64,000 nucleotides of DNA, from positions 214,633 through 278,632 of the forward strand of contig QQVD01000068.1 in NCBI GenBank assembly GCA_003388555.1, written 5' to 3'. Numbering within the stretch: position 1 is the first letter of the stretch; the number at the start of each line of letters is the position of its first letter. Of the stretch, positions 1-64,000 are shown piece by piece. The notes beneath the pieces are model-generated. The model was not told the origin of the DNA, ran no database searches, and worked only from the letters and a program-made list of their open reading frames with translations. Source of the DNA: Acidobacteriota bacterium (lineage in GTDB: Bacteria; Acidobacteriota; Thermoanaerobaculia; Multivoradales; Multivoraceae). The position numbers and the translations under genes are program-made.

Positions 1-1
1 C

Positions 2-70
2 GGGTCGGTCTTCATGGTCTGCTGGCTGGCGCTGACGCTCTGGTACGTCGCCGATCTGCTGGTGCGGTGA
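2..70 (+). CDS. C-terminal end of a membrane protein (partial)
   Basis: The window opens inside a reading frame that runs 22 codons to a TGA at 68-70. The visible tail is strongly hydrophobic (FMVCWLALTLWYVADLLVR) and looks like a final transmembrane helix ending in a positively charged residue. The family cannot be recognised from so short a piece. Its stop lies 4 bp before the GTG of the next gene, so the two are probably co-transcribed. Confidence 0.5.
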   Translation, partial: GSVFMVCWLALTLWYVADLLVR

Positions 71-74
71 AGCG

Positions 75-1112
75 GTGAGGTCGACGTTCAGCACCGCGGC
101 GCAGGCGCAGGAGCCGGCGAGACGGCGCCAGCGACGAGCGCTCCGTCGGCGGTTCGCAGCCCTCTTGGTGACGGCCGCCTGCACTTCCTGCGGCGGACCT
201 GGCGAGATAGCGCGACCCGGCGAGGAGGCCCCGCCCCTGCCCGACCAACTCGCCGAGTTCCGGGAGTCCGGACACCGGAAGTGGCGACAGGATCGTCTCG
301 AGGCCCTGCGCGGCCCGGAGGGCTGGCCTTCGGTCGTCGGTCTGCACTGGCTCTCGCCGGGCAGCCATTCGATCGGAGCAGGACCCGAGAATCGGATCGT
401 TCTCCCGGAGGTGCCGTCGCTGGCCGGCCAGCCACCCACCTTCGCCACCCTGGTCGTCGAGGAGGGCTCCCCGCCGGCCAGAGTCTGGCTGGAGGTTCAA
501 CCCGAAGCCGAGGTCCTGCTCAACGGCCGTTCGATCCGCCGCAGCGAGCTGCACAGCGACGCCACGCCGACGCCGACGATCGTGAGTGCCGGCAGCCTCA
601 GCCTGCGCCTGATCGACCGCGGAGGCGAGCTGGCTCTGCGCATCCGTGACCTCGATTCCCCGCGCGGGGAGGCTCTCGAGGAGATCCCGAGCTGGGAGTA
701 CCGGCGCGATCTCGTGCTGGTCGGCAGGTTCGAGGAGAGGACCGCCGGCCCCGGCCTGATGCTCGAGAACGTCGTCGGCCAGGTCTACGAGCACCCTTCG
801 GTCGGCGACGTCGTGGTGGAGATCGCGGGCGTCGGCTACAGGCTCGGCGCCGTCGGAGCGGCGCGCGACGAGCCCCTGCTCCTGATCATCGCCGACCAGA
901 CGAACGGCGACGAGACCTACTCCGGCGGGCGCTACCTGAGTGCCGAGGTGCGCGCCGACGGCAGCGTCGTCGTCGACCTCAACCGTCTCTACAACCCGCC
1001 CTGCGTCTTCACCGCCTACGCCACCTGCCCCCTGCCGCCGGCGGGCAACAGGCTGCCGGTCCGCATCGAGGGGGGCGAGAAACTGCCGGATCGCGGAGTG
1101 GCCTCCAAGTAG
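75..1112 (+). CDS. DUF1684 domain-containing protein, probable lipoprotein
   Basis: A 345-residue protein beginning at a GTG, 4 bp after the preceding stop. Residues 17-40 form an arginine-rich n-region and short hydrophobic core ending LLVTAACTSC, so Cys36 (or Cys39) could be lipidated, although the lipobox is not ideal. The DUF1684 domain follows from about residue 60: WPSVVGLHWLSPG near 84-96 and the conserved C-terminal block NPPCVFTAYATCPLPP near 307. Other DUF1684 proteins are exported and have no established biochemical role. The family call rests on these conserved blocks; function is unknown. Confidence 0.75.
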   Translation: MRSTFSTAAQAQEPARRRQRRALRRRFAALLVTAACTSCGGPGEIARPGEEAPPLPDQLAEFRESGHRKWRQDRLEALRGPEGWPSVVGLHWLSPGSHSIGAGPENRIVLPEVPSLAGQPPTFATLVVEEGSPPARVWLEVQPEAEVLLNGRSIRRSELHSDATPTPTIVSAGSLSLRLIDRGGELALRIRDLDSPRGEALEEIPSWEYRRDLVLVGRFEERTAGPGLMLENVVGQVYEHPSVGDVVVEIAGVGYRLGAVGAARDEPLLLIIADQTNGDETYSGGRYLSAEVRADGSVVVDLNRLYNPPCVFTAYATCPLPPAGNRLPVRIEGGEKLPDRGVASK

Positions 1113-1260
1113 TCTCGCTCGCCGCGCGCCCCGGTGACGGTGTCAGTCCGACTGCGGCGGCGACGATCTAGCTGGCAGAACGGCGTCGCGGAGTGCGCCG
1201 CCGCCGGACGGCCACGCAAGCCGTCCCGGATCGACGGACCCCTGCCGCAGGGAGGACGCG

Positions 1261-2106
1261 ATGAACGCCATGCCGCCGCGCCGCCGCGCCACGTCTCAGA
1301 GAAGGTCACGGCCGGGAGACACCGCCGAACTCTCGCCGCAGAGCGGGAGCCGGAGCGGGAGCCGGAGCCGGAGCGGGCGCCTCCCCACCCTCCTCGCCGT
1401 CGGCTGCTGCCTGTCGCTGCTGCTGGTCGCGCGCCAGACGGGGCTCTGGGCGCAGATGCACGAGCTCGCGGCTCTGCTCGCCGAGCCCGAGATCGTCGTG
1501 AACGAGCTGCCGATGACGCTGCCGGCCTGTGACCCCCCAGGCCAGGAGGCGGCGCGAGCCGCGCCTCCCCTCGCTCCTTCCGCGGTGGCCGATGTCGACC
1601 TGCTCGAGGACGCCGAGCGCGAGATCGCCGAGCTGCGCGAGCGGCTGGCGAGAGCAGAAGGTGAGCTGGTGCAGGCGCGGGCGGTGAGTCGACAGCTGCG
1701 AGCAGGACTCGCCGAGGAGCGCGGTCAGAGGGGCCGGGCGCGCTCCGCCTCGCGGCGGCGGGCGACGCGGGACCCGATCGCGGCGATCGGGCAGCAGCTC
1801 GAGGCGCTCGGTGTCGCGTCGCCACCAACCGCCACCGACCGCGGCTTCGCCGCCCAGTTCCGCGTCGGTCGGGTGAAGGTGCAGTTCCTCGGCAGCGATG
1901 CCTGGATCACCGGAACCGTGACCAGCAGAGCCGATCGCGATCTCCAGCCGCTGATCGTCGTCGAGCTGCTGCGCGACGGGCGCGTCGAGGGGGTTCGCGA
2001 GGTGCGGCTGCAGGTCGCCGCCGGCGCCACCGCGGCGTTCGAAGCGCGCCTGCCGACCCAGCTCGCCGAGGGCACCTACAGCGCCCAGGCACGGGTCGAG
2101 CCGTGA
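1261..2106 (+). CDS. membrane-anchored coiled-coil protein with FxLYD-like C-terminus
   Basis: A 281-residue protein that I do not recognise as a named family. Order: basic Ser/Arg-rich tail (1-40, containing a GSRSGSRSRSG repeat), one transmembrane segment (about 41-57), a Glu/Arg/Leu heptad-like coiled coil (about 108-155), and a beta-rich C-terminal domain (about 180-281) whose pattern (a V.FLGSDAWITGTV-type strand, then LQPLIVVELL and FEARLP) resembles FxLYD-type domains of extracytoplasmic proteins. The short N-terminus and single helix suggest a periplasmic C-terminus. A sequence GGGAGGACGCG precedes the ATG and supports this start. The role is unknown. Confidence 0.6.
   Translation: MNAMPPRRRATSQRRSRPGDTAELSPQSGSRSGSRSRSGRLPTLLAVGCCLSLLLVARQTGLWAQMHELAALLAEPEIVVNELPMTLPACDPPGQEAARAAPPLAPSAVADVDLLEDAEREIAELRERLARAEGELVQARAVSRQLRAGLAEERGQRGRARSASRRRATRDPIAAIGQQLEALGVASPPTATDRGFAAQFRVGRVKVQFLGSDAWITGTVTSRADRDLQPLIVVELLRDGRVEGVREVRLQVAAGATAAFEARLPTQLAEGTYSAQARVEP
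1341..1380 (+). repeat. in-gene GGAGC/CGGAGC short tandem repeat
   Basis: Degenerate tandem copies of a GGGAGCCGGAGC-like unit inside the coding sequence of the coiled-coil membrane protein, encoding alternating Gly/Ser/Arg residues just before its transmembrane helix. It is one of several short repeats in this window. Confidence 0.6.
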
Positions 2107-2119
2107 CGAGCCGCCAGCC

Positions 2120-3199
2120 TCAGGACGAGACGCGCTCGAGTGCCAACTCGACGATGCGCCCGCAGAGAGTGCCGAAGGGAATCCCCACCGCCGCCGCGGA
2201 CTGCGGCAGCAGGCTGGTGGCGGTCATCCCCGGCAGGGTGTTCACCTCGAGGCAGTGTGGACGGCCCTGTGCGTCGAGGCGGAAGTCGACCCGGCTGTAG
2301 TCGCGCAGCCGCAGACCGCGGTGCACCGTGAGGGCGTCGGCCCGGACCCGATCTGCCAGCTCGGCATCGATCTCCGCCGGGAAGACCTCTCGCGCTCCTC
2401 CCGGCGTGTACTTGCTCTCGAAGTCGAAGACCCTGCCGGCCACGACGATCTCGCCGACCGCCAGCGCCTCGTCGCCGAGCACCCCGACGGTGAGCTCACG
2501 TCCGGGCAGGAATCCCTCGAGGAGGACCTCGTCGTCAAAAGTGAGTGCGCGTCCCACCGCCTCGTCGATCCCGCCGCGATCGTCGACCACCGAAAGGCCC
2601 ACCGTGGAGCCGACTCGCGACGGCTTGACCACCAGCGGGAAGCCGAGCTCGATGAGCTTGTCGTCCGGCTGCGGCCAGACCAGCCAGGGGGCCGTGGCGA
2701 CTCCGAGCTGGGTGAAGAGCTGCTTCGAGAGCCCCTTGTCCATCGCCAGGTACGATCCGGCCGCTGGGCTGCCGGTGAAGGTCAGACCGAAGAGCTCGAG
2801 AGCCGCCTGCACCAAGCCGCCTTCGCCCTCCCTGCCGTGCAGCACCGGCATCACCACGTCGACCCCCACTTCGCGGAGCTCGGCGAGCACCGCGGGGAGG
2901 TCCTCGCTGTCGCGCAGCCGGCGCAACTCCGACGCGTCCGGTGGGCCCGTTCCGACCGGGCGTGCCAACAGTTGTTGCTCGTCCTCCCCTCGCAGCAGCC
3001 CGGCGCAGGTGTCGGCGACGATGACGCTCCAACCTGCTTCGCGAAGACCGGCCACCACCTGGCGCGCGCCGCTGAGGGCGACGCCGCGCTCCGGCGTCGC
3101 GCCGCCGGTGAGCACCGCGACGCGCACACCCGAGCGGGCGGTCGCACCGGCTTCGCCGTGCATCAGACGCTGCATCGACTCTCCATCCTCATCCATCAT
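2120..3199 (-). CDS. ddl: D-alanine--D-alanine ligase
   Basis: Makes the D-Ala-D-Ala dipeptide for peptidoglycan in the cytoplasm, using ATP. The 359-residue protein has the ATP-grasp order of Ddl: N-terminal domain with VLTGGATPERGVALSGA (about 29-45), a substrate-binding HGREGEGG region, a central PLVVKPSRVGSTVGLSVV segment, a YTPGGA region, and the signature EVNTLPGMTATSLLPQSA (from about 318) containing the metal-binding Asn and active-site Ser/Leu. The usual HGxxGEDG is HGREGEGG here. The start is the first ATG, 6 bp after the stop of the upstream MFS gene, so the two are co-transcribed. A later Met (residue 9 or 13) is a possible alternative start. Confidence 0.93.
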   Translation of the reverse strand: MMDEDGESMQRLMHGEAGATARSGVRVAVLTGGATPERGVALSGARQVVAGLREAGWSVIVADTCAGLLRGEDEQQLLARPVGTGPPDASELRRLRDSEDLPAVLAELREVGVDVVMPVLHGREGEGGLVQAALELFGLTFTGSPAAGSYLAMDKGLSKQLFTQLGVATAPWLVWPQPDDKLIELGFPLVVKPSRVGSTVGLSVVDDRGGIDEAVGRALTFDDEVLLEGFLPGRELTVGVLGDEALAVGEIVVAGRVFDFESKYTPGGAREVFPAEIDAELADRVRADALTVHRGLRLRDYSRVDFRLDAQGRPHCLEVNTLPGMTATSLLPQSAAAVGIPFGTLCGRIVELALERVSS

Positions 3200-3205
3200 G
3201 GCCCG

Positions 3206-4474
3206 CTACTCGTGTTCTTCGCTCGTGGCCTTCGCCACGCTTGCCACGAGCAGGAGCGAGAGCGCGGCGAAGCCGCCACCGATCCAGTACGGCAGTCCGA
3301 TCTCCAGATCGTACGCCGCACCGGCGAGCAGCGGCACCACCGCCCGAGCCGCCGCCGCGAACGACTGCGAGACTCCGAGCACGGCGCCTTCGCGACCGCT
3401 CGGCGCCCTGAAGGAGATCAGGGTGGTCAGGGCGGGCTGCGCCAGACCGCGACCTACCGCCACCGCGACCAGCGGCGGCACCAGCCAACCGAAGGTCGGC
3501 GCCGTCGGTACCAGGACGATACCGACCAGCATGGCGACGCCGCCCGCCAGGGTGAGTGCACGGGCGCCGAAGCGACGCGCGAGCCTGCCGACCAGTGAGC
3601 CCTGGACGAACACCATCACCAGCCCGATGGCGAACAGAGTGGCGCCGAAGCCCACTTCGTCGAGTCCGAAGAGATCGGCGCCCAGGTAGGCGAAGGTGGT
3701 CTCGAAGATCACGAACAGGGCAGTGATGGCGAAGTAGGCAACGAAGAGGCGCAGGAGGGCGCCACGCGAATCGCCCTCTGGCAGGCGGCGCGGGATCCGC
3801 TCGCGATGCCGCCGCGGCTCGCGCAGCCAGCGCAGGGCACCGAGCAACGTGATCAGGGAGAGCGCCGCGGCGACCAGCGCGGCGCTACGGAAGCCGAGCC
3901 CGAAGGCGGCGAGCCCGGCGCCCAGGCCCGGGCCGAAGACGAAGCCCAGACCGATCGACGCACCGAGCAGCCCGAGGTAGCGCGTCCTCTCGCTGGCCGG
4001 CGTGACGTCGACCAGGTAGGCCTGAGCAGTTCCGATCGTGGCGGCGAAGAAGCCGGCGAGGAAGCGCGCGGCGATGAGCGCGGCCAACGTAGGAGCTACC
4101 GCCGACAGCGACAGAGTGAGCACCGAGCCGGTGAGCGACCAGAGCAGCACCGGACGCCTGCCGACGCGGTCCGAGATGCGCCCGAAGACCGGCGAGCCGA
4201 CGAACTGGGCCACCGAGTAGGCGCTCATCAGCAGCCCCAGCTCGAGGCCCGAGGCGCCGAGGGTGCGGGCCCAGTAGGGCAACGATGGCAGGATGATGCC
4301 GAAGCCGAGCAGGTCGAGGAAGACGATCGCGTAGACGACGACGACTCCGCCGGCGCCAGCCTTGGACCGTTCTTCGGCGGGGAGCCCGGGCGGATCGTGT
4401 GATCGATCCTCCGTCCCGTCCTGCGGCGCGGACGCAGCGCCGCCGTCCGATTCGATCGTGGGCTGCTCGTTCAT
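3206..4474 (-). CDS. MFS transporter (TetA/multidrug-efflux-like)
   Basis: A 422-residue integral membrane protein with about 12 hydrophobic helices. After a polar 45-residue N-terminus comes the first helix (VVVYAIVFLDLLGFGIILP) and the MFS motif A in loop 2-3, GRISDRVGRRPVLL, typical of drug:H+ antiporters of the TetA/Bcr type. A second motif-A-like segment (GRLARRFGARAL) lies in the C-terminal half. It is encoded between hemW and ddl on the minus strand, with only 6 bp to ddl. The substrate cannot be inferred; being next to a cell-wall gene does not by itself imply a peptidoglycan substrate. Confidence 0.85.
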   Translation of the reverse strand: MNEQPTIESDGGAASAPQDGTEDRSHDPPGLPAEERSKAGAGGVVVVYAIVFLDLLGFGIILPSLPYWARTLGASGLELGLLMSAYSVAQFVGSPVFGRISDRVGRRPVLLWSLTGSVLTLSLSAVAPTLAALIAARFLAGFFAATIGTAQAYLVDVTPASERTRYLGLLGASIGLGFVFGPGLGAGLAAFGLGFRSAALVAAALSLITLLGALRWLREPRRHRERIPRRLPEGDSRGALLRLFVAYFAITALFVIFETTFAYLGADLFGLDEVGFGATLFAIGLVMVFVQGSLVGRLARRFGARALTLAGGVAMLVGIVLVPTAPTFGWLVPPLVAVAVGRGLAQPALTTLISFRAPSGREGAVLGVSQSFAAAARAVVPLLAGAAYDLEIGLPYWIGGGFAALSLLLVASVAKATSEEHE

Positions 4475-4584
4475 CGCTTCGCCGTCCCCTCGCCCGGCGA
4501 GAGTGGCCCACGGCGAGGAGCGTCATCCTCGCAGATCGGCTGCGCCGTCGCACCTTCCAGCGCCTCGCCGGCTGATCCGGGAGA

Positions 4585-5862
4585 TCAGGGAACGAGGTCG
4601 AGCGTCAACGACTCGGAGACGAGCCAGCCTCGCAGGGAGGCGCGCAGCCACGGACGCCCCGGCTCCCCCACCAGCTCGAGCAGGCCGGCTTCGCGATGGC
4701 GCCGCACCGTCTCGCCCGAGGCGGCCAGCAGATCGACGGCGAAACGCTCGCGCAACGAGACCAGATCGAGACCCGCCCGCGTGCGCAGGCCCAGGCTCAC
4801 CGCCTCGAGCAGCAGCTGCTCGAGGTCGAGCCGCTCGAGCTCGGCCACGGCCGGCGGCAGGTCTTCGCCGCCGGCCGCTCGCCCGCCGGTGACGGAGCGG
4901 CTCTGCAGGCGCTCCAGCCAGCGCCGCGGTGAGCGCACGTTCGACCAGCGGACGGCGCCGTCGAACGAGTGCGCCGACGGCCCGAGGCCGAGGTACGGCT
5001 GATGGCTCCAGTACTTGCTGTTGTGTCGGGCCTGGTGGCGTGGAGCGGTGGCGAAGTTCGAGACCTCGTAGGCTTCGAATCCCTGCGAGGCGAGAGTCTC
5101 GTGGGTGGCCTCGAACCACTCGGCCCGCGCGTCCTCGTCGAGCATCCGACGTCGGCCGAGGCGCCGTTCGCGCTCGAAGGCGGTGCCCCGGTGGTAGGTC
5201 AGCTCGTAGCAGGAGAGGTGATCGAGGCCGAGAGCGGCGGCCTCGCGCAGCTCCTCGCGCCACGAGTCGAGAGGGCGCCCTCCGGTGGCGTAGATCAGAT
5301 CGGCCGAGACCCTGTCGAACCCCGTTGCCGCCGCCAACCGCGCCGCCGCCAGTGCCGCGACGCGGTCGTGGCGTCGGCCCAGGTCGCGCAGTGTCGCGTC
5401 GTCGAGCGACTGCACTCCGAGCGACAGCACCGCGAAGCCGAGGTCCCGCCAGGCCGCCAGGGTCTCGCTGCCACGGACGTCCTCGGGGTTGGCCTCGAGC
5501 GACCACTCGCCGCCGGGCGCGATCGGCAACCTCCGGCCGAGTCCGACGACCAGCCTCTCCAGCTGCTCGAAGCCGAGGGCCGACGGAGTGCCGCCGCCGA
5601 AGTAGACGGTGTCGAACGGCGGTGCCTCGGGGGCGATCGGCCAGCTCGCGGCTTCGGCCAGGACCGCTTCGACGAAGCGCTCGCTCTCCCCGGGGCGCTC
5701 GCGTACCACGGCGAAATCGCAGTACGGGCAGATGGCCGAGCAGAACGGCACGTGCACGTACAGCCCGGGAGTCGGCGCCACCTCTGGCCGAGGAGCGAGT
5801 GGACGCCACGGCCAGGGGGCCGTCTGCGGCTCGGCTTCGTCGGCAGGGCTGCCTGGAGCCAT
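4585..5862 (-). CDS. hemW: radical SAM heme chaperone HemW (HemN-like)
   Basis: Radical SAM protein related to coproporphyrinogen III dehydrogenase; HemW binds and delivers heme. The 425-residue protein carries the 4Fe-4S motif CSAICPYC (Cys41, Cys45, Cys48; CX3CX2C), followed by the FGGGTPSAL glycine-rich SAM segment and SLEANPEDV. The true HemN CX3CX2CXC pattern lacks its last Cys here (CDF instead of CxC), as in HemW. The reading frame stays open far upstream through the opposite frame of lepA, so the start was set at the ATG at 5862, preceded by AGAGGAGC. The gene follows lepA by 71 bp; lepA-hemN/hemW is a widely conserved pair. Confidence 0.9.
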   Translation of the reverse strand: MAPGSPADEAEPQTAPWPWRPLAPRPEVAPTPGLYVHVPFCSAICPYCDFAVVRERPGESERFVEAVLAEAASWPIAPEAPPFDTVYFGGGTPSALGFEQLERLVVGLGRRLPIAPGGEWSLEANPEDVRGSETLAAWRDLGFAVLSLGVQSLDDATLRDLGRRHDRVAALAAARLAAATGFDRVSADLIYATGGRPLDSWREELREAAALGLDHLSCYELTYHRGTAFERERRLGRRRMLDEDARAEWFEATHETLASQGFEAYEVSNFATAPRHQARHNSKYWSHQPYLGLGPSAHSFDGAVRWSNVRSPRRWLERLQSRSVTGGRAAGGEDLPPAVAELERLDLEQLLLEAVSLGLRTRAGLDLVSLRERFAVDLLAASGETVRRHREAGLLELVGEPGRPWLRASLRGWLVSESLTLDLVP

Positions 5863-5933
5863 GGCTTCGATCGCTCCTCTCGCCCCGGCGTGGGGTCTTC
5901 CGAGCTTCCTCGCGAACCGTCGGCGTGCTCGGC

Positions 5934-7727
5934 CTACTTGTCGGAGCGCAGGACGCTGACGAAGGCCTCCTGGGGGATCTCGATCGCCCCCACCATCTTC
6001 ATCCGCTTCTTGCCCTCGCGCTGCTTCTCCAGCAGCTTGCGCTTGCGGGTGATGTCGCCGCCGTAGCACTTGGCGGTGACGTCCTTGCGGAAGGCGTTGA
6101 TCGTGGTGCGAGCGATGATCTGTCCGCCGATGGCTCCCTGGATGGCGATCTTGAACTGCTGCCGTGGGATCGTCTCGGCGAGGCGCTCGCAGTACTTCAT
6201 CGCCCGCGGCCGCGCCTTGTCGCGGTGCACCAGCTGCGACAGCGCGTCGACCCGGTCGCCGTTGACCAGGATGTCGACCTTCACCAGATCGGTCGAGCGG
6301 TAGTCCGTCATCTCGTAGTCGAACGACCCGTAGCCCTGGGTGACCGTCTTGAGCTTGTCGTAGAAGTCGTAGAGCACCTCGGCGAGCGGCATCTCGCAGG
6401 TCAGCTCGACCCGCTCGGCGGAGAGGTAGCGGAACTGCGTGTTCTCGCCGCGTCGCTCCATGCACAGCTCCATCACGGCGCCGAGGTAGCGCTCGGGGAC
6501 CATGACCGATGCCTTGATGAACGGCTCCTCGACGTGGTCGACCTTGGTCGCCTCGGGATAGAGCGAAGGGTTGTCGATCGTGCGCAGCTCGCCGTCGGCC
6601 ATCTTCACCTTGTACTGCACCGAGGGCGCCGAGAGCACCAGCGACAGGTCGTACTCCCGCTCGAGGCGCTCCTGGACCACGTCGAGGTGGAGCAGGCCCA
6701 GGAAGCCGCACCGGAAGCCGAAGCCGAGCGCCGTCGAGGAGTCCTTGTCGAACGTGAGCGCGGCGTCGTTCAGCTTCAACTTGTCGAGCGCCTTGGCGAG
6801 ATCCTCGTAGTCGTCGCTGGTCACCGGGTAGATCGACGAGAAGACCACCGGCTTGGCCTCGCGATAGCCCGGGATCGGCTGGTGCGCCGGGCGCTCCTGG
6901 TCGGTGATGGTGTCGCCGACGTTGATGTCGCTGATGTTCTTGACGCCGGCGATCACGTAGCCCACCGAACCGGTCGGCAGCTTCTTCTCGGGACGCCGCT
7001 CGATCATGATGCGACCGAGCTCCTCGATCTCGTAGTCACGCTCGGTGTGCATCAGGCGGATGTTCTGGCCCACCCGGAGCTCGCCGTTGAGCACCCGGCA
7101 GAGCATGATCACTCCCCGATAGGGGTCGTACTCGGCGTCGAAGATCAGCGCCTGGGTCGGCTCGGCGGGATCTCCCTTCGGCGACGGCAGCTTGTGCACG
7201 ATCGCCTCGAGCAGCTGGTCGACGCCCTGCCCCGTCTTGGCGCTGACCTGGACCGCCTCGAACGGATCGAGCCCGAGGTCCGAGTCGATCTCCTCCTGGG
7301 CGCGCTCGACGTCCGCCGACGGCAGGTCGATCTTGTTGATCACCGGCAGCAGCTCGAGGTCGTACTCGAGCGCCAAGTAGAGGTTCGCCACCGTCTGTGC
7401 CTCGACCCCCTGCGACGCGTCGACCAGCAGCAGAGCGCCTTCGCAGGACATCAGCGAACGACGGACCTCGTGCGAGAAGTCGACGTGGCCCGGCGTGTCG
7501 ATCAGGTTCAGCTCGTAGAGCTGCCCGTCCTGCGCCGTGTAGGGCAGGGTGATCGTGTTGCTCTTGATGGTGATCCCGCGCTCCCGCTCGATGTCCATCG
7601 AGTCGAGCACCTGGTCGCGGAACTCGCGATCGCTGATCGCCCCGCAGCTCTGGATCAACCGGTCGGCGAGGGTCGACTTGCCGTGGTCGATGTGGGCGAT
7701 GATGCAGAAGTTGCGGACGTTCTTCAA
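5934..7727 (-). CDS. lepA: elongation factor 4 (LepA), ribosome back-translocation GTPase
   Basis: Translational GTPase that acts on stalled or mistranslocated ribosomes. The G1 motif AHIDHGKST (about 11-19), the switch region IERERGITIKS, G3 DTPGHVDF and G4 NKIDLP are all present, and the C-terminal LepA-specific domain ends in VLRSDK. Starting at TTG (7725-7727), preceded by GAGGA at 5-nt spacing, gives 597 residues, almost exactly the usual length. The open frame extends over 200 codons upstream but carries no LepA sequence. First gene of a minus-strand run lepA-hemW-MFS-ddl. Confidence 0.95.
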   Translation of the reverse strand: MKNVRNFCIIAHIDHGKSTLADRLIQSCGAISDREFRDQVLDSMDIERERGITIKSNTITLPYTAQDGQLYELNLIDTPGHVDFSHEVRRSLMSCEGALLLVDASQGVEAQTVANLYLALEYDLELLPVINKIDLPSADVERAQEEIDSDLGLDPFEAVQVSAKTGQGVDQLLEAIVHKLPSPKGDPAEPTQALIFDAEYDPYRGVIMLCRVLNGELRVGQNIRLMHTERDYEIEELGRIMIERRPEKKLPTGSVGYVIAGVKNISDINVGDTITDQERPAHQPIPGYREAKPVVFSSIYPVTSDDYEDLAKALDKLKLNDAALTFDKDSSTALGFGFRCGFLGLLHLDVVQERLEREYDLSLVLSAPSVQYKVKMADGELRTIDNPSLYPEATKVDHVEEPFIKASVMVPERYLGAVMELCMERRGENTQFRYLSAERVELTCEMPLAEVLYDFYDKLKTVTQGYGSFDYEMTDYRSTDLVKVDILVNGDRVDALSQLVHRDKARPRAMKYCERLAETIPRQQFKIAIQGAIGGQIIARTTINAFRKDVTAKCYGGDITRKRKLLEKQREGKKRMKMVGAIEIPQEAFVSVLRSDK

Positions 7728-8063
7728 CGGAGTCCTCGGAGGGTCCGGGCAGAGGGTCGAAGCCCGGAGGGGGCGCGCAGGGGCGCGAAAACGCTCGGAT
7801 ACTATCGTCAGGCGCAACCCGGCCCGGCAGCGCCGGTGGCCGCGTCGCCCTCCGCACAACAGCGCCGGACGACCTTTCGTTCCAGCCGGGCAGCGCCGAT
7901 CCGGGGCCGCGAGACGATCAGCCTGTCGGCGTCGTCGGCTTCTCAAGGATCTGCCTCCCGCTTTGCCGGCCTCGCGCCCATCACCCGCCCCGCCGAGGGA
8001 CGACACGGGCCGATTGGCGGGGGCGACGATTCCGCTCACACCACCCGAGACGCGAGACCCTCC
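7728..8063. other. intergenic region between divergent lepA and arginase genes
   Basis: A 336-bp stretch with no supportable gene. It must hold promoters for both divergent genes. A TACTAT hexamer at 7800-7805 (reads TAGTAT-like on the opposite strand: ATAGTA) is the most promoter-like element, but I find no convincing -35 partner on either strand. Frames that cross it are continuations of shadow frames. Confidence 0.5.
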
Positions 8064-9002
8064 ATGCCAGACCGCACCGATCCCACCGCTCCCCGCGACG
8101 GCGAGGGCCGTGCTCCACGTCGTGTGCGTCTGATCGGCATCCCGATGGACTACGGGCAGGCGCGCCGCGGCGTCGACATGGGACCTGCCGCCCTGCGCCA
8201 CGCCGGACTCGCCGAGCGACTGCGCCGGATCGGAGTCGAAGTGGTCGATGGCGGCAACGTCGAGCCGCCGATCCGCGACACCCTGCCCGACCGCGGCGGC
8301 CTCGCCTACATGGACCACGTGGTCGCCGTCTGTGAACGGGTCTACCGCGAGGCGCGAGCCGCGATCGAAGCCGAGGAGATGCCTCTGTTCCTCGGCGGCG
8401 ATCACTCACTCTCGCTCGGCACCGTGGCCGGCATCGCCCACGGGCGCCGCGTCGGCGTGCTCTGGGTCGACGCGCACGGCGACTTCAACACGCCGGAGAC
8501 CTCGGCCAGCGGCAACATCCACGGCATGCCGCTGGCGGCCCTGGTCGGGCTCGGCGACCCGCGCATGACCGACCTCGGCACGCCGGGCCCGAAGGTGCGC
8601 CCCGAAGACGTCGTGTTGATCGGCGTGCGCGATCTCGACGAGCCGGAACGCGTGCAGATGCGGCGTGTCGGCGTCCAGGTGTTCACCATGCGCGATCTCG
8701 ACGAGCTCGGAGTCGCCGTCGTCACCCGCCGGGCCCTGGATCACCTCAGCAGAGTCGAGCACCTGCACGTCAGCCTCGACATGGACGCGCTCGATCCGAG
8801 CGAGGCGCCGGGCGTCGGCACTCCGGTCGACGGAGGCCTCACCTTCCGCGAAGCGCACCTGCTGATGGAGCTGCTGGCTCAGGACGGGCGCGTGCACTCG
8901 GCCGACCTGGTCGAGGTCAATCCGATCCTCGACAACCGCAACGAGACCGCTCGGCTGGCGGTGGGGCTCGTCGCATCCCTGATGGGCAAGGTCATCTACT
9001 GA
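8064..9002 (+). CDS. rocF: arginase
   Basis: Hydrolyses L-arginine to ornithine and urea; Mn-dependent, cytoplasmic. The 312-residue protein shows all three ureohydrolase signatures: GGDHS (111-115), DAHGDFN (136-142) and SLDMDALDP (237-245), giving the metal ligands His114, Asp136, His138, Asp140, Asp239 and Asp241. The [11 protein letters not shown] segment after the last motif is typical of arginase rather than agmatinase. The ATG at 8064 was chosen because the domain begins at once ([12 protein letters not shown] at 21); the frame is open for over 1000 codons upstream only because it runs antisense to lepA. It stands alone, so its role (arginine use or urea production) is not shown by context. 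Confidence 0.92.
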
Positions 9003-9097
9003 GTCATCTACCGACCCATCGACCGAGCGATTCGAACCGAAGGCCGACGTCTCTCTTTGCACCCCAGCCGAAGGAGAGACGCGAGAGGAGGTGCCGC

Positions 9098-9670
9098 ATG
9101 GCCACCAGCAGGAAGAAGACCTCGGACGAGAAGCCCGAGAAGGAGTCACAGCAGAAGAAGGACGCCGGGGCGTCGGGCCGGTCGGGCCGGTCGGGCCGGT
9201 CGGGCCGACGCTACTGGTTGATGAAGAGCGAGCCCGACGTCTACGGCATCGACGACCTGCGTCGGGACGGCACGACGATGTGGGACGGGGTGCGCAACTA
9301 CCAGGCCCGCAACTTCATGCGCGACGAGATGCAGGTCGGCGACGGGGTCCTCTACTACCACTCGAACACCAAGCCGATGGCGATCGTCGGCCTGGCGCGG
9401 GTGAGTCGCGAGGCCTATCCCGACCCGACCCAGTTCACCAAGGGCCGCTACCACGATCCCAAGGCCACCCGGGAGGAGCCGCGATGGTTCCTGGTCGACA
9501 TCGAACACGTCCGGACCTTCGACGAGCCGCTGCCGCTGGCTTTCCTCAAGGAACGGCCGGAGCTGGAGGGCATGCCGCTGCTCGCCAAGGGCCAGCGCCT
9601 GTCGGTGCAGCCGGTCTCGACCGAGCACTGGAGAGCGGTCTGCAAGATGGCCGGAGTCAAGCCCTTCTAG
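9098..9670 (+). CDS. EVE domain-containing protein
   Basis: A 190-residue protein: a Lys/Glu/Ser-rich disordered tail with four SGR tripeptides (1-43), then a complete EVE domain from YWLMKSEPDVYGIDDL to the C-terminus, with WDGVRNYQARNFMRDEM, VGDGVLYYHSN and the final RLSVQPVSTEHW. EVE is a PUA-related fold that binds modified bases in nucleic acids (thymocyte nuclear protein 1 family). The bacterial free-standing forms are mostly uncharacterised; RNA- or DNA-modification reading is the usual inference. The ATG lies about 10 nt after AGAGGAGG, a strong ribosome-binding site. Confidence 0.88.
   Translation: MATSRKKTSDEKPEKESQQKKDAGASGRSGRSGRSGRRYWLMKSEPDVYGIDDLRRDGTTMWDGVRNYQARNFMRDEMQVGDGVLYYHSNTKPMAIVGLARVSREAYPDPTQFTKGRYHDPKATREEPRWFLVDIEHVRTFDEPLPLAFLKERPELEGMPLLAKGQRLSVQPVSTEHWRAVCKMAGVKPF
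9172..9207 (+). repeat. four perfect copies of a 9-bp unit in the EVE gene
   Basis: GTCGGGCCG is repeated four times without mismatch at 9172-9180, 9181-9189, 9190-9198 and 9199-9207. Being a multiple of three, it only adds or removes Ser-Gly-Arg units in the tail of the EVE-domain protein. Confidence 0.9.
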
Positions 9671-9711
9671 GAGCCCGTCGTCGACGCGGGAAGGCCGATC
9701 CGATCGTCGCT

Positions 9712-10647
9712 TCAGCCGGATGGGCCGAGCGCCGCCCCCTGCTCCGCCAGACGCCCGAAGCCGAGTCGCTCGCAGAGGGCGGCCCACCGCTCGGGCCGCA
9801 CGCCGCGCCAGATCAGCTGGTCGACCTCGAGGCCGGTCTCGACCTCCGAAACCACCCGCGCCAGGCGGCGCGAAAGCAGCGCCTGATCGCGCTGCTCCCC
9901 GAGCTTGCGGGCGATGCCCCGCGCGCCGCGGATCTCCAGCGCGGCGACCCGCTCGAGATCACCGAGCGCCGCATCGAGGCTGCCCAGCTCGGCGAGCAGG
10001 GACGCCGCGGTCTTCCTGCCGATCCCGCGCACACCGGGGATGTTGTCGACCGGGTCTCCCGCCAGGGCCAGGAAGTCGACGATCTGCTCGGGCCGCACCC
10101 CGAACTTGGCCAGCACCTCCGAGGGCCCGTAGAGCTCGTCACGGGCGAAGTCCCACAACCGCACCTGCGGACCGACCAGCTGAGAGAGGTCCTTGTCGCT
10201 CGAGACGATGCGGTGGGGAACGACGGGATCGGACTCGCGCAGGCACCGGCTGAGGGTCGCGAGCAGGTCGTCGGCCTCGTACTCGGAGTCGATCAGGGTG
10301 ACGAGCCCGAGAGCCTCGGCGATCTCCCGGCACCACGCCTGCTGCGCCTCGAGGTCCGCCGGCGGCAGCTCACGCTGCGCCTTGTAGGCAGGGTAGATCT
10401 GGTTGCGGAAGCTGGTGGTCAGGCTGCCGTCGAAGGCCACCGCGACCCTGCGGGGACGCTCCGCTCCCTCTCCGAGCAGGCGCAGCAGGAAGCCGGCGAA
10501 ACCGTAGGCGGCGTTGACCGGATCGCCGGCCGGAGTCCGCATGCTGCTGGGCAGGGCGAAGAAGGCGCGGAAGATGTAGGGGCTCGCATCGACCAGCAGT
10601 GCCGAGCGATCCGCTTCGGGCGACGATCCTCGTTGTGCGGGAGTCAG
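9712..10647 (-). CDS. stand-alone 5'-3' exonuclease (PolI N-terminal-like, H3TH)
   Basis: Homologous to the 5' nuclease domain of DNA polymerase I, without a polymerase domain (compare ExoIX/Xni). Domain start LLVDASPYIFRAFF (about 17-30), AFDGS (Asp73), SEYEADD (Glu124, Asp126, Asp127), SSDKD (Asp151, Asp153) and the helix-3-turn-helix LAGDPVDNIPGVRGIGRKTA (from about 195) supply the metal ligands and DNA-binding motif. No ATG, GTG or TTG lies near the domain start. A CTG (10645-10647) preceded by AAGGAG at 6-nt spacing gives 311 residues and is the best start. The length fits a complete stand-alone enzyme. Confidence 0.88.
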   Translation of the reverse strand: MTPAQRGSSPEADRSALLVDASPYIFRAFFALPSSMRTPAGDPVNAAYGFAGFLLRLLGEGAERPRRVAVAFDGSLTTSFRNQIYPAYKAQRELPPADLEAQQAWCREIAEALGLVTLIDSEYEADDLLATLSRCLRESDPVVPHRIVSSDKDLSQLVGPQVRLWDFARDELYGPSEVLAKFGVRPEQIVDFLALAGDPVDNIPGVRGIGRKTAASLLAELGSLDAALGDLERVAALEIRGARGIARKLGEQRDQALLSRRLARVVSEVETGLEVDQLIWRGVRPERWAALCERLGFGRLAEQGAALGPSG

Positions 10648-10780
10648 AGGTGGCTCCTTTCGCGACGGCGGGCGCGGGCGCCGACGGGACGGCTGTCGTG
10701 GGCTCCCGTGGAGATCGACGGGGCGTCGCCCGAGAGTCCGGGCGGCGAGCGACAGTAGCAGCGACGGCGCCGCGCCCCTG

Positions 10781-10798
10781 GGGCCGATCCGGCCGACT
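10781..10798. repeat. 18-bp palindromic motif, copy 1
   Basis: gggccgatccggccgact contains GGCCG-ATC-CGGCC. An identical 18-mer occurs at 32312-32329, also upstream of a plus-strand gene. Here it lies between the divergent exonuclease and efp genes. It could be a protein-binding site or a dispersed repeat. Confidence 0.55.
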
Positions 10799-10938
10799 TC
10801 GTTGATAGCATCTGCAGCCGCCGCGGGCTTCGGAGCACGCGTGCCATCGGAGGCCTCGCGGGCCTTCCCGGCACGCCGAATTCCCTGTGCCCGCTCCTCC
10901 CCGTCTTCCCTACTTCCAGACTCAGGATCCGATCCGAG

Positions 10939-11508
10939 ATGCCCAGCTACAACATGAACCAGCTGAGGAACGGCCTCAAGCTGCTGATCGACAGAGACCC
11001 CTACCTGGTGGTCGACACCGACATGGTCAAGCCCGGCAAAGGCCAGGCGTTCACCAAGGTCAAGGTGCGCAACATGCTCACCGGCCGGGTCACCGAGAAG
11101 ACCTACAAGGCCTCCGACATGGCCGAAGGCGCCGATGTCGTCGAGACCTCCATGCAGTACCTCTACTCCGACGGTGAGAACTGGATCTTCATGAACCCGG
11201 ACACCTTCGACCAGGTCGCCGCTAACGCAGACGCGATGGGCGACACGCCGCAGTGGATCAAGGAAGAGGACGTCTGCCAGATCACGCTGTTCAACGGTTC
11301 TCCGATCCTCGTCTCGCCCCCCAACTTCGTGGAGCGGGAGATCGTCGAGACCGATCCCGGGCTCAAGGGCGACACCTCGAGCGGCGGCAACAAGCCGGCG
11401 ACGCTCGAGACCGGAGCCGTGGTCCGCGTCCCCTTGTTCATCCAGGTCGGTGAGATGATCAAGGTCGATACGCGGACCGGCGAGTACGTCTCCCGCGTCA
11501 AGAGTTGA
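10939..11508 (+). CDS. efp: elongation factor P
   Basis: Relieves ribosome stalling at polyproline. The 189-residue protein has the three EF-P domains: KOW-like N-terminus, OB domain II, and the C-terminal OB domain with the family signature [22 protein letters not shown]. The loop KPGKGQAF places a lysine at position 34, the residue that is beta-lysylated by EpmA/EpmB. The presence of epmA directly downstream, overlapping the stop codon, confirms the lysine-type modification rather than the arginine/rhamnose type. It reads divergently from the exonuclease gene. Confidence 0.96.
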
Positions 11509-12518
11509 GCCGAGGCGAAGCGCCCGCGGTCGCCTGGCGGCCGCGCGGCGGGCGCCGCCTGCTCGAGCTGCGCGCCCGGGCGCTCGGTGTGGTGCGCTCC
11601 TTCTTCGCGCGTCGCGGAGTGCTCGAGGTCGACACCCCACTGCTGCAGACCACGGCCGCCACCGACCTGCACCTCGACAGCGTGCCCTGCGAGCCGATGC
11701 CGGGGGTGCGGGCCTATCTCCCCACCTCGCCGGAGACGGCGATGAAGCGCCTGCTCGCCGACGGCTCCGGCCCGATCTTCCAGGTCTGCAAGTCGTTCCG
11801 GCGCGGCGAGCTCGGGTCGCGTCACCGGCCCGAGTTCACCATGGTCGAGTGGTATCGACCGGGCTTCACCCTCGAGGCGCTGCAGAACGAGGTCGACGAC
11901 CTGGTGCGGGCCGTCGTCGTTGCGGTGGGCGCGCCGCGATCGCCCCTCGCCGCCACCGCCACGGTGCGCTACGAGGACGTCTGGCGAGCTCGCCTCGGCA
12001 TCGACCCTCACACCGCGACTGCCCCCGACCTGCGCCAACTCGCCTGCCGACACCTGCCGGCGGAGCGCGATCTGGTGCAGCGCCTCGAGGTCGACGATCT
12101 GCTCGGCCTGCTCATGGCCCGGCTGGTCGAGCCCGGCCTCCAGACCGACGGTCCGGTCTTCGTGCACGACTTCCCCGCTTCGAGTGCCGCGATGGCACGC
12201 CTGCGCGAGCGCGCCGACGGCGTCCCGGTCGCCTGCCGCTTCGAGCTCTACCTCGGCGGCCTCGAGGTGGCGAACGCCTATCTCGAGCTCACCGAGCCCA
12301 CCGAGCAGGAGGCGCGACAGCGCCGCGACCTCGCGCAGCGGGCAGCGGCGGGTCGGCCAGGCCGGATCGACGAGCGCTTCCTGGCCGCCCTGCGCCACGG
12401 GCTTCCGGCGACCTCGGGTGTCGCCCTGGGCTTCGACCGACTGCTGATGTTCGCCGTCGGCGCCAGCGATCTCGACGAGGTGCTGCCGCTGAGCTGGGAG
12501 CCGGAGCCGTCGGACTGA
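11505..12518 (+). CDS. epmA: EF-P beta-lysine ligase EpmA (GenX/PoxA)
   Basis: Class II lysyl-tRNA-synthetase-like enzyme lacking the anticodon domain, which attaches (R)-beta-lysine to Lys34 of EF-P. The 337-residue protein shows motif 1 ([15 protein letters not shown]), motif 2 (CKSFRRGE...[12 protein letters not shown], about 95-117) and motif 3 ([11 protein letters not shown], about 305). The start is a TTG (11505-11507) that overlaps the efp stop as TTGA, so translation is coupled. Family length is about 325 residues, so this start fits. The third pathway enzyme, the aminomutase EpmB, is not in this window. Confidence 0.94.
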
Positions 12519-12579
12519 CGCAACGCGGCAGGGCGGGGGGAGGCGACGCCACACCCCGGGCAGCCAGCCTCGGCGGCGC

Positions 12580-13851
12580 TCAGGCGGCGAGACGCTGCAC
12601 CAGCCAGAAGAGCGCCAGGAGCGCGATGGCCATCGCCAGCGGCCAGGCGACGCGCCTGCGATACCAAGGGCGATCGACCCACGGCCAGAGCAAGGCGACG
12701 GCGAGCGCGACGACGACCAGCTGGCCGGCCTCGACTCCGACGTGGAATCCGATCAGGCCGACGAGTCGCTGGCCGACGGGCAGTCCGAGCTCGGCGAGCA
12801 CCGAGGCGAAGCCGAGACCGTGCAGCAGGCCGAATCCGAAGACCACCGATCGACGCAGCGCCGGCGTCGGCCGGCGCGAGGCCAGCGTCTCGATCGCCAC
12901 CACCGCGATCGAGGCGGCGATCAACGGCTCGACCACCCGTGCGGGAAGCTCGACGACGCCGTAGATCGACAGCGCCAGAGTGACAGCGTGCGCGGCGGTG
13001 AACAGAGTCACCAGGATCAGCAGCGACCAGAGCGCGGCCCTGCGATCCGGCGGCACATGACCGGCGCCGGCGGCGACTTCGCGTCGCGCCGCTGCCGGCA
13101 GCAGGCAGAGGCCGACCAGGAAGAGCACGTGGTCGACGCCGCGCGGCAGGATGTGGAGGAAACCGAGGCGGGCGTACTGGATCGACGTCTTGACCAGCCC
13201 GGCCGAGCTCCCCAGGGCATCGAGCTCGATCGGCAGGCTGTCGGTTCCGGGAGGCACCAGCTGTTCCGGGGCCTCGCGATCTCCGGCCACGACCCGCAGT
13301 CGAGCCGAGCCGAAGGCGCGCGACAGGCGGATGCCGACCGTCTCGGCCTCCGGCGGCAGATCTCCGGAGAGCTCGGCGACGACGCCGAGACGCGAGACCT
13401 CCTTGGCCTCGAACGATTGCGCCCAGGAAGACGCCGCCTCGCCCGGGAAACGCACCTCGAAGTCCACCGGCTCCCCATCGGCGAGTACCCGCGCGCGGCG
13501 GAGGAACAGCTGTCGCAGGCGCTCCTCGCGGCTTCGGCGCTCCTCCGGCTCGAGCGAGTCGATGGCCTCGAGCAGCCTGTCGGGATCGTGGCCGGGCCCG
13601 GCACCGAGCAGCAGCGCGTCGAGGTCGACGATCAGTTCGGCGGTGAAGCCACGCCGGGCGCCCTCCGCCTCCGGACCGATCGACAAGCGGGTGTCGACGA
13701 CCGAGAAGTCGTGCGCCGCCACCTCGGTGGCGAAGGAGAAGACCAGCGCGCAGAGCAGAGCCGCCGAGTGCGCGGCGGATCGTCGGCACTGCGCCGGCGG
13801 CCGCTCCCCGCCACCGATCCCCGAGACGGTCGTGAGACTCTTCGAAACCAT
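12580..13851 (-). CDS. HupE/UreJ-like membrane protein with exported N-terminal domain
   Basis: A 423-residue protein. A signal-like hydrophobic stretch (about 28-46, ending VAAHDF) is followed by a soluble N-terminal domain of about 190 residues, and then about seven transmembrane helices carrying the HupE/UreJ_2 signature: GFLHILPRGVDHVLFLVGL, LFTAAHAVTLALS, VEPLIAASIAVVAIE and FGLLHGLGFASVL. The conserved His/Asp residues within helices resemble metal-permease families (HupE, UreJ). In these two-part proteins the exact substrate has not been established. It is encoded convergently with epmA and divergently from apaG. Confidence 0.78.
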   Translation of the reverse strand: MVSKSLTTVSGIGGGERPPAQCRRSAAHSAALLCALVFSFATEVAAHDFSVVDTRLSIGPEAEGARRGFTAELIVDLDALLLGAGPGHDPDRLLEAIDSLEPEERRSREERLRQLFLRRARVLADGEPVDFEVRFPGEAASSWAQSFEAKEVSRLGVVAELSGDLPPEAETVGIRLSRAFGSARLRVVAGDREAPEQLVPPGTDSLPIELDALGSSAGLVKTSIQYARLGFLHILPRGVDHVLFLVGLCLLPAAARREVAAGAGHVPPDRRAALWSLLILVTLFTAAHAVTLALSIYGVVELPARVVEPLIAASIAVVAIETLASRRPTPALRRSVVFGFGLLHGLGFASVLAELGLPVGQRLVGLIGFHVGVEAGQLVVVALAVALLWPWVDRPWYRRRVAWPLAMAIALLALFWLVQRLAA

Positions 13852-13967
13852 GGCGCGCAGCGTAGCGTGGAATCGCTCTCACCCGCTCCGGTGAACAGCG
13901 AGCACGGGACGAGAGTGGACCGCGTCACGAACCGTCCGCGGCGGCGAAACATGGCTCAGCGCCGACG

Positions 13968-13973
13968 TAGAAT
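13968..13973 (+). promoter_or_regulatory. possible -10 element upstream of apaG
   Basis: TAGAAT (5 of 6 to TATAAT) lies 59 bp before the apaG ATG in the divergent intergenic region. No good -35 sits 16-18 bp upstream. The same TAGAAT hexamer recurs at other likely promoters in this window (17433, 38111). Confidence 0.3.
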
Positions 13974-14032
13974 CGCAGTGCGCTGGCCCCTCACGGCGTG
14001 CCGGCGTTCCCCTCCCTGGCAAGAGAAGACCG

Positions 14033-14440
14033 ATGGACTACATCGTCAACACAGACGGCATCATCGTCGAGGTCGAGCCACGCTACATCGAAGAGCGCTC
14101 CTCGCCCGCCGACCAGTACTTCTTCTTCGCCTACACGATCCGCATCACCAACGTCTCGCAGCGCACGGTGCAGCTGCTGACCCGCTACTGGCTGATCACC
14201 GACGGGAACGGCGAGCAGCAGGAGGTCCGCGGCGACGGCGTCGTCGGACAGCAGCCGGTGCTCGAGCCCGGCACGCAGTTCGAATACACCAGTTTCTGCC
14301 CGCTCTCCACCGAGGTGGGCACGATGCGCGGCAGCTACCAGCTCGCTGTGACGCGGGCGGCGGACACGGCGGGCGACGACGACATGATCGAGGCCGAGAT
14401 CCCGTCGTTCACCCTGGCCGCGCCCCACGCCCTCAACTGA
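14033..14440 (+). CDS. apaG: ApaG family protein
   Basis: A 135-residue protein that is one ApaG domain (fibronectin-III-like beta sandwich). Typical blocks are YTIRITNVSQRTVQLLTRYW, GVVGQQPVLEPGTQFEYTS and the PLSTEVGTMRGSYQL segment. ApaG has been linked genetically to cobalt/magnesium tolerance and to Ap4A metabolism in enterobacteria, but its molecular role is unsettled. Family length is about 125, so the gene is complete. It converges with truD, only 22 bp away. Confidence 0.93.
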   Translation: MDYIVNTDGIIVEVEPRYIEERSSPADQYFFFAYTIRITNVSQRTVQLLTRYWLITDGNGEQQEVRGDGVVGQQPVLEPGTQFEYTSFCPLSTEVGTMRGSYQLAVTRAADTAGDDDMIEAEIPSFTLAAPHALN

Positions 14441-14444
14441 GTCG

Positions 14445-14459
14445 GGACCGCCGGGGTCC
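14445..14459. terminator. small hairpin in the apaG/truD convergent gap
   Basis: GGACC-GCCGG-GGTCC forms a 5-bp stem in the 22-bp gap between two convergent genes. There is no T-run, so termination activity is only a positional inference. Confidence 0.22.
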
Positions 14460-14462
14460 GCG

Positions 14463-15662
14463 TCATTCTGCCTGCGGGTCGGCCTGCGAGCCTTCACCGA
14501 CGCCGCGGTCGGCGACCGTGCCGCGGCCGTAGAGCTGATCGATCAGCACGGTGGCGTAGGACCCGGGCGGCAGCTCGAAGGAGAACCACCGCCCCGGTCG
14601 CGGCCGGGCGTCGCCCCCGCCGGCGTCGAAGCGCGCCGGCTCGACTCCGGTGGCCAGTCGCGCCACCGGCACCCGCAAGGGGCGCCGGGCGCCGCGCAGG
14701 CGCAGACGTTCGAGCGCCTGGCGCGCGACGGGCGCGTCGAGATCGAGACCGCTCTCGGCGAGCACCTCGTCCTCTATCTGTGCGCTGGCGCCGCGCGGGC
14801 GCCACATCGCCGGGCCGAACAGCGGCCCGGTCGGGCTGAGCCGCAGCGCAGCGACCGCCTGCGCCTCTTCCGATCCCGACTCCTCGCCGCCCAGCTCGAG
14901 CCGGTGCAGGAAGCCGGTACCGTGCTCGTGGAGGACGTCTCCCTCGATCAGTCTGGTCACCCAGCGCACCTTCTCGTCGTCGCCGAGGTTCTCGGCATCG
15001 GCGTCGGCAACCCGCTCGACACGGCGATCGAGGACTCGGTGGAAGAGCTCGCTCTGCAGAGCGGAGACGAGCAGTCGGGCCAGCCTGCGGTCGCCTCCCG
15101 AGCGCTCACCGCGCAGCACCGCAGCGCCGGCCTCGACGTTGTCGTTGCGACGGCCGAAGCGCTGCATGCCGAAGCGGTTGAGCAGGCCGAAGCGTCGCAG
15201 CGCTTCCAGCCGGTCCTCCAGACCTGGAGGGTCTGACTGCCGATCGGGCAGCCCCGGCCCTCGTCCGAGCGGCCTCACGACGACGTGGAAGCGGTTGCCG
15301 CGCAGCTCTCCGAGACGCAGCTTCTGTGCGTGCTCGTGCGCCTGCAGCACCCGTAGACCCGGTAGCACCGAGCCAGCGAAGTCGCTGGCGGCCAGGCCAC
15401 CCACCTTGGGCAGCGAGAGCCACTGACGGGTCACCGCGTGCCGGTCCTTGCGGCCGGCGTAGCCGACGGCTCCACGTTCGAGCCCGAAGGCTCGCGCCAG
15501 CTCGGCGACGGCCTCGTCTGTCGTCCTGGCCCGCTTCTCGATCTCGATCCACAGATGCGCACCGCTCCCCTGCGGCGAGTAGAGTGGCAGTTCCTCGACC
15601 AGGAAGTCTTCCGGCCGCTCGCGGATGCAGTGCGTGGGACCGTCGTCGCGAGCGTGTCTCAT
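14463..15662 (-). CDS. truD: tRNA pseudouridine(13) synthase TruD
   Basis: Isomerises U13 of tRNA(Glu) and others. The 399-residue protein has the TruD signature GYAGRKDRHAVTRQ (67-80) with catalytic Asp73, the EDFLVEE motif near the N-terminus, and NRFGMQRFG in place of the usual N-Y-F-G-x-Q-R-F-G. The TRUD insertion domain lies in the middle and ends around the WFSFELPPGSYATVLI segment. The start is an ATG at 15662, and length is within the family range (about 350-420). It diverges from the small membrane protein gene at 15732. Confidence 0.93.
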   Translation of the reverse strand: MRHARDDGPTHCIRERPEDFLVEELPLYSPQGSGAHLWIEIEKRARTTDEAVAELARAFGLERGAVGYAGRKDRHAVTRQWLSLPKVGGLAASDFAGSVLPGLRVLQAHEHAQKLRLGELRGNRFHVVVRPLGRGPGLPDRQSDPPGLEDRLEALRRFGLLNRFGMQRFGRRNDNVEAGAAVLRGERSGGDRRLARLLVSALQSELFHRVLDRRVERVADADAENLGDDEKVRWVTRLIEGDVLHEHGTGFLHRLELGGEESGSEEAQAVAALRLSPTGPLFGPAMWRPRGASAQIEDEVLAESGLDLDAPVARQALERLRLRGARRPLRVPVARLATGVEPARFDAGGGDARPRPGRWFSFELPPGSYATVLIDQLYGRGTVADRGVGEGSQADPQAE

Positions 15663-15731
15663 CGCACCCGCGGCGCCGGGGATTCCCCCATCGAGATCCC
15701 ATCGAACGAAACCGACACGGGAGGTGTGAAC

Positions 15732-16058
15732 GTGGACTCGACTCGCATGCAGAAGATCCAGCGGATCGGTGTGTTCTCGGCAGCCCGGCTCGGCGGCGCC
15801 CTCTACGCGGCGTTCGGGCTGCTGTTCGGGGCCGTCTTCAGCCTCTTCTCACTGATCGGCGCCGCCGCCTCCGGGCTGGCCGGCGAGGAGGGCGCCCTCG
15901 GTCTCCTCTTCGGCGTCGGCGCGATCGTCATTCTGCCTCTGGTCTACGGCCTCATGGGCTTCATCGGCATGGCGCTCGGCGCTCTGATCTACAACCTCGT
16001 CGCCGGCGTGGTGGGCGGGATCGAGATCGAGCTGAGCGAAGCGCAGCCGACCCGGTAG
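15732..16058 (+). CDS. small membrane protein, DUF3566-like
   Basis: A 108-residue protein with two long hydrophobic segments (about 20-50 and 55-90) separated by a short acidic loop. The N-terminus carries KIQRIGVFSAARLGGALYA, the pattern seen at the start of DUF3566-like transmembrane proteins, and the C-terminus ends in a short charged tail. The GTG at 15732 is preceded by GGGAGG at 7-nt spacing; another GTG at 15726 is too close to that site. Function is unknown. Confidence 0.65.
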   Translation: MDSTRMQKIQRIGVFSAARLGGALYAAFGLLFGAVFSLFSLIGAAASGLAGEEGALGLLFGVGAIVILPLVYGLMGFIGMALGALIYNLVAGVVGGIEIELSEAQPTR

Positions 16059-16063
16059 CGCTC

Positions 16064-17143
16064 TCAGACCCGCATCAGCACCGCGCCCCAGTTGAGGCCA
16101 GCTCCCAGTGCGGCGAACGCGACCAGGTCGCCCTGTCGCGCCCTGCCCGCCTGACGCGCTTCGTGGAAGGCGATCGGCAGCGTCGCCGACGTCGTGTTGC
16201 CGTAGCTCTGGATGTTGTTGAAGACCTTGTCGTCGGGGAGGCCGAGCGCCTTCTGCGCCGCGTCGTTGATGCGCAGGTTGGCCTGGTGCATCACCAGCAG
16301 GTCGAGCTGATCGAGCGACAGCTCCAGCCCCGCGAGCAGCTCGAGGGTCACCTCGGGCATCTTGGTCACCGCGAGGCGGAACACCGTGCGACCGTCCATC
16401 TGCGGCACCCACTCGCCGGTCTCGTACATGCCCGGCCGGATCATCGGACGCTGCAGCGATCCCACGCCCGGCATGTGCAGTGCCTCGATCACGCCACCGT
16501 CGGTGCGCAGGCGGTGGCCGAGGATGCCGCGGTCGTCACCGCCTTCGTCGGCGCGGAAGACCATCGCGCCAGCGCCGTCGCCGAACAGCACCAGGATGTT
16601 GCGGTAGCGGCTGTTCCACTCGTACTCGTCACGGTCGATCGCCTCGCCTCGGCCGTCGGAGGAGGTCAAGGCACTCCAGGTGCGCTCGGAGAACGGGAAC
16701 ATGCTCGAGTGCACGTCGGTGCCGATCAGGAGCACGGTGCGCGCCGCGCCGGAGCGGATCAGCACGTCGACCATCTGCAACCCGAATGCGTAGCCGGCGC
16801 ACTGCTGACGGATGTCGAGACACGGCACCGGATCGATGCCCAGCTTGTGCTGGATCAGCCCTCCGGATCCGGGAAAGTAGTAGTCCGGAGTCATCACTGC
16901 GCAGACGATGTAGTCGACCTCGGAGGCCTCGACGCCGGCGTCCTCGAGCGCCGCTCGCGCTGCCTCCACGCCGAGGTCCGAGGCGGCGGTGCCGGGATCG
17001 ACGAAACGCCGCTCGCGGATCCCGGTGCGCTCCTCGATCCACTGGTCCGTCGTTTCCATCACCCGTTCGAAGGCCGCGTTGGCGACCACCATGGGAGGTT
17101 TCGCGATACCGGTGCCGAGGAGAACCGCTCTGGGTGATGACAC
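16064..17143 (-). CDS. fabH: 3-oxoacyl-ACP synthase III (FabH-like) with insertion
   Basis: Condenses acyl-CoA with malonyl-ACP to start a fatty acid or related chain. The thiolase-fold triad is visible: Cys115 (IRQQCAGYAFG), His286 (VMHQANLRI) and Asn316 (SYGNTTSATLP). The GTG start (17141-17143) is preceded by AAGGAG at 6-nt spacing and gives 359 residues, about 40 more than E. coli FabH. The surplus sits around residues 145-185, before LFGDGAGAM. The insertion leaves room for a specialised starter-unit enzyme. It is a single gene, convergent with the small membrane protein and not next to other fab genes. Confidence 0.82.
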   Translation of the reverse strand: MSSPRAVLLGTGIAKPPMVVANAAFERVMETTDQWIEERTGIRERRFVDPGTAASDLGVEAARAALEDAGVEASEVDYIVCAVMTPDYYFPGSGGLIQHKLGIDPVPCLDIRQQCAGYAFGLQMVDVLIRSGAARTVLLIGTDVHSSMFPFSERTWSALTSSDGRGEAIDRDEYEWNSRYRNILVLFGDGAGAMVFRADEGGDDRGILGHRLRTDGGVIEALHMPGVGSLQRPMIRPGMYETGEWVPQMDGRTVFRLAVTKMPEVTLELLAGLELSLDQLDLLVMHQANLRINDAAQKALGLPDDKVFNNIQSYGNTTSATLPIAFHEARQAGRARQGDLVAFAALGAGLNWGAVLMRV

Positions 17144-17410
17144 GTTGGACTCCTTGAGAACGACCGAACTGCAGGAGAGGGACTCCTTCGTGAACCGTCG
17201 CGGCCCGGCGCCGCCACGTTCCTCGAACGCCTCGCCGTCCCAGGCCAGACGACCGGCGTCCCGCACCGCAAGGGGTGCGCCGCGGCCGACGCGTGTGGAG
17301 CGTGATCGTAGGCCTCGTAGGATACAAGGATCGCCGACTCCGGAGCGCCGTCCGTTCGTACCAGAGTCGCACCGGATGCCCCGCGGCACAGATCCGACGG
17401 ATCGCGGGCC

Positions 17411-17438
17411 GCGACACCTACCGACCAGATGGTAGAAT
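17411..17438 (+). promoter_or_regulatory. probable sigma-70-type promoter with extended -10
   Basis: GCGACA (17411-17416), 16-bp spacer, TAGAAT (17433-17438), with TG at 17430-17431 forming an extended -10 (TGGTAGAAT). It points toward the acyl-CoA dehydrogenase genes. The sequence TGGTAGARTCGAGC here is shared with the candidate upstream of secA at 62597. Confidence 0.42.
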
Positions 17439-17525
17439 CGAGCTGGTCGGTCGATCCTGAGCGCTTCGGTCGAGGTCGCGAAGCCTTCGGTGCAGCCGAC
17501 ATCCGCCCGATGCCGGGTCTCCGAA

Positions 17526-17570
17526 CCAGTGACCCGACAGCCAGTGACCCGACAGCCAGTGACCCGACAG
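17526..17570 (+). repeat. three perfect tandem copies of a 15-bp unit
   Basis: CCAGTGACCCGACAG is repeated exactly at 17526-17540, 17541-17555 and 17556-17570, in the leader upstream of the acyl-CoA dehydrogenase pair. No spacers separate the copies, so this is a minisatellite and not a CRISPR. Confidence 0.92.
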
Positions 17571-17711
17571 GCTCCTGCTCGTCCGGCTCGCCGCGACGGC
17601 CCACCCTGTCGCTAGGTCGAGACGATCCGCAGCGACTGCATCGCTCCTCGAAAGCCCCAGAGGCCGTCACCCCCAGCTCCACCACAGATCCCGAATGGGA
17701 GGTTCTTCGCC

Positions 17712-18899
17712 ATGGACATGACTTTCAGCGCCGAGGACGAGCGCTTCCGACAGGAGGTGCGCGGCTGGCTCGCCGAGGCGATGCCCGAGCCGCTCAAGGA
17801 GAAGGCCTCCAACGGCGCCCACTACACGCCCGACGACGTCCGTGAGTGGCATCGCATCCTGCACTCGAAGGGATGGGCCGCCCCGAACTGGCCGGAACGA
17901 CACGGTGGCCCCGGCTGGGACGTCACCAAGCGCTTCATCTTCGGCGAGGAGGTGGCGCGGGCCCAGGCCCCGACGCTGTCGCCCTTCGGCATCGGAATGG
18001 TCGGCCCGCTCCTGATCCAGTTCGGTAGCGACGAGCAGAAGCAGCGCTTCCTGCCCAAGATCCTCTCGGGGGAGGAGCTGTGGTGCCAGGGTTACTCCGA
18101 GCCCAACGCCGGCTCCGATCTGGCAAGCCTGCAGCTGCGAGCCGATCGCGACGGCGACGAGTACGTGCTCAACGGCCAGAAGACGTGGACCTCGGCGGCG
18201 CAGTACGCCGACTGGATCTTCCTGCTCGCGCGCACCGACTCGTCGGGCAAGAAGCAGGAGGGCATCACCTTCCTGCTCGCCGACATGAAGAACACCGAGG
18301 GCATCGAGGTCAAGCCGTTCCTGAACATCGACGGCACTCCGGCCTTCGCCGACACCTACTTCACCGATGCCCGGGTGCCGCAGTCGAACCGTGTCGGCCC
18401 AGAAGGTGGCGGCTGGTCGATGGCCAAGGCACTGCTCGGTCACGAGCGGACCGGCATCGGCGGGGTCTCGGAGGCGGCGCGCTGGATCGCCCGCATCAAG
18501 CGCATCGCCAGGGACACTCCGGTCGGCACCGCGACTCTGGCCGACGATCCGGCCTTCCGGCGCCGCATCGCCAGGTTGCAGATCCGCCACCGTGCCCTGT
18601 CGATGGTCAACTACCGCACCCTCGCCGCAGCGCAGCTGGGACACGCCCCGGGACCGGAGAGCTCGATCCTCAAGATCGTCGGCACCGAGCTCGGTCAGGA
18701 GCTCACCGAGCTCGCAATGGACGCTCTCGGCCACTCGGCGCAGAGCTGGTTCGACGCACCCGCCGGCGTCGTGCCCGAATACCAGCGCTGGATCTCGAGC
18801 CGCTTCAACTATCTGCGCGCCTCGACCGTCTACGGCGGATCGAACGAGATCCAGAAGAACATCATCTCCAAGCACATCCTCGGCCTCCCCGGCGCCTGA
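17712..18899 (+). CDS. acyl-CoA dehydrogenase (subunit 1 of a tandem pair)
   Basis: FAD-dependent alpha,beta-dehydrogenation of an acyl-CoA. The 395-residue protein has the ACAD order: N-terminal helices, middle beta domain with GYSEPNAGSDLASLQ and NGQKTWTSAAQYADW (FAD/substrate), and C-terminal helices ending STVYGGSNEIQKNII. At the position of the classical MCAD catalytic Glu (YEGT) this protein has YGGS, as in enzymes whose base is elsewhere or in the partner subunit. GGAGG precedes the ATG by 8 nt. A second ACAD follows 17 bp downstream, suggesting a heteromeric enzyme. Confidence 0.9.
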   Translation: MDMTFSAEDERFRQEVRGWLAEAMPEPLKEKASNGAHYTPDDVREWHRILHSKGWAAPNWPERHGGPGWDVTKRFIFGEEVARAQAPTLSPFGIGMVGPLLIQFGSDEQKQRFLPKILSGEELWCQGYSEPNAGSDLASLQLRADRDGDEYVLNGQKTWTSAAQYADWIFLLARTDSSGKKQEGITFLLADMKNTEGIEVKPFLNIDGTPAFADTYFTDARVPQSNRVGPEGGGWSMAKALLGHERTGIGGVSEAARWIARIKRIARDTPVGTATLADDPAFRRRIARLQIRHRALSMVNYRTLAAAQLGHAPGPESSILKIVGTELGQELTELAMDALGHSAQSWFDAPAGVVPEYQRWISSRFNYLRASTVYGGSNEIQKNIISKHILGLPGA

Positions 18900-18916
18900 G
18901 GGAGATAGGACCCGAC

Positions 18917-20062
18917 ATGAACTTCGAGCTCTCCAAAGAACAGCAGATGATCGTCGGCTCGGTCGCCGGTTTCGTCAAGGACGAGTCGAACGTCGAGCGC
19001 TTCCGCGACATGCGCGAGGACGAGCGCGGCTGGGACCCCGAGGTGTGGCGGACGATGGGCGAGTACGGCTGGCTCGGTATCGCCTTCCCCGAGCAGTACG
19101 GCGGGATCGACGGCAGCTTCCTCGACATGGCGCTGATCCTCGAGCAGTTCGGCCGCGGCCTGGTTCCCGAGCCGTACATCGCATCGGTCGTGCTCGCGGG
19201 CAGCCTGGTGCTCGAGCTCGGCAGCGACGACCAGAAGAACGGGCTGCTGGCGCCCATGCTCGCCGGCGAGGCCTCACTGGCGCTCGCCTATGCCGAACGG
19301 CAGAGCCGCTACCGGCTCGAGGACTGTCTGACCACCGCCAGCGTCGAAGGAGACGGCTACCGCATCTCCGGAGAGAAGGTCTGGGTGCTCAACGGGCATG
19401 CCGCCGACTCGATCCTGGTCGTCGCCCGGACTTCGGGCGAGCAGCTCGATCGCGACGGCCTCACCCTCTTCGTGGTTCCCTCCGACGCAGAAGGCCTCGA
19501 GCGCACCGCGGTGCGCGGGATGGACGGCCAGCGCTCGGCGATGCTCTCACTGAACGGCGTCGCGGCCGGCCCGGAGCAGGTCCTCGGCCCGGTCGGCGGC
19601 GCGCTGCCGGCGCTCGAGTGGGCGCTCGACCGCGCCGCCGCAGCGGCTTGTGCCGAGGCCCAGGGTGCTCTCAAGGAGCTGCTCGACCGCACCGTCGACT
19701 ACCTGAAGAATCGCGAACAGTTCGGGGTCAAGATCGGCTCGTTCCAGGCGCTCCAGCATCGCGCGGCGGAGATGTTCGCCGAGGTCGAGCTGTGCAAGGG
19801 AACGATGATCCTGGCGGCGTTGAGTGCCGACCTCGAGGATCCTGCCGAACGGGCGGCGGAGATCTCGGCGGCCAAGGTGCAGCTCACCGACGGCGGTTGG
19901 TTCGTGCTCGAGCACGCCCTGCAGCTGCACGGCGGCATCGCACTGACCGACGAGCAGGATCTCGGCCTCTTCTTCAAGCGGGTGCGGGTGCTGCAGGGTC
20001 TCTTCGGCGACGCCGACCACCACGTCGACCGCTTCCAGGCCCTCCCTGGCTTCGCCGCCTGA
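18917..20062 (+). CDS. acyl-CoA dehydrogenase (subunit 2 of a tandem pair)
   Basis: A 381-residue ACAD-family protein that differs from its upstream neighbour: the middle domain is divergent (LAYAERQSRYRLED where a GxxExxxGSD motif is expected) and the C-terminus reads LQGLFGDADHHVDR in place of a YxGT/YGGx motif. This pattern is common in the companion subunit of alpha2beta2 acyl-CoA dehydrogenases known from sterol side-chain degradation in actinobacteria. The ATG at 18917 follows AGGA at 6-nt spacing and lies 17 bp after the first subunit's stop. The substrate is unknown. Confidence 0.86.
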   Translation: MNFELSKEQQMIVGSVAGFVKDESNVERFRDMREDERGWDPEVWRTMGEYGWLGIAFPEQYGGIDGSFLDMALILEQFGRGLVPEPYIASVVLAGSLVLELGSDDQKNGLLAPMLAGEASLALAYAERQSRYRLEDCLTTASVEGDGYRISGEKVWVLNGHAADSILVVARTSGEQLDRDGLTLFVVPSDAEGLERTAVRGMDGQRSAMLSLNGVAAGPEQVLGPVGGALPALEWALDRAAAAACAEAQGALKELLDRTVDYLKNREQFGVKIGSFQALQHRAAEMFAEVELCKGTMILAALSADLEDPAERAAEISAAKVQLTDGGWFVLEHALQLHGGIALTDEQDLGLFFKRVRVLQGLFGDADHHVDRFQALPGFAA

Positions 20063-20154
20063 AGACGGCGGGGCCGGCGGGACCCGCACGACGGCGCTTC
20101 CACCGAAGCGCGCTGCAGCGGTGGAAGCGCCGACGTGCCGCCGCCGGCCGCGGA

Positions 20155-21099
20155 CTACTCGGGCAGGCCTGGGATGCCGCTGCAGTCGTGCGGCTCGTCG
20201 TTCACGGTGCACTCGCACGAGCCACCGTCACACTCGACCTGCACTCGGCACTGTCCGGAGCCACCGCAGAGGGCGCTGGGATCGAACGAGCCGAGATCGC
20301 CTCCTTCGAGCACCCGAACCCGCACCTGGCAGTCGTCGCCGTCCTCGCACTCCTCGCCGAGTTGATGCAGCCGGATCACGTGCGGCCCGGCGCCAGAGCC
20401 GAGCTCCTTCACCTCGACCTGGGCCGACATCTGCCGCACCGTGCCGTCACGCCACACCTCGAGAGCGGCCGTCTCACCATCCTCCATCCGGCGCACTTCG
20501 GCCCCGATGGCGCGCGCCGAGGCGACTCGCTCGCCGTTCACCGAGGTGATCACGTCGCCAGCCCGGATCCCGGCGCGCTCCGCCGGCGATCCTTCGACGA
20601 CTCTGCTGACCATGGCGCCTTCACCGGCGGGGACGCCGAAGGTCTCGCGCAGCTGGTCGGTGATCTCACTGAGCTCGACACCGAGCATCGTCCGCTTGCC
20701 GAGGGCGAAGTCCCAGGAGCCGCCGCGGACCACGAAGGTGTTCGCATCGCCGTCGGACGAGACCCAGCTGTGGGCGCCGTGCGGCAGCTCGACGGCGCCG
20801 TCCTCGCCGACGAAGAGGACCCTTCGGCGCTCGCAGTCCTGCTCGCCCGGCTCACAACCGAGCGCCTCGAGCTCGTGCACACGCACGCCATCGGAACCGG
20901 TGCCCCGCCGGACTTCGACGACGACCCGCTCGTGCTCTCCGCCGGCACTCTCGGCGGCACTCTGGGCGAGGATGCCGCCCGCGCCGACCGGGGCGATCAG
21001 TGCGAGCAGGGCGATCATCACGGTGACGATGGATCGAGATCGCGCACCGGCCGGAAGGGGCATCGCCTCGATGCGGCGGATCGAAGGTTCATTCAGCAT
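20155..21099 (-). CDS. secreted PDZ domain protein with cysteine-rich tail
   Basis: A 314-residue protein. A signal peptide (about 24-46, ending GGILAQS) is followed by a region with CEPGEQDC, then a PDZ domain (about 140-230) with LGVELSEITDQL, VVEGSPAERAGIRAGDVI and SVNGERV, and finally about 75 residues containing eight cysteines (ECEDGDDC, then six more in the last 35 residues). No protease domain is present, so it is an adaptor or substrate-binding protein of the envelope and not an HtrA enzyme. The even number of cysteines suggests disulfides. The start at 21099 is supported by AGGAG 7 nt upstream. Confidence 0.72.
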   Translation of the reverse strand: MLNEPSIRRIEAMPLPAGARSRSIVTVMIALLALIAPVGAGGILAQSAAESAGGEHERVVVEVRRGTGSDGVRVHELEALGCEPGEQDCERRRVLFVGEDGAVELPHGAHSWVSSDGDANTFVVRGGSWDFALGKRTMLGVELSEITDQLRETFGVPAGEGAMVSRVVEGSPAERAGIRAGDVITSVNGERVASARAIGAEVRRMEDGETAALEVWRDGTVRQMSAQVEVKELGSGAGPHVIRLHQLGEECEDGDDCQVRVRVLEGGDLGSFDPSALCGGSGQCRVQVECDGGSCECTVNDEPHDCSGIPGLPE

Positions 21100-21158
21100 C
21101 TCTCGACTCCTGTCCTGTGGTGTCTTTGGTCACTGACTGTTTTAGTGACCGGGTTTCT

Positions 21159-21190
21159 GGGTGACTGGGTGACCAGGTGACTCTGGTGAT
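21159..21190. repeat. GGGTGACT-type 8-bp degenerate tandem repeat
   Basis: Four adjacent 8-bp units: GGGTGACT, GGGTGACC, AGGTGACT, CTGGTGAT. It lies upstream of the PDZ gene. The core GTGAC is also the core of the 15-bp repeat at 17526. Confidence 0.6.
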
Positions 21191-21416
21191 CTCGCGGCCG
21201 CTGTAGGACGACCCCCTCCGGCGTCGCGCCGGCCGATGCTCCGAGCCGGCGCCGGGAGCTCGTTGCGTGGACTTCGCCACGGCGCCGTTGGAGAGCCGCC
21301 GTCGTGGCCCACGAGCCTCGGCTCGTAGGGTGGAACGAACGAAGGCGCGGCTGGTTCCCTGGCCACGACGAGGCCAGCGCCGGGTTCTGCGGGCCCTGCG
21401 CAGGCGGAGATTCCAC

Positions 21417-21446
21417 TGGACAGTCGGCTGCCTGCGTGGTTAAACT
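21417..21446 (+). promoter_or_regulatory. promoter of the hybrid histidine kinase gene
   Basis: TGGACA (21417-21422; 5 of 6 to TTGACA), 18-bp spacer, TAAACT (21441-21446; 4 of 6 to TATAAT). The predicted start near 21453 leaves a very short leader before the GTG/ATG at 21467/21476. Confidence 0.45.
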
Positions 21447-21449
21447 AGT

Positions 21450-21461
21450 AAAACGAGTTTT
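21450..21461. promoter_or_regulatory. palindrome at the predicted transcription start (possible operator)
   Basis: AAAAC-GA-GTTTT is a perfect 12-bp inverted repeat (5-bp arms) in an otherwise GC-rich background, directly downstream of the proposed -10 of the kinase gene. Position suggests a repressor or autoregulator site. Confidence 0.3.
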
Positions 21462-21466
21462 CGCTG

Positions 21467-23158
21467 GTGATCCTCATGAACTCCAAGAACGAACCCGGAA
21501 CCCTGCCAGGCGAGTCCTCGCCCGCCCCCCCGACGACCGACCTCATCGATCCGCGGCCGGCCGTCGCGGCAGATCTGGGCGCCTTGCTCTCCACGCTGCC
21601 GGCCTGGATCCTCGAGCTCGACGCCGAGGGCACGATCCTCTACTCCAACCGCGAGCTCGGCCCTTCCGACGACGCCGGGCCGGAATCCGCCTCTGAGGCC
21701 GCGGCGACCGGAACGGAGCAGAGCGCGCCCGAGGCGCAGCCGAGCCGCCTGGTCGGGACCCGGCTGGGCGACTGGCTCGACCCCACGAGCCGCGACCTCG
21801 AGGCGGTGATGCGCAAGGAGGCTCTCGACGGCAGGAGCCCGCACACTGTGGAGGTGACCTTCGCCGGCCGGCCGGATCTTCCGCTGTCGCTCAGAGCGGC
21901 GCCCAACGGCCCGCAGGACGGAGCCGCGACGATCTCTGTGATCCTCACGGACATCGCCGAGAACAAGCGCCTCGAGAGCGACCGCCGCGCTCTCCACGAC
22001 CGCATCGAACGGTCGAAGAAGATGGAGAGCATCGGCGTGCTGGCCGGCGGCGTCGCGCACGACTTCAACAACCTGATGGTCGGCGTCCTCGGCAACGCCG
22101 ACATGCTGCGCGAGAGGATCGAGCCGGGCTCGATGGAGCACGAGCTGGTCTGCAGCATCGAGCAGGCCGCCCACCGCGCCAGCGAGCTCTGCTACCAGAT
22201 GCTGGCCTACGCCGGCCAGGCCCGGATGCAGCCGAAGCGGATCGACCTCAACCGCCTGATCGAGGATCTGGTGCCTGCGCTGCGGGAGCAGATCGGCGAC
22301 AGCGCCTCGCTGCAGCTCAGCCTGTCGCCGCAGATGGCGCCGTTCCGCGGCGACCGTTCCCAGATCGAACGGGTGATCTGTCAGCTGGTGGCGAACGCCG
22401 CCGAGGCACAGCGCAGCGCCCGCGGCACGATCTCTCTCACCACCAGGGTCGCCGCCCTCGAGACCGAGGAGCTCAAGCAGGCCCGCCTGGGACCCTACCT
22501 GCCGACGGGGCGCTACGTGGTGCTCGAGGTCCGGGACGACGGCGAGGGCATCGCCGCGGAGCACATGGGGCGGATCTTCGAGCCCTTCTACTCGACCCGC
22601 TTCGCCGGTCGCGGTCTCGGACTCGCCGCTACGCACGGCATCGTCAAGATCCACGGCGGCGGCATCCGTATCCGCTCTGAGCTGCGCCGCGGCACGACGG
22701 TCGAGGTGATCTTCCCGGTCGCCTCCAAGCTGCTGCCGGTCACCGACGAGCTGACCGTCGAGCGGTTGCGTCTCGAGATCGGACAGGTACTGCTCGCCGA
22801 TGACGACATCGTCGACCGTACCCACGCAAGACGCTCCCTGGAGCAGGCTGGCTATCTCGTCCGCACCGCCCGCGACGGCGGCGAAGCGCTGCGCATCTTC
22901 TCCGCCAACCCATCGCACTACCGCCTCGTGGTCCTCGACCTGACCATGCCGAAGATGAATGGCGACGAGCTGTTGCGCGCGATCCGCCAGCGCAGCCGCG
23001 AGGTGCCGGTGCTGCTCTGCTCGGGCATCCCCCGCCACGACCTCGAGCAGGCGCTGGCGGCCGACCCCCACCTCGGCTTCCTCGGCAAGCCCTACCGCAG
23101 CGACGAGCTGGTCGCCGCCGCCCAGCGAGCGCTCGAACCGAGCTCCCGAGCGGTCTGA
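21467..23158 (+). CDS. hybrid sensor histidine kinase/response regulator
   Basis: A 563-residue, apparently cytoplasmic kinase with no transmembrane helix. Order: PAS-like region (about 36-165), HisKA with phospho-acceptor His198 in GGVAHDFNNL, HATPase_c with LVANAAEAQ (N box), VRDDGEGI (G1), FEPFYSTRFAGRGLGLA (F and G2 boxes), then a C-terminal receiver domain (about 442-563) with LLADDD, phospho-acceptor Asp491 in VVLDLTMP, and Lys541 in LGKPY. It could start at GTG 21467 or ATG 21476. The HDFNN-type H box is typical of soluble HWE/NtrB-like kinases. No partner regulator gene is adjacent. Confidence 0.9.
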   Translation: MILMNSKNEPGTLPGESSPAPPTTDLIDPRPAVAADLGALLSTLPAWILELDAEGTILYSNRELGPSDDAGPESASEAAATGTEQSAPEAQPSRLVGTRLGDWLDPTSRDLEAVMRKEALDGRSPHTVEVTFAGRPDLPLSLRAAPNGPQDGAATISVILTDIAENKRLESDRRALHDRIERSKKMESIGVLAGGVAHDFNNLMVGVLGNADMLRERIEPGSMEHELVCSIEQAAHRASELCYQMLAYAGQARMQPKRIDLNRLIEDLVPALREQIGDSASLQLSLSPQMAPFRGDRSQIERVICQLVANAAEAQRSARGTISLTTRVAALETEELKQARLGPYLPTGRYVVLEVRDDGEGIAAEHMGRIFEPFYSTRFAGRGLGLAATHGIVKIHGGGIRIRSELRRGTTVEVIFPVASKLLPVTDELTVERLRLEIGQVLLADDDIVDRTHARRSLEQAGYLVRTARDGGEALRIFSANPSHYRLVVLDLTMPKMNGDELLRAIRQRSREVPVLLCSGIPRHDLEQALAADPHLGFLGKPYRSDELVAAAQRALEPSSRAV

Positions 23159-23340
23159 GCGCTGCACCGCGGAGGGCGCCACGGCACCGTCCTCGACGCC
23201 GGGACGGCGACCGGTCAAGATCCGGCAGCGGTCGACGACGCAACGCCGCGGCGCGGGTCGCCGAGCCATCGGCTCATCGTGCCTGACTCCCCTGCGCCGA
23301 CCGGCATGGAGGGCGGTCGTCTGCCGTCCCCGAGATCCCG

Positions 23341-24516
23341 ATGCCGCCCGATCCCACCGACCTGACGCCGCTCGGCGCCCGATCCTCCGATCCACGACTC
23401 GCCGCGTGGGGATGGACGCGCCACCGCGAGTTGTGGTGGGACGGTCAGCAGGAGGAGGACCGCAGCCGCCTCGAGCCCGGCCGGGTCGTCAAGGAGCTGC
23501 GCGGAGTGCTCGAGGTGCAGACGGCGAGCGAACGGATCGACACGCGCATTCCCGGTCGCTACTTCCAACCGGGCTCGGATCCCGCCGAGGTGCCGACGGT
23601 TGGCGATTGGGTGCTGGTGCCCAGGGAACGACCGCCCGGCGACTGCTGGATCGAGCGGGTGCTGCCGAGGAGCTCGAAGTTCTCCCGCAAGGTGGCGGGC
23701 AACCAGACCGTCGAGCAGGTCGTCGCCGCCAACGTCGACGATCTCTTCATCGTCATGGGCCTCGACGGCGGCTTCAACCTGCGCCGCCTGGAGCGTTTCC
23801 TCGCCGCTGCGCGCGACGGCGGCGCGCGGCCCGTCGTGGTGCTCAACAAGGCCGACCTCGCCTCCGACCTGGCGCAGCGCATCGCCGCCGTGCGAGACCA
23901 GTTGCACGGAGCAGCCCTCTACGTGACGAGCTCCAAGCGCGATCTCGGTGAGCAGCTCCTGCAGCTCTCGGTCGACGGGCTGACGGAGCTGCGCCGGGCG
24001 CTCGAACCGGGCAGGACGATCGCTTTCGTCGGTTCCTCGGGGGTCGGCAAGTCGACCCTCGTCAACACCCTCTTCGGCGAGCAGGTGATGAGGGTGCGTT
24101 CGGTCCGCGAACGCGACGAGCGAGGCCAGCACACCACCAGCCATCGCGAGCTCGTGCGGCTGCCCGGCGGCACCCTGCTGATCGACAACCCCGGCGTGCG
24201 CGAGCTCCAGGGCTGGCTGGTCGACGAGGGAATCGAGGAGACCTTCGAGGAGATCCGGTCCATCGCCGCCGACTGCCGCTTCCGCGACTGCCGTCACCAG
24301 CAGGAGCCGGGTTGTGCCGTGCGCGAGGCGCTCGAACGGGGATCCATCGATGAGCAGCGTCTCGACAGCTTCCTCAAGCTGGAGCAGGAGTCGCAGCAGC
24401 AGGCGGAGCGCCGACGAGAGCGGGAGCGCGCCCAGGAGTCCCTGCGCTCGCGCAAGCGCAAGGCCCGCAAGACGAGACGGCGGCCGGAGCGGCACGACGA
24501 CACGGCCAGCGAGTGA
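23341..24516 (+). CDS. rsgA: ribosome small-subunit-dependent GTPase A
   Basis: Circularly permuted GTPase that checks late 30S assembly. Order of motifs: OB-fold N-terminus, then G4 NKAD (169-172), then the P-loop GSSGVGKST (231-239), then G3 DNPG (282-285; usually DTPG), then a zinc knuckle with Cys312, Cys317, His319 and Cys325. This order (G4 before G1) is diagnostic. The C-terminal 40 residues are strongly basic, suitable for rRNA contact. The 391-residue length is slightly above the usual 300-350 because of the N- and C-terminal extensions. Confidence 0.94.
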   Translation: MPPDPTDLTPLGARSSDPRLAAWGWTRHRELWWDGQQEEDRSRLEPGRVVKELRGVLEVQTASERIDTRIPGRYFQPGSDPAEVPTVGDWVLVPRERPPGDCWIERVLPRSSKFSRKVAGNQTVEQVVAANVDDLFIVMGLDGGFNLRRLERFLAAARDGGARPVVVLNKADLASDLAQRIAAVRDQLHGAALYVTSSKRDLGEQLLQLSVDGLTELRRALEPGRTIAFVGSSGVGKSTLVNTLFGEQVMRVRSVRERDERGQHTTSHRELVRLPGGTLLIDNPGVRELQGWLVDEGIEETFEEIRSIAADCRFRDCRHQQEPGCAVREALERGSIDEQRLDSFLKLEQESQQQAERRRERERAQESLRSRKRKARKTRRRPERHDDTASE

Positions 24517-24778
24517 GGCCTGGCTCGAGCGCGAGGACCCGGCGGCGGCGAAGGGAGCTCGCACCCGTGCTGTGCGCCGACGGCTACCCGGCCCGGGAGG
24601 CCACTGCCGTGCCGCCGGATCTGTCAGCCAGGCCCACACCTTCGGCTGCATACGCGATTGACTTAGGATCGCGGGCCGAAACCACGACACCGGCACAGCG
24701 CGCGTCTCGCCCTGCGCCCGAGCAACAGCCAAGGGGCGATGGGCGTCTTCGCCGCAACCTCCTCCATCGAGCCGTCAG

Positions 24779-25486
24779 ATGTCTCCCCCAACCCGCCGCT
24801 CACCGCGCAGCCGCCCTTCGCCCGAGGCCGCGGAGCCGAACGGCACCTTCGACGCCGCGACCCGGCAGCAGATCGACGCGGTGGTCGCGGCTCTGCACGA
24901 GCTCTACCCGGACGCCGACTGCGAGCTCGCCTGGGAGACGCCGCTGGATCTCCTGATCGCCACCATCCTCTCGGCACAGTCGACCGATGCGCGCGTCAAC
25001 CAGGTCACCCGCGATCTCTTCAGCCGCTACCGCACCGCCTCCGACTACGCCGATGCCGACGTCGCAGAGCTCGAGGAGGAGATCCGCTCCACCGGCTTCT
25101 ACCGCCAGAAGGCGAAGAACCTGATCGGCGCCGGCGAGATCCTGCGCGACAGGTTCGCCGGCGAGGTGCCGCGCACGATCGACGAGCTGACCGAGGTCCC
25201 AGGCGCGGCGCGCAAGACCGCGAACGTGGTCCTCGGCACGGCCTACGGGATCCCCTCCGGATTCGTCGTCGACACCCACGTCAAGCGCCTCGCCCATCGT
25301 CTCGGACTCAGCGCCGAGACCAGGCCGGAGAAGATCGAGAGCGACCTGATGGCGCGGATCCCCCGCGACGAGTGGATCTTCGCCGCCCACGCCCTGATCT
25401 GGCACGGCCGCCGTGTCTGCCATGCTCGACGCCCCCAGTGCGGCGACTGTGGGCTGGCCGACCACTGTCCTCGCAACGGGCTGTGA
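24779..25486 (+). CDS. nth: endonuclease III (DNA glycosylase/AP lyase)
   Basis: Excises oxidised pyrimidines and cleaves the abasic site. The helix-hairpin-helix reads EVPGAARKTANVV with catalytic Lys146; the usual LPGVG hairpin is VPGAA here. The second catalytic residue is Asp165 (VVDTHV). The 4Fe-4S loop has Cys214-X6-Cys221-X2-Cys224-X5-Cys230, the exact family spacing. The 235 residues include about 25 extra at the N-terminus. A possible AT-containing promoter segment (TTGACTTAGGAT at 24658) lies about 120 bp upstream. Confidence 0.95.
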   Translation: MSPPTRRSPRSRPSPEAAEPNGTFDAATRQQIDAVVAALHELYPDADCELAWETPLDLLIATILSAQSTDARVNQVTRDLFSRYRTASDYADADVAELEEEIRSTGFYRQKAKNLIGAGEILRDRFAGEVPRTIDELTEVPGAARKTANVVLGTAYGIPSGFVVDTHVKRLAHRLGLSAETRPEKIESDLMARIPRDEWIFAAHALIWHGRRVCHARRPQCGDCGLADHCPRNGL

Positions 25487-25556
25487 TCTTCCGCTGCGAC
25501 GCGCACACCTGTCCGACACCCTCCGCCTGGACGACTGCCGACTCCACCCGAGCGCG

Positions 25557-26396
25557 ATGAACTCCGATCTCGAAGGACGTTCGATCCTCGTCACCGGCGC
25601 CAGCGGCGGCATCGGCCAGCGACTCGTCGAGGTCCTGGTCGAGGAAGGTGCGCACTGCTTCCTCCACTACAACCGCGGCAGCGGTGCGGCCGCCCGGCTG
25701 GTGGCCCGACTCGAGCGACGTCATCCCTTCGCACGGCTCGCCGGCGGCGGCGCCGACCTGTGCGACGAGGCGGCCATCGACGCGCTCTTCGAGGCGTTCG
25801 CAGAGTGGAGCCCACAGCCCTTCGGACTGGTCGTCAACGCCGGCATCTGGCCACGGGACGACGTCGCGATCACCGACATGGATCTGCACCGATGGCGGCG
25901 CACGATCGAAGTCAACCTCACCGGCGCCTTCCTGTGCTGCCGCGCCTTCCTGCGCCTGCTGGCGCGGCGGGCCGAGACCGACGGCGGCGGCGGCGACGCG
26001 AGCATCGTGCTTATCGGATCCACCGCCGCTCTCCACGGCGAGGCCGATCACGCCGACTATGCCGCCTCGAAGGCGGCGCTGCACGGTCTGATGCTGTCGC
26101 TCAAGAACGAGATGGTGCGAGTCACTCCCGCCGGCAGGGTCAACCTGGTGCATCCGGGCTGGGTACGCACACCGATGGCCGAAGCGACGCTGGCCGAGCC
26201 GGGCGTCGTCGAGAGGGTGACGGCGACGATGGCCCTGCGCAAGGTGGCCACGCCCGACGACGTCGCCGCCGCGGTGTGCTTCCTCCTCTCACCGCGGCTG
26301 GCCGGCCACCTGACCGGCGTCGCCCTGCCGGTGTCCGGCGGCATGGAGGGACGGCTGCTGCACCCCGGCGGGCTCACCGCCGACGGCGGCAGCTGA
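25557..26396 (+). CDS. SDR family oxidoreductase
   Basis: A 279-residue classical short-chain dehydrogenase/reductase: cofactor motif TGASGGIG (13-20), VVNAG (about 92-96), and catalytic residues Asn120, Ser155, Tyr168 and Lys172 (YAASK). The HPGWVRTPM segment after the active site and the C-terminal GVALPVSGGM are typical of FabG/BKR-like members. The ATG at 25557 sits just before the Rossmann fold; the frame is open upstream but overlaps the end of nth. The substrate is not deducible. Confidence 0.86.
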   Translation: MNSDLEGRSILVTGASGGIGQRLVEVLVEEGAHCFLHYNRGSGAAARLVARLERRHPFARLAGGGADLCDEAAIDALFEAFAEWSPQPFGLVVNAGIWPRDDVAITDMDLHRWRRTIEVNLTGAFLCCRAFLRLLARRAETDGGGGDASIVLIGSTAALHGEADHADYAASKAALHGLMLSLKNEMVRVTPAGRVNLVHPGWVRTPMAEATLAEPGVVERVTATMALRKVATPDDVAAAVCFLLSPRLAGHLTGVALPVSGGMEGRLLHPGGLTADGGS

Positions 26397-26435
26397 GACC
26401 CCGGCCGGCGCCCGCCGGATGTGGGCGCGGCTGCC

Positions 26436-27785
26436 TCAGTGGGTCTCGCCGCGGCGCGCCCGCTCGAAGTAGTCGCGCGTCGCCGCGATCACCTTGGGCG
26501 CCAGGATCAGCGTCGCGATCATGTTGGGAAAGGCCATCAGCGCGAAGGCGGTGTCGATGACGTTGATCACCAGCGCGGCGCTCCAGACTCCACCGAGGAA
26601 CAGGCCGACCAGATAGAACCAGGTGTACAGGTTGGCGCGCCGCGCACCGAACAGGTAGCCGAAGCACTTCTTGCCGTAGTAGGAGTACGAAATCATCGTC
26701 GACAGCGCGAACATCAGGACGATGAGGATCAGGGCGTACTGCGCCCACGGTCCCAGGGTCTCGGCGAACGCCTGCGCCGTCAGCGACACCCCGGCGACGT
26801 CCCCGACGCTGGGGTCGACGGCGACGAGGATCACGAACGCCGTCAACGAGCAGACCAGGATGGTGTCGATGAACGGTCCCAGCATCGCCACCAGACCCTC
26901 GCGGACCGGCTCCTTGGTTCGAGCCGCGCCGTGCGCCAGCGTCGCGGTGCCGATGCCGGCCTCGTTCGAGAAGGCGCCGCGCTTGACCCCGATCAACACG
27001 ACCTGGATGAAGGTCAGCCCCGCCGCACCGCCGACCGCCGCCCGCCCGGTGAAGGCGCTCGAGAAGATGTCCGAGAAGACCCGCGGCACCGCCTCGATCC
27101 GGATCACCAGGACGGCCAGCGCGAGCAGCAGGTAGAGCACGCACATCGCCGGCACCAGGCGAGCGGTCACGGTGCCGATCCGCTCGACGCCACCGAAGGC
27201 GACCAGCGCGACCAGCGCCGTCGCGGCCGATGCGGTGACCCACGGCGCAATTCCCTCCAGGGCGAGGATCTCGGCGACCTGGTTGGTCTGGAACATCGGC
27301 AGGCAGCCGATCATGCCGAAGGTGGCGAAGAGCACCGCCAGCGGCTTCCAACGCCGGCCGAGGCCGACCTCGATGGTGTACATCGCACCGCCCTGCATGA
27401 CGCCCTTCTCGTCGGGCGCACGGTAGAGCTGCGACAGGGTGCAGTCGAAGAACTTGGTGGTCATGCCCACCGCCGCGGCAACCCACATCCAGAAGACGGC
27501 GCCGGGGCCGCCCTGGGTCAGTGCGATCGCCACGCCTCCGATGTTGCCGACCCCGATCGTCGCCGCCAGCGCCGTCGCCAGCGCCTGGAAGTGGGTGATC
27601 TGGCCCGGATCGTCGGCCTTGTCGAAGCGACCGGTGAGGATCTGGACCGCGTGCCAGCCGCGGCGCAGCGGCACGAAACGCGAGTAGATGGTGAGCGCGA
27701 GGCCGCCGACGATCAGCAGCAGGACGAGCGGCAGGCCCCATGCGAGGTCTACGGCGCTCTGTACGATGGCGTCGAGGGTCTGCAC
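26436..27785 (-). CDS. alanine/glycine:cation symporter (AGCS family)
   Basis: A 449-residue inner-membrane transporter with about 11 hydrophobic helices. Signature segments of the AGCS (SSF-like) family are present: ALAATIGVGNIGGVAIAL, GGPGAVFWMWVAAAVGMTTKF and SNEAGIGTATLAHGAA. Members import alanine or glycine with Na+ or H+. The gene follows two M16 peptidase genes on the same strand (gap 133 bp), so it may take up amino acids released by peptide breakdown; that link is an inference. Confidence 0.9.
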   Translation of the reverse strand: MQTLDAIVQSAVDLAWGLPLVLLLIVGGLALTIYSRFVPLRRGWHAVQILTGRFDKADDPGQITHFQALATALAATIGVGNIGGVAIALTQGGPGAVFWMWVAAAVGMTTKFFDCTLSQLYRAPDEKGVMQGGAMYTIEVGLGRRWKPLAVLFATFGMIGCLPMFQTNQVAEILALEGIAPWVTASAATALVALVAFGGVERIGTVTARLVPAMCVLYLLLALAVLVIRIEAVPRVFSDIFSSAFTGRAAVGGAAGLTFIQVVLIGVKRGAFSNEAGIGTATLAHGAARTKEPVREGLVAMLGPFIDTILVCSLTAFVILVAVDPSVGDVAGVSLTAQAFAETLGPWAQYALILIVLMFALSTMISYSYYGKKCFGYLFGARRANLYTWFYLVGLFLGGVWSAALVINVIDTAFALMAFPNMIATLILAPKVIAATRDYFERARRGETH

Positions 27786-27918
27786 GATGAGGGAGCTCCT
27801 GACGGTTTCGCGGGATCAGCGGAGGTGGCGCACGGTCGCCACCCGCCGCGCCGCCAGAGGCGCCGTCGGCTGGGGCGTCATCCCTGACCGGACTGCCGGG
27901 GTGCGCCCGACGTTCTCT

Positions 27919-29544
27919 TCAGGGGCGACGCTCGACCACCTCGAGGCTCACCGGATCGCGAGCCGGCAGCTCGCGCGCCGGCCGTTCTCCGAGGATCGAT
28001 TCGAACTGGCCCATCTTTGCACGACCCTCGGGATCGCCGGGCGCGATCTCCTCCCAGTCACCGACCACGAGGATCGACATCTCCTCCGGCACCAGGTACT
28101 CCCGGGCGACTCGTCGGATGTCCTCGCGGGTCACGGCGCCGACCCGTGAGCGGTACTGGCGCCAGAAGCTCGGCGGGCGATCGACGAGCACGTCGGAGGC
28201 GTAGATCGACGCCACCGCCTCGGCGGAGTCGAAGTTGCCGGGGAAGGTGTCGATGAAGGCCGCCTTCGCCGTCGCCAGCTCCTGCTCGCTGACCAGCTCG
28301 TTGCGCAGCCTGTCGATCTCCTCGAAGGCGATCTGCGTCGCGAAGGCGACGGTCTCGCTCTTCGACTGGAAGCCGATCTGGAATCTCCCCTGCCAGTAGA
28401 GGCCGAGGTTGAACTGCGAGCCCGCAGAATAGGCCAGGCCCTCGTCGGAGCGGATGCGCTTGGTGATCCTCGAGGTGAACCCGCCGCCACCGAGGATGTC
28501 GTTCATCAGCAGGGTCGGGAAGTAGTCGGGATCGTCCCAGCCGTCGAGCTGGGCGGTCGGCAGGCCGATGTACACCCGGCCCTGGGGGATCTCCTTCTCG
28601 ACGTAGTAGACGCCCGGGGTCGGCCGGTGACGGATCGGCGGCGGCGGCCAGGGAGTGTCGGCGGCCTCGCCCCCGGGCCGCCACGTGGCGAGGCGTTCGG
28701 CGAGCTGCGCGAGGATCGCCGGCGTCTCGACGTCGCCCGAGACGCTGAACACCAGCTTCCCAGGCCGCCAGTAGTCGCGGTGGAAGGCGGCCAGCGCGTC
28801 GCGATCGATGCGGTCGAGGTCCGAGCCGGTGACGCGGCGAGTCGAGTGGTGCTCGCGGCCGAAGAGCAGCCACTCCCATTCGCGCGCCGCGACGTCGGCG
28901 GGATCGTCGTTGCGCTGCTTGAGGCTCTCGAGGAGGTTCTGCTTCTCGATCCGCAGCTGGGCGTCGTCGAAGCGCGGCGTCGCGAGCATGGCGAAGAAGA
29001 GATCGAGGCAGCCGTCGAGGGCGGCTCGCACGCAGTTCACCGACGCCGAGGACTGGTAGTCCGAAGCGGAGCTGCGCAGCTCCGCGGCCAGGAAGTCGGC
29101 GCGCTCCTCGAAGCCGTCCGGGTCGAGATCCCCCGCGCCGCCGCGGCGCATCATGATCGCGGTGAGCTGCGCCAGGCCGACCCGGTCGTCGGGATCGAGG
29201 AAGCTGCCCACCCTGGTCGACACCGTGATGTCGACCAGAGGCAGGGTGTGGTCCTCGGCGACGAAGGCCACCTGCCCGCCTGGCAACTGGTGGCGGATCG
29301 CGTCGGGATCGGGCAGCTCGAACTGCAGCGGCTCGTATTCGAGCTCGGTGGGGTGGGCCGGGATCTCGTCGCTCGTCGCGGCCTGGGAGGCTGCGGTCGC
29401 GAGCAGGGCGAGCAACGGCAGGGCGGTGACAATCGGCGCGGCGGCGCAGGGCCGGCGCCAGCGCAGCGGCCGGGAGACACGGAGGCTGCCGGGCGCCGGG
29501 TCGCCCGGCGGGCAGGAGATGCTGGTCACACGCGTCGCTCTCAT
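27919..29544 (-). CDS. M16 peptidase family protein, non-catalytic partner
   Basis: A 541-residue exported protein with a signal peptide (hydrophobic stretch about 38-56) and two M16 domains. At the position of the zinc-binding HxxEH it reads GLAQLTAIMM, so it lacks the metal site. The C-terminal half retains RSDEGLAYSAGSQF, containing the Arg/Tyr pair that binds substrate in the regulatory subunit. This matches the alpha-type member of heterodimeric M16B peptidases. Its ATG begins 1 nt after the stop of the catalytic partner, so the two are translated together. Confidence 0.86.
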   Translation of the reverse strand: MRATRVTSISCPPGDPAPGSLRVSRPLRWRRPCAAAPIVTALPLLALLATAASQAATSDEIPAHPTELEYEPLQFELPDPDAIRHQLPGGQVAFVAEDHTLPLVDITVSTRVGSFLDPDDRVGLAQLTAIMMRRGGAGDLDPDGFEERADFLAAELRSSASDYQSSASVNCVRAALDGCLDLFFAMLATPRFDDAQLRIEKQNLLESLKQRNDDPADVAAREWEWLLFGREHHSTRRVTGSDLDRIDRDALAAFHRDYWRPGKLVFSVSGDVETPAILAQLAERLATWRPGGEAADTPWPPPPIRHRPTPGVYYVEKEIPQGRVYIGLPTAQLDGWDDPDYFPTLLMNDILGGGGFTSRITKRIRSDEGLAYSAGSQFNLGLYWQGRFQIGFQSKSETVAFATQIAFEEIDRLRNELVSEQELATAKAAFIDTFPGNFDSAEAVASIYASDVLVDRPPSFWRQYRSRVGAVTREDIRRVAREYLVPEEMSILVVGDWEEIAPGDPEGRAKMGQFESILGERPARELPARDPVSLEVVERRP

Positions 29545-29545
29545 C

Positions 29546-31396
29546 TCATTCCTCCGTCAGCTCGGCGATCCTCGCTTCGAGCTTCTGGCGCACGTACTCG
29601 AAGCCGGCCCGCATCTCCTCGGGCACCGAGGCGGCGTTGGCCGTCATCTGCGCCAGGAAGCCGCGCAGCCGCTCGACGTCGTCGATCTGCGCCAGCTGCG
29701 CGATCTGCGCCTCGACCTGGCGACGCACCTGGTCGGGCAGTCCGGCGAGCTCCTCGGCAACCGGCTCGTCGCTCGTTCCCGCCTTCCGCGTGTAGCTGGC
29801 GACGAGTCGGTTGCTCGGTTCGAAGTACTGGCGAGCGACCCGCTGCACGTCCTCCGCGGTCACCGCTTCGAGCCGGTCGGCGAGGGTGTTGTAGTAAGTG
29901 GCGTCACCGAGACCTTCGAGGATCGCCAGCTGCAGCATCATGAACAGAGGGTTCTGCAAGCTCCGGAAGACGCTGGCCTGCTGCACGTTCTTCACCCGCC
30001 GCAGCTCCTCGGCGGCGACCGGCTCCTGCTGCAGCTGGCGCAGCACGTCGTACCAGGCCTGCTCCAGCTGCGCCGGGGTGGCGTCGCCCTTGGCTTCGGC
30101 GGTGAAGCTGAAATAGCCCGCATACTTGTCGGAGGCCTGCAGCGAGCGGGCGCTCGAGGCGATCTCACGCCCGTCGACGAGCTCGCCGTAGAGCCTGCCG
30201 GCGCGACCGTTGAGCACCCCCTGCAGGATGTCGAGCGCGTAGCTGTCGGGATGCAGGAAGGCGACCGTGTGGTAGCGCACCTCGACCTGCGGCTGACAGT
30301 CGCACTCGCCGTTCATCCGCTTCTCGGCGCGCTGTTCCATCTCGAGCGTGACCACGTCGGGCACCGCCGGGCCTCGCTCGAGACGCCCGAAGTAGCGCTC
30401 GGCGAGGGTGCGCACGGCGGCGGGATCGAAGTTGCCGACCAGCACCGCGGAGAGGTTGTTGGGAGCGTAGTAGGTGTCGTAGAAGGCGTCGGCCTGCGCC
30501 TTGCTGATCACCCGTAGGTCCGAGGGCCAGCCGACCACCGGCCAGCTGTACGGATGCGACTGCCAGAACATCGCCTCGACCAGCTCGTCGAACTCGCCGG
30601 TGGGCGTCGACTCGGTGCGCAGCCGACGCTCCTCGTAGACCACGTCGCGCTCGGAGTAGAACTCCCGGAACACCGGATTGAGGAGCCGCTCCGACTCCAT
30701 CCAGAACCACAGCTCCAGCTTGTTCGCCGGCACGCTGATGAAATACACCGTGTTGTCGTTGTTGGTGAAGGCGTTCATGAAGGTGGCGCCTTCGGCGGTG
30801 TAGATCTGGTCGAACTCGTCCTTGACCATCACCTCGCGCTGCGCCTGCACCAGCTCGGCGAAGCGCTCCTCGAGCGCCACCAGCTCCGGCGGCCGGTTCT
30901 CGGCCGCGTAGGGATCGTCGATCTCGCCCTGCCGGGCGCGGCGGCGCAGATCGCGGTAGATGCCCCGGATCTGCTCCTGCACCTCTTCCTGCTGCGCGAT
31001 GATCTCGAGGTCGCGCTCGATGTCCCGGGTGCCGATCGTCGTCGAGCCTTTGAACATCATGTGCTCGAAGAGGTGCGCCATGCCGGTGATGCCGGGGCGC
31101 TCGTTGGCTGCCCCGACGTGGGCGACCCAGGCACCGCCGACGGTCGCCATCTCGGGCCGCTGGACCATCAGGAAGCGCATCCCGTTGGCCAGCTCGAAGG
31201 TCTCGAAGTCGATGCCGCTCGAGCCCGGCGACGAGTCGGCCACGGCGCCGGCGCCGGTCGCAGCGGCCGGCGGCATCGACGCTACGGCGCCGCCGGGCAA
31301 CATCGATGCGATCAGGGCGCACAGCAGCAGGAGGGATGCGGTGTCGGTCGCCGGGACGGGGCGCCCGGTCGGGTGGGACGATCTCGTTTGCTTCAT
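29546..31396 (-). CDS. M16 zinc metallopeptidase (insulinase/pitrilysin family)
   Basis: A 616-residue exported zinc peptidase. The inverted zinc motif HLFEH is at residues 108-112 (zinc His108 and His112, catalytic Glu111), in the typical context GMAHLFEHMMFKGS. A signal peptide spans about 20-40. A second M16_C domain (about 300-480) follows, then a C-terminal extension of about 100 residues. The ATG at 31396 was chosen over the one at 31474 because GAGGTGA precedes it and the signal peptide follows directly. It is expected to pair with the downstream non-catalytic M16 protein in the periplasm. Confidence 0.9.
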   Translation of the reverse strand: MKQTRSSHPTGRPVPATDTASLLLLCALIASMLPGGAVASMPPAAATGAGAVADSSPGSSGIDFETFELANGMRFLMVQRPEMATVGGAWVAHVGAANERPGITGMAHLFEHMMFKGSTTIGTRDIERDLEIIAQQEEVQEQIRGIYRDLRRRARQGEIDDPYAAENRPPELVALEERFAELVQAQREVMVKDEFDQIYTAEGATFMNAFTNNDNTVYFISVPANKLELWFWMESERLLNPVFREFYSERDVVYEERRLRTESTPTGEFDELVEAMFWQSHPYSWPVVGWPSDLRVISKAQADAFYDTYYAPNNLSAVLVGNFDPAAVRTLAERYFGRLERGPAVPDVVTLEMEQRAEKRMNGECDCQPQVEVRYHTVAFLHPDSYALDILQGVLNGRAGRLYGELVDGREIASSARSLQASDKYAGYFSFTAEAKGDATPAQLEQAWYDVLRQLQQEPVAAEELRRVKNVQQASVFRSLQNPLFMMLQLAILEGLGDATYYNTLADRLEAVTAEDVQRVARQYFEPSNRLVASYTRKAGTSDEPVAEELAGLPDQVRRQVEAQIAQLAQIDDVERLRGFLAQMTANAASVPEEMRAGFEYVRQKLEARIAELTEE

Positions 31397-31603
31397 TCGC
31401 TGGTCACCTCGATCCTCGGGCCCTCTCGGCGGACGGTCGGCGCGCCTGCCGGCCACGGACGCGCTGCGCCCCACACCGGCCGGCGACGGCTCCTGGCCGC
31501 GTCGCGATCGGCGACCAGCGGAGGGCCTCTGGGAGACCGGCGCAGCCGGTGGTCGCCCCAGAGAGTACGTGGGACGGCGGGCTCGGGTTGGCTGCTCGGC
31601 CGG

Positions 31604-32083
31604 TCAGAGCGACTTCAGGTATTCGTAGATGGCGCGCGCGTCCTGCTCACTGAGGCGGTAGGGCGGCATCGGCGGCCGCGGCGTGTCGCCCGAGCGGCGG
31701 ACTCCCGTTCCGAGGAAGCGAACCCATTCCTCCTCGGTGTAGCCGAGCGCGTTGCGCAGGTTGGGCGCCTGGAAGGCCCAGCGACGGGCGCCCGTCCATG
31801 GGCTCTTGAACGGGATCGCCCCGCCGGTGAGCAGACGGCTCGTGTCGAGCTCGCCGCGCCGGTCGCGCGGCGAATGGCACTGCACGCAGAGTGCCGCCTC
31901 GTGCACCAGATAGCGGCCGCGCTCGACCGTCGGATCGGTGCTGGTGGTGGCCGCGGCGCCAGGCGAGGCCACCGGCAGGTCCGCCGCGGCCTCCTGCCCG
32001 GCGGCGCGGTCTCCGCCGGCGACCAGGGCGAGCGCGACGATTGCTGCTGCGGCTGTCGTTCCTATCCTCATCTTGGATCCCAT
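31604..32083 (-). CDS. c-type cytochrome
   Basis: A 159-residue exported monoheme cytochrome c. After a signal peptide (AAAAIVALALVAGG) the heme motif CVQCH lies at 66-70, and a likely axial methionine sits in RPPMPPY near residue 139. The C-terminal SEQDARAIYEYLKSL is the usual last helix of class I cytochromes. The start could be the ATG at 32083 or the one at 32071 (four codons later). The type with GRYLVHEAALCVQCHSPRD resembles small cytochromes of dehydrogenase complexes; no partner is adjacent. It diverges from the selenoprotein gene. Confidence 0.85.
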   Translation of the reverse strand: MGSKMRIGTTAAAAIVALALVAGGDRAAGQEAAADLPVASPGAAATTSTDPTVERGRYLVHEAALCVQCHSPRDRRGELDTSRLLTGGAIPFKSPWTGARRWAFQAPNLRNALGYTEEEWVRFLGTGVRRSGDTPRPPMPPYRLSEQDARAIYEYLKSL

Positions 32084-32311
32084 CTCCAGAGCGGTGTTCA
32101 GTTCTCGGCAAGCGGACCCGGGCGGTCGGAGCGCCAGAGCGATCTGGCCCGGCACCTGGCAGGCGACCCACGACTCCCCTGCGGCCGCGCGCGAGCTGGC
32201 GCCCGGGCGTCGCGTGGACTCCGCAGCCCATCCTCCCTGCCATCCTACGACAGGCTACGGGCCGACGGATGAGCCCTTCGAAGCGATACCGTAAGCTGCC
32301 GCGGCGCCCCC

Positions 32312-32329
32312 GGGCCGATCCGGCCGACT
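32312..32329. repeat. 18-bp palindromic motif, copy 2
   Basis: gggccgatccggccgact, identical to 10781-10798, here 28 bp upstream of the selenoprotein start. Flanking GC-rich bases (GCCGCG and CCCC) are also similar to the first copy. Confidence 0.55.
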
Positions 32330-32357
32330 GCCGCGGGACCCGACCGGAGAATCCGAC

Positions 32358-33065
32358 ATGCCGCCCACCTCACCAGGCCAGCAGCAGTCTCCCGAACGCC
32401 GTTCTGCGAAGGCTGGCAGCGCCACGAGCCGCGGCTCCTCCGTGGGTTGGATCACCACCGTGGCGCCGGAGCAGGCCACGGGCCTGCTGGCGCGGATCTA
32501 CCGCCAGGCGATGCGGCGCGCCGGCAAGGTGTTCCACGTCCTGCGCATCCAGAGTCTGCGTCCGAGGACGCTCGACGCCTCGACCCGGCTGTACGGTGAG
32601 GTCATGCTGGCGACCGACAGCCCGCTGACGCGCCTGCAGCGCGAGATGCTGGCTACCGCCGTGTCGCAGGCCAACGACTGCCACTACTGAACCCGCGCGC
32701 ACGCCGACGATCTCCGGGCCGAGATCGCGAGACGGAACGAGGGGCCGCGGTCGGGCGGCAGCGAGGAGAGTGCCGTCGATCCGGAGCTCGCCGATCTCGT
32801 CGCCGCCGGTGGTGCGAGGGAGCGCCTGGGGGAAGCGGATCGCGCCCTCTACGACTTCGCCATCGAGCTGACGCTGCGGCCGGCCGCGGTGGGCGCCGAG
32901 GACGTCGAACGCCTGCGCCAGGTGGGCTTCGACGACGTCGCGATCCACGACGCGGTTCAGGTCGTGGCACTCTTCGCGTACTACAACCGCCTCGCCGAAG
33001 GGCTGGGGCTCGGCGACGAGCCGGAGTGGATCGAGAAACCGCCCGACGGGGAGGACGGCGACTGA
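32358..33065 (+). CDS. AhpD-like/peroxidase-related selenoprotein (in-frame UGA = Sec111)
   Basis: Read as one frame with the TGA at 32688-32690 as selenocysteine, this gives 235 residues of the carboxymuconolactone decarboxylase/AhpD-like peroxidase-related family. The N-terminal half carries TVAPEQATGLLARIY and LTRLQREMLATAVSQANDCHY; the half after the TGA carries ALYDFAIELTLRP and VVALFAYYNRLAEGLG, both typical of the family. The redox motif would be Cys108-His-Tyr-Sec111-x-x-x-His115, that is CxxUxxxH where AhpD has CxxCxxxH. A stem-loop follows the TGA (32708-32727). GGAG lies 8 nt before the ATG. CxxU AhpD-like selenoproteins are known in other bacteria; without Sec decoding, only a 110-residue fragment would be made. 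Confidence 0.85.
32708..32727 (+). promoter_or_regulatory. candidate bacterial SECIS stem-loop
   Basis: CGATCTC-CGGGCC-GAGATCG forms a perfect 7-bp stem with a 6-nt loop that begins CGG. The stem begins 17 nt and the loop 24 nt after the UGA, inside the spacing usual for SelB-binding bacterial SECIS elements (apical loop about 16-37 nt downstream, with G in the loop). It is coding sequence, as bacterial SECIS elements are. Confidence 0.6.
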
Positions 33066-33165
33066 ACGAGCGCCCCTCCGAGCGCGGACCACGGGGTAAC
33101 GGCGGTGGCTTCGCCCGGCCGGCTTTGGACGCCCTCCCGCTGCCGTCCGTTCTCTCCCGAGAACC

Positions 33166-34893
33166 ATGAGCGACCTCCAGCCATCCACGACTGGTCCGCC
33201 GCCGCGCCCCGCGCCGAAGGTCGGCGGGCGGACCACCGCGCGCTGGATCCTCTCCGTCGCCGCCTTCTCTCTCTGCGCCCTGATGACCGCATGGCTGCTG
33301 CACCGCGAGCTCGGCAGCTCGCAGGGTCAGCTGGTGGTCGACGAGAATCTTCGCCTCGACGAGCCGCGCGAATCGCACCTCGGCATCTACGTCGGCGAGC
33401 CCGAAGACGGCAACCGCGTCGGCCACGTGACCCTGCGCCAGCTGCCGGAGATACGGGAGCGCAGCGAGGGAACCCTGCTCGAGGTGGATCTGGGCCTCGA
33501 CCTCCAGCTCTTCGGGCGCGCCACCCGCCTGTCGCTCGAAGGCACCAGCTGGGGCGCGTGGCGCGGCGGCGGCCGGGACTTCGACTTCGCCGTGCGCTCG
33601 GCGGGCAGCGAGTTCCGGCTCGTCGGCGAGGTCGAGGAGGGCCGCCTGCAGGCGGTCGTGCACAGTGCCGGCGAGGAGTTCCCGCTCGAGATCCCCCTAC
33701 CGCCGGACGCCCTCCTGCAGCCCAGCCTCGGCACGGCGTTGAGCTTCCCGGTGCTCGAGGTGGGCCAGAGCGCCGTGGTGCCGACCTTCGATCCGATCAC
33801 CCTCGGACCCGGCCGGGCGCGGGTGCGCGCCATTCGCCGACAGCAGATGGATCTCGGCTCCGGCCCACGGCCGGTGAGGGTCTACCGGGTCGAGACCAGC
33901 GGCTTCACCAGCGAAGCCTGGGTCGATGAGCGCGGCGAGATCGTCCGCGCCACGACGCCGCTCGGCCTGACCCTGGCGCTCGAGCAGGGTCCCGAGGGTC
34001 CGGTCGGCGGTGCTCCCTCGCGCGGCGCGGCCCTGCAGGGCACCGATCTGCTGCGCCGGACCGCGGTGGTGCCAGCGCCGAGCGGGCCGCAGGTGCAGCG
34101 CGGCCTGGTGCGGCTGGTGGCGCGTCTGCGGATCGAAAGCGATCCCTCGCAGTGGGGACGTGAGCTTTCCGACGACGGCGCCGAGTCGGCGCGAGACGGA
34201 GCCGAGGCAGACGTCGCGGGCGCCTTCGACGTCACCGTGCAGCCGCCGCGCGACGCCTTCCAGCAAACGGTCTCCGAAGCCACACCCGAGCCGCCGGCAA
34301 CGGGGCCGAGCGTCGAGGGGTCGGCCGACACCGGGGCAACCGGCGCCGGGACGGTCTGGCGCTTCTCGGCATCGGGCGACGGCGACCACGCACCCCCGGA
34401 GCCGTCCCACCTGGCGGCCGACCCGTTCGTGCAGAGCGACCACCCGCGTATCGTGGCGGCTTCGCGCGAGGTGCTGTCGGCGCTCCCCGAGGACGCCACC
34501 GACGCCGAGCGGGCCCTCGCCATCTACGAGTGGGTGTGGACGCGGATCGACAAGCAGCCGGTGCTCGGAGTGCCTTCCGCGCTCGAGGTCCTCGGCACGC
34601 TGCGCGGCGACTGCAACGAGCACACCATCCTCTACACCGCGCTCGCCCGCGCCGCCGGCCTGCCGACACGCATCGCCATCGGCCTCGTGTGGAGCGAGGA
34701 GCTGGCCGGCTTCTACTACCACGCCTGGCCCGAGGTCTGGCTCGGCGACGCGTGGCGGCGCTACGACCCCACCCTCGGCCAGCAGCGGGCCGACGCCACC
34801 CACATCAAGCTGCTCGAGGGCGGCATCGAGCGTTGGCCGCAGCTGCTCGCCTTCCTCGGCCGTCTGCAGATCGAGGTCCTGGAGATCGAATGA
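33166..34893 (+). CDS. membrane-anchored transglutaminase-like protein
   Basis: A 575-residue protein with one N-terminal transmembrane helix (about 25-45) and a large extracytoplasmic part. The C-terminal transglutaminase-like (papain-fold) domain has the catalytic triad Cys483 (RGDCNEHT), His519 (YYHAWPEVW) and Asp534 (RYDPTLGQ). The middle 400 residues are beta-rich and not recognised, with a low-complexity Pro/Ala/Glu linker near 350-420. Bacterial members act as peptidases or crosslinkers; the substrate is unknown. Its stop overlaps the ATG of an ABC ATPase (ATGA), so it is part of an operon with the following transporter. Confidence 0.84.
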   Translation: MSDLQPSTTGPPPRPAPKVGGRTTARWILSVAAFSLCALMTAWLLHRELGSSQGQLVVDENLRLDEPRESHLGIYVGEPEDGNRVGHVTLRQLPEIRERSEGTLLEVDLGLDLQLFGRATRLSLEGTSWGAWRGGGRDFDFAVRSAGSEFRLVGEVEEGRLQAVVHSAGEEFPLEIPLPPDALLQPSLGTALSFPVLEVGQSAVVPTFDPITLGPGRARVRAIRRQQMDLGSGPRPVRVYRVETSGFTSEAWVDERGEIVRATTPLGLTLALEQGPEGPVGGAPSRGAALQGTDLLRRTAVVPAPSGPQVQRGLVRLVARLRIESDPSQWGRELSDDGAESARDGAEADVAGAFDVTVQPPRDAFQQTVSEATPEPPATGPSVEGSADTGATGAGTVWRFSASGDGDHAPPEPSHLAADPFVQSDHPRIVAASREVLSALPEDATDAERALAIYEWVWTRIDKQPVLGVPSALEVLGTLRGDCNEHTILYTALARAAGLPTRIAIGLVWSEELAGFYYHAWPEVWLGDAWRRYDPTLGQQRADATHIKLLEGGIERWPQLLAFLGRLQIEVLEIE

Positions 34894-35714
34894 AGAGGGA
34901 TCACACGGGCCGCCCGAGTGGCTCGACCGACACCGCCGACGCTGCTCCGGGCGCTGCACGCGAGCCGAGCATCGAGCTCACCGCCCTGAGCAAGCGCTTC
35001 GGCGACAAGCTCGCCGTCGACGGACTCGATCTCGAGATCGGGCGCGGCGAGTTCTTCTGCTTCCTCGGACCGAACGGAGCCGGGAAGACGACCACCATCA
35101 AGATGATGACCGGCCTGGTCCGTCCGACCGCTGGCAGCGTCCGCATCGCCGGTTTCGACGCCCAGCTGGAGCCACTCGAGGCGAGGCGGCGGCTGGGCTA
35201 CGTGCCGGACACCCCGTTCCTCTACGACAAGCTCACCGGGCGTGAGTTCCTCCGCTTCGTCGCCGGTCTCTACCGCATGGAGGAGGCCCGGGCCCGGGAG
35301 CTCGCCGGCCACTACCTCGAGCTCTTCGAGGTCGATCGGGTCGCCGACCAGCTGATCGAGAACTACAGCCACGGGATGCGCCAGAAGCTCTCCTTCGCCG
35401 CCTGCTTCCTGCACGAGCCGGAGGTCGTGGTGGTCGACGAGCCGTGGGTCGGTCTCGATCCCAAGAACATTCACCGGGTGAAGCGTTTCCTGCGCCGACA
35501 GGCCGACGAGGAGGGCCTGACGGTGTTCATGTCGACCCACACGCTCTCGATCGCGGAGGAGATCGCCGACCGCATCGGGATCATCCGCTCGGGACGCCTC
35601 CTGCGCCTCGGTTCGGTCGACGACATCAAGCGGCTCGCGCGCCGACCGGGCACACTCGAGGACGTCTTCCTCGAGCTCACCGAGGAGGAAGAGGAGGAGG
35701 CGGCTCCGGCCTGA
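34890..35714 (+). CDS. ABC transporter ATP-binding protein
   Basis: A 274-residue ATPase: Walker A GPNGAGKTT (about 60-68), signature YSHGM (159-163, in place of LSGGQ, as in many ABC-2 type exporters), Walker B VVVVDEPW (about 179-186) and the H-loop STHT. The C-terminus ends in a run of glutamates. The ATG overlaps the transglutaminase stop (ATGA). The following gene encodes a matching polytopic permease, so the two form an ABC exporter. Confidence 0.93.
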   Translation: MKRDHTGRPSGSTDTADAAPGAAREPSIELTALSKRFGDKLAVDGLDLEIGRGEFFCFLGPNGAGKTTTIKMMTGLVRPTAGSVRIAGFDAQLEPLEARRRLGYVPDTPFLYDKLTGREFLRFVAGLYRMEEARARELAGHYLELFEVDRVADQLIENYSHGMRQKLSFAACFLHEPEVVVVDEPWVGLDPKNIHRVKRFLRRQADEEGLTVFMSTHTLSIAEEIADRIGIIRSGRLLRLGSVDDIKRLARRPGTLEDVFLELTEEEEEEAAPA

Positions 35715-35769
35715 CTGCGTGCGCCGGCCACCCGCCGGTCAGCTCGAAGCCGAAGAGTCGCGAACCCGG

Positions 35770-37470
35770 ATGCACCGCACCCTCCACCCCCTGAGCACGA
35801 TGCTGTGGGCCAAGGCGCGGATGTCGCGTCACTGGGTCTCCTCGGTGCGTCGCGAATCGCGCCTCAAGGTGGGTTTCATCGCCCTGTCGACTGTCGCCCT
35901 CGCCGGCGGCAGCTTCGGCATCACGTGGATGCTGCTGGCGACCTTCCGCGAGTTCAGCGGCGAGCTGTTCGGATTCACCGCCGGTATCGACTTCACCGAC
36001 GTGCTGCTGAACCGCATGCTGTCGATCCTGTCGTTGACCCTCTTCTTCCTGCTCGTGGTCTCGAACGTCCTGGTCTGCTTCGCGACCCTCTACCGGGCGC
36101 GTGAGGTCGCCACCCTCGTCCAGGCGCCGATCCCGACCACCGACTTCTTCCTCGGACGCTTCGTCGAGTGCGTGACCTTCAGCAGCTGGGGAGTCGCCTT
36201 CCTCGGCGCACCGATCCTCCTCGCCTACGGTCTCGAGCGCGGCCTGTCGCCACTCTTCTTCCTCGCCGCGGCCCTCTTCTTCCTGCCCTTCGTGGTGGTG
36301 CCTGCGGCGCTCGGAGCGATCGTCGCGATGCTGCTCGTGCGCCTGGTCGCCGGTCGCCGCTGGCGTCCCGCCTGGTTGTTCGCCGCCGGCGTCGCCGCCG
36401 TCAGCCTGCTGCTCGCCCGGAGCGGCGGCCGGGGCCCGGAGCTGTCACGGGCCGAGACCTTCGAGGCGGTGTTCGCGGCGATGGGGCGCAGCCAGTCGCC
36501 GTTCCTGCCCAGCCACTGGTTCTCTCAGGGCCTGCTGCATTCGGCGGTCGGCGATCTCGGCGATGCGCTCTTCTACTGGCTTCTCCTCTTCTCGTGGGCC
36601 GCCAGCCTGGTCTGCGTGGCTGCCTGGGTCGCTCGGCGCTGCTTCTACATCGGCTGGACCCGGCTGCTCGCCGCCGATGAGCAGCGCCAGCGTCGCACCC
36701 ACGGAGTCGGCGCCGGATGGCTCGAGCGCCTGCTCCGCCCACTTCCGGAGCCCGAGCGCAGTCTCGCGCTCAAGGACCTGCGTCTCTTCTGGCGCGATCC
36801 GGCGCAGTGGTCGCAGTTCCTGATCTTCTTCGGTCTGCTCGCCGTCTATCTGGCGAACATGCGATCCAGCGCCCTGCCGACCATGCGCTCGTGGGTGGCG
36901 ATCCTCAACATGGCGGCGACGATGCTGATCCTGGCCACCCTCACGACGCGCTTCGTCTTCCCTCTGATCAGCCTCGAGGGTCGGCGGTTCTGGATCCTCG
37001 GCCTGGCTCCGGTGGCTCGTCGGCGGCTGGTGATGCAGAAGTTCCGCCTCAGCGTCGGCGCCACGCTGGCGATCACCCTGTCGCTGGCCCTGATCTCGGC
37101 CCGCCGACTGCAGCTCGGTCCCTTCGAGGCGGCGATCACCGTCTTCGGTGTGGTCGCGGCGACCGCAGCGCTCTCTGGGCTGGCGGTCGGACTGGGGAGC
37201 CTCTACCCCTCGTTCAGCGAGGACAATCCGGCCCGGATCATCTCGGGCCTCGGCGGCACGTTGAACTTCATCCTCAGCCTCGCCTTCATCCTTGTCGTCA
37301 CCGCCGGCCAGGCCTTCCTGGTCAACTGGCGCTCGGTGGCCGACGTACCGCCGTCGACACGCGACGGCTGGACGCTGGCAGTGCTCGCGGCACTGGTGCT
37401 CCTCACCGTCGCCACGACGCTGCTGCCGCTGCGGCTGGGCATCCAGGCCCTGGAGCGCACCGAGTTCTAG
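35770..37470 (+). CDS. ABC exporter permease, large polytopic
   Basis: A 566-residue integral membrane protein with about 12-14 hydrophobic helices, beginning near GFIALSTVALAGGSFGITW. The central soluble stretch contains LPEPERSLALKDLRLFWRDP, a juxtamembrane motif shared by large ABC-2-type permeases in which one gene carries both halves. It directly follows the ATPase gene. The start is uncertain: ATG at 35770 was chosen, but an in-frame GTG at 35719 would add 17 residues and lies nearer the upstream stop. The transported substrate is unknown. Confidence 0.82.
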   Translation: MHRTLHPLSTMLWAKARMSRHWVSSVRRESRLKVGFIALSTVALAGGSFGITWMLLATFREFSGELFGFTAGIDFTDVLLNRMLSILSLTLFFLLVVSNVLVCFATLYRAREVATLVQAPIPTTDFFLGRFVECVTFSSWGVAFLGAPILLAYGLERGLSPLFFLAAALFFLPFVVVPAALGAIVAMLLVRLVAGRRWRPAWLFAAGVAAVSLLLARSGGRGPELSRAETFEAVFAAMGRSQSPFLPSHWFSQGLLHSAVGDLGDALFYWLLLFSWAASLVCVAAWVARRCFYIGWTRLLAADEQRQRRTHGVGAGWLERLLRPLPEPERSLALKDLRLFWRDPAQWSQFLIFFGLLAVYLANMRSSALPTMRSWVAILNMAATMLILATLTTRFVFPLISLEGRRFWILGLAPVARRRLVMQKFRLSVGATLAITLSLALISARRLQLGPFEAAITVFGVVAATAALSGLAVGLGSLYPSFSEDNPARIISGLGGTLNFILSLAFILVVTAGQAFLVNWRSVADVPPSTRDGWTLAVLAALVLLTVATTLLPLRLGIQALERTEF

Positions 37471-37875
37471 CAGTCCCCGCCAGCGGCTCTCGATCTCCTC
37501 GAGCTCGAAGTCCTCTGCTCCCTTTGCCGGGGCACCGAGGCGCCGGTCGCCGCCGACCACCGCGAGGACCTCGCGTCTCCGCCAACGACGCGACATGCCG
37601 CGCCGACGGGTCGTCGCCGTTCGACCCGGCCGGTGCAGGTCTGTCCCAGCCGGACGCCGGGAGCGCGCCACCGCCCGTCCCGCCCACGACGCGGCTTCGG
37701 CGCCGGCCGTGAACTTTTTTCGAGAATCTTGTCCCGGTTTCCCGGCCTGGGAACACTAAGAGTACAGATCGGCGAGAACCTCCTCTCCGATCCTCTTGTT
37801 CGTCTTCCCGGGTTTAGTCCGGGATCTCGTCTGCTGTCCTGCCCTTCGCCCGGAACCCCAACCGAGGAGAGACTG
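37471..37875. other. 405-bp intergenic region before the small secreted peptide
   Basis: GC-rich at first, then unusually AT-containing from 37711 (a run of six T at 37715-37720) to about 37830. It holds CCCGGTTT-like repeats, the stem TTCCC-GGCCT-GGGAA (37739-37753), a GGGAAC at 37749 and the hairpin at 37806-37824. This looks like a promoter plus structured leader for the small peptide gene. I cannot assign a confident -35/-10 pair. Confidence 0.5.
37806..37824 (+). promoter_or_regulatory. leader hairpin upstream of the small peptide gene
   Basis: TCCCGG-GTTTAGT-CCGGGA, a perfect 6-bp stem with a 7-nt AT-rich loop, 51 bp before the ATG at 37876. It may be a leader structure or a protein-binding site. 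Confidence 0.35.
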
Positions 37876-37986
37876 ATGAAGTCCACCCGCCAGACCGTCC
37901 GCGTCCTGTTCACCTCCCTGCTGCTCGCCGCCGCGGCCTCTTCGAGCGTGCTCGCGGCCACCTTCAAGATCGTCGGAACGGGCTAG
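37876..37986 (+). CDS. 36-residue secreted peptide
   Basis: A short frame with strong translation signals: GAGGAGAG about 7 nt before the ATG, a basic n-region, a hydrophobic core (VLFTSLLLAAAASSS) and a signal-peptidase-like site VLAA. The predicted exported product is only about nine residues, ATFKIVGTG, before a TAG. No family is recognisable. It precedes the sigma factor gene at 38138, which has its own promoter. It could be a secreted signal peptide, the remnant of a larger gene, or a leader peptide. The signal-peptide reading is what the sequence shows; the rest is inference. Confidence 0.5.
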   Translation: MKSTRQTVRVLFTSLLLAAAASSSVLAATFKIVGTG

Positions 37987-38087
37987 TCCGGAGCGGCCGG
38001 AGGCCTCGGGCGACCTCCGCACAGTCCGCCGAGCCCAAGGCCCGTCCGAACTTTCGGCGCCGCTCGGAGCGCCCCTGGGGAGAGCTG

Positions 38088-38116
38088 TCGACAAAACCGT
38101 CGCCTCCCCGTAGAAT
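38088..38116 (+). promoter_or_regulatory. sigma-70-type promoter of the sigma factor gene
   Basis: TCGACA (38088-38093; 5 of 6), 17-bp spacer, TAGAAT (38111-38116; 5 of 6). The transcript would begin near 38123, leaving a leader of about 15 nt that contains the AGGA ribosome-binding site. It is the best housekeeping-type promoter in the window. Confidence 0.6.
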
Positions 38117-38137
38117 TGGTGCGTCCAGGACGCATCA

Positions 38138-38644
38138 ATGGAATCGCGGCAGCACCAGACCAGGTCCCGCGCCGATCTCGCCCTCGAGATCGAGCGCCTG
38201 CTCCCTGTGCTCCAGCGTCAGGTCTCTTACCTGGTGCCGGGTCCCGATGGCGACGACATCGTTCAGCAGACCGCGCTGCTGTTTCTTGAGAAACGCTCGA
38301 CCATCCACAACGCCGAGGCCTGGCTGTCGTGCGTCGCGCGCCGCAAGTGCCTGCAGCACCTTCGCCGCCAGCGCCGCCGTTTCGACCGCCAGCTGGACGC
38401 CGTCCTCCTCGACAGTCTGAGCGAAGACTCGACCCAGGACGACGAACAGCTCTCTCGCGAGCTCGCCCAGGCCATCGCGCACACCCCTGAGCGCTGTCAG
38501 CAGGTGCTGACTCTGCGCTACCGGCTCGGACTCGAAGCCCGCGAGATCGGCGCCCAGCTCGGCTACAAAGTCGAGAGCGTGCGCAAGGTCGCCTCGCGCT
38601 GCGTCGCCGCCCTCTCTCAGCGCATCCTGGGGCGCCGATCGTGA
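38138..38644 (+). CDS. RNA polymerase sigma factor, ECF-like
   Basis: A 168-residue sigma-70 family protein with only regions 2 and 4. Region 2 is DDIVQQTALLFLEKRSTIHN through AWLSCVARRKCLQHLRRQRR; region 4 is QVLTLRYRLGLEAREIGAQL through VESVRKVASRCVAALSQ (helix-turn-helix). A short acidic linker (DSLSEDSTQDDEQ) joins them. AGGA stands 8 nt before the ATG. The last bases overlap the start of the zinc-finger/TPR gene (GTGA), so the two are made together and the partner is the likely regulator. It is probably a regulator of the neighbouring genes; targets are unknown. Confidence 0.88.
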   Translation: MESRQHQTRSRADLALEIERLLPVLQRQVSYLVPGPDGDDIVQQTALLFLEKRSTIHNAEAWLSCVARRKCLQHLRRQRRRFDRQLDAVLLDSLSEDSTQDDEQLSRELAQAIAHTPERCQQVLTLRYRLGLEAREIGAQLGYKVESVRKVASRCVAALSQRILGRRS

Positions 38645-39948
38645 GGGAGGCCCACCCCAGCTACGAGTCGCTGTGCGACTTCTTCGCCGGCCGCATGAGC
38701 AGCGAGCAGGCGGCGCCGATCGTCTCGCACCTGCTGTCGGCATGTCCCGAATGCCAGGAGCACTCGGCGATCCTGTGGAAGCAGTCCGATCGCTACGTCG
38801 ACCCGGTTCCCGAGGCGTCCGACCCCGGAGCAGGATCGACCTCGACGATTGCCTTGGCGAACGAGGCCGAGGCCCGCGCGCACAGCGCCGCCGTCGTCGT
38901 CGACTCTCTCCTCGAGTTGCCCGCCGGCCAGCGTCGCCTCTTCGCCTTGAACGCCCGCCAGTGTCACGACCTGCGGGTCGTCGACGGTCTGATCGGGCGC
39001 GCCTACGAGCTCCGCTTCGAGGACGTGCACGAGCTGGTCGCGCTCAACGAGCTGGCGCTCGAGCTGGTCTGCCACCTTCGCGCCGTCGGCCGCGTCGACG
39101 AGGCGCTGCTCAACGACTTCGCGGCCCGCGCCCACTCGCACCTCGGCAACGGACGCGGCATCCTGCGCGACTTCAGCGCCAGCGCGAGACACTTCCATGA
39201 GGCAGACCGCCTCCTGGCCTTGGGCAGCGAGGATCCCCTCGAGCTGGCCAACTCGCTCAAGCTGCGGATCGCCGCGGCCTTCCGCCAGCGACGCTTCGAC
39301 GAGGCGCTCGCGCACGCCGACCGGGCAATCAACCTCTTCGAGCGGTGCGGCGACCAGCACTCCGTCGGCGAGACGCTCCTGGTGCTCGCCGCGATGAGGA
39401 TGGACCAGGACGAGCAGGCCGAGGCGATGGATCTGCTCGACCGATCGATCGAGAAGCTCGATCCGGAGCTCGATCCCCACCTCGTCCTCGGCGTGCACCA
39501 CAACCGCGTCCTGCTGCTGCAGGAGCTCGGCAGAGTGCACGAGGCGTTGGACGAGTTGCGCCGCGTGCTGCCGCTGTACGACCGCGACGGCAACCGACTG
39601 AACCGCCTCCGGCTGCGTGGAGTCGAAGCGAAGCTCTGCGAGAGCCTCGGCCAGTACGCCGCCGCCGAGCGCGCCTACCTCGAGGCGCGCAACGGGTTCT
39701 TCTCGGCCGACATGGCGCCCGAGGCGGCCATGACGAGCCTCGAGCTGGCGATCTTCTACATGCGCCACCGGCGCTCGGGCGACGCCCGCCGGGTCGCCGA
39801 GCAGACGCTTCCGATCCTCCAGCTCGCCGGACTCGAGAACGAAGCCGTGGCGGCGATGCTGGTGTTCCGCGAGGCGACCCTGCGCAACCGCCTTTCTCTG
39901 GAGCTGCTCCGCGAGACGTTGAGGGTGGTCGAGGGCTCCCGGTCCTAG
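38641..39948 (+). CDS. zinc-finger/TPR protein, putative sigma-factor partner
   Basis: A 435-residue soluble protein. The N-terminus (about 1-45) resembles the zinc-binding anti-sigma fold: SYESLCDFFAGRMS...VSHLLSACPECQEH with His30, Cys35 and Cys38 (HX4CX2C; the common form is HX3CX2C). Residues from about 90 to 430 are helical TPR-like repeats (for example FDEALAHADRAINLFERCG and AAAERAYLEARNGFF). There is no transmembrane helix, unlike most ZAS anti-sigma factors, so it would sense a cytoplasmic signal or partner. The GTG start overlaps the sigma-factor stop by 4 bp. Similar sigma/TPR gene pairs occur in Acidobacteriota; the mechanism is undescribed as far as I know. Confidence 0.78.
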   Translation: MREAHPSYESLCDFFAGRMSSEQAAPIVSHLLSACPECQEHSAILWKQSDRYVDPVPEASDPGAGSTSTIALANEAEARAHSAAVVVDSLLELPAGQRRLFALNARQCHDLRVVDGLIGRAYELRFEDVHELVALNELALELVCHLRAVGRVDEALLNDFAARAHSHLGNGRGILRDFSASARHFHEADRLLALGSEDPLELANSLKLRIAAAFRQRRFDEALAHADRAINLFERCGDQHSVGETLLVLAAMRMDQDEQAEAMDLLDRSIEKLDPELDPHLVLGVHHNRVLLLQELGRVHEALDELRRVLPLYDRDGNRLNRLRLRGVEAKLCESLGQYAAAERAYLEARNGFFSADMAPEAAMTSLELAIFYMRHRRSGDARRVAEQTLPILQLAGLENEAVAAMLVFREATLRNRLSLELLRETLRVVEGSRS

Positions 39949-40132
39949 ACAGTATGGAGTGACCGGCCCGTCTTCGTCTCCGAGGCCGAGGCGGCCGGTG
40001 GTGGACGAAGCGATCCCGAGCAATGCCCTTGCAGGCGTCGCGGCCATCGCGGGGCCCGGCTTCTCGCCGCTGGCGCGGATACCAAGAAGCGCCGGTTTGC
40101 CGGCCGAGGCGCCGCTTCGATAGCTTCGCGGC

Positions 40133-42484
40133 ATGGGTCCAACGTGGCGCGCAGCGCTGACGCGGCCGGCGGGCTGGCTGCCGGTGTGCGTCTCTCTCGC
40201 GCTCGGTCTGTCGAGTTTTGCCTTCTCCGTCGGCGTCGATCATCGCGCCAGGACCGGGCATCTCGAGTTCGCCGACGCGGCCGACCTGCACCTGGTGCTC
40301 GCGAGCTATCCGGACCGCGGCATCCCGATGTCCTTCCTGTCGCTGGCGAACCTGCGCGACGCCGCCAGCGCCACCGCCACGCCACTCGGTATCGCCTCGG
40401 CCGGCCGTGAGTATCCCGGCCGCTACGCCGGCCGCCTGCTGTCGTTGACCGTCGAGTACCAGGATCCGGCGCTGACCGGCTTCCTCGGCGTCGAACCCGA
40501 ATCCGGTCGCGCGCTGCAGGCACTGGACGACCAGCGCGGCAGCGAGCTGGTTGCCCTCGCCACTCGGTCTCTGTGGCGCCGCCTCGGCGAGCCTCCCGAT
40601 CTCGTCGGACAGCGGCTCGAGGTCCAGCACCGATCGGTGACCATCGTCGGCCTGGCGCCGGGGAGCTTCGCCGGCACCCTGAGTGGCGGCATCGACCTGG
40701 CGATGCCGCTCTCGGCCATCGAGGCGATCGAGCAGGGCGACCACCTCGACAACCGCTCCACAACCTGGCTGATCGGCCTGTTGCGTTCGGATGCCGGGCC
40801 GGCGCTGGCCGGTGAGCTGGGCTCGCTGGGTGAGCGCCTGCGCGAGATCGATCCGCAGGCGAACGAGGGCCTGCAGCTCGACGCCTATCCCCTCGAGAGC
40901 TTCCTGCTCGGCGACAGCGCGCCGCAGGCGCTGCGCCTGCTCGCCGCCGCGGCGACCCTGGTCCTCGCGATGTGCGTCGCCAACGCCGCGCTGCTGCTCG
41001 TCTCGACGGTGAGGGGCCTGGCTCCGGCTCTCGCCATCCGGCGCGCGCTCGGTGCGGATCGGCTGACGATGCTGCGCCTCACGGTTCGCCTGGTGGCGCC
41101 GCCGACCCTCGGGGCGGTGGCGATCGCGGTGCTCGCCACCCGGTATGTGGGTCCCTGGCTGATGCGGCGCGCCGAGCTCGCGGCCGCCTCCAGCGTGCTC
41201 GACCAGCCTCAGGCCCTCCAGCTGGCGCTGGTCGTCGCCAGCGCCTTGGTCGTCTTCCTGCTGCTCTGGATGTTGACCTGGCGCGCCGCCTGCGCAGTGC
41301 CGGCGAGCTCGATCGTGCGTGGCTCTGCGGTGGGCGGTCTGCGCCGACCGGTGCGCAGCGCGCTCAACGTCGCCCAGCTCGCCACCAGCCTGGTCATCGT
41401 CGCCAGCGCCCTGAGCGCCTTCGGCGCGGTGCGGCAGATCCTCGCCGTCGATCCAGGGCTCGATCTGCGGGTGATCGCGACCAGGGTGGTGCTCGAGGAG
41501 ACGGCGCCGGAAGTCGCCTACGCCCGGCTGTTGGAGGGAGGCTCGACGCCGCCCGGCTCGCGGGCCCTGGCAGGTCCTCACCTCGCCCCCGAGGCGACCC
41601 TGAGCGTCGTCGCGCGGCGTCCCGGCGACTCGGCGGAACGATCGGTGCAGCTGTTCCGCACCGCAGTCAGCGACGCCTACTTCACGCTGCTCGACATCGA
41701 GCTGGTCGAGGGCCGCGGTTTCGACTCGCGTGACCAGGCGGAAACCACGCCGGTCGCGGTGCTCAGCGCGAGCGCCGCCAGGCGCCTGTCCGGAGAACGC
41801 TCGCCGCTCTCGGCCGAGATCGTCGTCGAGCCACCGATCGGCGGTCACGACCGTCTCTCGGTCATCGGGGTCGCCGCGGACGTCAAGTCCAGGGGGCCGG
41901 GAAACACGGGGCTCTCCGACGACGACCTGTACGTCGCCTTGCGCCAGGCGCCCGAGACCTCGCTCTTCGTGCTCGACGATCCGACGCGAGGGATCCGCGA
42001 GCCCGCCTCCGGCATCGCCCAGGCGCTGCCGTCGGCGTTGCTCTATCCCTCCGAGACGCTGGCCAGTCGCTTCGTGCGCACCTCGTCGCACGAGCGCTTC
42101 ATCGCCCTGCTCACCGCGACCTTCACCTGTGTCGCTCTGCTGGTGGCCGCCTTCGGGCTGCTCAGCTCGCTGCGTCTGCAACTGCACCGCCAGGCCCGCG
42201 CGCTGTCGATCCATCGCGCTCTCGGCGCCTCGTCGTCCCGGGTGGCGCGGCTGCTGCTGGCTTCGGAGGCCCGCACGGTGCTGGCTGGAATCGCCCTCGG
42301 CATCGTGTTTGCGTACTTCTCCGGACGTCTTCTGTCCGGTCCACTTCGGACCCTGGTCTCCACCAGACCGGATCTGATCGCCGCGTCGGCCGTGGTCGTC
42401 CTGCTCTGCTCGGTGATCGCCAGCGTCGGTCCCCTGGTGCGCGCCAGCCGCCTCGATCCGGCGGAGATCCTGAAAGAGGAGTGA
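40133..42484 (+). CDS. orphan MacB/FtsX-type permease (ADOP family)
   Basis: A 783-residue membrane protein with the duplicated architecture of the acidobacterial duplicated orphan permeases: one N-terminal helix, a MacB-type periplasmic core (about 35-260), a three-helix FtsX domain (about 262-400), a second core (about 400-640), and a second FtsX domain (about 650-780) ending RASRLDPAEILKEE. The typical motif LAIRRALGADRLTMLRL occurs in the first half and its echo LSIHRALGASSSRVARLLL in the second. No ATPase gene is adjacent, as usual for the family. The role is unknown; it supports an Acidobacteriota origin. Confidence 0.87.
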   Translation: MGPTWRAALTRPAGWLPVCVSLALGLSSFAFSVGVDHRARTGHLEFADAADLHLVLASYPDRGIPMSFLSLANLRDAASATATPLGIASAGREYPGRYAGRLLSLTVEYQDPALTGFLGVEPESGRALQALDDQRGSELVALATRSLWRRLGEPPDLVGQRLEVQHRSVTIVGLAPGSFAGTLSGGIDLAMPLSAIEAIEQGDHLDNRSTTWLIGLLRSDAGPALAGELGSLGERLREIDPQANEGLQLDAYPLESFLLGDSAPQALRLLAAAATLVLAMCVANAALLLVSTVRGLAPALAIRRALGADRLTMLRLTVRLVAPPTLGAVAIAVLATRYVGPWLMRRAELAAASSVLDQPQALQLALVVASALVVFLLLWMLTWRAACAVPASSIVRGSAVGGLRRPVRSALNVAQLATSLVIVASALSAFGAVRQILAVDPGLDLRVIATRVVLEETAPEVAYARLLEGGSTPPGSRALAGPHLAPEATLSVVARRPGDSAERSVQLFRTAVSDAYFTLLDIELVEGRGFDSRDQAETTPVAVLSASAARRLSGERSPLSAEIVVEPPIGGHDRLSVIGVAADVKSRGPGNTGLSDDDLYVALRQAPETSLFVLDDPTRGIREPASGIAQALPSALLYPSETLASRFVRTSSHERFIALLTATFTCVALLVAAFGLLSSLRLQLHRQARALSIHRALGASSSRVARLLLASEARTVLAGIALGIVFAYFSGRLLSGPLRTLVSTRPDLIAASAVVVLLCSVIASVGPLVRASRLDPAEILKEE

Positions 42485-42557
42485 AGCCGAAGGCGATGCC
42501 GCCCCTGAACCCCGGCGGACGACGCGACTCCCGAATCGAGCACCGCACGAGAAAGCC

Positions 42558-43688
42558 ATGAACGAGATCCCGTTCGAATCCCAGCGCTACCGGCTCGACG
42601 CGGCGGTACGACTGCTGCGCGAGGGCTATCCGGCGATCGAGGGCTCGCTGCACGACATCTCCCTGAAGGGACTGTTCGTGGCCTGCGCCACGACCTACCC
42701 CGCCGGCACGCGCGTCCGCTTCCAGGTCGACCCGAAGGAGCCCGGCCTCGGAGCGCTCGAAGGGACGATGCAGATCGAGTGGCGTCGCCAGCTGGCGGCT
42801 GGACGCAGCCGTCCGGCGGGGATGGGATGCGCCTTCCTCGAGATCCGAGGCGACGGGCGGCAGCGCCTGCGCGAATGGAACGAGAGCCACGCCGATCGAC
42901 GCATTCCGAGGAGCGTGCCGGACCGCAGCACCCTGACCACCGAGCTGGCGCGTTACAAGGTCTCGGCCGCGATGCGAGACACCGAGCCCTCCCTGCCGGA
43001 GTCCGGCAGCGGCGTCGCGGACGGAACCCGCGGCGGCCGGGGGCGGCGGCTCGCCCTGGCCCTGGCCGTCGTCGGACTCCTCGCCACGATCCTGCTCGCC
43101 TTCTTCCAGCCGTGGCGCACCGACACGACGCAGCGGTCCGCCGCGACACCGCCGCCGGACGCCACCCAGGCCGAGCCGAACCGTGTCGCGACGGGAGACG
43201 ACGCCGCCGTGGCCGAATCCCCGGCGGCGGCCGCAGCGGGTCCCGAGGCGACCGGATCCGCGCCGCAGACGGCGCCCGGGCCGGATCCGGATCCGGCGGG
43301 CGCCACCGTCGATCGCGACCAGCCCCCTGGCGACGACGACGAGCGGCGGGCGGTGCGCCTGGCGGTGCGCCGCTGGGCGGCGGCCTGGAGCTCACAGGAC
43401 GTCGACGGCTACCTCGCCTCCTACGCCGAGCGCTTCGACCCGGGAGGAGGGAGCAGCCGGGAGGCCTGGGAGACACAGCGGCGCGAGCGCATCACCTCTC
43501 CCTCGTTCGTGCGCGTGACGGTCGAGCAGCTCGAGGTCTCGATCGATCCGGAGAGCGCCACCGCCGTCGCCACCTTCGTGCAGGAGTACGAAGCCCCCGG
43601 TTACGCCGATCGGGTGCGCAAGACCCTGACTCTGCGCGAAGATAGGGGTGCCTGGCGCATCGTCGAAGAGAACAGTCGCCCCCTCTGA
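42558..43688 (+). CDS. PilZ domain-transmembrane-NTF2-like protein
   Basis: A 376-residue protein in three parts. Residues 1-115 form a PilZ domain with the c-di-GMP-binding features Arg10/Arg12 and DISLKG (33-38; DxSxxG). A single transmembrane helix is at about 165-183. A low-complexity Pro/Ala/Asp linker (190-260) leads to an NTF2-like domain (262-376) with VRRWAAAWSSQDVDGYLASYA and an ending WRIVEENS, as in the domain attached to some L,D-transpeptidases and Cds6-like proteins. The layout suggests a cytoplasmic second-messenger sensor linked to a periplasmic binding domain. Substrate and output are unknown. Confidence 0.8.
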   Translation: MNEIPFESQRYRLDAAVRLLREGYPAIEGSLHDISLKGLFVACATTYPAGTRVRFQVDPKEPGLGALEGTMQIEWRRQLAAGRSRPAGMGCAFLEIRGDGRQRLREWNESHADRRIPRSVPDRSTLTTELARYKVSAAMRDTEPSLPESGSGVADGTRGGRGRRLALALAVVGLLATILLAFFQPWRTDTTQRSAATPPPDATQAEPNRVATGDDAAVAESPAAAAAGPEATGSAPQTAPGPDPDPAGATVDRDQPPGDDDERRAVRLAVRRWAAAWSSQDVDGYLASYAERFDPGGGSSREAWETQRRERITSPSFVRVTVEQLEVSIDPESATAVATFVQEYEAPGYADRVRKTLTLREDRGAWRIVEENSRPL

Positions 43689-43771
43689 TTCGGTCGCGTC
43701 CGCGATCGGACAGCCGGGTCGCCGCGCAGGGGCGAGGACCGCCACAGGGCGGAGATACGGAGGAAGATGCC

Positions 43772-44287
43772 TTGAACGAAGACCTGCACCGCGCTCTCAA
43801 CGAGCACCTGACCCTCGAGTTCGCCGCCGCCCACCACTACCTGGCGCTGTCGATCTGGTTCGAGCTCAACGATCTACCCGGATTCGCCTCGTGGATGAAG
43901 CAGCAGTCCCAGGACGAGCTGGGGCACGCTCAGCGCATCATCGACCATCTCCTCGAGCGCGACCTCGAAGTCACATTGCCGGCGATCGAGAGCCCACCGA
44001 CCTCCTGGCCCTCGACGGTCGAGGCGGTGCAGTCGGTGATGCAGAGCGAGCAGCGCGTCACCCGCTCGATCGACCGCCTGCAGGAGAAGGCGACGCGTAC
44101 GGGCGACCGAGCGGCCTCCCTGATGCTCGACTGGTTCGTCGCCGAGCAGGTCGAGGAGGAGAATGCCGTGCGCGCGTTGCTCGGCAGGCTGCGGTTGGCC
44201 GGGGACAGCTCTCTCGGCCTCCTGATCGTCGATCAGGAGATGGCCAAGGGCAGCATCCCGGGTGCCATGGAAGAGCCGGAGCCCTGA
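43772..44287 (+). CDS. ftn: ferritin-like non-heme iron storage protein
   Basis: A 171-residue ferritin that oxidises and stores iron in a 24-mer. The four-helix bundle carries the ferroxidase ligands: a first-helix Glu (LTLEFAAAHHYLA), QDELGHAQ (Glu and His), QSEQRV and VEEENA. The fifth helix is SSLGLLIVDQEMA. The start is TTG (43772-43774), about 9 nt after GGAGGAAG; no other start fits the helical fold. The stop appears to overlap the start of the methyltransferase gene (CTGA). Confidence 0.92.
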   Translation: MNEDLHRALNEHLTLEFAAAHHYLALSIWFELNDLPGFASWMKQQSQDELGHAQRIIDHLLERDLEVTLPAIESPPTSWPSTVEAVQSVMQSEQRVTRSIDRLQEKATRTGDRAASLMLDWFVAEQVEEENAVRALLGRLRLAGDSSLGLLIVDQEMAKGSIPGAMEEPEP

Positions 44288-45006
44288 GCCAACGGGCGCC
44301 CGCGGCCGACCGCCCAGAGGCCCTGACGGCGCCGGCCCGGCGGCGGCGAGAGCAGATCTGGGAGCTCGTTCGGGCGCACCCCTGGGCCGCGGAGATCCGC
44401 GACGACCGCGTCGAGCGGATGATCGCCGTCGCGGCGCGGCGGCTCAGCTCGCTCACCGTGGTGCTCGACAACCTGTGGAGCGCACACAACTTCTCGGCCA
44501 TCGTGCGCACCGCCGAGGCCCTCGGGCTGTGTGAGGCGCACGTGGTCGAGGCGCTGAGCCGCTACCGCAGCAAGGCCGGCGTCACCCACGGCGCCGACCG
44601 CTGGCTGCCGGTCCGTCGCCACGGCAGCTTCGTCGAGTGCCGGGCGAAGCTCCGCGACGCCGGCTTCCTGCTGGCCTGTGCCGACGTCGGCGAGGGCTGC
44701 GTCGAGCTCGGGCACCTGCCCTGCGACCGACCGCTGGCGATCGTTCTGGGCAGCGAGAAGCACGGCCTCAGCGAAGCGGCACGAAGCGGCGCAGATCTGC
44801 GCTTCACCGTGCCGATGGCCGGCTTCACCGAGAGCTTCAACGTCTCGGTGAGCGCCGCGATCTCCCTCTTCCACGTCGAGCAACGCATGCGCGAGCGCCT
44901 TGCACGACGGGGTCTCGAAGGCGAGCTCGCCGCAGAGCGAGCCGCGGCGATGGTCGCCGCCTGGATCGAAAGCACCCGGGCGCGCCGACGGCGCACCCAC
45001 CGCTGA
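44284..45006 (+). CDS. trmH: TrmH-like SpoU family RNA 2'-O-methyltransferase
   Basis: SAM-dependent methylation of ribose on tRNA or rRNA, SPOUT knot fold. The protein matches TrmH from DRVERMIAVAARRLSSLTVV through LDNLWSAHNFSAIVRTAEALG (motif 1), AIVLGSEKHGLSE (motif 2) and FTESFNVSVSAAISLFH (motif 3). No ATG, GTG or TTG lies upstream of DRVERM within reach. The ATG at 44419 would cut off the conserved N-terminus, so a CTG (44284-44286) overlapping the ferritin stop is proposed; 240 residues, with a shorter CTG (44323) as an alternative. Product confidence is higher than start confidence. Confidence 0.8.
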   Translation: MSQRAPAADRPEALTAPARRRREQIWELVRAHPWAAEIRDDRVERMIAVAARRLSSLTVVLDNLWSAHNFSAIVRTAEALGLCEAHVVEALSRYRSKAGVTHGADRWLPVRRHGSFVECRAKLRDAGFLLACADVGEGCVELGHLPCDRPLAIVLGSEKHGLSEAARSGADLRFTVPMAGFTESFNVSVSAAISLFHVEQRMRERLARRGLEGELAAERAAAMVAAWIESTRARRRRTHR

Positions 45007-45055
45007 CGCCACCGCCGCCGCAGCGCCGGCCAGGCGGCAGTGCCGGCCTCCGGCT

Positions 45056-45511
45056 TCAGCCGACGATGCGCGAGAAGTGGTGGCTGCGGATCTCCAGCCC
45101 GTTGCGCATGTAGAAACGGTGGGCGTCGAAACGATGCACGCCGGAGTCGAGATGGATCGCCTCGCAGCCACGCCGCGTCGTCTCGTCGAAGAGCCAGTTG
45201 ATCAGTCTCTGCCCCAGGCCCAGCGAGCGCATGCCCGAATCGGTGACCAGGTCGTCGACATAGAGGTAGCGGCCCCAGGCCAACGAGATCCCGGTACGAA
45301 ACCCAGCCGCCGCTCCCGCCCTGCCGTTCACCAGCACGTAGACCAGGGAGTATCCCTGCTCCCGCTGCATCATCGTCACCAACTCCACGAACTCGTGCTC
45401 GTTGAACGCCGGACGCAGTTGCGCCATCACCGGGTAGCAGAGCCGGATCTGGTCGTCGTCGGTGGCGACGACCACCGAGCCGTCCTCGACGGGGGAGTTC
45501 TCTTCACTCAT
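45056..45511 (-). CDS. GNAT family N-acetyltransferase
   Basis: A 151-residue protein with the GNAT fold. Motif A (acetyl-CoA binding) is visible as YLYVDDLVTDSGMRSLGLGQRLI followed by FDETTRRGCEAIHLDSG, and the last strand-helix HRFYMRNGLEIRSHHF is typical of small GNAT enzymes. A start at the ATG 45511 gives the normal length. The substrate (small molecule, peptide or protein) is not recognisable. It is convergent with the TrmH-like gene. Confidence 0.85.
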   Translation of the reverse strand: MSEENSPVEDGSVVVATDDDQIRLCYPVMAQLRPAFNEHEFVELVTMMQREQGYSLVYVLVNGRAGAAAGFRTGISLAWGRYLYVDDLVTDSGMRSLGLGQRLINWLFDETTRRGCEAIHLDSGVHRFDAHRFYMRNGLEIRSHHFSRIVG

Positions 45512-45704
45512 GCTGATTTGGGCCCTGACGCCGGAGAAGATCGGCGCTCGACCGCGCTGCAGCCGACCGGGTCGGAGAAAGCGGCACAGTATCAGAGGCC
45601 CAGCCAGGGTCCGTCGGCGGAACTGCCGCTTCTGCAACAGTTCCGATCGCTCAGCCACCGGCACCCGTCGCCTGCTCCGGCGACCGGACGCGACGCCGAA
45701 TGCG

Positions 45705-45733
45705 TTGACAGAGCGCCGCTGCACGGTGAGCAT
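45705..45733 (+). promoter_or_regulatory. possible promoter of the PQQ-propeller gene
   Basis: A perfect -35 TTGACA (45705-45710) followed after 17 bp by GAGCAT (45728-45733; 3 of 6). The start would be near 45740, 50 nt before the ATG. The weak -10 lowers confidence. Confidence 0.3.
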
Positions 45734-45789
45734 CCCCGAAGTGAGGCCGGCCGGTTCCAGGTCGCGCCGCGATTCCCGCCGGAGACGTC

Positions 45790-47190
45790 ATGAACCACCC
45801 GAAGCCCCTGAGCCGAAGACACCCCCTCACCCGATCGCTGCTGCTGGCGATCGCAGCCGTCCTGGTGACGCACCCGGGCACCGCCGGCACCAACCCCGGC
45901 GAGACCTCCGACGCGGCGCTCTGGCCGACGTTCCGCGGTGTCCGTGCCTCGGGGGTGGTTGCCGACGCGAAGCTACCGATCGCCTGGAACGTGGGCACCG
46001 GTGAAGGCGTGGCGTGGAAGACCCCGGTGGCCGGACTGGCGCACTCCAGCCCGATCGTATGGGGTGACCGCATCTACCTGACATCCGCCGAGGCGGAGAA
46101 CGAGGCGGAGCTGAAGGTCGGCCTGTACGGCGACATCAAGCCGGCCGCCGACGAAGGCGTGGTGACGTGGACGCTCTCCGCCTTCGATCTCGAGGGGCGA
46201 GAGGTCTGGAAGCGCGTGGTGCACCGAGGAGTGCCGAAGATCAAGCGCCACACCAAGGCGACGCACGCCAACTCGACCCCGGCGACCGACGGGGAGACGA
46301 TCGTGGTGATGCTCGGCTCCGAGGGGCTGCACGCCTTCGACACCAGCGGCGAGAAGCTGTGGTCGAAGGACCTCGGGACCCTCGATTCGGGTTTCTTCCT
46401 GGCGCCCACCGCGCAGTGGGGTTTCGCCTCGTCGCCGATCCTCCACGACGGCAAGGTGATCGTGCAGGCCGACGTCCAGGGGCCCTCGTTCCTCGCCGCC
46501 TTCTCGCTCGAGGACGGCCGTGAGGTCTGGCGCACCGGCCGCGAGGAGGTGCCGACCTGGAGCACGCCCACCCTGGTGCCGCGTGGAGAAGGCGAGCAGA
46601 TCGTGGTCAACGGCTGGAAGCACATCGGCGGCTACGATCCGACCACCGGTGCCGAGCTGTGGCGGATGAGCGGCGGCGGCGACATCCCGACGCCGACGCC
46701 GGTGGTGTGGAAGGACCTGATCCTGATCACCAGCGCCCACGGCCAGGAGCGCCCGATCTACGCGGTGAGGCAGGACGCGACGGGCGAGGTGCGCGAAAGC
46801 GGCGCACTGGCCTGGGAGCACGAACGGGCCGGCAACTACATGCAGACGCCGATCGTGGTCGGCGACATCGGCTACTTCTGCATGGACAACGGCCTACTCA
46901 CGGCCTACGACCTCACCAGCGGCGAGGAGCTCTACAAGACGCGCCTCGGCAGCGGTCGCAGCGGCTTCACCGCCTCGCCGGTGGCGACCCGGGAAGCGAT
47001 CTACTTCACCAGCGAGGACGGCGAGGTCTACGTCGTCGCGCCGGGCCGCGAGTTCCGGCAGCTGGCGCTCAACGAGCTCGGCGAGGTGGTGATGGCGACT
47101 CCGGCCATCGCCGGCGACCTGCTGCTCTACCGCACCCGCGGCCACCTGGTGGCCCTGAGCAAGGCGGCGCAGGCCCCGACGACGCCCTGA
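45790..47190 (+). CDS. PQQ-like beta-propeller repeat protein
   Basis: A 466-residue exported protein with a signal peptide (about 14-32). It has repeated blades of the PQQ/YVTN type, with recurring patterns such as AFDTSGEKLWSKDLGT, AFSLEDGREVWRTGR, YDPTTGAELWRM and AYDLTSGEELYKT, about seven blades in all. The first block (WPTFRGVRASGVV) is typical of the outer-membrane-biogenesis-like (BamB-related) PQQ repeat proteins common in Planctomycetes and Acidobacteria. A catalytic role is unlikely because the residues of PQQ dehydrogenases are not apparent; a scaffold role is more probable. Confidence 0.85.
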   Translation: MNHPKPLSRRHPLTRSLLLAIAAVLVTHPGTAGTNPGETSDAALWPTFRGVRASGVVADAKLPIAWNVGTGEGVAWKTPVAGLAHSSPIVWGDRIYLTSAEAENEAELKVGLYGDIKPAADEGVVTWTLSAFDLEGREVWKRVVHRGVPKIKRHTKATHANSTPATDGETIVVMLGSEGLHAFDTSGEKLWSKDLGTLDSGFFLAPTAQWGFASSPILHDGKVIVQADVQGPSFLAAFSLEDGREVWRTGREEVPTWSTPTLVPRGEGEQIVVNGWKHIGGYDPTTGAELWRMSGGGDIPTPTPVVWKDLILITSAHGQERPIYAVRQDATGEVRESGALAWEHERAGNYMQTPIVVGDIGYFCMDNGLLTAYDLTSGEELYKTRLGSGRSGFTASPVATREAIYFTSEDGEVYVVAPGREFRQLALNELGEVVMATPAIAGDLLLYRTRGHLVALSKAAQAPTTP

Positions 47191-47251
47191 CGCGCTCGCG
47201 TCGCCTGCCGGCCACGGCCAGCCCGGGCGGCGGCTTGCCCGGCGCCGGGCC

Positions 47252-49177
47252 TCAGTCGTCGAGCACGATGCGGAAGATCAGATCGCGGGTACCGATCAGG
47301 TCGCCGCTACGCAGCTCGTCGCCAGCCTCTGGCGGCAGGCCGTTGCACAGCACCGTCTGCTTGTCGCCAGCCTGCAGCTGCAGGCGGTACTCGTCCTGCA
47401 CGATGCGCAGCAGCTCGGGCGGCGCGCCCGGCTCGTCGACCAGCACGACGTCGTTGCTCGAGCGTGCACCGACGCTGAGAGACTCGCGCACGATGGCACG
47501 GTACTGCTTGCCCTTCTGGATGCCGCGCACCGTCACCAGACGCACCGTGCGCGGCACGAAGAGCGCCTGCCCGGCACCCTGCTTGCGTTGAGGGCTCGCT
47601 CCCCCCTCGCGCAGAGCGCGCTCGACCAGCTGCTCGCGCTGCCTGACTCTCTCGGCCTCCTCCTCGGCGCGCACCGCCTCTCGGGCCGCCGCTGCCGCCG
47701 CCGCGGCTCCCGACATCGCGCTCCCGGACCTGCCACTGGAGCTGGTATCCGCGGAGCTCACGCCGCCGGTCTCTTCGTCGACCGACTCCTCCGCCGGCTT
47801 GCGCCCCAGCGCCTTGTTGAGCTCCGTGCGCACCATCTCGGCGGTGATCTCCGACGACGAAGCCGCACGACGCGCCAGCAGGCCGATGACGATCAGGGCC
47901 ACCATGACGACGGCGATGCCCATCAGCAGGAGCGGCTGACCCTCGAAGCGACGCTCCCGTCCACCGTCGGCACCAGCCCCGCCGACTCCCTCGGCGGCGG
48001 GCTCCGCCTCGCTATCGGCGCTGGCACCCGGATCGCTCGTCCCAGCCACCGGATCACCACCGGCGCCGGGCCCGGCCGCCTCTTCGGGCTGCGCCGACGG
48101 AGCATCGACGTCGGCCAGGTCTGATTCGGCGACGACGGTCCCGCTCTCCGCGGAAGGCGCCGTGCGCCGGCCGGAGAGCGCCGCCAGCGGCAGCAGTCGG
48201 ACGTCGGTGCCCTTCGACAGCACCCGGTTGCCCGAGCGGATGCTCAGCTGGAGGCGCAGCGCCCGACCGTCCGGAATGCACTGCGGACACTCGAGATCGA
48301 TCACCCAGACTCTGTTCACCGCCTCGGCGATGCGTTCGTAGGCTTCCGCCAGCTGGGTCCTGTCGGCCTCGAAGAAGGCGCCGCCGGAGTTCGTCGCCAA
48401 GCGTCGCAACACGTCGAGATAGGTCACCCGCTGGGCGCCCTGGAGCTGGCTGAAGCCGATCGCGTAGATCGGCAGCGGGCGACGGCGCAGCTCGTCGAGC
48501 ACGTCGTCGAGAGCCTGCCCGCTGCCCTCGTCGCGACCGTCGCTGAGGACGACGACGACACGCCGACCCGGCAACCCCTCGTCGCGCCGCTCCCCGAGGT
48601 CCAACGCGTCGAAGATCGCCTGGTAGAGCAAGGTGTCGCGATCGGTGGGCTCGAGCCGGTCGAGCGCCTCACGCAGCAGCGCGAGATCGTCGGTCCAATC
48701 GACGACCACCCGGCTCTGCGACCCGAAGGCGACGATCGCGGCCCGGTCCTGGGGCCGCAGGCGCGACACCCAGTCGTCCAGCGCCGAACGGATCTGCGCG
48801 AACAGCTCGTCGTTGAGCGACGCCGAGACGTCGACCAGGAAGACGTAGCCGACCCCCTCCTGCGAGTCGGTGAAGGGGCGCACACCGCGCACCAGGGCGA
48901 CCTCCTGGCCCAGGGTCGCGGCGACGTCCTCGACCCCGAGAGTCGGCTCGGCCGCCTCTCCCACGGTGCCCTCGAGGTCGGCGTACACCCGGACCTCGGT
49001 CTCGCCACTGGCCAGCTGGCGTACCTGGGAGATGTCGAGCCGCTCGCCGGCCTGGCCGAGCAGGGCGCCGGGCGAGAGCATCAGTGCCGCGAGCAGCAGT
49101 CTGCGAACCCCTTCGAAGCGGGGCCTATGCGGCGACTCCCGGCGGCTCGCCGTGTTCACGAGGTCCCTCCGCTCCAT
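47252..49177 (-). CDS. VWA domain protein with transmembrane helix and FHA-like C-terminus
   Basis: A 641-residue exported protein. After a signal peptide (about 24-42) comes a VWFA domain with MIDAS residues DVSAS (Asp116, Ser118, Ser120) and VLSDGRDEG. A low-complexity Gly/Ala/Asp linker precedes a transmembrane helix (LLLMGIAVVMVALIVIGLLA, about 418-438). After another Ala-rich charged segment the C-terminus (about 545-641) looks FHA-like (SLSVGARSSNDVVL and NGLPPEAGDELRSGDLI). If so, the outside VWA domain is tethered to a cytosolic phosphothreonine-binding domain. Confidence 0.78.
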   Translation of the reverse strand: MERRDLVNTASRRESPHRPRFEGVRRLLLAALMLSPGALLGQAGERLDISQVRQLASGETEVRVYADLEGTVGEAAEPTLGVEDVAATLGQEVALVRGVRPFTDSQEGVGYVFLVDVSASLNDELFAQIRSALDDWVSRLRPQDRAAIVAFGSQSRVVVDWTDDLALLREALDRLEPTDRDTLLYQAIFDALDLGERRDEGLPGRRVVVVLSDGRDEGSGQALDDVLDELRRRPLPIYAIGFSQLQGAQRVTYLDVLRRLATNSGGAFFEADRTQLAEAYERIAEAVNRVWVIDLECPQCIPDGRALRLQLSIRSGNRVLSKGTDVRLLPLAALSGRRTAPSAESGTVVAESDLADVDAPSAQPEEAAGPGAGGDPVAGTSDPGASADSEAEPAAEGVGGAGADGGRERRFEGQPLLLMGIAVVMVALIVIGLLARRAASSSEITAEMVRTELNKALGRKPAEESVDEETGGVSSADTSSSGRSGSAMSGAAAAAAAAREAVRAEEEAERVRQREQLVERALREGGASPQRKQGAGQALFVPRTVRLVTVRGIQKGKQYRAIVRESLSVGARSSNDVVLVDEPGAPPELLRIVQDEYRLQLQAGDKQTVLCNGLPPEAGDELRSGDLIGTRDLIFRIVLDD

Positions 49178-49322
49178 CTCGAGATCACGACCGGTCGGTC
49201 ACCCGGACGGCGTGCGCCGCGGGGGTCCCAACCTCTGTTCCTGCCGGAGACTAGCAGCTGTGATGGAACCCTCGGGCCCGACGCCGCGACCAAGACCTTG
49301 GGCCAGCAGGGCCAGGGAGAGA

Positions 49323-49994
49323 TCAAGCGCGACCTTCTCCCACCGCTCCGCCACCGGCGTCGTGGCCGCCCTCATCCGCCGCATGTTCGGGGTCGTCCTC
49401 GTGCCGGCAGCCTCGGTGGCGGGTGGTGTACGGCCCGTCGGGCTGCCCCAGCTCTTCGACCCAACCCTCGCGCGAGGTGTAGTACGCGAACACCGTGCGC
49501 TGCTTGAGATCCGAGAAGAAGCGCGTCCCCTCGGTCAGCTCCGAGCCGGAAGGCGGCGGATCACGGTCGTCGATCTCCTCGAGCAGGGCCACCAGCTGTT
49601 CCCCGGGCAGGGAGGCGATCGCACCGCCGAAGCGCCTCGACGCCCTGGCTTCGAGCCAGGCGAGGCCGTCGAGGAAGCGCTTCCGGGTTCCCTCCGGCTC
49701 GAGCGAGAGCGCCAGATCGAGGAAGCGCTCCACTCGCGCATCGGCCGCACCCGGTGTGTCGGTGGGCGGGATCAGCGTGTCGGCGAGGCGACGCACCGCG
49801 GCGACCTGCTGCGGCGAGAACAGGCTCGGTCGCCAGTCGTCCTGCAGGATCCTCGCTCCTGCCGCCCCGCGCAGTGCCTGACCGAGGGCCACCACGCCGG
49901 CTCCGGCCAGCACCACGCGGCGGTCGATGCCGTGAGGCTGCCGACCGCGGGCCGTCGGCTGGTCGCGGTCCCGAAACTCCTGCCTGGCGCCCAT
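49323..49994 (-). CDS. gluconate 2-dehydrogenase subunit 3-like protein (Tat signal)
   Basis: A 223-residue protein with a twin-arginine signal (DRRVVLAGAGVVALGQAL, RR at 25-26) and the Gluconate_2-dh3 fold: LADTLIPPTDTPGAADARV, FLDGLAWLEARA, and FFSDLKQRTVFAYYTSREGWVEELG. In this family the subunit accompanies a GMC-type FAD oxidoreductase, but none is encoded beside it. The C-terminus after YTTR is His/Gly/Asp-rich (GCRHEDDPEH and so on) and does not look like the family tail, perhaps because of a frameshift or divergence. GGAGG precedes the ATG by 8 nt. Confidence 0.72.
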   Translation of the reverse strand: MGARQEFRDRDQPTARGRQPHGIDRRVVLAGAGVVALGQALRGAAGARILQDDWRPSLFSPQQVAAVRRLADTLIPPTDTPGAADARVERFLDLALSLEPEGTRKRFLDGLAWLEARASRRFGGAIASLPGEQLVALLEEIDDRDPPPSGSELTEGTRFFSDLKQRTVFAYYTSREGWVEELGQPDGPYTTRHRGCRHEDDPEHAADEGGHDAGGGAVGEGRA

Positions 49995-50161
49995 TGTCGT
50001 TCCCTCCGTTCGCCGACACCGATCACTGCAGGCCTCGGACGGCGAGCCCTCGACGAAACCGGCTCCTCGCGTTGCTGGGAGCACGAGATCCTAGCAGTCC
50101 CGGCTGGAGGCAGCAGCGGGATTCCCGGCGCGATCGGAGGAGAACCGGGGCGACCCGAGAG

Positions 50162-50827
50162 TCACGGCGCCAGTCGCGCGAGCCGCCAGAGTGCGCCGTG
50201 ACCGACCTCTTCGGCGGCGTAGCGGAACCGGTCGTGGAGTCGGTTCTCGCGTCCCTGCCAGAACTCGTAGCTGCGCGGGCGCAGACGGTAGCCGCCCCAG
50301 TGGTCGGGACGTGGGACCTCTGCGTCGGCGAAGCGGGCGGAGATCTCGCCGACCCGCTGCTCGAGCACCTCGCGGCTCTCGAGCGGCTGGCTCTGAGGCG
50401 ATGCCCAGGCGCCGATCTGCGCACCCCGCGGGCGGGATGCGAAGTAGGCGTCGGACTCCTCCTCCGGAACCCGCTCGACCAACCCCTCGATACGCACCTG
50501 GCGGTGCAGCTCGTGCCAGAAGAAGAGCAGGCACGCGATGCCACAGGCGTCGAGCTGCCGGGCTTTCGAGCTGGTGTAGTTGGTGAAGAAGGAGAAGCCG
50601 TCGCGGTCGGCGGACTTGAGCAGCACCACCCTCGCCTGCGGCACCCCCGCCCGATCGCTGGTCGCCAGCACCATCGCGTTCGGCTGCGGCGCGCCCGAGT
50701 CGACGGCGGCGTCGAACCAGCGTCGGAAGAGCACCAGCGGGTCCTCGGGCAGGTCGTGTCGACGAAAGGGCTCTCCGATGTACTCCGAGCGCAGCCGCTG
50801 CAGCTCGTCGGGGTCGATCCTGCTCAT
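50162..50827 (-). CDS. pdxH: pyridoxamine 5'-phosphate oxidase
   Basis: FMN-dependent oxidation of PNP/PMP to pyridoxal phosphate, the last step of vitamin B6 salvage. The 221-residue protein contains the FMN-binding block PQARVVLLKSADRDGFSFF, the signature TNYTSSKARQLDA, FWHELHRQVRIEG, the SRPRGAQIGAWAS segment, and the C-terminal EFWQGRENRLHDR, ending in WRLARLAP. Length is standard, and the ATG start is supported by the family N-terminus. Monocistronic, divergent from the MDR gene. Confidence 0.95.
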   Translation of the reverse strand: MSRIDPDELQRLRSEYIGEPFRRHDLPEDPLVLFRRWFDAAVDSGAPQPNAMVLATSDRAGVPQARVVLLKSADRDGFSFFTNYTSSKARQLDACGIACLLFFWHELHRQVRIEGLVERVPEEESDAYFASRPRGAQIGAWASPQSQPLESREVLEQRVGEISARFADAEVPRPDHWGGYRLRPRSYEFWQGRENRLHDRFRYAAEEVGHGALWRLARLAP

Positions 50828-51052
50828 GTCGCTCCGTTCTCCGTGAGGCCCTGCGATCCGGCCTCGAGACGCCTTCGCACCCTTTGGCCCGGAGGTGGCG
50901 CCGCGCCGGCGGGCTGCGGCCGCACGCTGCGGTTAGACTGCCCGGCGCCGCCGGCGGCTCGTCGCCATCCCGAGTGCCTCTCGGAGAGGCGCCGCGGTCG
51001 CACGGTGGCGCCAGCGCCTCCCGCTCCATAGTACGACCACGCGAGGGAACCG

Positions 51053-52075
51053 ATGAGCGAAGCGACGAACCGCCAGTGGACGCTGGCCAAGCGACCCGAG
51101 GGGTTGGTCGACGAGCACACCTTCGAGCTGCGCGAAGCGGCGATCCCCGAGCCGGCCGACGGCGAGTTCCTGGTGCGGCTGCTGATGCTCTCGTTCGATC
51201 CCACCCAGCGGGGCTGGCTCAACGACGTCCGCGGCTACGTTCCACCGGTCCAGATCGGTGAGGTGATGCGCGCCAGCGGCGTCGGCGAGGTGGTCGCCAG
51301 TCGCCATCCCGGCTTCTCCGAGGGCGATCTCGTGGTCGGCGGTTTCGGATGGCAGGAGTGGATCGCCACCGACGGCGGCGGCCTGCTCCCGGCGCGCAAG
51401 TTGCCGCCCGGCGTCTCCCCCTCGAACGCCCTCAGCGTCTTCGGCACCACCGGCCTCACCGCCTACTTCGGCATGCTCGACGTCGGCAAGCCGCGTTCCG
51501 GTGAGACCGTGGTGGTCTCCGGAGCCGCCGGCGCCACCGGATCCGTCGCGGGTCAGATCGCCAAGATCCAGGGGTGCCGCGTCGTCGGCATCGCCGGCGG
51601 GCCCGAGAAGTGCGCCTGGCTCACCGACGAAGCCCACTTCGACGCCGCCGTCGACTACAAGAACGAGGACGTGGGCGAGCGGCTCCGGGCGCTCTGCCCC
51701 GACCGCGTCGACGTCTACTTCGACAACGTCGGCGGACCGACCCTCGACACGCTGCTGCTCCATCTCGCGATCGGGGCGCGGGTGGCGATGTGCGGCGGGA
51801 TCTCCTCCGGCTACGGCACCGAGCTGCCGCCAGGACCGCGCAACATCATGCAGCTGGTGATCCAGCGGGCACGCATGGAGGGCTTCCTGGTGCTCGACTT
51901 CGCTCCCCGCTTCGGCGAGGCGATCGCCGCCCTCGCCGGCTGGGTCGGCGAAGGCCGTATCGCCTTCCAGGAGGACATCGTCGAGGGCTTCGAGAACGCG
52001 CCGCAGACCCTCAACCGCCTGTTCACCGGCGCCAACCGGGGCAAGCAGCTGCTGCGCGTCGCCGACCGGAGTTGA
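51053..52075 (+). CDS. zinc-free MDR NADP-dependent oxidoreductase
   Basis: A 340-residue medium-chain reductase of the leukotriene B4 dehydrogenase/curA-like branch: N-terminal GroES-like domain (LSFDPTQRGWLNDVRGYVPP), then a Rossmann fold with SGAAGATGSVAGQIAK and VVGIAGG, and YFDNVGG. There is no zinc-binding Cys/His pattern. Such enzymes reduce alpha,beta-unsaturated carbonyls with NADPH. The stop TGA overlaps the TTG start of the glycosyltransferase gene (TTGA), so the two are translationally coupled though functionally unrelated at first sight. Confidence 0.88.
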   Translation: MSEATNRQWTLAKRPEGLVDEHTFELREAAIPEPADGEFLVRLLMLSFDPTQRGWLNDVRGYVPPVQIGEVMRASGVGEVVASRHPGFSEGDLVVGGFGWQEWIATDGGGLLPARKLPPGVSPSNALSVFGTTGLTAYFGMLDVGKPRSGETVVVSGAAGATGSVAGQIAKIQGCRVVGIAGGPEKCAWLTDEAHFDAAVDYKNEDVGERLRALCPDRVDVYFDNVGGPTLDTLLLHLAIGARVAMCGGISSGYGTELPPGPRNIMQLVIQRARMEGFLVLDFAPRFGEAIAALAGWVGEGRIAFQEDIVEGFENAPQTLNRLFTGANRGKQLLRVADRS

Positions 52076-54237
52076 CCTCGCCTGGCGCAGTCGCCGCGAC
52101 GATCCCGGGCGACGACGGAGAAGGTGTCGCGGTCGTCATCCCCTGCCTCGACGAGGCGACCACGGTCGCCGGGGTGGTGCGTGACTTCCGCGCCGCTCTG
52201 CCGGCGGCGCGGATCGTGGTCTTCGACAACACCTCGGCCGACGCCACCGCCCAGCGAGCCGCTCAGGCCGGCGCCGAAGTCGCGTCGGTGACGCCGCGGG
52301 GCAAGGGCAACGTTCTCCGCGCGGCGCTGCGGCGCCTCGTCGACGAGGGCAGCTCGGTGGTGATCATGGTCGACGGCGACGCGACCTACGACGCCGCCGC
52401 CGCGCCACGCCTGGTGGCCGCGGTGCACGACGGCCACGACCTCGTACTGGCTCGGCGGGTGGGCAGCGGCGGCGGCCGCTACCGCCCGGGCCACCAGCTC
52501 GGCAACCGGCTGCTCCGGACGCTGCTGCGCCTCGGCTTCGGCCGCGCCCCGCGCGACCCGTTGACCGGCTACCGGGCGCTCTCCGCCGACTTCGCCCGCC
52601 GCTTTCCCTGCCGATCGAGCGGCTTCACCGTCGAAACCGAGATGGACGTCTTCGCCCTCGCCACCAGTGCCTCGTGGTGCGAGGTCGCCGCGCCCTACGC
52701 CTCCCGCCCACCGGGCTCGAGCAGCAAGCTGCGTACCCTGCGCGACGGCGTCGCAATCCTCGTGCGCGCCTTCGTCGATTCTGCGGCGGCCTTCGACCGC
52801 CACCCGACGGAGAGCTCCGCTCCGACGAGGCCGACCGCGGGAACGTTGCTGAGTGCGGCGGGGTGGGCGGCCGCCGCGACGGCGGTGGCCACGGTCGCCT
52901 TCCTGGCCGGCAATGCCTGGTGGCTCGGCCGCGATCCCGAGCCTCTCGCCGCAGCACTGCGCGAGGCCCTGCCCCCGACCTTCACCGTGGAGGGATCCGC
53001 CGCCGCGCCTGCCGCGTCGGCGACCGACCCCCGATCGCTGCGCGACGGCGCAGAGCCGTTCAACGACTGTCTGATCCCGATCATGGCCCTGGCCACCGAT
53101 GGCCCGCCGCTCGAACGGCTGATCTCCGCACAGCGCGTGTATCGCCGCGGCGAAGGACCGCAGCGGCCCTGCGACGCGCTCGAACAGCTGCTCTATCGAG
53201 GCGCGATCGACCCCGCTGACTACCTGGTCGTGCCCTACCACCAGTACTGGAACGGCCATCGGGTACCGCTCCGCGCGCTCGCTCCGCGGTTGGGAGTCGT
53301 AGGGCTGCAGCGCTCTGCCGTCACAGCGACCTGGGGGCTGCTCGCAGCGATCGCCCTGCTCGCCGCATCGCGCGCCCTGCGCGCCGGACCGCGACCGCTC
53401 GACGTGGCGCTCCTCGCCTTCGCCGTCGCCTTCGCCACCTGCGGCGACCTGACCCGCCGGGCAGCCAGTTTCACCACCGCCCCGTCGAACCTCCTGGTGC
53501 TCGCGCTGATGCTCGGCTGCGCTCTGTCGGCGGGCGGCCTGGCGGCCCTGCCGAGGCGCTCGAGGCTGCTGGTCCTGGCGGCTTTCGGGGCCCTGCTCGG
53601 TTACTTCGCTCTCTTCTTCGGCACCGTGTTGATCGGCCTGGTGGCGGTGCTCCTGCTGGCCGCCGCCTCACCCCTCCCGCCGGCGACGCCGTCCGGCCTG
53701 CGCTGGCGCCTCGTCGGCGAGGCCGCGATCGCCTGCGCCGTCGGCATCGTCGGCTCCCTGGCGCTGCACGCGGCGCTCGCCGCTGCCGTCTTCGACGGCG
53801 CCTTCGCCGCCATCCTCGACCAGCTCCACCACCGCATGACCGGCGATCCACGGACCACGATGGACCCGCTGCTCAACCCCCGCTACACCGGCGAGCACGT
53901 CAGCCTGAGGGCGCTGTTCGAGCGCCTCGACTCACAGCTCTGGCGCCTCGGCTTCGGCAGCCAGGCGGTCGGGCGCGTCGTCTCCGTTGCGGCTCTGACC
54001 GCGACGCCACTGATCGCCGTCTGGCGCCTGCTCCGCGGCGGCGACCCGGCCCGGTGGACGACGCTGCTGTGCTGCTGGATCGCTGTCCCGGCCTGGTACC
54101 TGACCTTCCTGGAGCACTCGATCACCCACGCCGGCGTGATGGTCCGGCTGCTCTTCCTCACCGCCGCCTCGGCGCTCACCGCGCTCGGCTGGTGGTGGCT
54201 CGACGGGAGCGTCGGCGCGCGGCGCGCGAAGGTCTGA
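52072..54237 (+). CDS. GT2 glycosyltransferase fused to polytopic membrane domain
   Basis: A 721-residue protein. The N-terminal 230 residues are a GT-A glycosyltransferase of the dolichyl-phosphate-mannose-synthase type: VVIPCLDEATTV (about 21-32), MVDGDATYD with Asp101 and Asp103, and GYRALSADFARRFP. The remaining 480 residues have about eight to ten hydrophobic helices interrupted by a soluble extracytoplasmic segment (about 300-400). The second part resembles the integral membrane regions of lipid-linked sugar transferases but is not recognisable by name. The TTG start overlaps the MDR stop. It probably builds a lipid-linked sugar and uses it in one protein. Confidence 0.72.
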   Translation: MTSPGAVAATIPGDDGEGVAVVIPCLDEATTVAGVVRDFRAALPAARIVVFDNTSADATAQRAAQAGAEVASVTPRGKGNVLRAALRRLVDEGSSVVIMVDGDATYDAAAAPRLVAAVHDGHDLVLARRVGSGGGRYRPGHQLGNRLLRTLLRLGFGRAPRDPLTGYRALSADFARRFPCRSSGFTVETEMDVFALATSASWCEVAAPYASRPPGSSSKLRTLRDGVAILVRAFVDSAAAFDRHPTESSAPTRPTAGTLLSAAGWAAAATAVATVAFLAGNAWWLGRDPEPLAAALREALPPTFTVEGSAAAPAASATDPRSLRDGAEPFNDCLIPIMALATDGPPLERLISAQRVYRRGEGPQRPCDALEQLLYRGAIDPADYLVVPYHQYWNGHRVPLRALAPRLGVVGLQRSAVTATWGLLAAIALLAASRALRAGPRPLDVALLAFAVAFATCGDLTRRAASFTTAPSNLLVLALMLGCALSAGGLAALPRRSRLLVLAAFGALLGYFALFFGTVLIGLVAVLLLAAASPLPPATPSGLRWRLVGEAAIACAVGIVGSLALHAALAAAVFDGAFAAILDQLHHRMTGDPRTTMDPLLNPRYTGEHVSLRALFERLDSQLWRLGFGSQAVGRVVSVAALTATPLIAVWRLLRGGDPARWTTLLCCWIAVPAWYLTFLEHSITHAGVMVRLLFLTAASALTALGWWWLDGSVGARRAKV

Positions 54238-54258
54238 GCGCGGACTCGCGAGGCGGGC

Positions 54259-55293
54259 TCAGAGCACCCGACGCAGCACGTCGAGCGAGACGTTGCCACC
54301 GCACAGCACCACCACCGCGGGGCCGGCCGGCCTGCCCCGGGCCGCCACATCGGCGCGCAGTCCCGCGACGGCCGCCGCCGCGGCACCCTCGACCAGAGTG
54401 TGGTGCTCGGCGATGACGTCGCGCAACGCCGCGGCGATCGCGTCCTCCTCCACCTCGATCCCGCGGGTGACGGTGCGCCGACAGAGCTCGAAGGTCACGG
54501 CGCCGCTCTCCACCCCGCCGGCGGTGCCGTCGGAGAGGGTGGGCGCCGACTCGAGCTCGAGGATCGCGCCAGCAGCCAGCGAGCGCAGCATCACCGCCGA
54601 GGCCGCCGGCGAGCAGGCCACCAGCTCGACCTCGGAGCCACGCCTCCTGGCGTGCTCGGCGAGCACCGCGCCGACGCCGCCACACAGGCCGCCGCCACCC
54701 AGCGCCAGGTAGACGGTGCCCACCTCGGGCAGCTGCTCGACCAGCTCCACCGCCAGCGTGCCCTGCCCCGCGACCACCTCCAGGTCGTTGTAGGGCGAGA
54801 CGTAGACCGCGCCGCTCTCGTCGGCGGCTCGTCGCGCCGCGACCTCGGCCTCGACGCAGTCGTCGCCCGACACGACGACCTCGGCGCCGGCCCGCCGGAT
54901 CGCCTCCAGCTTCCGCGGCTCGGCCGTGCTCGGAGCGTGGATCGTGACCGCCGAGCCGCCCTGCCGGCCGGCTGTCGCCAGAGCCAGGCCGTGGTTGCCG
55001 GTCGAAGCCCCGACCAGACGCTCGCCACCTCCCTGCAGCCCGATCAGGATCGCCTTGTTGGTGGCGCCGCGCAGCTTGAACGAACCGGTCAGCTGGTGGT
55101 TCTCGAGCTTGAAGTAGACCTCGCAGCCGACCTCCTCGCTGAGCCAGGCCGAGCGCTCGATCGGCGTGCGGCGGATGCGGTCGGCGATGCGAGGCAGCGC
55201 CCGCCAGGCGGCGCGAGCCAGCGAGGCGAGCGACGGAGCCCCGCCGCCAGCTCCGGACCGGGCACCGTTCCGCGACGAGGAATTCGACGGCAT
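54259..55293 (-). CDS. threonine/serine dehydratase-like PLP enzyme
   Basis: A 344-residue fold-type II PLP enzyme. The PLP lysine is Lys73 in TGSFKLRGATN, and the phosphate-binding loop is GGGGL (199-203). Flanking blocks FKLENHQLTG, GASTGNHGLALA and HHTLVEGAAAAAVAGL are those of threonine dehydratase/serine racemase. It lacks the C-terminal regulatory (ACT-like) domain of biosynthetic IlvA, so a catabolic or racemase role is likely. The ATG at 55293 is preceded by AAGG at 8-nt spacing; the frame is open farther upstream with no family sequence. Confidence 0.87.
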   Translation of the reverse strand: MPSNSSSRNGARSGAGGGAPSLASLARAAWRALPRIADRIRRTPIERSAWLSEEVGCEVYFKLENHQLTGSFKLRGATNKAILIGLQGGGERLVGASTGNHGLALATAGRQGGSAVTIHAPSTAEPRKLEAIRRAGAEVVVSGDDCVEAEVAARRAADESGAVYVSPYNDLEVVAGQGTLAVELVEQLPEVGTVYLALGGGGLCGGVGAVLAEHARRRGSEVELVACSPAASAVMLRSLAAGAILELESAPTLSDGTAGGVESGAVTFELCRRTVTRGIEVEEDAIAAALRDVIAEHHTLVEGAAAAAVAGLRADVAARGRPAGPAVVVLCGGNVSLDVLRRVL

Positions 55294-55567
55294 CGGAAAG
55301 GCCTTCAGGTGTGAGATGGCAGGAGGCAGAGTAGCGGAGAGTGCGCCGCCGAGCCAATGCCGGAAACAGCTCCGCCCCGTGCGGCGTCTGTCAGGCCACA
55401 CCGGCGCGCTCGCACCGACGCGCTCGCCAAGGTGGGTGCAACCTCGGACCGAGTTCCCCGTCTCCTCTCGTCGTACCTCCCGAGAGCGGCGCGAGCGGCA
55501 GCAGACTCCGAGTCCTCCCCGACCGACCTCCGTAGCCACCGCTCCGCAGCCACAGCCCCGAGGCCCC

Positions 55568-56245
55568 GTGCACGCCGACGACGAATCAGCTCGCGCACCG
55601 TCGCCGCAGAGCCTCGAGGCCCCCGGCGCCAGCAGCGAAGGGTCCACGCCAGCGACCGGGCGAGCGGAGCCGGGCGACGTCGCCTCGTTCGCCGAGCTGC
55701 TCGAGCCGTTCGGGATCCAGGCGCCGGCGCACGAAGTCATTCGACGCGAGCAGATGCCCGCGGCGGCGGCGCGACTGCTGGCGCACCGCCGTCACATGAC
55801 GGTGACACTGGAGCGCCGACTGGAGAGCGCCCTGCGCCTCGCTGTGGTCGAGAGTCGCCACCGCGAGCCTCACTACTCGCGGCGCATCCGTCTGCATGCG
55901 GCGCGCACCGACGAGCTGGCGCTCTTCGGCGTCATGCGCTTCGACTTCCGCGCCTGCTCGAGCGAGACCAGAGCCGAGATCCTCGCCGGGGGAACACCGC
56001 TCGGACGCATCCTGATCGCCTCGGGAGCGCTGCGCACGGTGCACCTGCACCGCCTCATCCGCCTGCCGAGCGGCTCCGCGCTGCGCCAGTGGTACGGCGC
56101 CAACGACCCCGAAGCGACCTGGCGGGTGCCCGGAGATCTCGACGCTCGACCGCTGTGGGGACGCCTGGCGTCGATCCACTGCGACGACCGGCCGGCCGTC
56201 GATCTGGTCGAGATCCTGGCGCCCCATCTGGCCCAGGCAACCTGA
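55568..56245 (+). CDS. chorismate-lyase-like (UbiC/DUF98-like) protein
   Basis: A 225-residue protein starting at GTG (55568) with GAGG a few nt upstream. Residues 30-225 resemble the chorismate pyruvate-lyase fold: a first helix region LEPFGIQAP, a middle beta sheet with HYSRRIRLHAARTDELALFGVMRF, and TPLGRILIASGALRTVHLHRL near 155-175, comparable to the product-binding R...LG..L pattern of UbiC. The proposed relationship is from pattern only. The family may release 4-hydroxybenzoate or bind a related ligand. No quinone-biosynthesis neighbour is in the window. It could instead be an unrelated alpha/beta protein. Confidence 0.5.
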   Translation: MHADDESARAPSPQSLEAPGASSEGSTPATGRAEPGDVASFAELLEPFGIQAPAHEVIRREQMPAAAARLLAHRRHMTVTLERRLESALRLAVVESRHREPHYSRRIRLHAARTDELALFGVMRFDFRACSSETRAEILAGGTPLGRILIASGALRTVHLHRLIRLPSGSALRQWYGANDPEATWRVPGDLDARPLWGRLASIHCDDRPAVDLVEILAPHLAQAT

Positions 56246-56326
56246 TCGCCTCGGCTCGACGCATCGGCCCCGCCGAGCGGAGACGCGCGCCACCGAGCCG
56301 AAACGCGCGCCCCGCCCGAGCCAGGG

Positions 56327-57472
56327 CTACCCGTCGAGGGCTGCCGCGAGAGGCTGCTCGAGCACCTCACGGCGCCATCCGCCGAGCTCGTCGCGCCACG
56401 GCTGCCCGGCGCGCACCGAGTCGGCCAGGCGGTCGATCTCGCGCCGGGTGAGCAGGAAGTCGACCGGCAGGTCGAGGCGCCCGCCGCACTCCTCCAGCAC
56501 CGCGCGCGCGCGGTCGACCAGCCGACGATGGGTCGAGCTGCGGCGGCCGGAGACGCTGGCTGGCGGCTCGAGATCGGCCTCCGACGCGATGCCCTCCTCG
56601 ACCGCCTCGACCAGGGCACTGCCGTAGCGCTTGCGGTCGGCCGCCTGCAGCGACGAGACCGAACGCAGGCGCGCCGCGGTCCGCGGCCGCTTGCGGGCGA
56701 TCTCGAGCAGGACGTCGTCGCCGAGCACGAAGCGACGAGGAAGATCGCGGCGGCGGGCCTGGTGCTCGCGCCAGAGATTCAGGCTCCAGAGCACGCGCAG
56801 CTCCTCGAGCTTCATCGACGGGCGCGCCAGGCGCTCGTACTGCAGCTCGGGACGCTGGCGCTGGACCGCCTGCTCGCGCTGACGGTCCATCTCCTCTTCC
56901 AGCCACGACCAGCGCCCCATGTCGACCAGTTTGCGCCCGACGTGCTCGGCGATCTCGAGCAGGTACACCACGTCGAGAGCCGCGTAGAGGCGCTGCGAGT
57001 CGGTCAGAGGACGACGCAGCCAGTTGGATCGCTGCTCGCCCTTCGGTAGGTCGACGCCGACCACCTCCGCCACCAGTTTCTGGTATCCCATGGTGCCGCC
57101 CAGACCCGCCAGCGTCGCCGCCACCTGGGTGTCGAAGAGGGGATCGGGCAGCACATCGGCGAGATGCTGGAAGACCTCGAGATCCTCGCTCGGCGAGTGC
57201 AGGATCTTGACCGGCTCGGAAGCCGTGATCAGCTCGATCCACGGCTCCCAGCGCTCCAGCCGCACCGCGTCGAGCAGCACCACGCGGTCGGCCCAAGAAA
57301 CCTGGACGAGCCCGAGACGGGGATAGAAGGTGCGCGTGCGCACGAACTCGGTGTCGAGACCGATCGCCGGTTCGTGCCGCAGCTGCTCGCAAAGCGCGGC
57401 GAGGTCCTCGTCGCGGTCGACCAGGCGCGCGTCGACCTGCCTCGGAGCGGATCGGAGTCGGTCGGTGCTCAG
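56327..57472 (-). CDS. rnd: ribonuclease D (DEDDy exonuclease, HRDC)
   Basis: 3'-5' exoribonuclease that trims tRNA precursors. The DEDDy motifs are Exo I IGLDTEFVR (Asp40, Glu42), Exo II ILHSPSEDLEVFQ (Asp97) and Exo III YAALD (Tyr163, Asp167). An HRDC-like region with KLEELRVLWSLNLWREHQARRRD and DLPRRFVLGDDVLLEIARKRP follows. No ATG/GTG/TTG start is close; a CTG (57470-57472) preceded by GGGAG at 7-nt spacing gives 381 residues, equal to the E. coli length class. The next canonical start (a GTG about 330 bp upstream) would add over 100 residues of low-complexity sequence. Confidence 0.88.
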   Translation of the reverse strand: MSTDRLRSAPRQVDARLVDRDEDLAALCEQLRHEPAIGLDTEFVRTRTFYPRLGLVQVSWADRVVLLDAVRLERWEPWIELITASEPVKILHSPSEDLEVFQHLADVLPDPLFDTQVAATLAGLGGTMGYQKLVAEVVGVDLPKGEQRSNWLRRPLTDSQRLYAALDVVYLLEIAEHVGRKLVDMGRWSWLEEEMDRQREQAVQRQRPELQYERLARPSMKLEELRVLWSLNLWREHQARRRDLPRRFVLGDDVLLEIARKRPRTAARLRSVSSLQAADRKRYGSALVEAVEEGIASEADLEPPASVSGRRSSTHRRLVDRARAVLEECGGRLDLPVDFLLTRREIDRLADSVRAGQPWRDELGGWRREVLEQPLAAALDG

Positions 57473-57900
57473 CGCGGAGCTCCCGTGGGGCTGGCGGCGT
57501 GCATCATGCGTCGGATGGTGGGAATCGGGGTGGGAATCGGGGTGGGAATCGGGACTGACCTGGGCATCGGGACTTCGGTCTCGCGAGGTGCGGCGACCGC
57601 GGCGCGGCGGAACCGCAGGGCCTCGGCGCTTCGGACACGGTGGCGCGAGCTGTCCGTCGGCGACGGGGTCGCAGGCGATCCCGGGTCGTCGCGGCCGGTC
57701 GGCCGCGGTCCGCCGGGAGATGGGTGCGGCGGGACTGATGCCGCCGCGTTCGCCTTCGGACCGGCGCCAGGGATCGGAGCGCCACACGGACGCGGCGTGT
57801 TGCCGCGAATCGGTCGCCGGCCGGGGGCGCATCGTACAATACGCCGCCCACGATCCCGCGACGCCACAGGCATGGCCGTTGCGGCCCTGCCCCACTCATC
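57473..57900. other. 428-bp intergenic region between divergent rnd and nucleotidyltransferase genes
   Basis: Contains a 12-bp triple repeat (57518-57553), a TACAAT hexamer at 57835-57840 that may be the -10 of the nucleotidyltransferase gene, and otherwise GC-rich sequence. If RNase D starts at a canonical codon instead, part of this would be coding on the minus strand. Confidence 0.5.
57518..57553. repeat. three perfect 12-bp tandem copies upstream of rnd
   Basis: GTGGGAATCGGG at 57518-57529, 57530-57541 and 57542-57553, followed by a degenerate partial copy. On the minus strand it reads CCCGATTCCCAC. Confidence 0.92.
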
Positions 57901-58857
57901 TTGACCGTCGCCAACCCGCATCCCCCGCTACCGCTCGTGGTGCTCGGAGGCAGCGATCGCGCACCGGCGCGGTTGCCTCCCAGCGGCCGCTCCAGCCGGC
58001 CGCTCACCGGTTGCAAGGGCGTCGACCTCGAGATCTCCGGCCGCCCCCTGATCCGCGAGATCGTCGACCGCCTGCGGGCCACCGGCCGCTTCGCCGAAGT
58101 GTTCATCGCAGGCCCGGCACACGCCTACCGCGACGTCGTCCCCGGCGCCGCCCTGGTCGACACCGACGCCGACTTCGGTACCAACATCCGCGCCGCCGTC
58201 GAGGCGGTGCGGGCCCGCCACGAGGAGGGGCCGATCGCCTTCTCGACCTGCGACATCCTGCCCACGGCCAGCGACCTCGAGAAGAGCCTGCAGGACTTCG
58301 ACCGCGAGCCTGACGCCGACATCTGGTTCCCGATCGTCGAAGCGCCGGAAGACTCGAAGGCGCTCGGCGCCTCCTCGTGGAAGCCCCGCTACCTGCTCAA
58401 CGACGGCGGCAGAACGGTCGCCGTTCTGCCTGGGCACCTGGCGGTGGTCGACCCCGACGCGGTGCGCCTGCGCTTCATGTACCGGCTGCTGCGCACCGCC
58501 TACCAGACCCGCAACCGCTCGATCGGCACGAGGCGCAGCGCCCTGCTACGCCGGATGCTCGCCGACATCCTCTTTCACGACGTGCTGCACCTCTTCCGCC
58601 TGCGCCTGCCGACGCTCACCTGGGATACTGTCATCGCCGGACTGCGGGGGACACGACGTCTGCGCGACCAGACGCTGACGCGGGAGGAGCTGCAGCGCAC
58701 TCTGCGCAAGCTCTTCGTGAAGCGATCCCACCGGCGACGCTTCCCGGAGCGTCGGGTGCGGATCCCGATCCTCCACGCACTCTCCCTGGCGCGCGACATC
58801 GACACCCTCGAAGAGGCGGAGTCGATCGGCGTCACCGCCGCCCCCAGCTCGTCATGA
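57901..58857 (+). CDS. nucleotidyltransferase-like protein (GT-A NTP transferase)
   Basis: A 318-residue protein. The N-terminus (PLVVLGGSDRAPARLPP, CKGVDLEISGRPLIREIVDRL) follows the layout of NTP-transferase (MobA/IspD-like) folds, with FSTCDILPTASDL as the metal-binding region. The GG in VVLGG stands where these enzymes have a glycine-rich loop. It is not one of the well-known subfamilies. The TTG at 57901 has no clear ribosome-binding site; GTG at 57937 is an alternative. Its stop overlaps the sulfatase ATG (ATGA), so the two genes are an operon. Confidence 0.7.
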   Translation: MTVANPHPPLPLVVLGGSDRAPARLPPSGRSSRPLTGCKGVDLEISGRPLIREIVDRLRATGRFAEVFIAGPAHAYRDVVPGAALVDTDADFGTNIRAAVEAVRARHEEGPIAFSTCDILPTASDLEKSLQDFDREPDADIWFPIVEAPEDSKALGASSWKPRYLLNDGGRTVAVLPGHLAVVDPDAVRLRFMYRLLRTAYQTRNRSIGTRRSALLRRMLADILFHDVLHLFRLRLPTLTWDTVIAGLRGTRRLRDQTLTREELQRTLRKLFVKRSHRRRFPERRVRIPILHALSLARDIDTLEEAESIGVTAAPSSS

Positions 58858-60302
58858 GATCCACCGACACCGAAACCGACACCGATTCGATGCCGTTCCC
58901 TCCGACGTCTCGCTCGACACCGACCGGCGTCGCGTCACCGACGCGTCGCCTCGCCACCTCCTGCATCCTCTCCGGGCTGCTGCTGGGGCTCCTCCCCGCC
59001 GCGACTGGAGCCCAGCAGTCGTCCGCCGCGCCGCCCGGCCCGGAGTCGCCGCGCCCTCACGTGCTGCTGCTGACCGTCGACACCCTGCGCGCCGACCACC
59101 TCTCGATCTACGGCTCGAAGCAGCCGCGCACGCCGCACATCGACGCGCTGGCCCGTCGCGGCCTGCTCTTCGAGGACGCACTGACGACGATCGGCAAGAC
59201 CGGTCCCGCCTTCGCCTCCGCCTTCTCCTCGCTGCACCCGCCGACACACGGCGCGCGTCGCAACGGCGTGCCGGTGCGCGACGACGTGCCCCTGCTCGCC
59301 GAGATCCTGGCGCAGAACGGCTACCGCACGGCGGCGTTCATCTCGAACTGGACGCTACGCGACCATCTGTCGGGTCTGGCCCGAGGCTTCGACGTCTGGG
59401 ACGAGGATTTCAGCAAGCGACGTTACGGCGTCGGCCCCAGCGAGCGTCGCGCCGACAGCGTCATCGCCGCCACGGTGAAGTGGACCAAGAAGGCAGCCGC
59501 CAGCCCCGGGCCGCTACTGATCTGGGCCCACTTCAGCGAGCCGCACACTCCCTACGACGAGCACGACGGCTTCCGTTTCCGGGTCGAGCCGGGCGAGAGG
59601 CGCACGCCACAGGTCGCCAAGCGGCTGCGCTACGCCAGCGAAGTGGCCTACACCGACGCCAAGATCGGCGAGCTGCTGCGGCGCCTCGAATCGCATATCG
59701 ACCTGGATCGCACGCTGATCCTCTTCTTCGCCGATCACGGCGAGAGCATCGGCGAGCACGACTACTGGGGTCACGGTCGCAACGTGCACTGGCCGAACCT
59801 CGACATCCCGCTGGCCATCGTCGGTCCCGGTGTGCCGCAGCAGCGCCGCAGCACCATGCCGGCCTCGATCATCGACGTGCTGCCGACCGTGCTCGGAGCC
59901 CTCCGGATCCCAGCGCCCGAGGCGATCGAGGGCCTCGACCTGCTGCAGCACTGGCAGACGCCCGACGACGCCAGGCAACGATTCGCCGTCGCAGACCGGA
60001 GCACCGCGCTGTTCGAGAAGGCGAAGGAGGAGTACGCAGACCCCCTGCAGATCGCGATGCAGACGCGCTCGGTGAAGACGATCTTCGACTTCGACATGCG
60101 GCAGACCCGCTACTACGATCTGCGGCGGGATCCGCTCGAGCTCGAGAGCGACATCAACCCTCCGCTGGAGCTCAAACCGCCCCTGCGCAGGCGCCTGGCC
60201 AACTGGTACCGAGGCCTCCCCAAGCACGACGCCGACGAAGGTCCGCTCTCGGAAGAAGACCGCAAGCAGCTCGAGAGCCTCGGCTACACGGGCGGGCGTT
60301 GA
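58854..60302 (+). CDS. sulfatase-like hydrolase (alkaline phosphatase superfamily)
   Basis: A 482-residue exported protein (signal core about 36-52, ending ATGAQQ). Metal and active-site blocks are VLLLTVDTLRADHLSIYG (Asp76), HIDALARRGLLFEDALTTIGKTGP, and FFADHGESIGEHDYWGHG. At the nucleophile position the C/S-x-P-x-R motif of formylglycine sulfatases is absent; a Thr (Thr116 in GKTGP) may take the role, as in phosphoethanolamine/phosphoglycerol transferases. It could therefore be a phosphotransferase or phosphodiesterase. The ATG overlaps the previous stop, and the stop overlaps rarD. Confidence 0.82.
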   Translation: MRSTDTETDTDSMPFPPTSRSTPTGVASPTRRLATSCILSGLLLGLLPAATGAQQSSAAPPGPESPRPHVLLLTVDTLRADHLSIYGSKQPRTPHIDALARRGLLFEDALTTIGKTGPAFASAFSSLHPPTHGARRNGVPVRDDVPLLAEILAQNGYRTAAFISNWTLRDHLSGLARGFDVWDEDFSKRRYGVGPSERRADSVIAATVKWTKKAAASPGPLLIWAHFSEPHTPYDEHDGFRFRVEPGERRTPQVAKRLRYASEVAYTDAKIGELLRRLESHIDLDRTLILFFADHGESIGEHDYWGHGRNVHWPNLDIPLAIVGPGVPQQRRSTMPASIIDVLPTVLGALRIPAPEAIEGLDLLQHWQTPDDARQRFAVADRSTALFEKAKEEYADPLQIAMQTRSVKTIFDFDMRQTRYYDLRRDPLELESDINPPLELKPPLRRRLANWYRGLPKHDADEGPLSEEDRKQLESLGYTGGR

Positions 60303-61294
60303 GCGCTGACGGTGCAGGCGAGGCCCACGCCGGGGCTTCGCCGCGCCAGGGTTGGCTCTGCGGCATCGCCGCCTACCTGATCTGGGGGTTCGCGCCGCTC
60401 TACTGGCGCCTCGTACGAGACCTGCCCGCCGTCACGCTGCTGGCCCTCAGGGTGCTCTTCGCGGCGGCGATGCTCGCCCTGCTGCTCTTCTGGCTTCGCC
60501 GACGCCAGGACGCCGGGGGATCGCCCCAGCGCCTCCGTCTGCGGCGTCACCTCAACCGTCGCACGCTCGCCTTCTTCCTCGTCGCGGCGCTGCTCATCGG
60601 CACCAACTGGTTCGTCTTCCTGTGGGCGGTACTCACCGACCGCGTGGTCGAGGCGGCGCTCGGCTACTTCGTCAACCCGCTGGTCAACGTCGCGCTCGGC
60701 ACCCTGGTGCTCGGCGAGCGGCTGCGCCCGCTGCAGTGGACCGCCATCGTCCTCGCCGCGATCGGTGTCGGCATCTTCGCCTGGACGACCGGCGGCCTGC
60801 CCTGGATCTCGCTGGTGCTGGCCGGCTCGTTCGGGCTCTACGGGCTGGTGCGCAAGACCGCACCCGCCGGGGCGCTCGAGGGCTCCGCGCTCGAGATGCT
60901 CTTCCTGGTGCCGCTGGCAGTCGCCGGGCTGGCCCTGGTCGGGCCCGACGACCTCGCCGTGCTCGCCGCGCTCGACGTCGGCGGCTGGCTGCTGCTCTCG
61001 GTCTCGGGCCTGATCACCGTCAGCCCACTGCTGCTCTTCACCCGCGCCGCGCGCATCCTGCCGCTGAGCTCGATCGGCTTCCTGCAGTACCTCGCGCCGA
61101 CCTGCCAGTTCCTGCTCGCGGTGCTCCTGTTCGCCGAGCCCTTCGACCGCGGCCGGCTCGTCGCGTTCCTCTGGATCTGGACTGCGCTGGCGCTGTTCAC
61201 GCTCGATCTGAGGAGCGCGGCGCGGGCTTCGCGACGACGTGCACTGTCGACGGGGGGGCCTGCCGAAGACGCCGCCGGCGAGGCTCCCGCGTGA
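60299..61294 (+). CDS. rarD: RarD family EamA-type transporter
   Basis: A 331-residue membrane protein with about ten helices in two EamA repeats. The RarD-type start GIAAYLIWGFAPLYWRLVRDL and the segment LIGTNWFVFLWAVLTDRVVEAALGYFVNPLVNVALG are diagnostic. The second repeat contains VSGLITVSPLLLFTRAARILP and SIGFLQYLAPTCQFLL. It starts at a TTG that overlaps the sulfatase stop as TTGA. RarD proteins are DMT-superfamily permeases; the substrate is not known. The operon with the nucleotidyltransferase and sulfatase suggests envelope-related function (inference). Confidence 0.9.
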   Translation: MSADGAGEAHAGASPRQGWLCGIAAYLIWGFAPLYWRLVRDLPAVTLLALRVLFAAAMLALLLFWLRRRQDAGGSPQRLRLRRHLNRRTLAFFLVAALLIGTNWFVFLWAVLTDRVVEAALGYFVNPLVNVALGTLVLGERLRPLQWTAIVLAAIGVGIFAWTTGGLPWISLVLAGSFGLYGLVRKTAPAGALEGSALEMLFLVPLAVAGLALVGPDDLAVLAALDVGGWLLLSVSGLITVSPLLLFTRAARILPLSSIGFLQYLAPTCQFLLAVLLFAEPFDRGRLVAFLWIWTALALFTLDLRSAARASRRRALSTGGPAEDAAGEAPA

Positions 61295-61449
61295 CCGGAT
61301 CGGGGCCCCGAGGAGCACGATCGACTGCGGACGCGCCGGCGTGGCGCTCGGCGAGGCGTCGACTCGCAGGGACTTGCAGCGACTCGCAGCGGCCCGGAGA
61401 GTCAACGAGCCGGCGCCCCGAACCCGGACACCGGGGCATTCCTGTCGCC

Positions 61450-61478
61450 TTGACAGAGCAGCGCTCAGCACCCAGAAT
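61450..61478 (+). promoter_or_regulatory. probable promoter upstream of the M23 peptidase gene
   Basis: TTGACA (61450-61455; perfect -35), 17-bp spacer, CAGAAT (61473-61478; 4 of 6). The start would be near 61485, just upstream of the hairpin at 61499. Confidence 0.45.
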
Positions 61479-61498
61479 GCCAGCACCTCCACGAGGCA

Positions 61499-61531
61499 GC
61501 TCGCCCCGCGGCGAGCCAAGAATCGCTTTTT
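61499..61531 (+). terminator. hairpin with T-run: rarD terminator or leader attenuator
   Basis: GCTCGCC-CCGC-GGCGAGC (61499-61516) is a perfect 7-bp stem with a 4-nt loop; a TTTTT run follows at 61527-61531. The T-run is 10 nt from the stem, so it is an imperfect intrinsic terminator. It lies downstream of the predicted M23 promoter, so it could act in that gene's leader. Confidence 0.4.
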
Positions 61532-61636
61532 CTCTATTCGTCGCAGTCGCAACGTAGGACGAGTCGGTGCGCCCGGGCCACCGCGCACCCTTTCGACCCA
61601 GCGGCTCGCGTCGCCTCCCCGAGAGGGCTCCACCGG

Positions 61637-62512
61637 ATGGGTCTCAAACACCACACGATCATCTTCGTCCCCCATTCCAGGGCGCGATTCCGGAAGTGGC
61701 GGATCAGCAACCGGCAGGTCAAGCTCGCGAGCGCGCTGGTCGCGTTGTTCACGCTCGGCGCCCTGTTCGTCACCTGGCGGGCCTTCACCACCACGGTGAC
61801 TCTCGAAGAGGTCGGTGACCTGCGCAGCGAGAACGAGCAGCTGCGCGAGATGAACCGGGAGTTCGAACAGAGCTTCCGCGAGCTGCAGAGCCAGCTCAGC
61901 GATTTCGAGGATCGCACCAACAGCCTGGCGATCCTCGCCGGTGTCGAAGAGATCGTCTCCACCGTCGACAGCCGCGCCGGCGCCGGCGTCGGCGGCGCCT
62001 TCATCGATCCCCCCGCCTCGTACCTCGACGTCGAGTCGCTGGCCCGCCGCTCCGAGCGGCTGCAGAGTCAGCTCGCCGATGTCGCCGGCGGCCTCGAGAA
62101 GCGCGAGCAGTGGATCGCGTCACGCCCGGCGATCATGCCGACCCGCGGCATCCTGACCAGCAACTTCGGCATCCGCGCCGACCCGATCACCGCGCGGCGC
62201 GCCTTCCACCACGGAGTCGACATCTCCGCCAGGCCCGGGACTCCGGTCTTCGCCACCGCCGACGGCGTCGTCCTGCGGGCCGGGCGCATCGGCAGCCTCG
62301 GCCGCGCCGTCTACCTCTCGCACCGCTTCGGCGTCACCACCCGCTACGGCCATCTGTCGAAGATCGAGGTCGAGCCAGGCGCCACCGTCAAGCGCGGCGA
62401 CGTCATCGGCTACGTCGGCAACTCGGGGCGGGCCACCGGCTACCACCTGCACTACGAGGTGCGCGAAGCCGGCGACTCCAAGGACCCGCGCATGTTCATG
62501 GTCGACCGCTGA
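61637..62512 (+). CDS. M23 family (LytM-type) metallopeptidase
   Basis: A 291-residue protein with one N-terminal transmembrane helix (about 30-50), a coiled-coil region (about 55-90), and a C-terminal LytM peptidase domain. The zinc/catalytic motifs are HHGVD (His191xxxAsp195) and HLH (His270, His272), in the contexts AFHHGVDISARPGTP and GYHLHYEV. NFGIRADP marks the domain start. The architecture (TM, coiled coil, M23) is that of membrane-bound cell-wall endopeptidases or regulators such as MepM- and EnvC-like proteins. Confidence 0.9.
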   Translation: MGLKHHTIIFVPHSRARFRKWRISNRQVKLASALVALFTLGALFVTWRAFTTTVTLEEVGDLRSENEQLREMNREFEQSFRELQSQLSDFEDRTNSLAILAGVEEIVSTVDSRAGAGVGGAFIDPPASYLDVESLARRSERLQSQLADVAGGLEKREQWIASRPAIMPTRGILTSNFGIRADPITARRAFHHGVDISARPGTPVFATADGVVLRAGRIGSLGRAVYLSHRFGVTTRYGHLSKIEVEPGATVKRGDVIGYVGNSGRATGYHLHYEVREAGDSKDPRMFMVDR

Positions 62513-62596
62513 CCGCGGCGGCTGCGGCCAAGGACGACCACACGCCTCACCGGTTTGCGCGTCGCCTGGCGGCCGACCTGCCGGGTGACTCCGCTC

Positions 62597-62605
62597 TGGT
62601 AGAGT
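62597..62605 (+). promoter_or_regulatory. possible extended -10 promoter of secA
   Basis: TGGTAGAGT: TG at 62597-62598, one base, then TAGAGT (4 of 6). It is followed by CGAGCC, much like the element at 17430 (TGGTAGAATCGAGC). No good -35 is seen. Confidence 0.3.
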
Positions 62606-62872
62606 CGAGCCAGCGCACGGGCGAGATCCGGGCCGCCGTGCGCCGAGGCGCCGCGCTCCAGCCGGCGGCGCCGCGTCGTGGCGGGAATCGATGCCCACGC
62701 CCGGCGCTTTCCAGCGCTGAGGCGGCAATGCCCCGGCCCGGCCGATCCCGATCGCAGCAGGGGAAACGCGACGACATCTCGGGCGCTCGCCGGCGCATCG
62801 ACGCCTCTCCGCGGTCCGGCGAACCGGCTGCGGCAATCCCACCTTCAAGGCCTCAGCCCTTCTCGAGGCTCC

Positions 62873-62888
62873 AGCCCTCCTGAGGGCT
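62873..62888 (+). promoter_or_regulatory. hairpin 22 bp before the secA start codon
   Basis: AGCCCT-CCTG-AGGGCT, a perfect 6-bp stem with a 4-nt loop. It may affect secA translation initiation. Confidence 0.35.
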
Positions 62889-62910
62889 AACTCCAGGCGC
62901 GGAACGAACG

Positions 62911-64000
<1,090 letters not shown>

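Follow-up and report, generated by a model that had tools for sequence, protein, structure and literature searches.

AhpD-like selenoproteins with a CxxU motif were described in 2005 from the Sargasso Sea (PMC1088965) and in 2008 from the Global Ocean Sampling data (PMC2398784), where they were filed under COG2128 or pfam02627. More recently, a 2026 review listed "AhpD-like, TIGR01926, CxxU" as a selenoprotein, crediting its reference 59 (PMC13188914). Other AhpD proteins use cysteine at both redox positions. Among them are AhpD of Mycobacterium tuberculosis, the adaptor of AhpC, and PA0269, an AhpD-like protein of Pseudomonas aeruginosa. The relay of PA0269 is made of Glu36, Cys48, Tyr50, Cys51 and His55, which correspond to Glu118, Cys130, His132, Cys133 and His137 of M. 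tuberculosis AhpD (PMC3141380). PA0269 has weak peroxidase activity, and the substrates of AhpD-like proteins are unknown (PMC3141380).

The locus analyzed here lies in a stretch of 64,000 nucleotides of an Acidobacteriota genome, hereafter the window. Its gene shares with the catalogued TIGR01926 selenoprotein the curated family, the CxxU motif and a bacterial SECIS element after the UGA; only the organism and the sequence differ, and there is no categorical difference. The gene therefore adds a further, well-founded case to a selenoprotein kind that is already on record, and leaves the list of known kinds unchanged. The first-pass annotation of this DNA had mentioned AhpD-like CxxU proteins from other bacteria, and the literature bears it out down to TIGR01926 itself. 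From the sequence, we consider it very probable (around 95%) that the gene encodes an AhpD-like selenoprotein of the TIGR01926 type, whose UGA would be recoded by SelB at the SECIS element to give a thiol/selenol oxidoreductase.

Gene structure and neighbourhood

The positions of the gene, its motifs and its neighbours are given in Table 1. The reading frame spans 235 codons, of which the only internal TGA is codon 111; the 124 codons between it and the terminal TGA (33063-33065) are all sense codons, and there is no frameshift. The translation thus confirms what the first-pass annotation had claimed, a single TGA in a frame open on both sides. It also confirms the product that gene callers would report, since a reading with table 11 ends at 110 amino acids.

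Table 1. Features of the locus, in window coordinates.
Feature	Position	Strand	Basis and remarks
AhpD-like (TIGR01926) gene, predicted selenoprotein	32358..33065	+	235 residues if the TGA is decoded as Sec; translation, TIGR01926 (E 2.1e-39), CMD domain, homologous frames continue past the TGA
Alternative GTG start, codon 29	32442..32444	+	matches the position of Met in most relatives; no evident ribosome-binding site
TGC codon of Cys108, which opens the CxxU redox motif	32679..32681	+	sequence; invariant column
In-frame TGA, predicted Sec111	32688..32690	+	TGA in 59/65 related loci, Cys in 6, terminating in 0
SECIS hairpin	32708..32727	+	7-bp stem, 32708-32714 with 32721-32727; apical loop CGGGCC, 32715-32720; fold, covariation, bacterial SECIS rules
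Two adjacent M16 (insulinase-type) peptidase genes	27919-31474	-	upstream; neighbourhood conserved in genomes G002 and G003
Cytochrome c domain protein	31604..32155	-	Pfam PF00034; adjoins the gene in two same-family genomes
Transglutaminase-core protein	33166..34893	+	Pfam PF01841; downstream; adjoins the gene in two same-family genomes

The true start is slightly uncertain: it may be the ATG at 32358, upstream of which stands a GGAG, or the GTG at 32442. Because the Met of most relatives aligns with this GTG, the first 28 residues (32358-32441), which most relatives lack, may be untranslated or an extension specific to the lineage. The vicinity of the gene showed neither a sigma-70-like promoter nor a terminator. 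Its place between the block of cytochrome c and M16 peptidase genes and the transglutaminase gene recurs in two genomes of the same family (loci L021 and L028). These conserved neighbours support orthology; they indicate no specific pathway, and no peroxide pathway.

Family and active site

The protein matches TIGR01926 ("peroxidase-related", NCBIfam) with 135.2 bits against a cut-off of 81.8 (E 2.1e-39), with matched stretches on either side of the TGA, and a Pfam carboxymuconolactone decarboxylase (CMD) domain covers residues 70-126. The nearest solved homologue, 2oyo, aligns across the TGA (residues 44-225, E 1.3e-18). This structure and four others of the cysteine type (6k40, 3c1l, 2pfx and 2prr) belong to the same family by sequence over most of the length, but carry cysteine where the window protein would have selenocysteine. 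Two further points of the first-pass annotation hold up here: the codons after the TGA are typical of the family, and the TGA stands at the second cysteine of a CxxCxxxH motif (Cys108, Sec111, His115).

Around residue 111 the read-through translation is CHY-U-TRAH, so that the second cysteine of the CxxC motif is replaced (C108-H-Y-U111). The active-site pattern Glu-x11-Cys-x2-Cys/Sec-x3-His is present, with E96, C108, U111 and H115 as invariant columns, and together with Tyr110 these residues reproduce the relay of Glu, Cys, His/Tyr, Cys and His in spacing identical to that of PA0269 and M. tuberculosis AhpD, although both are distant in sequence. Sec111 occupies the place of Cys133 in the latter protein, the cysteine next to the active-site histidine, and would for this reason be the likely attacking residue, acting on a peroxide or another electrophile. 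The product is predicted to be helical, with 235 residues, or about 207 if translation begins at the GTG, and to carry the Cys108-x-x-Sec111 pair with Glu96, Tyr110 and His115. After the attack, a Se-S bond with Cys108 would form, and a thiol donor of the cell would reduce it. Given the matching relay spacing and the position of Sec111 at that of Cys133, we propose that a selenol and a thiol make up a redox pair whose targets are peroxides or disulphides, the catalytic direction, the substrate and the reductant being part of the same proposal.

The alternative that survives best accepts the selenoprotein and questions the peroxidase: the protein may instead be a redox adaptor, a disulphide reductase or a pathway enzyme with an AhpD fold. 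This is tentative but quite possible, since the name of TIGR01926 does not rest on an assayed activity here, the study cited above gives no known substrates for AhpD-like proteins, and the neighbours do not point to peroxides. On the other hand, all five proton-relay residues stand in the AhpD spacing, and it is with this same layout that PA0269 shows its weak peroxidase activity (PMC3141380).

A hairpin after the UGA and its displacement in a sister clade

The first-pass annotation made no mention of a SECIS element. We found a hairpin whose loop starts 24 nt after the UGA, in a short stretch that folds at -9.8 kcal/mol. The published rules for bacterial SECIS elements set a loop of 3-9 nt, a stem of 4-16 bp, a G in the first two loop positions, a spacing of 16-37 nt and a minimum free energy (MFE) of at most -7.5 kcal/mol (PMC13188914). 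The window hairpin, with its loop of 6 nt, stem of 7 bp, spacing of 24 nt and energy of -9.8 kcal/mol, fits all of them. In the preferred reading, SelB with Sec-tRNA-Sec(UCA) would bind this hairpin and the UGA of codon 111 would be decoded as selenocysteine.

The folding energy of the longer stretch, all 42 nt that follow the TGA, was rejected as evidence for the element. Compared with synonymous recodings, its MFE is ordinary for what the stretch encodes and does not separate genes with Sec from genes with Cys; at this GC content there are many alternative folds. We used instead a test of pairing at fixed positions and a count of covariation. Across 28 sequences of the window type, 99% of the cells are paired and 19 are compensatory, with three pairs changing on both sides; when the partner is slid by one to three bases, pairing falls to 28-50%. 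The outermost pair alternates between G-C and C-G, and 6/6 phylogenetically independent contrasts agree (p 0.031). For an inner pair that alternates between C-G and U-A, about three contrasts are in favour and none against, too few for significance. Codon choice points in the same direction: the leucine codon in the stem is CTC in 29/29 sequences and the arginine codon in the loop is CGG or CGT in 29/29, while CGC makes up about half of the arginine codons in a sample of window genes. All seven stem pairs are reached by about 7-25% of synonymous recodings. Since any single pair arises easily in DNA this rich in GC and the stem overlaps conserved codons, it is the covariation and the codon choice that carry the evidence for a structured RNA.

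In the sister clade, with the motif CHYU-xxHHGAGLRR (loci L048, L049 and L066-L096), the stem of the window type is absent. These genes have a six-pair stem, ACGGRG/CTCCGT, and a loop of the CGGGN type at a spacing of 16 nt from the UGA, some 8 nt less than in the window clade; a CGGG-type loop is found in most of them. For each sequence, about 1% of the synonymous recodings pair fully. Four loci (L069, L073, L094 and L095) have another, GC-rich stem, which is CCGGCGC/GCGCCGG in L069 and L073. One locus, L076, combines the protein motif of the sister clade with the register of the window clade and sits on a long branch. As the stem of the sister clade differs in place, the hairpin has shifted between the clades while the Sec codon stayed fixed.

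Conservation of the TGA and use of selenocysteine in the lineage

The set of related genomes numbered 148 with the window's own counted in, and 63 of them contain a homologue. The frame remains open and conserved past the TGA in these relatives, with identities of around 51-61% for the best two dozen, which goes far past what chance would produce. The TGA is present at the codon-111 column in 30/30 of the best loci, again counting the window's own. Over the 65 loci that could be classified, i.e., those where the motif was found (five fetched loci lacking the search motif were left out), the column holds TGA in 59 and a cysteine codon in 6. None terminates there. This agrees with the expectation of the first-pass annotation that homologues hold Cys or Sec in this column and do not end at the TGA. 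The tree of the 65 loci requires three changes between Sec and Cys, several long branches leaving the placement of some cysteine rows unsure. In a broader sample of 396 genomes from the phylum, 124 gave matches with E values no higher than 1e-20, and a single TGA, counted at any position within the gene, occurs in most of the stronger matches.

These observations make it very improbable that the TGA is a genuine stop and the gene a pseudogene or the source of a truncated protein of 110 residues. Table 11 does end the frame there, and the 3' end of the gene itself uses TGA. However, the 124 codons that follow are conserved as protein across many genera, the TGA is itself conserved at a catalytic column, and the truncated form would miss both the second redox residue and the histidine. 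Even less probable is a sequencing or assembly error that turned TGC or TGT into TGA, which the first-pass annotation had raised: a single base separates the TGA from a cysteine codon and some homologues do have Cys, but the TGA is common to independent genomes, which no such error can explain, and is followed by a covarying hairpin. For the family as a whole, this explanation is refuted.

The genome that contains the window (6.8 Mb, 98.8% complete) was searched family by family for the Sec machinery. The genes named by the first-pass annotation, selA, selB, selC and selD, are all there: a tRNA-Sec with a UCA anticodon and an encoded CCA scores over its curated cut-off, and SelA (422 bits), SelB (315 bits) and SelD (228 bits) all exceed theirs. 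Contig C10 of the same genome carries a second AhpD-related gene, with an in-frame TGA within CFYU-TSSH; the gene scores 413 bits with NF041238 against a cut-off of 175 (locus L056, 838-1989; genome G000, around 67281-67679 of the contig; the TGA is codon 261). NF041238 (AhpD_rel_CFYUT, the alkylhydroperoxidase-related (seleno)protein of NCBI) shares with the window protein the AhpD core, the C-x-Y-U-T motif and a TGA in the equivalent redox position. With this model the window protein reaches no more than 59 bits, below the cut-off of 175, and is about 120 residues shorter than its 357 positions. The C10 gene is independent evidence that UGA is decoded as selenocysteine in this organism. Gene callers would truncate it too. 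A scan of genome contigs with the single protein retrieved only two distant homologues, both with cysteine.

UGA readthrough and reassignment exist in bacteria, a general precedent for decoding by a Trp-tRNA or a reassigned code, but the idea of another amino acid at codon 111 is scarcely credible when TGA ends genes in this genome, the AhpD-like gene included, the Sec machinery is complete, and the position is that of the catalytic cysteine in the cysteine homologues, a classic Sec/Cys exchange. Selenocysteine is our preferred reading.

We dropped the co-occurrence of the gene with the Sec machinery as evidence: among the 148 relatives, selA is over its cut-off in 132 and the tRNA-Sec model in 143, with or without the gene, and as the machinery is almost universal its presence alone does not discriminate. 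In one genus of the same family (g2; genomes G001 and G004-G023), selA and tRNA-Sec are kept while the gene is mostly absent, with only four weak matches. This genus must therefore use selenocysteine for other proteins.

Automatic annotation would truncate the AhpD-like gene, a reading that is corrected here. Beyond this gene, we lean towards regarding TIGR01926 in this phylum as mainly a selenoprotein family, and not a cysteine family with occasional Sec. It would comprise at least two Sec clades, with the loop 24 or 16 nt after the UGA and its CGGG type kept, and L076 mixing the motif of one with the register of the other, so that the SECIS element probably moved within the gene family around a fixed Sec codon. 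Nearly all members of the lineage carry selA and tRNA-Sec, and the gene shows that selenium is in wide use among their AhpD-type proteins. For the question of how much displacement a bacterial SECIS element tolerates, the register shift between the sister clades offers a natural data set.
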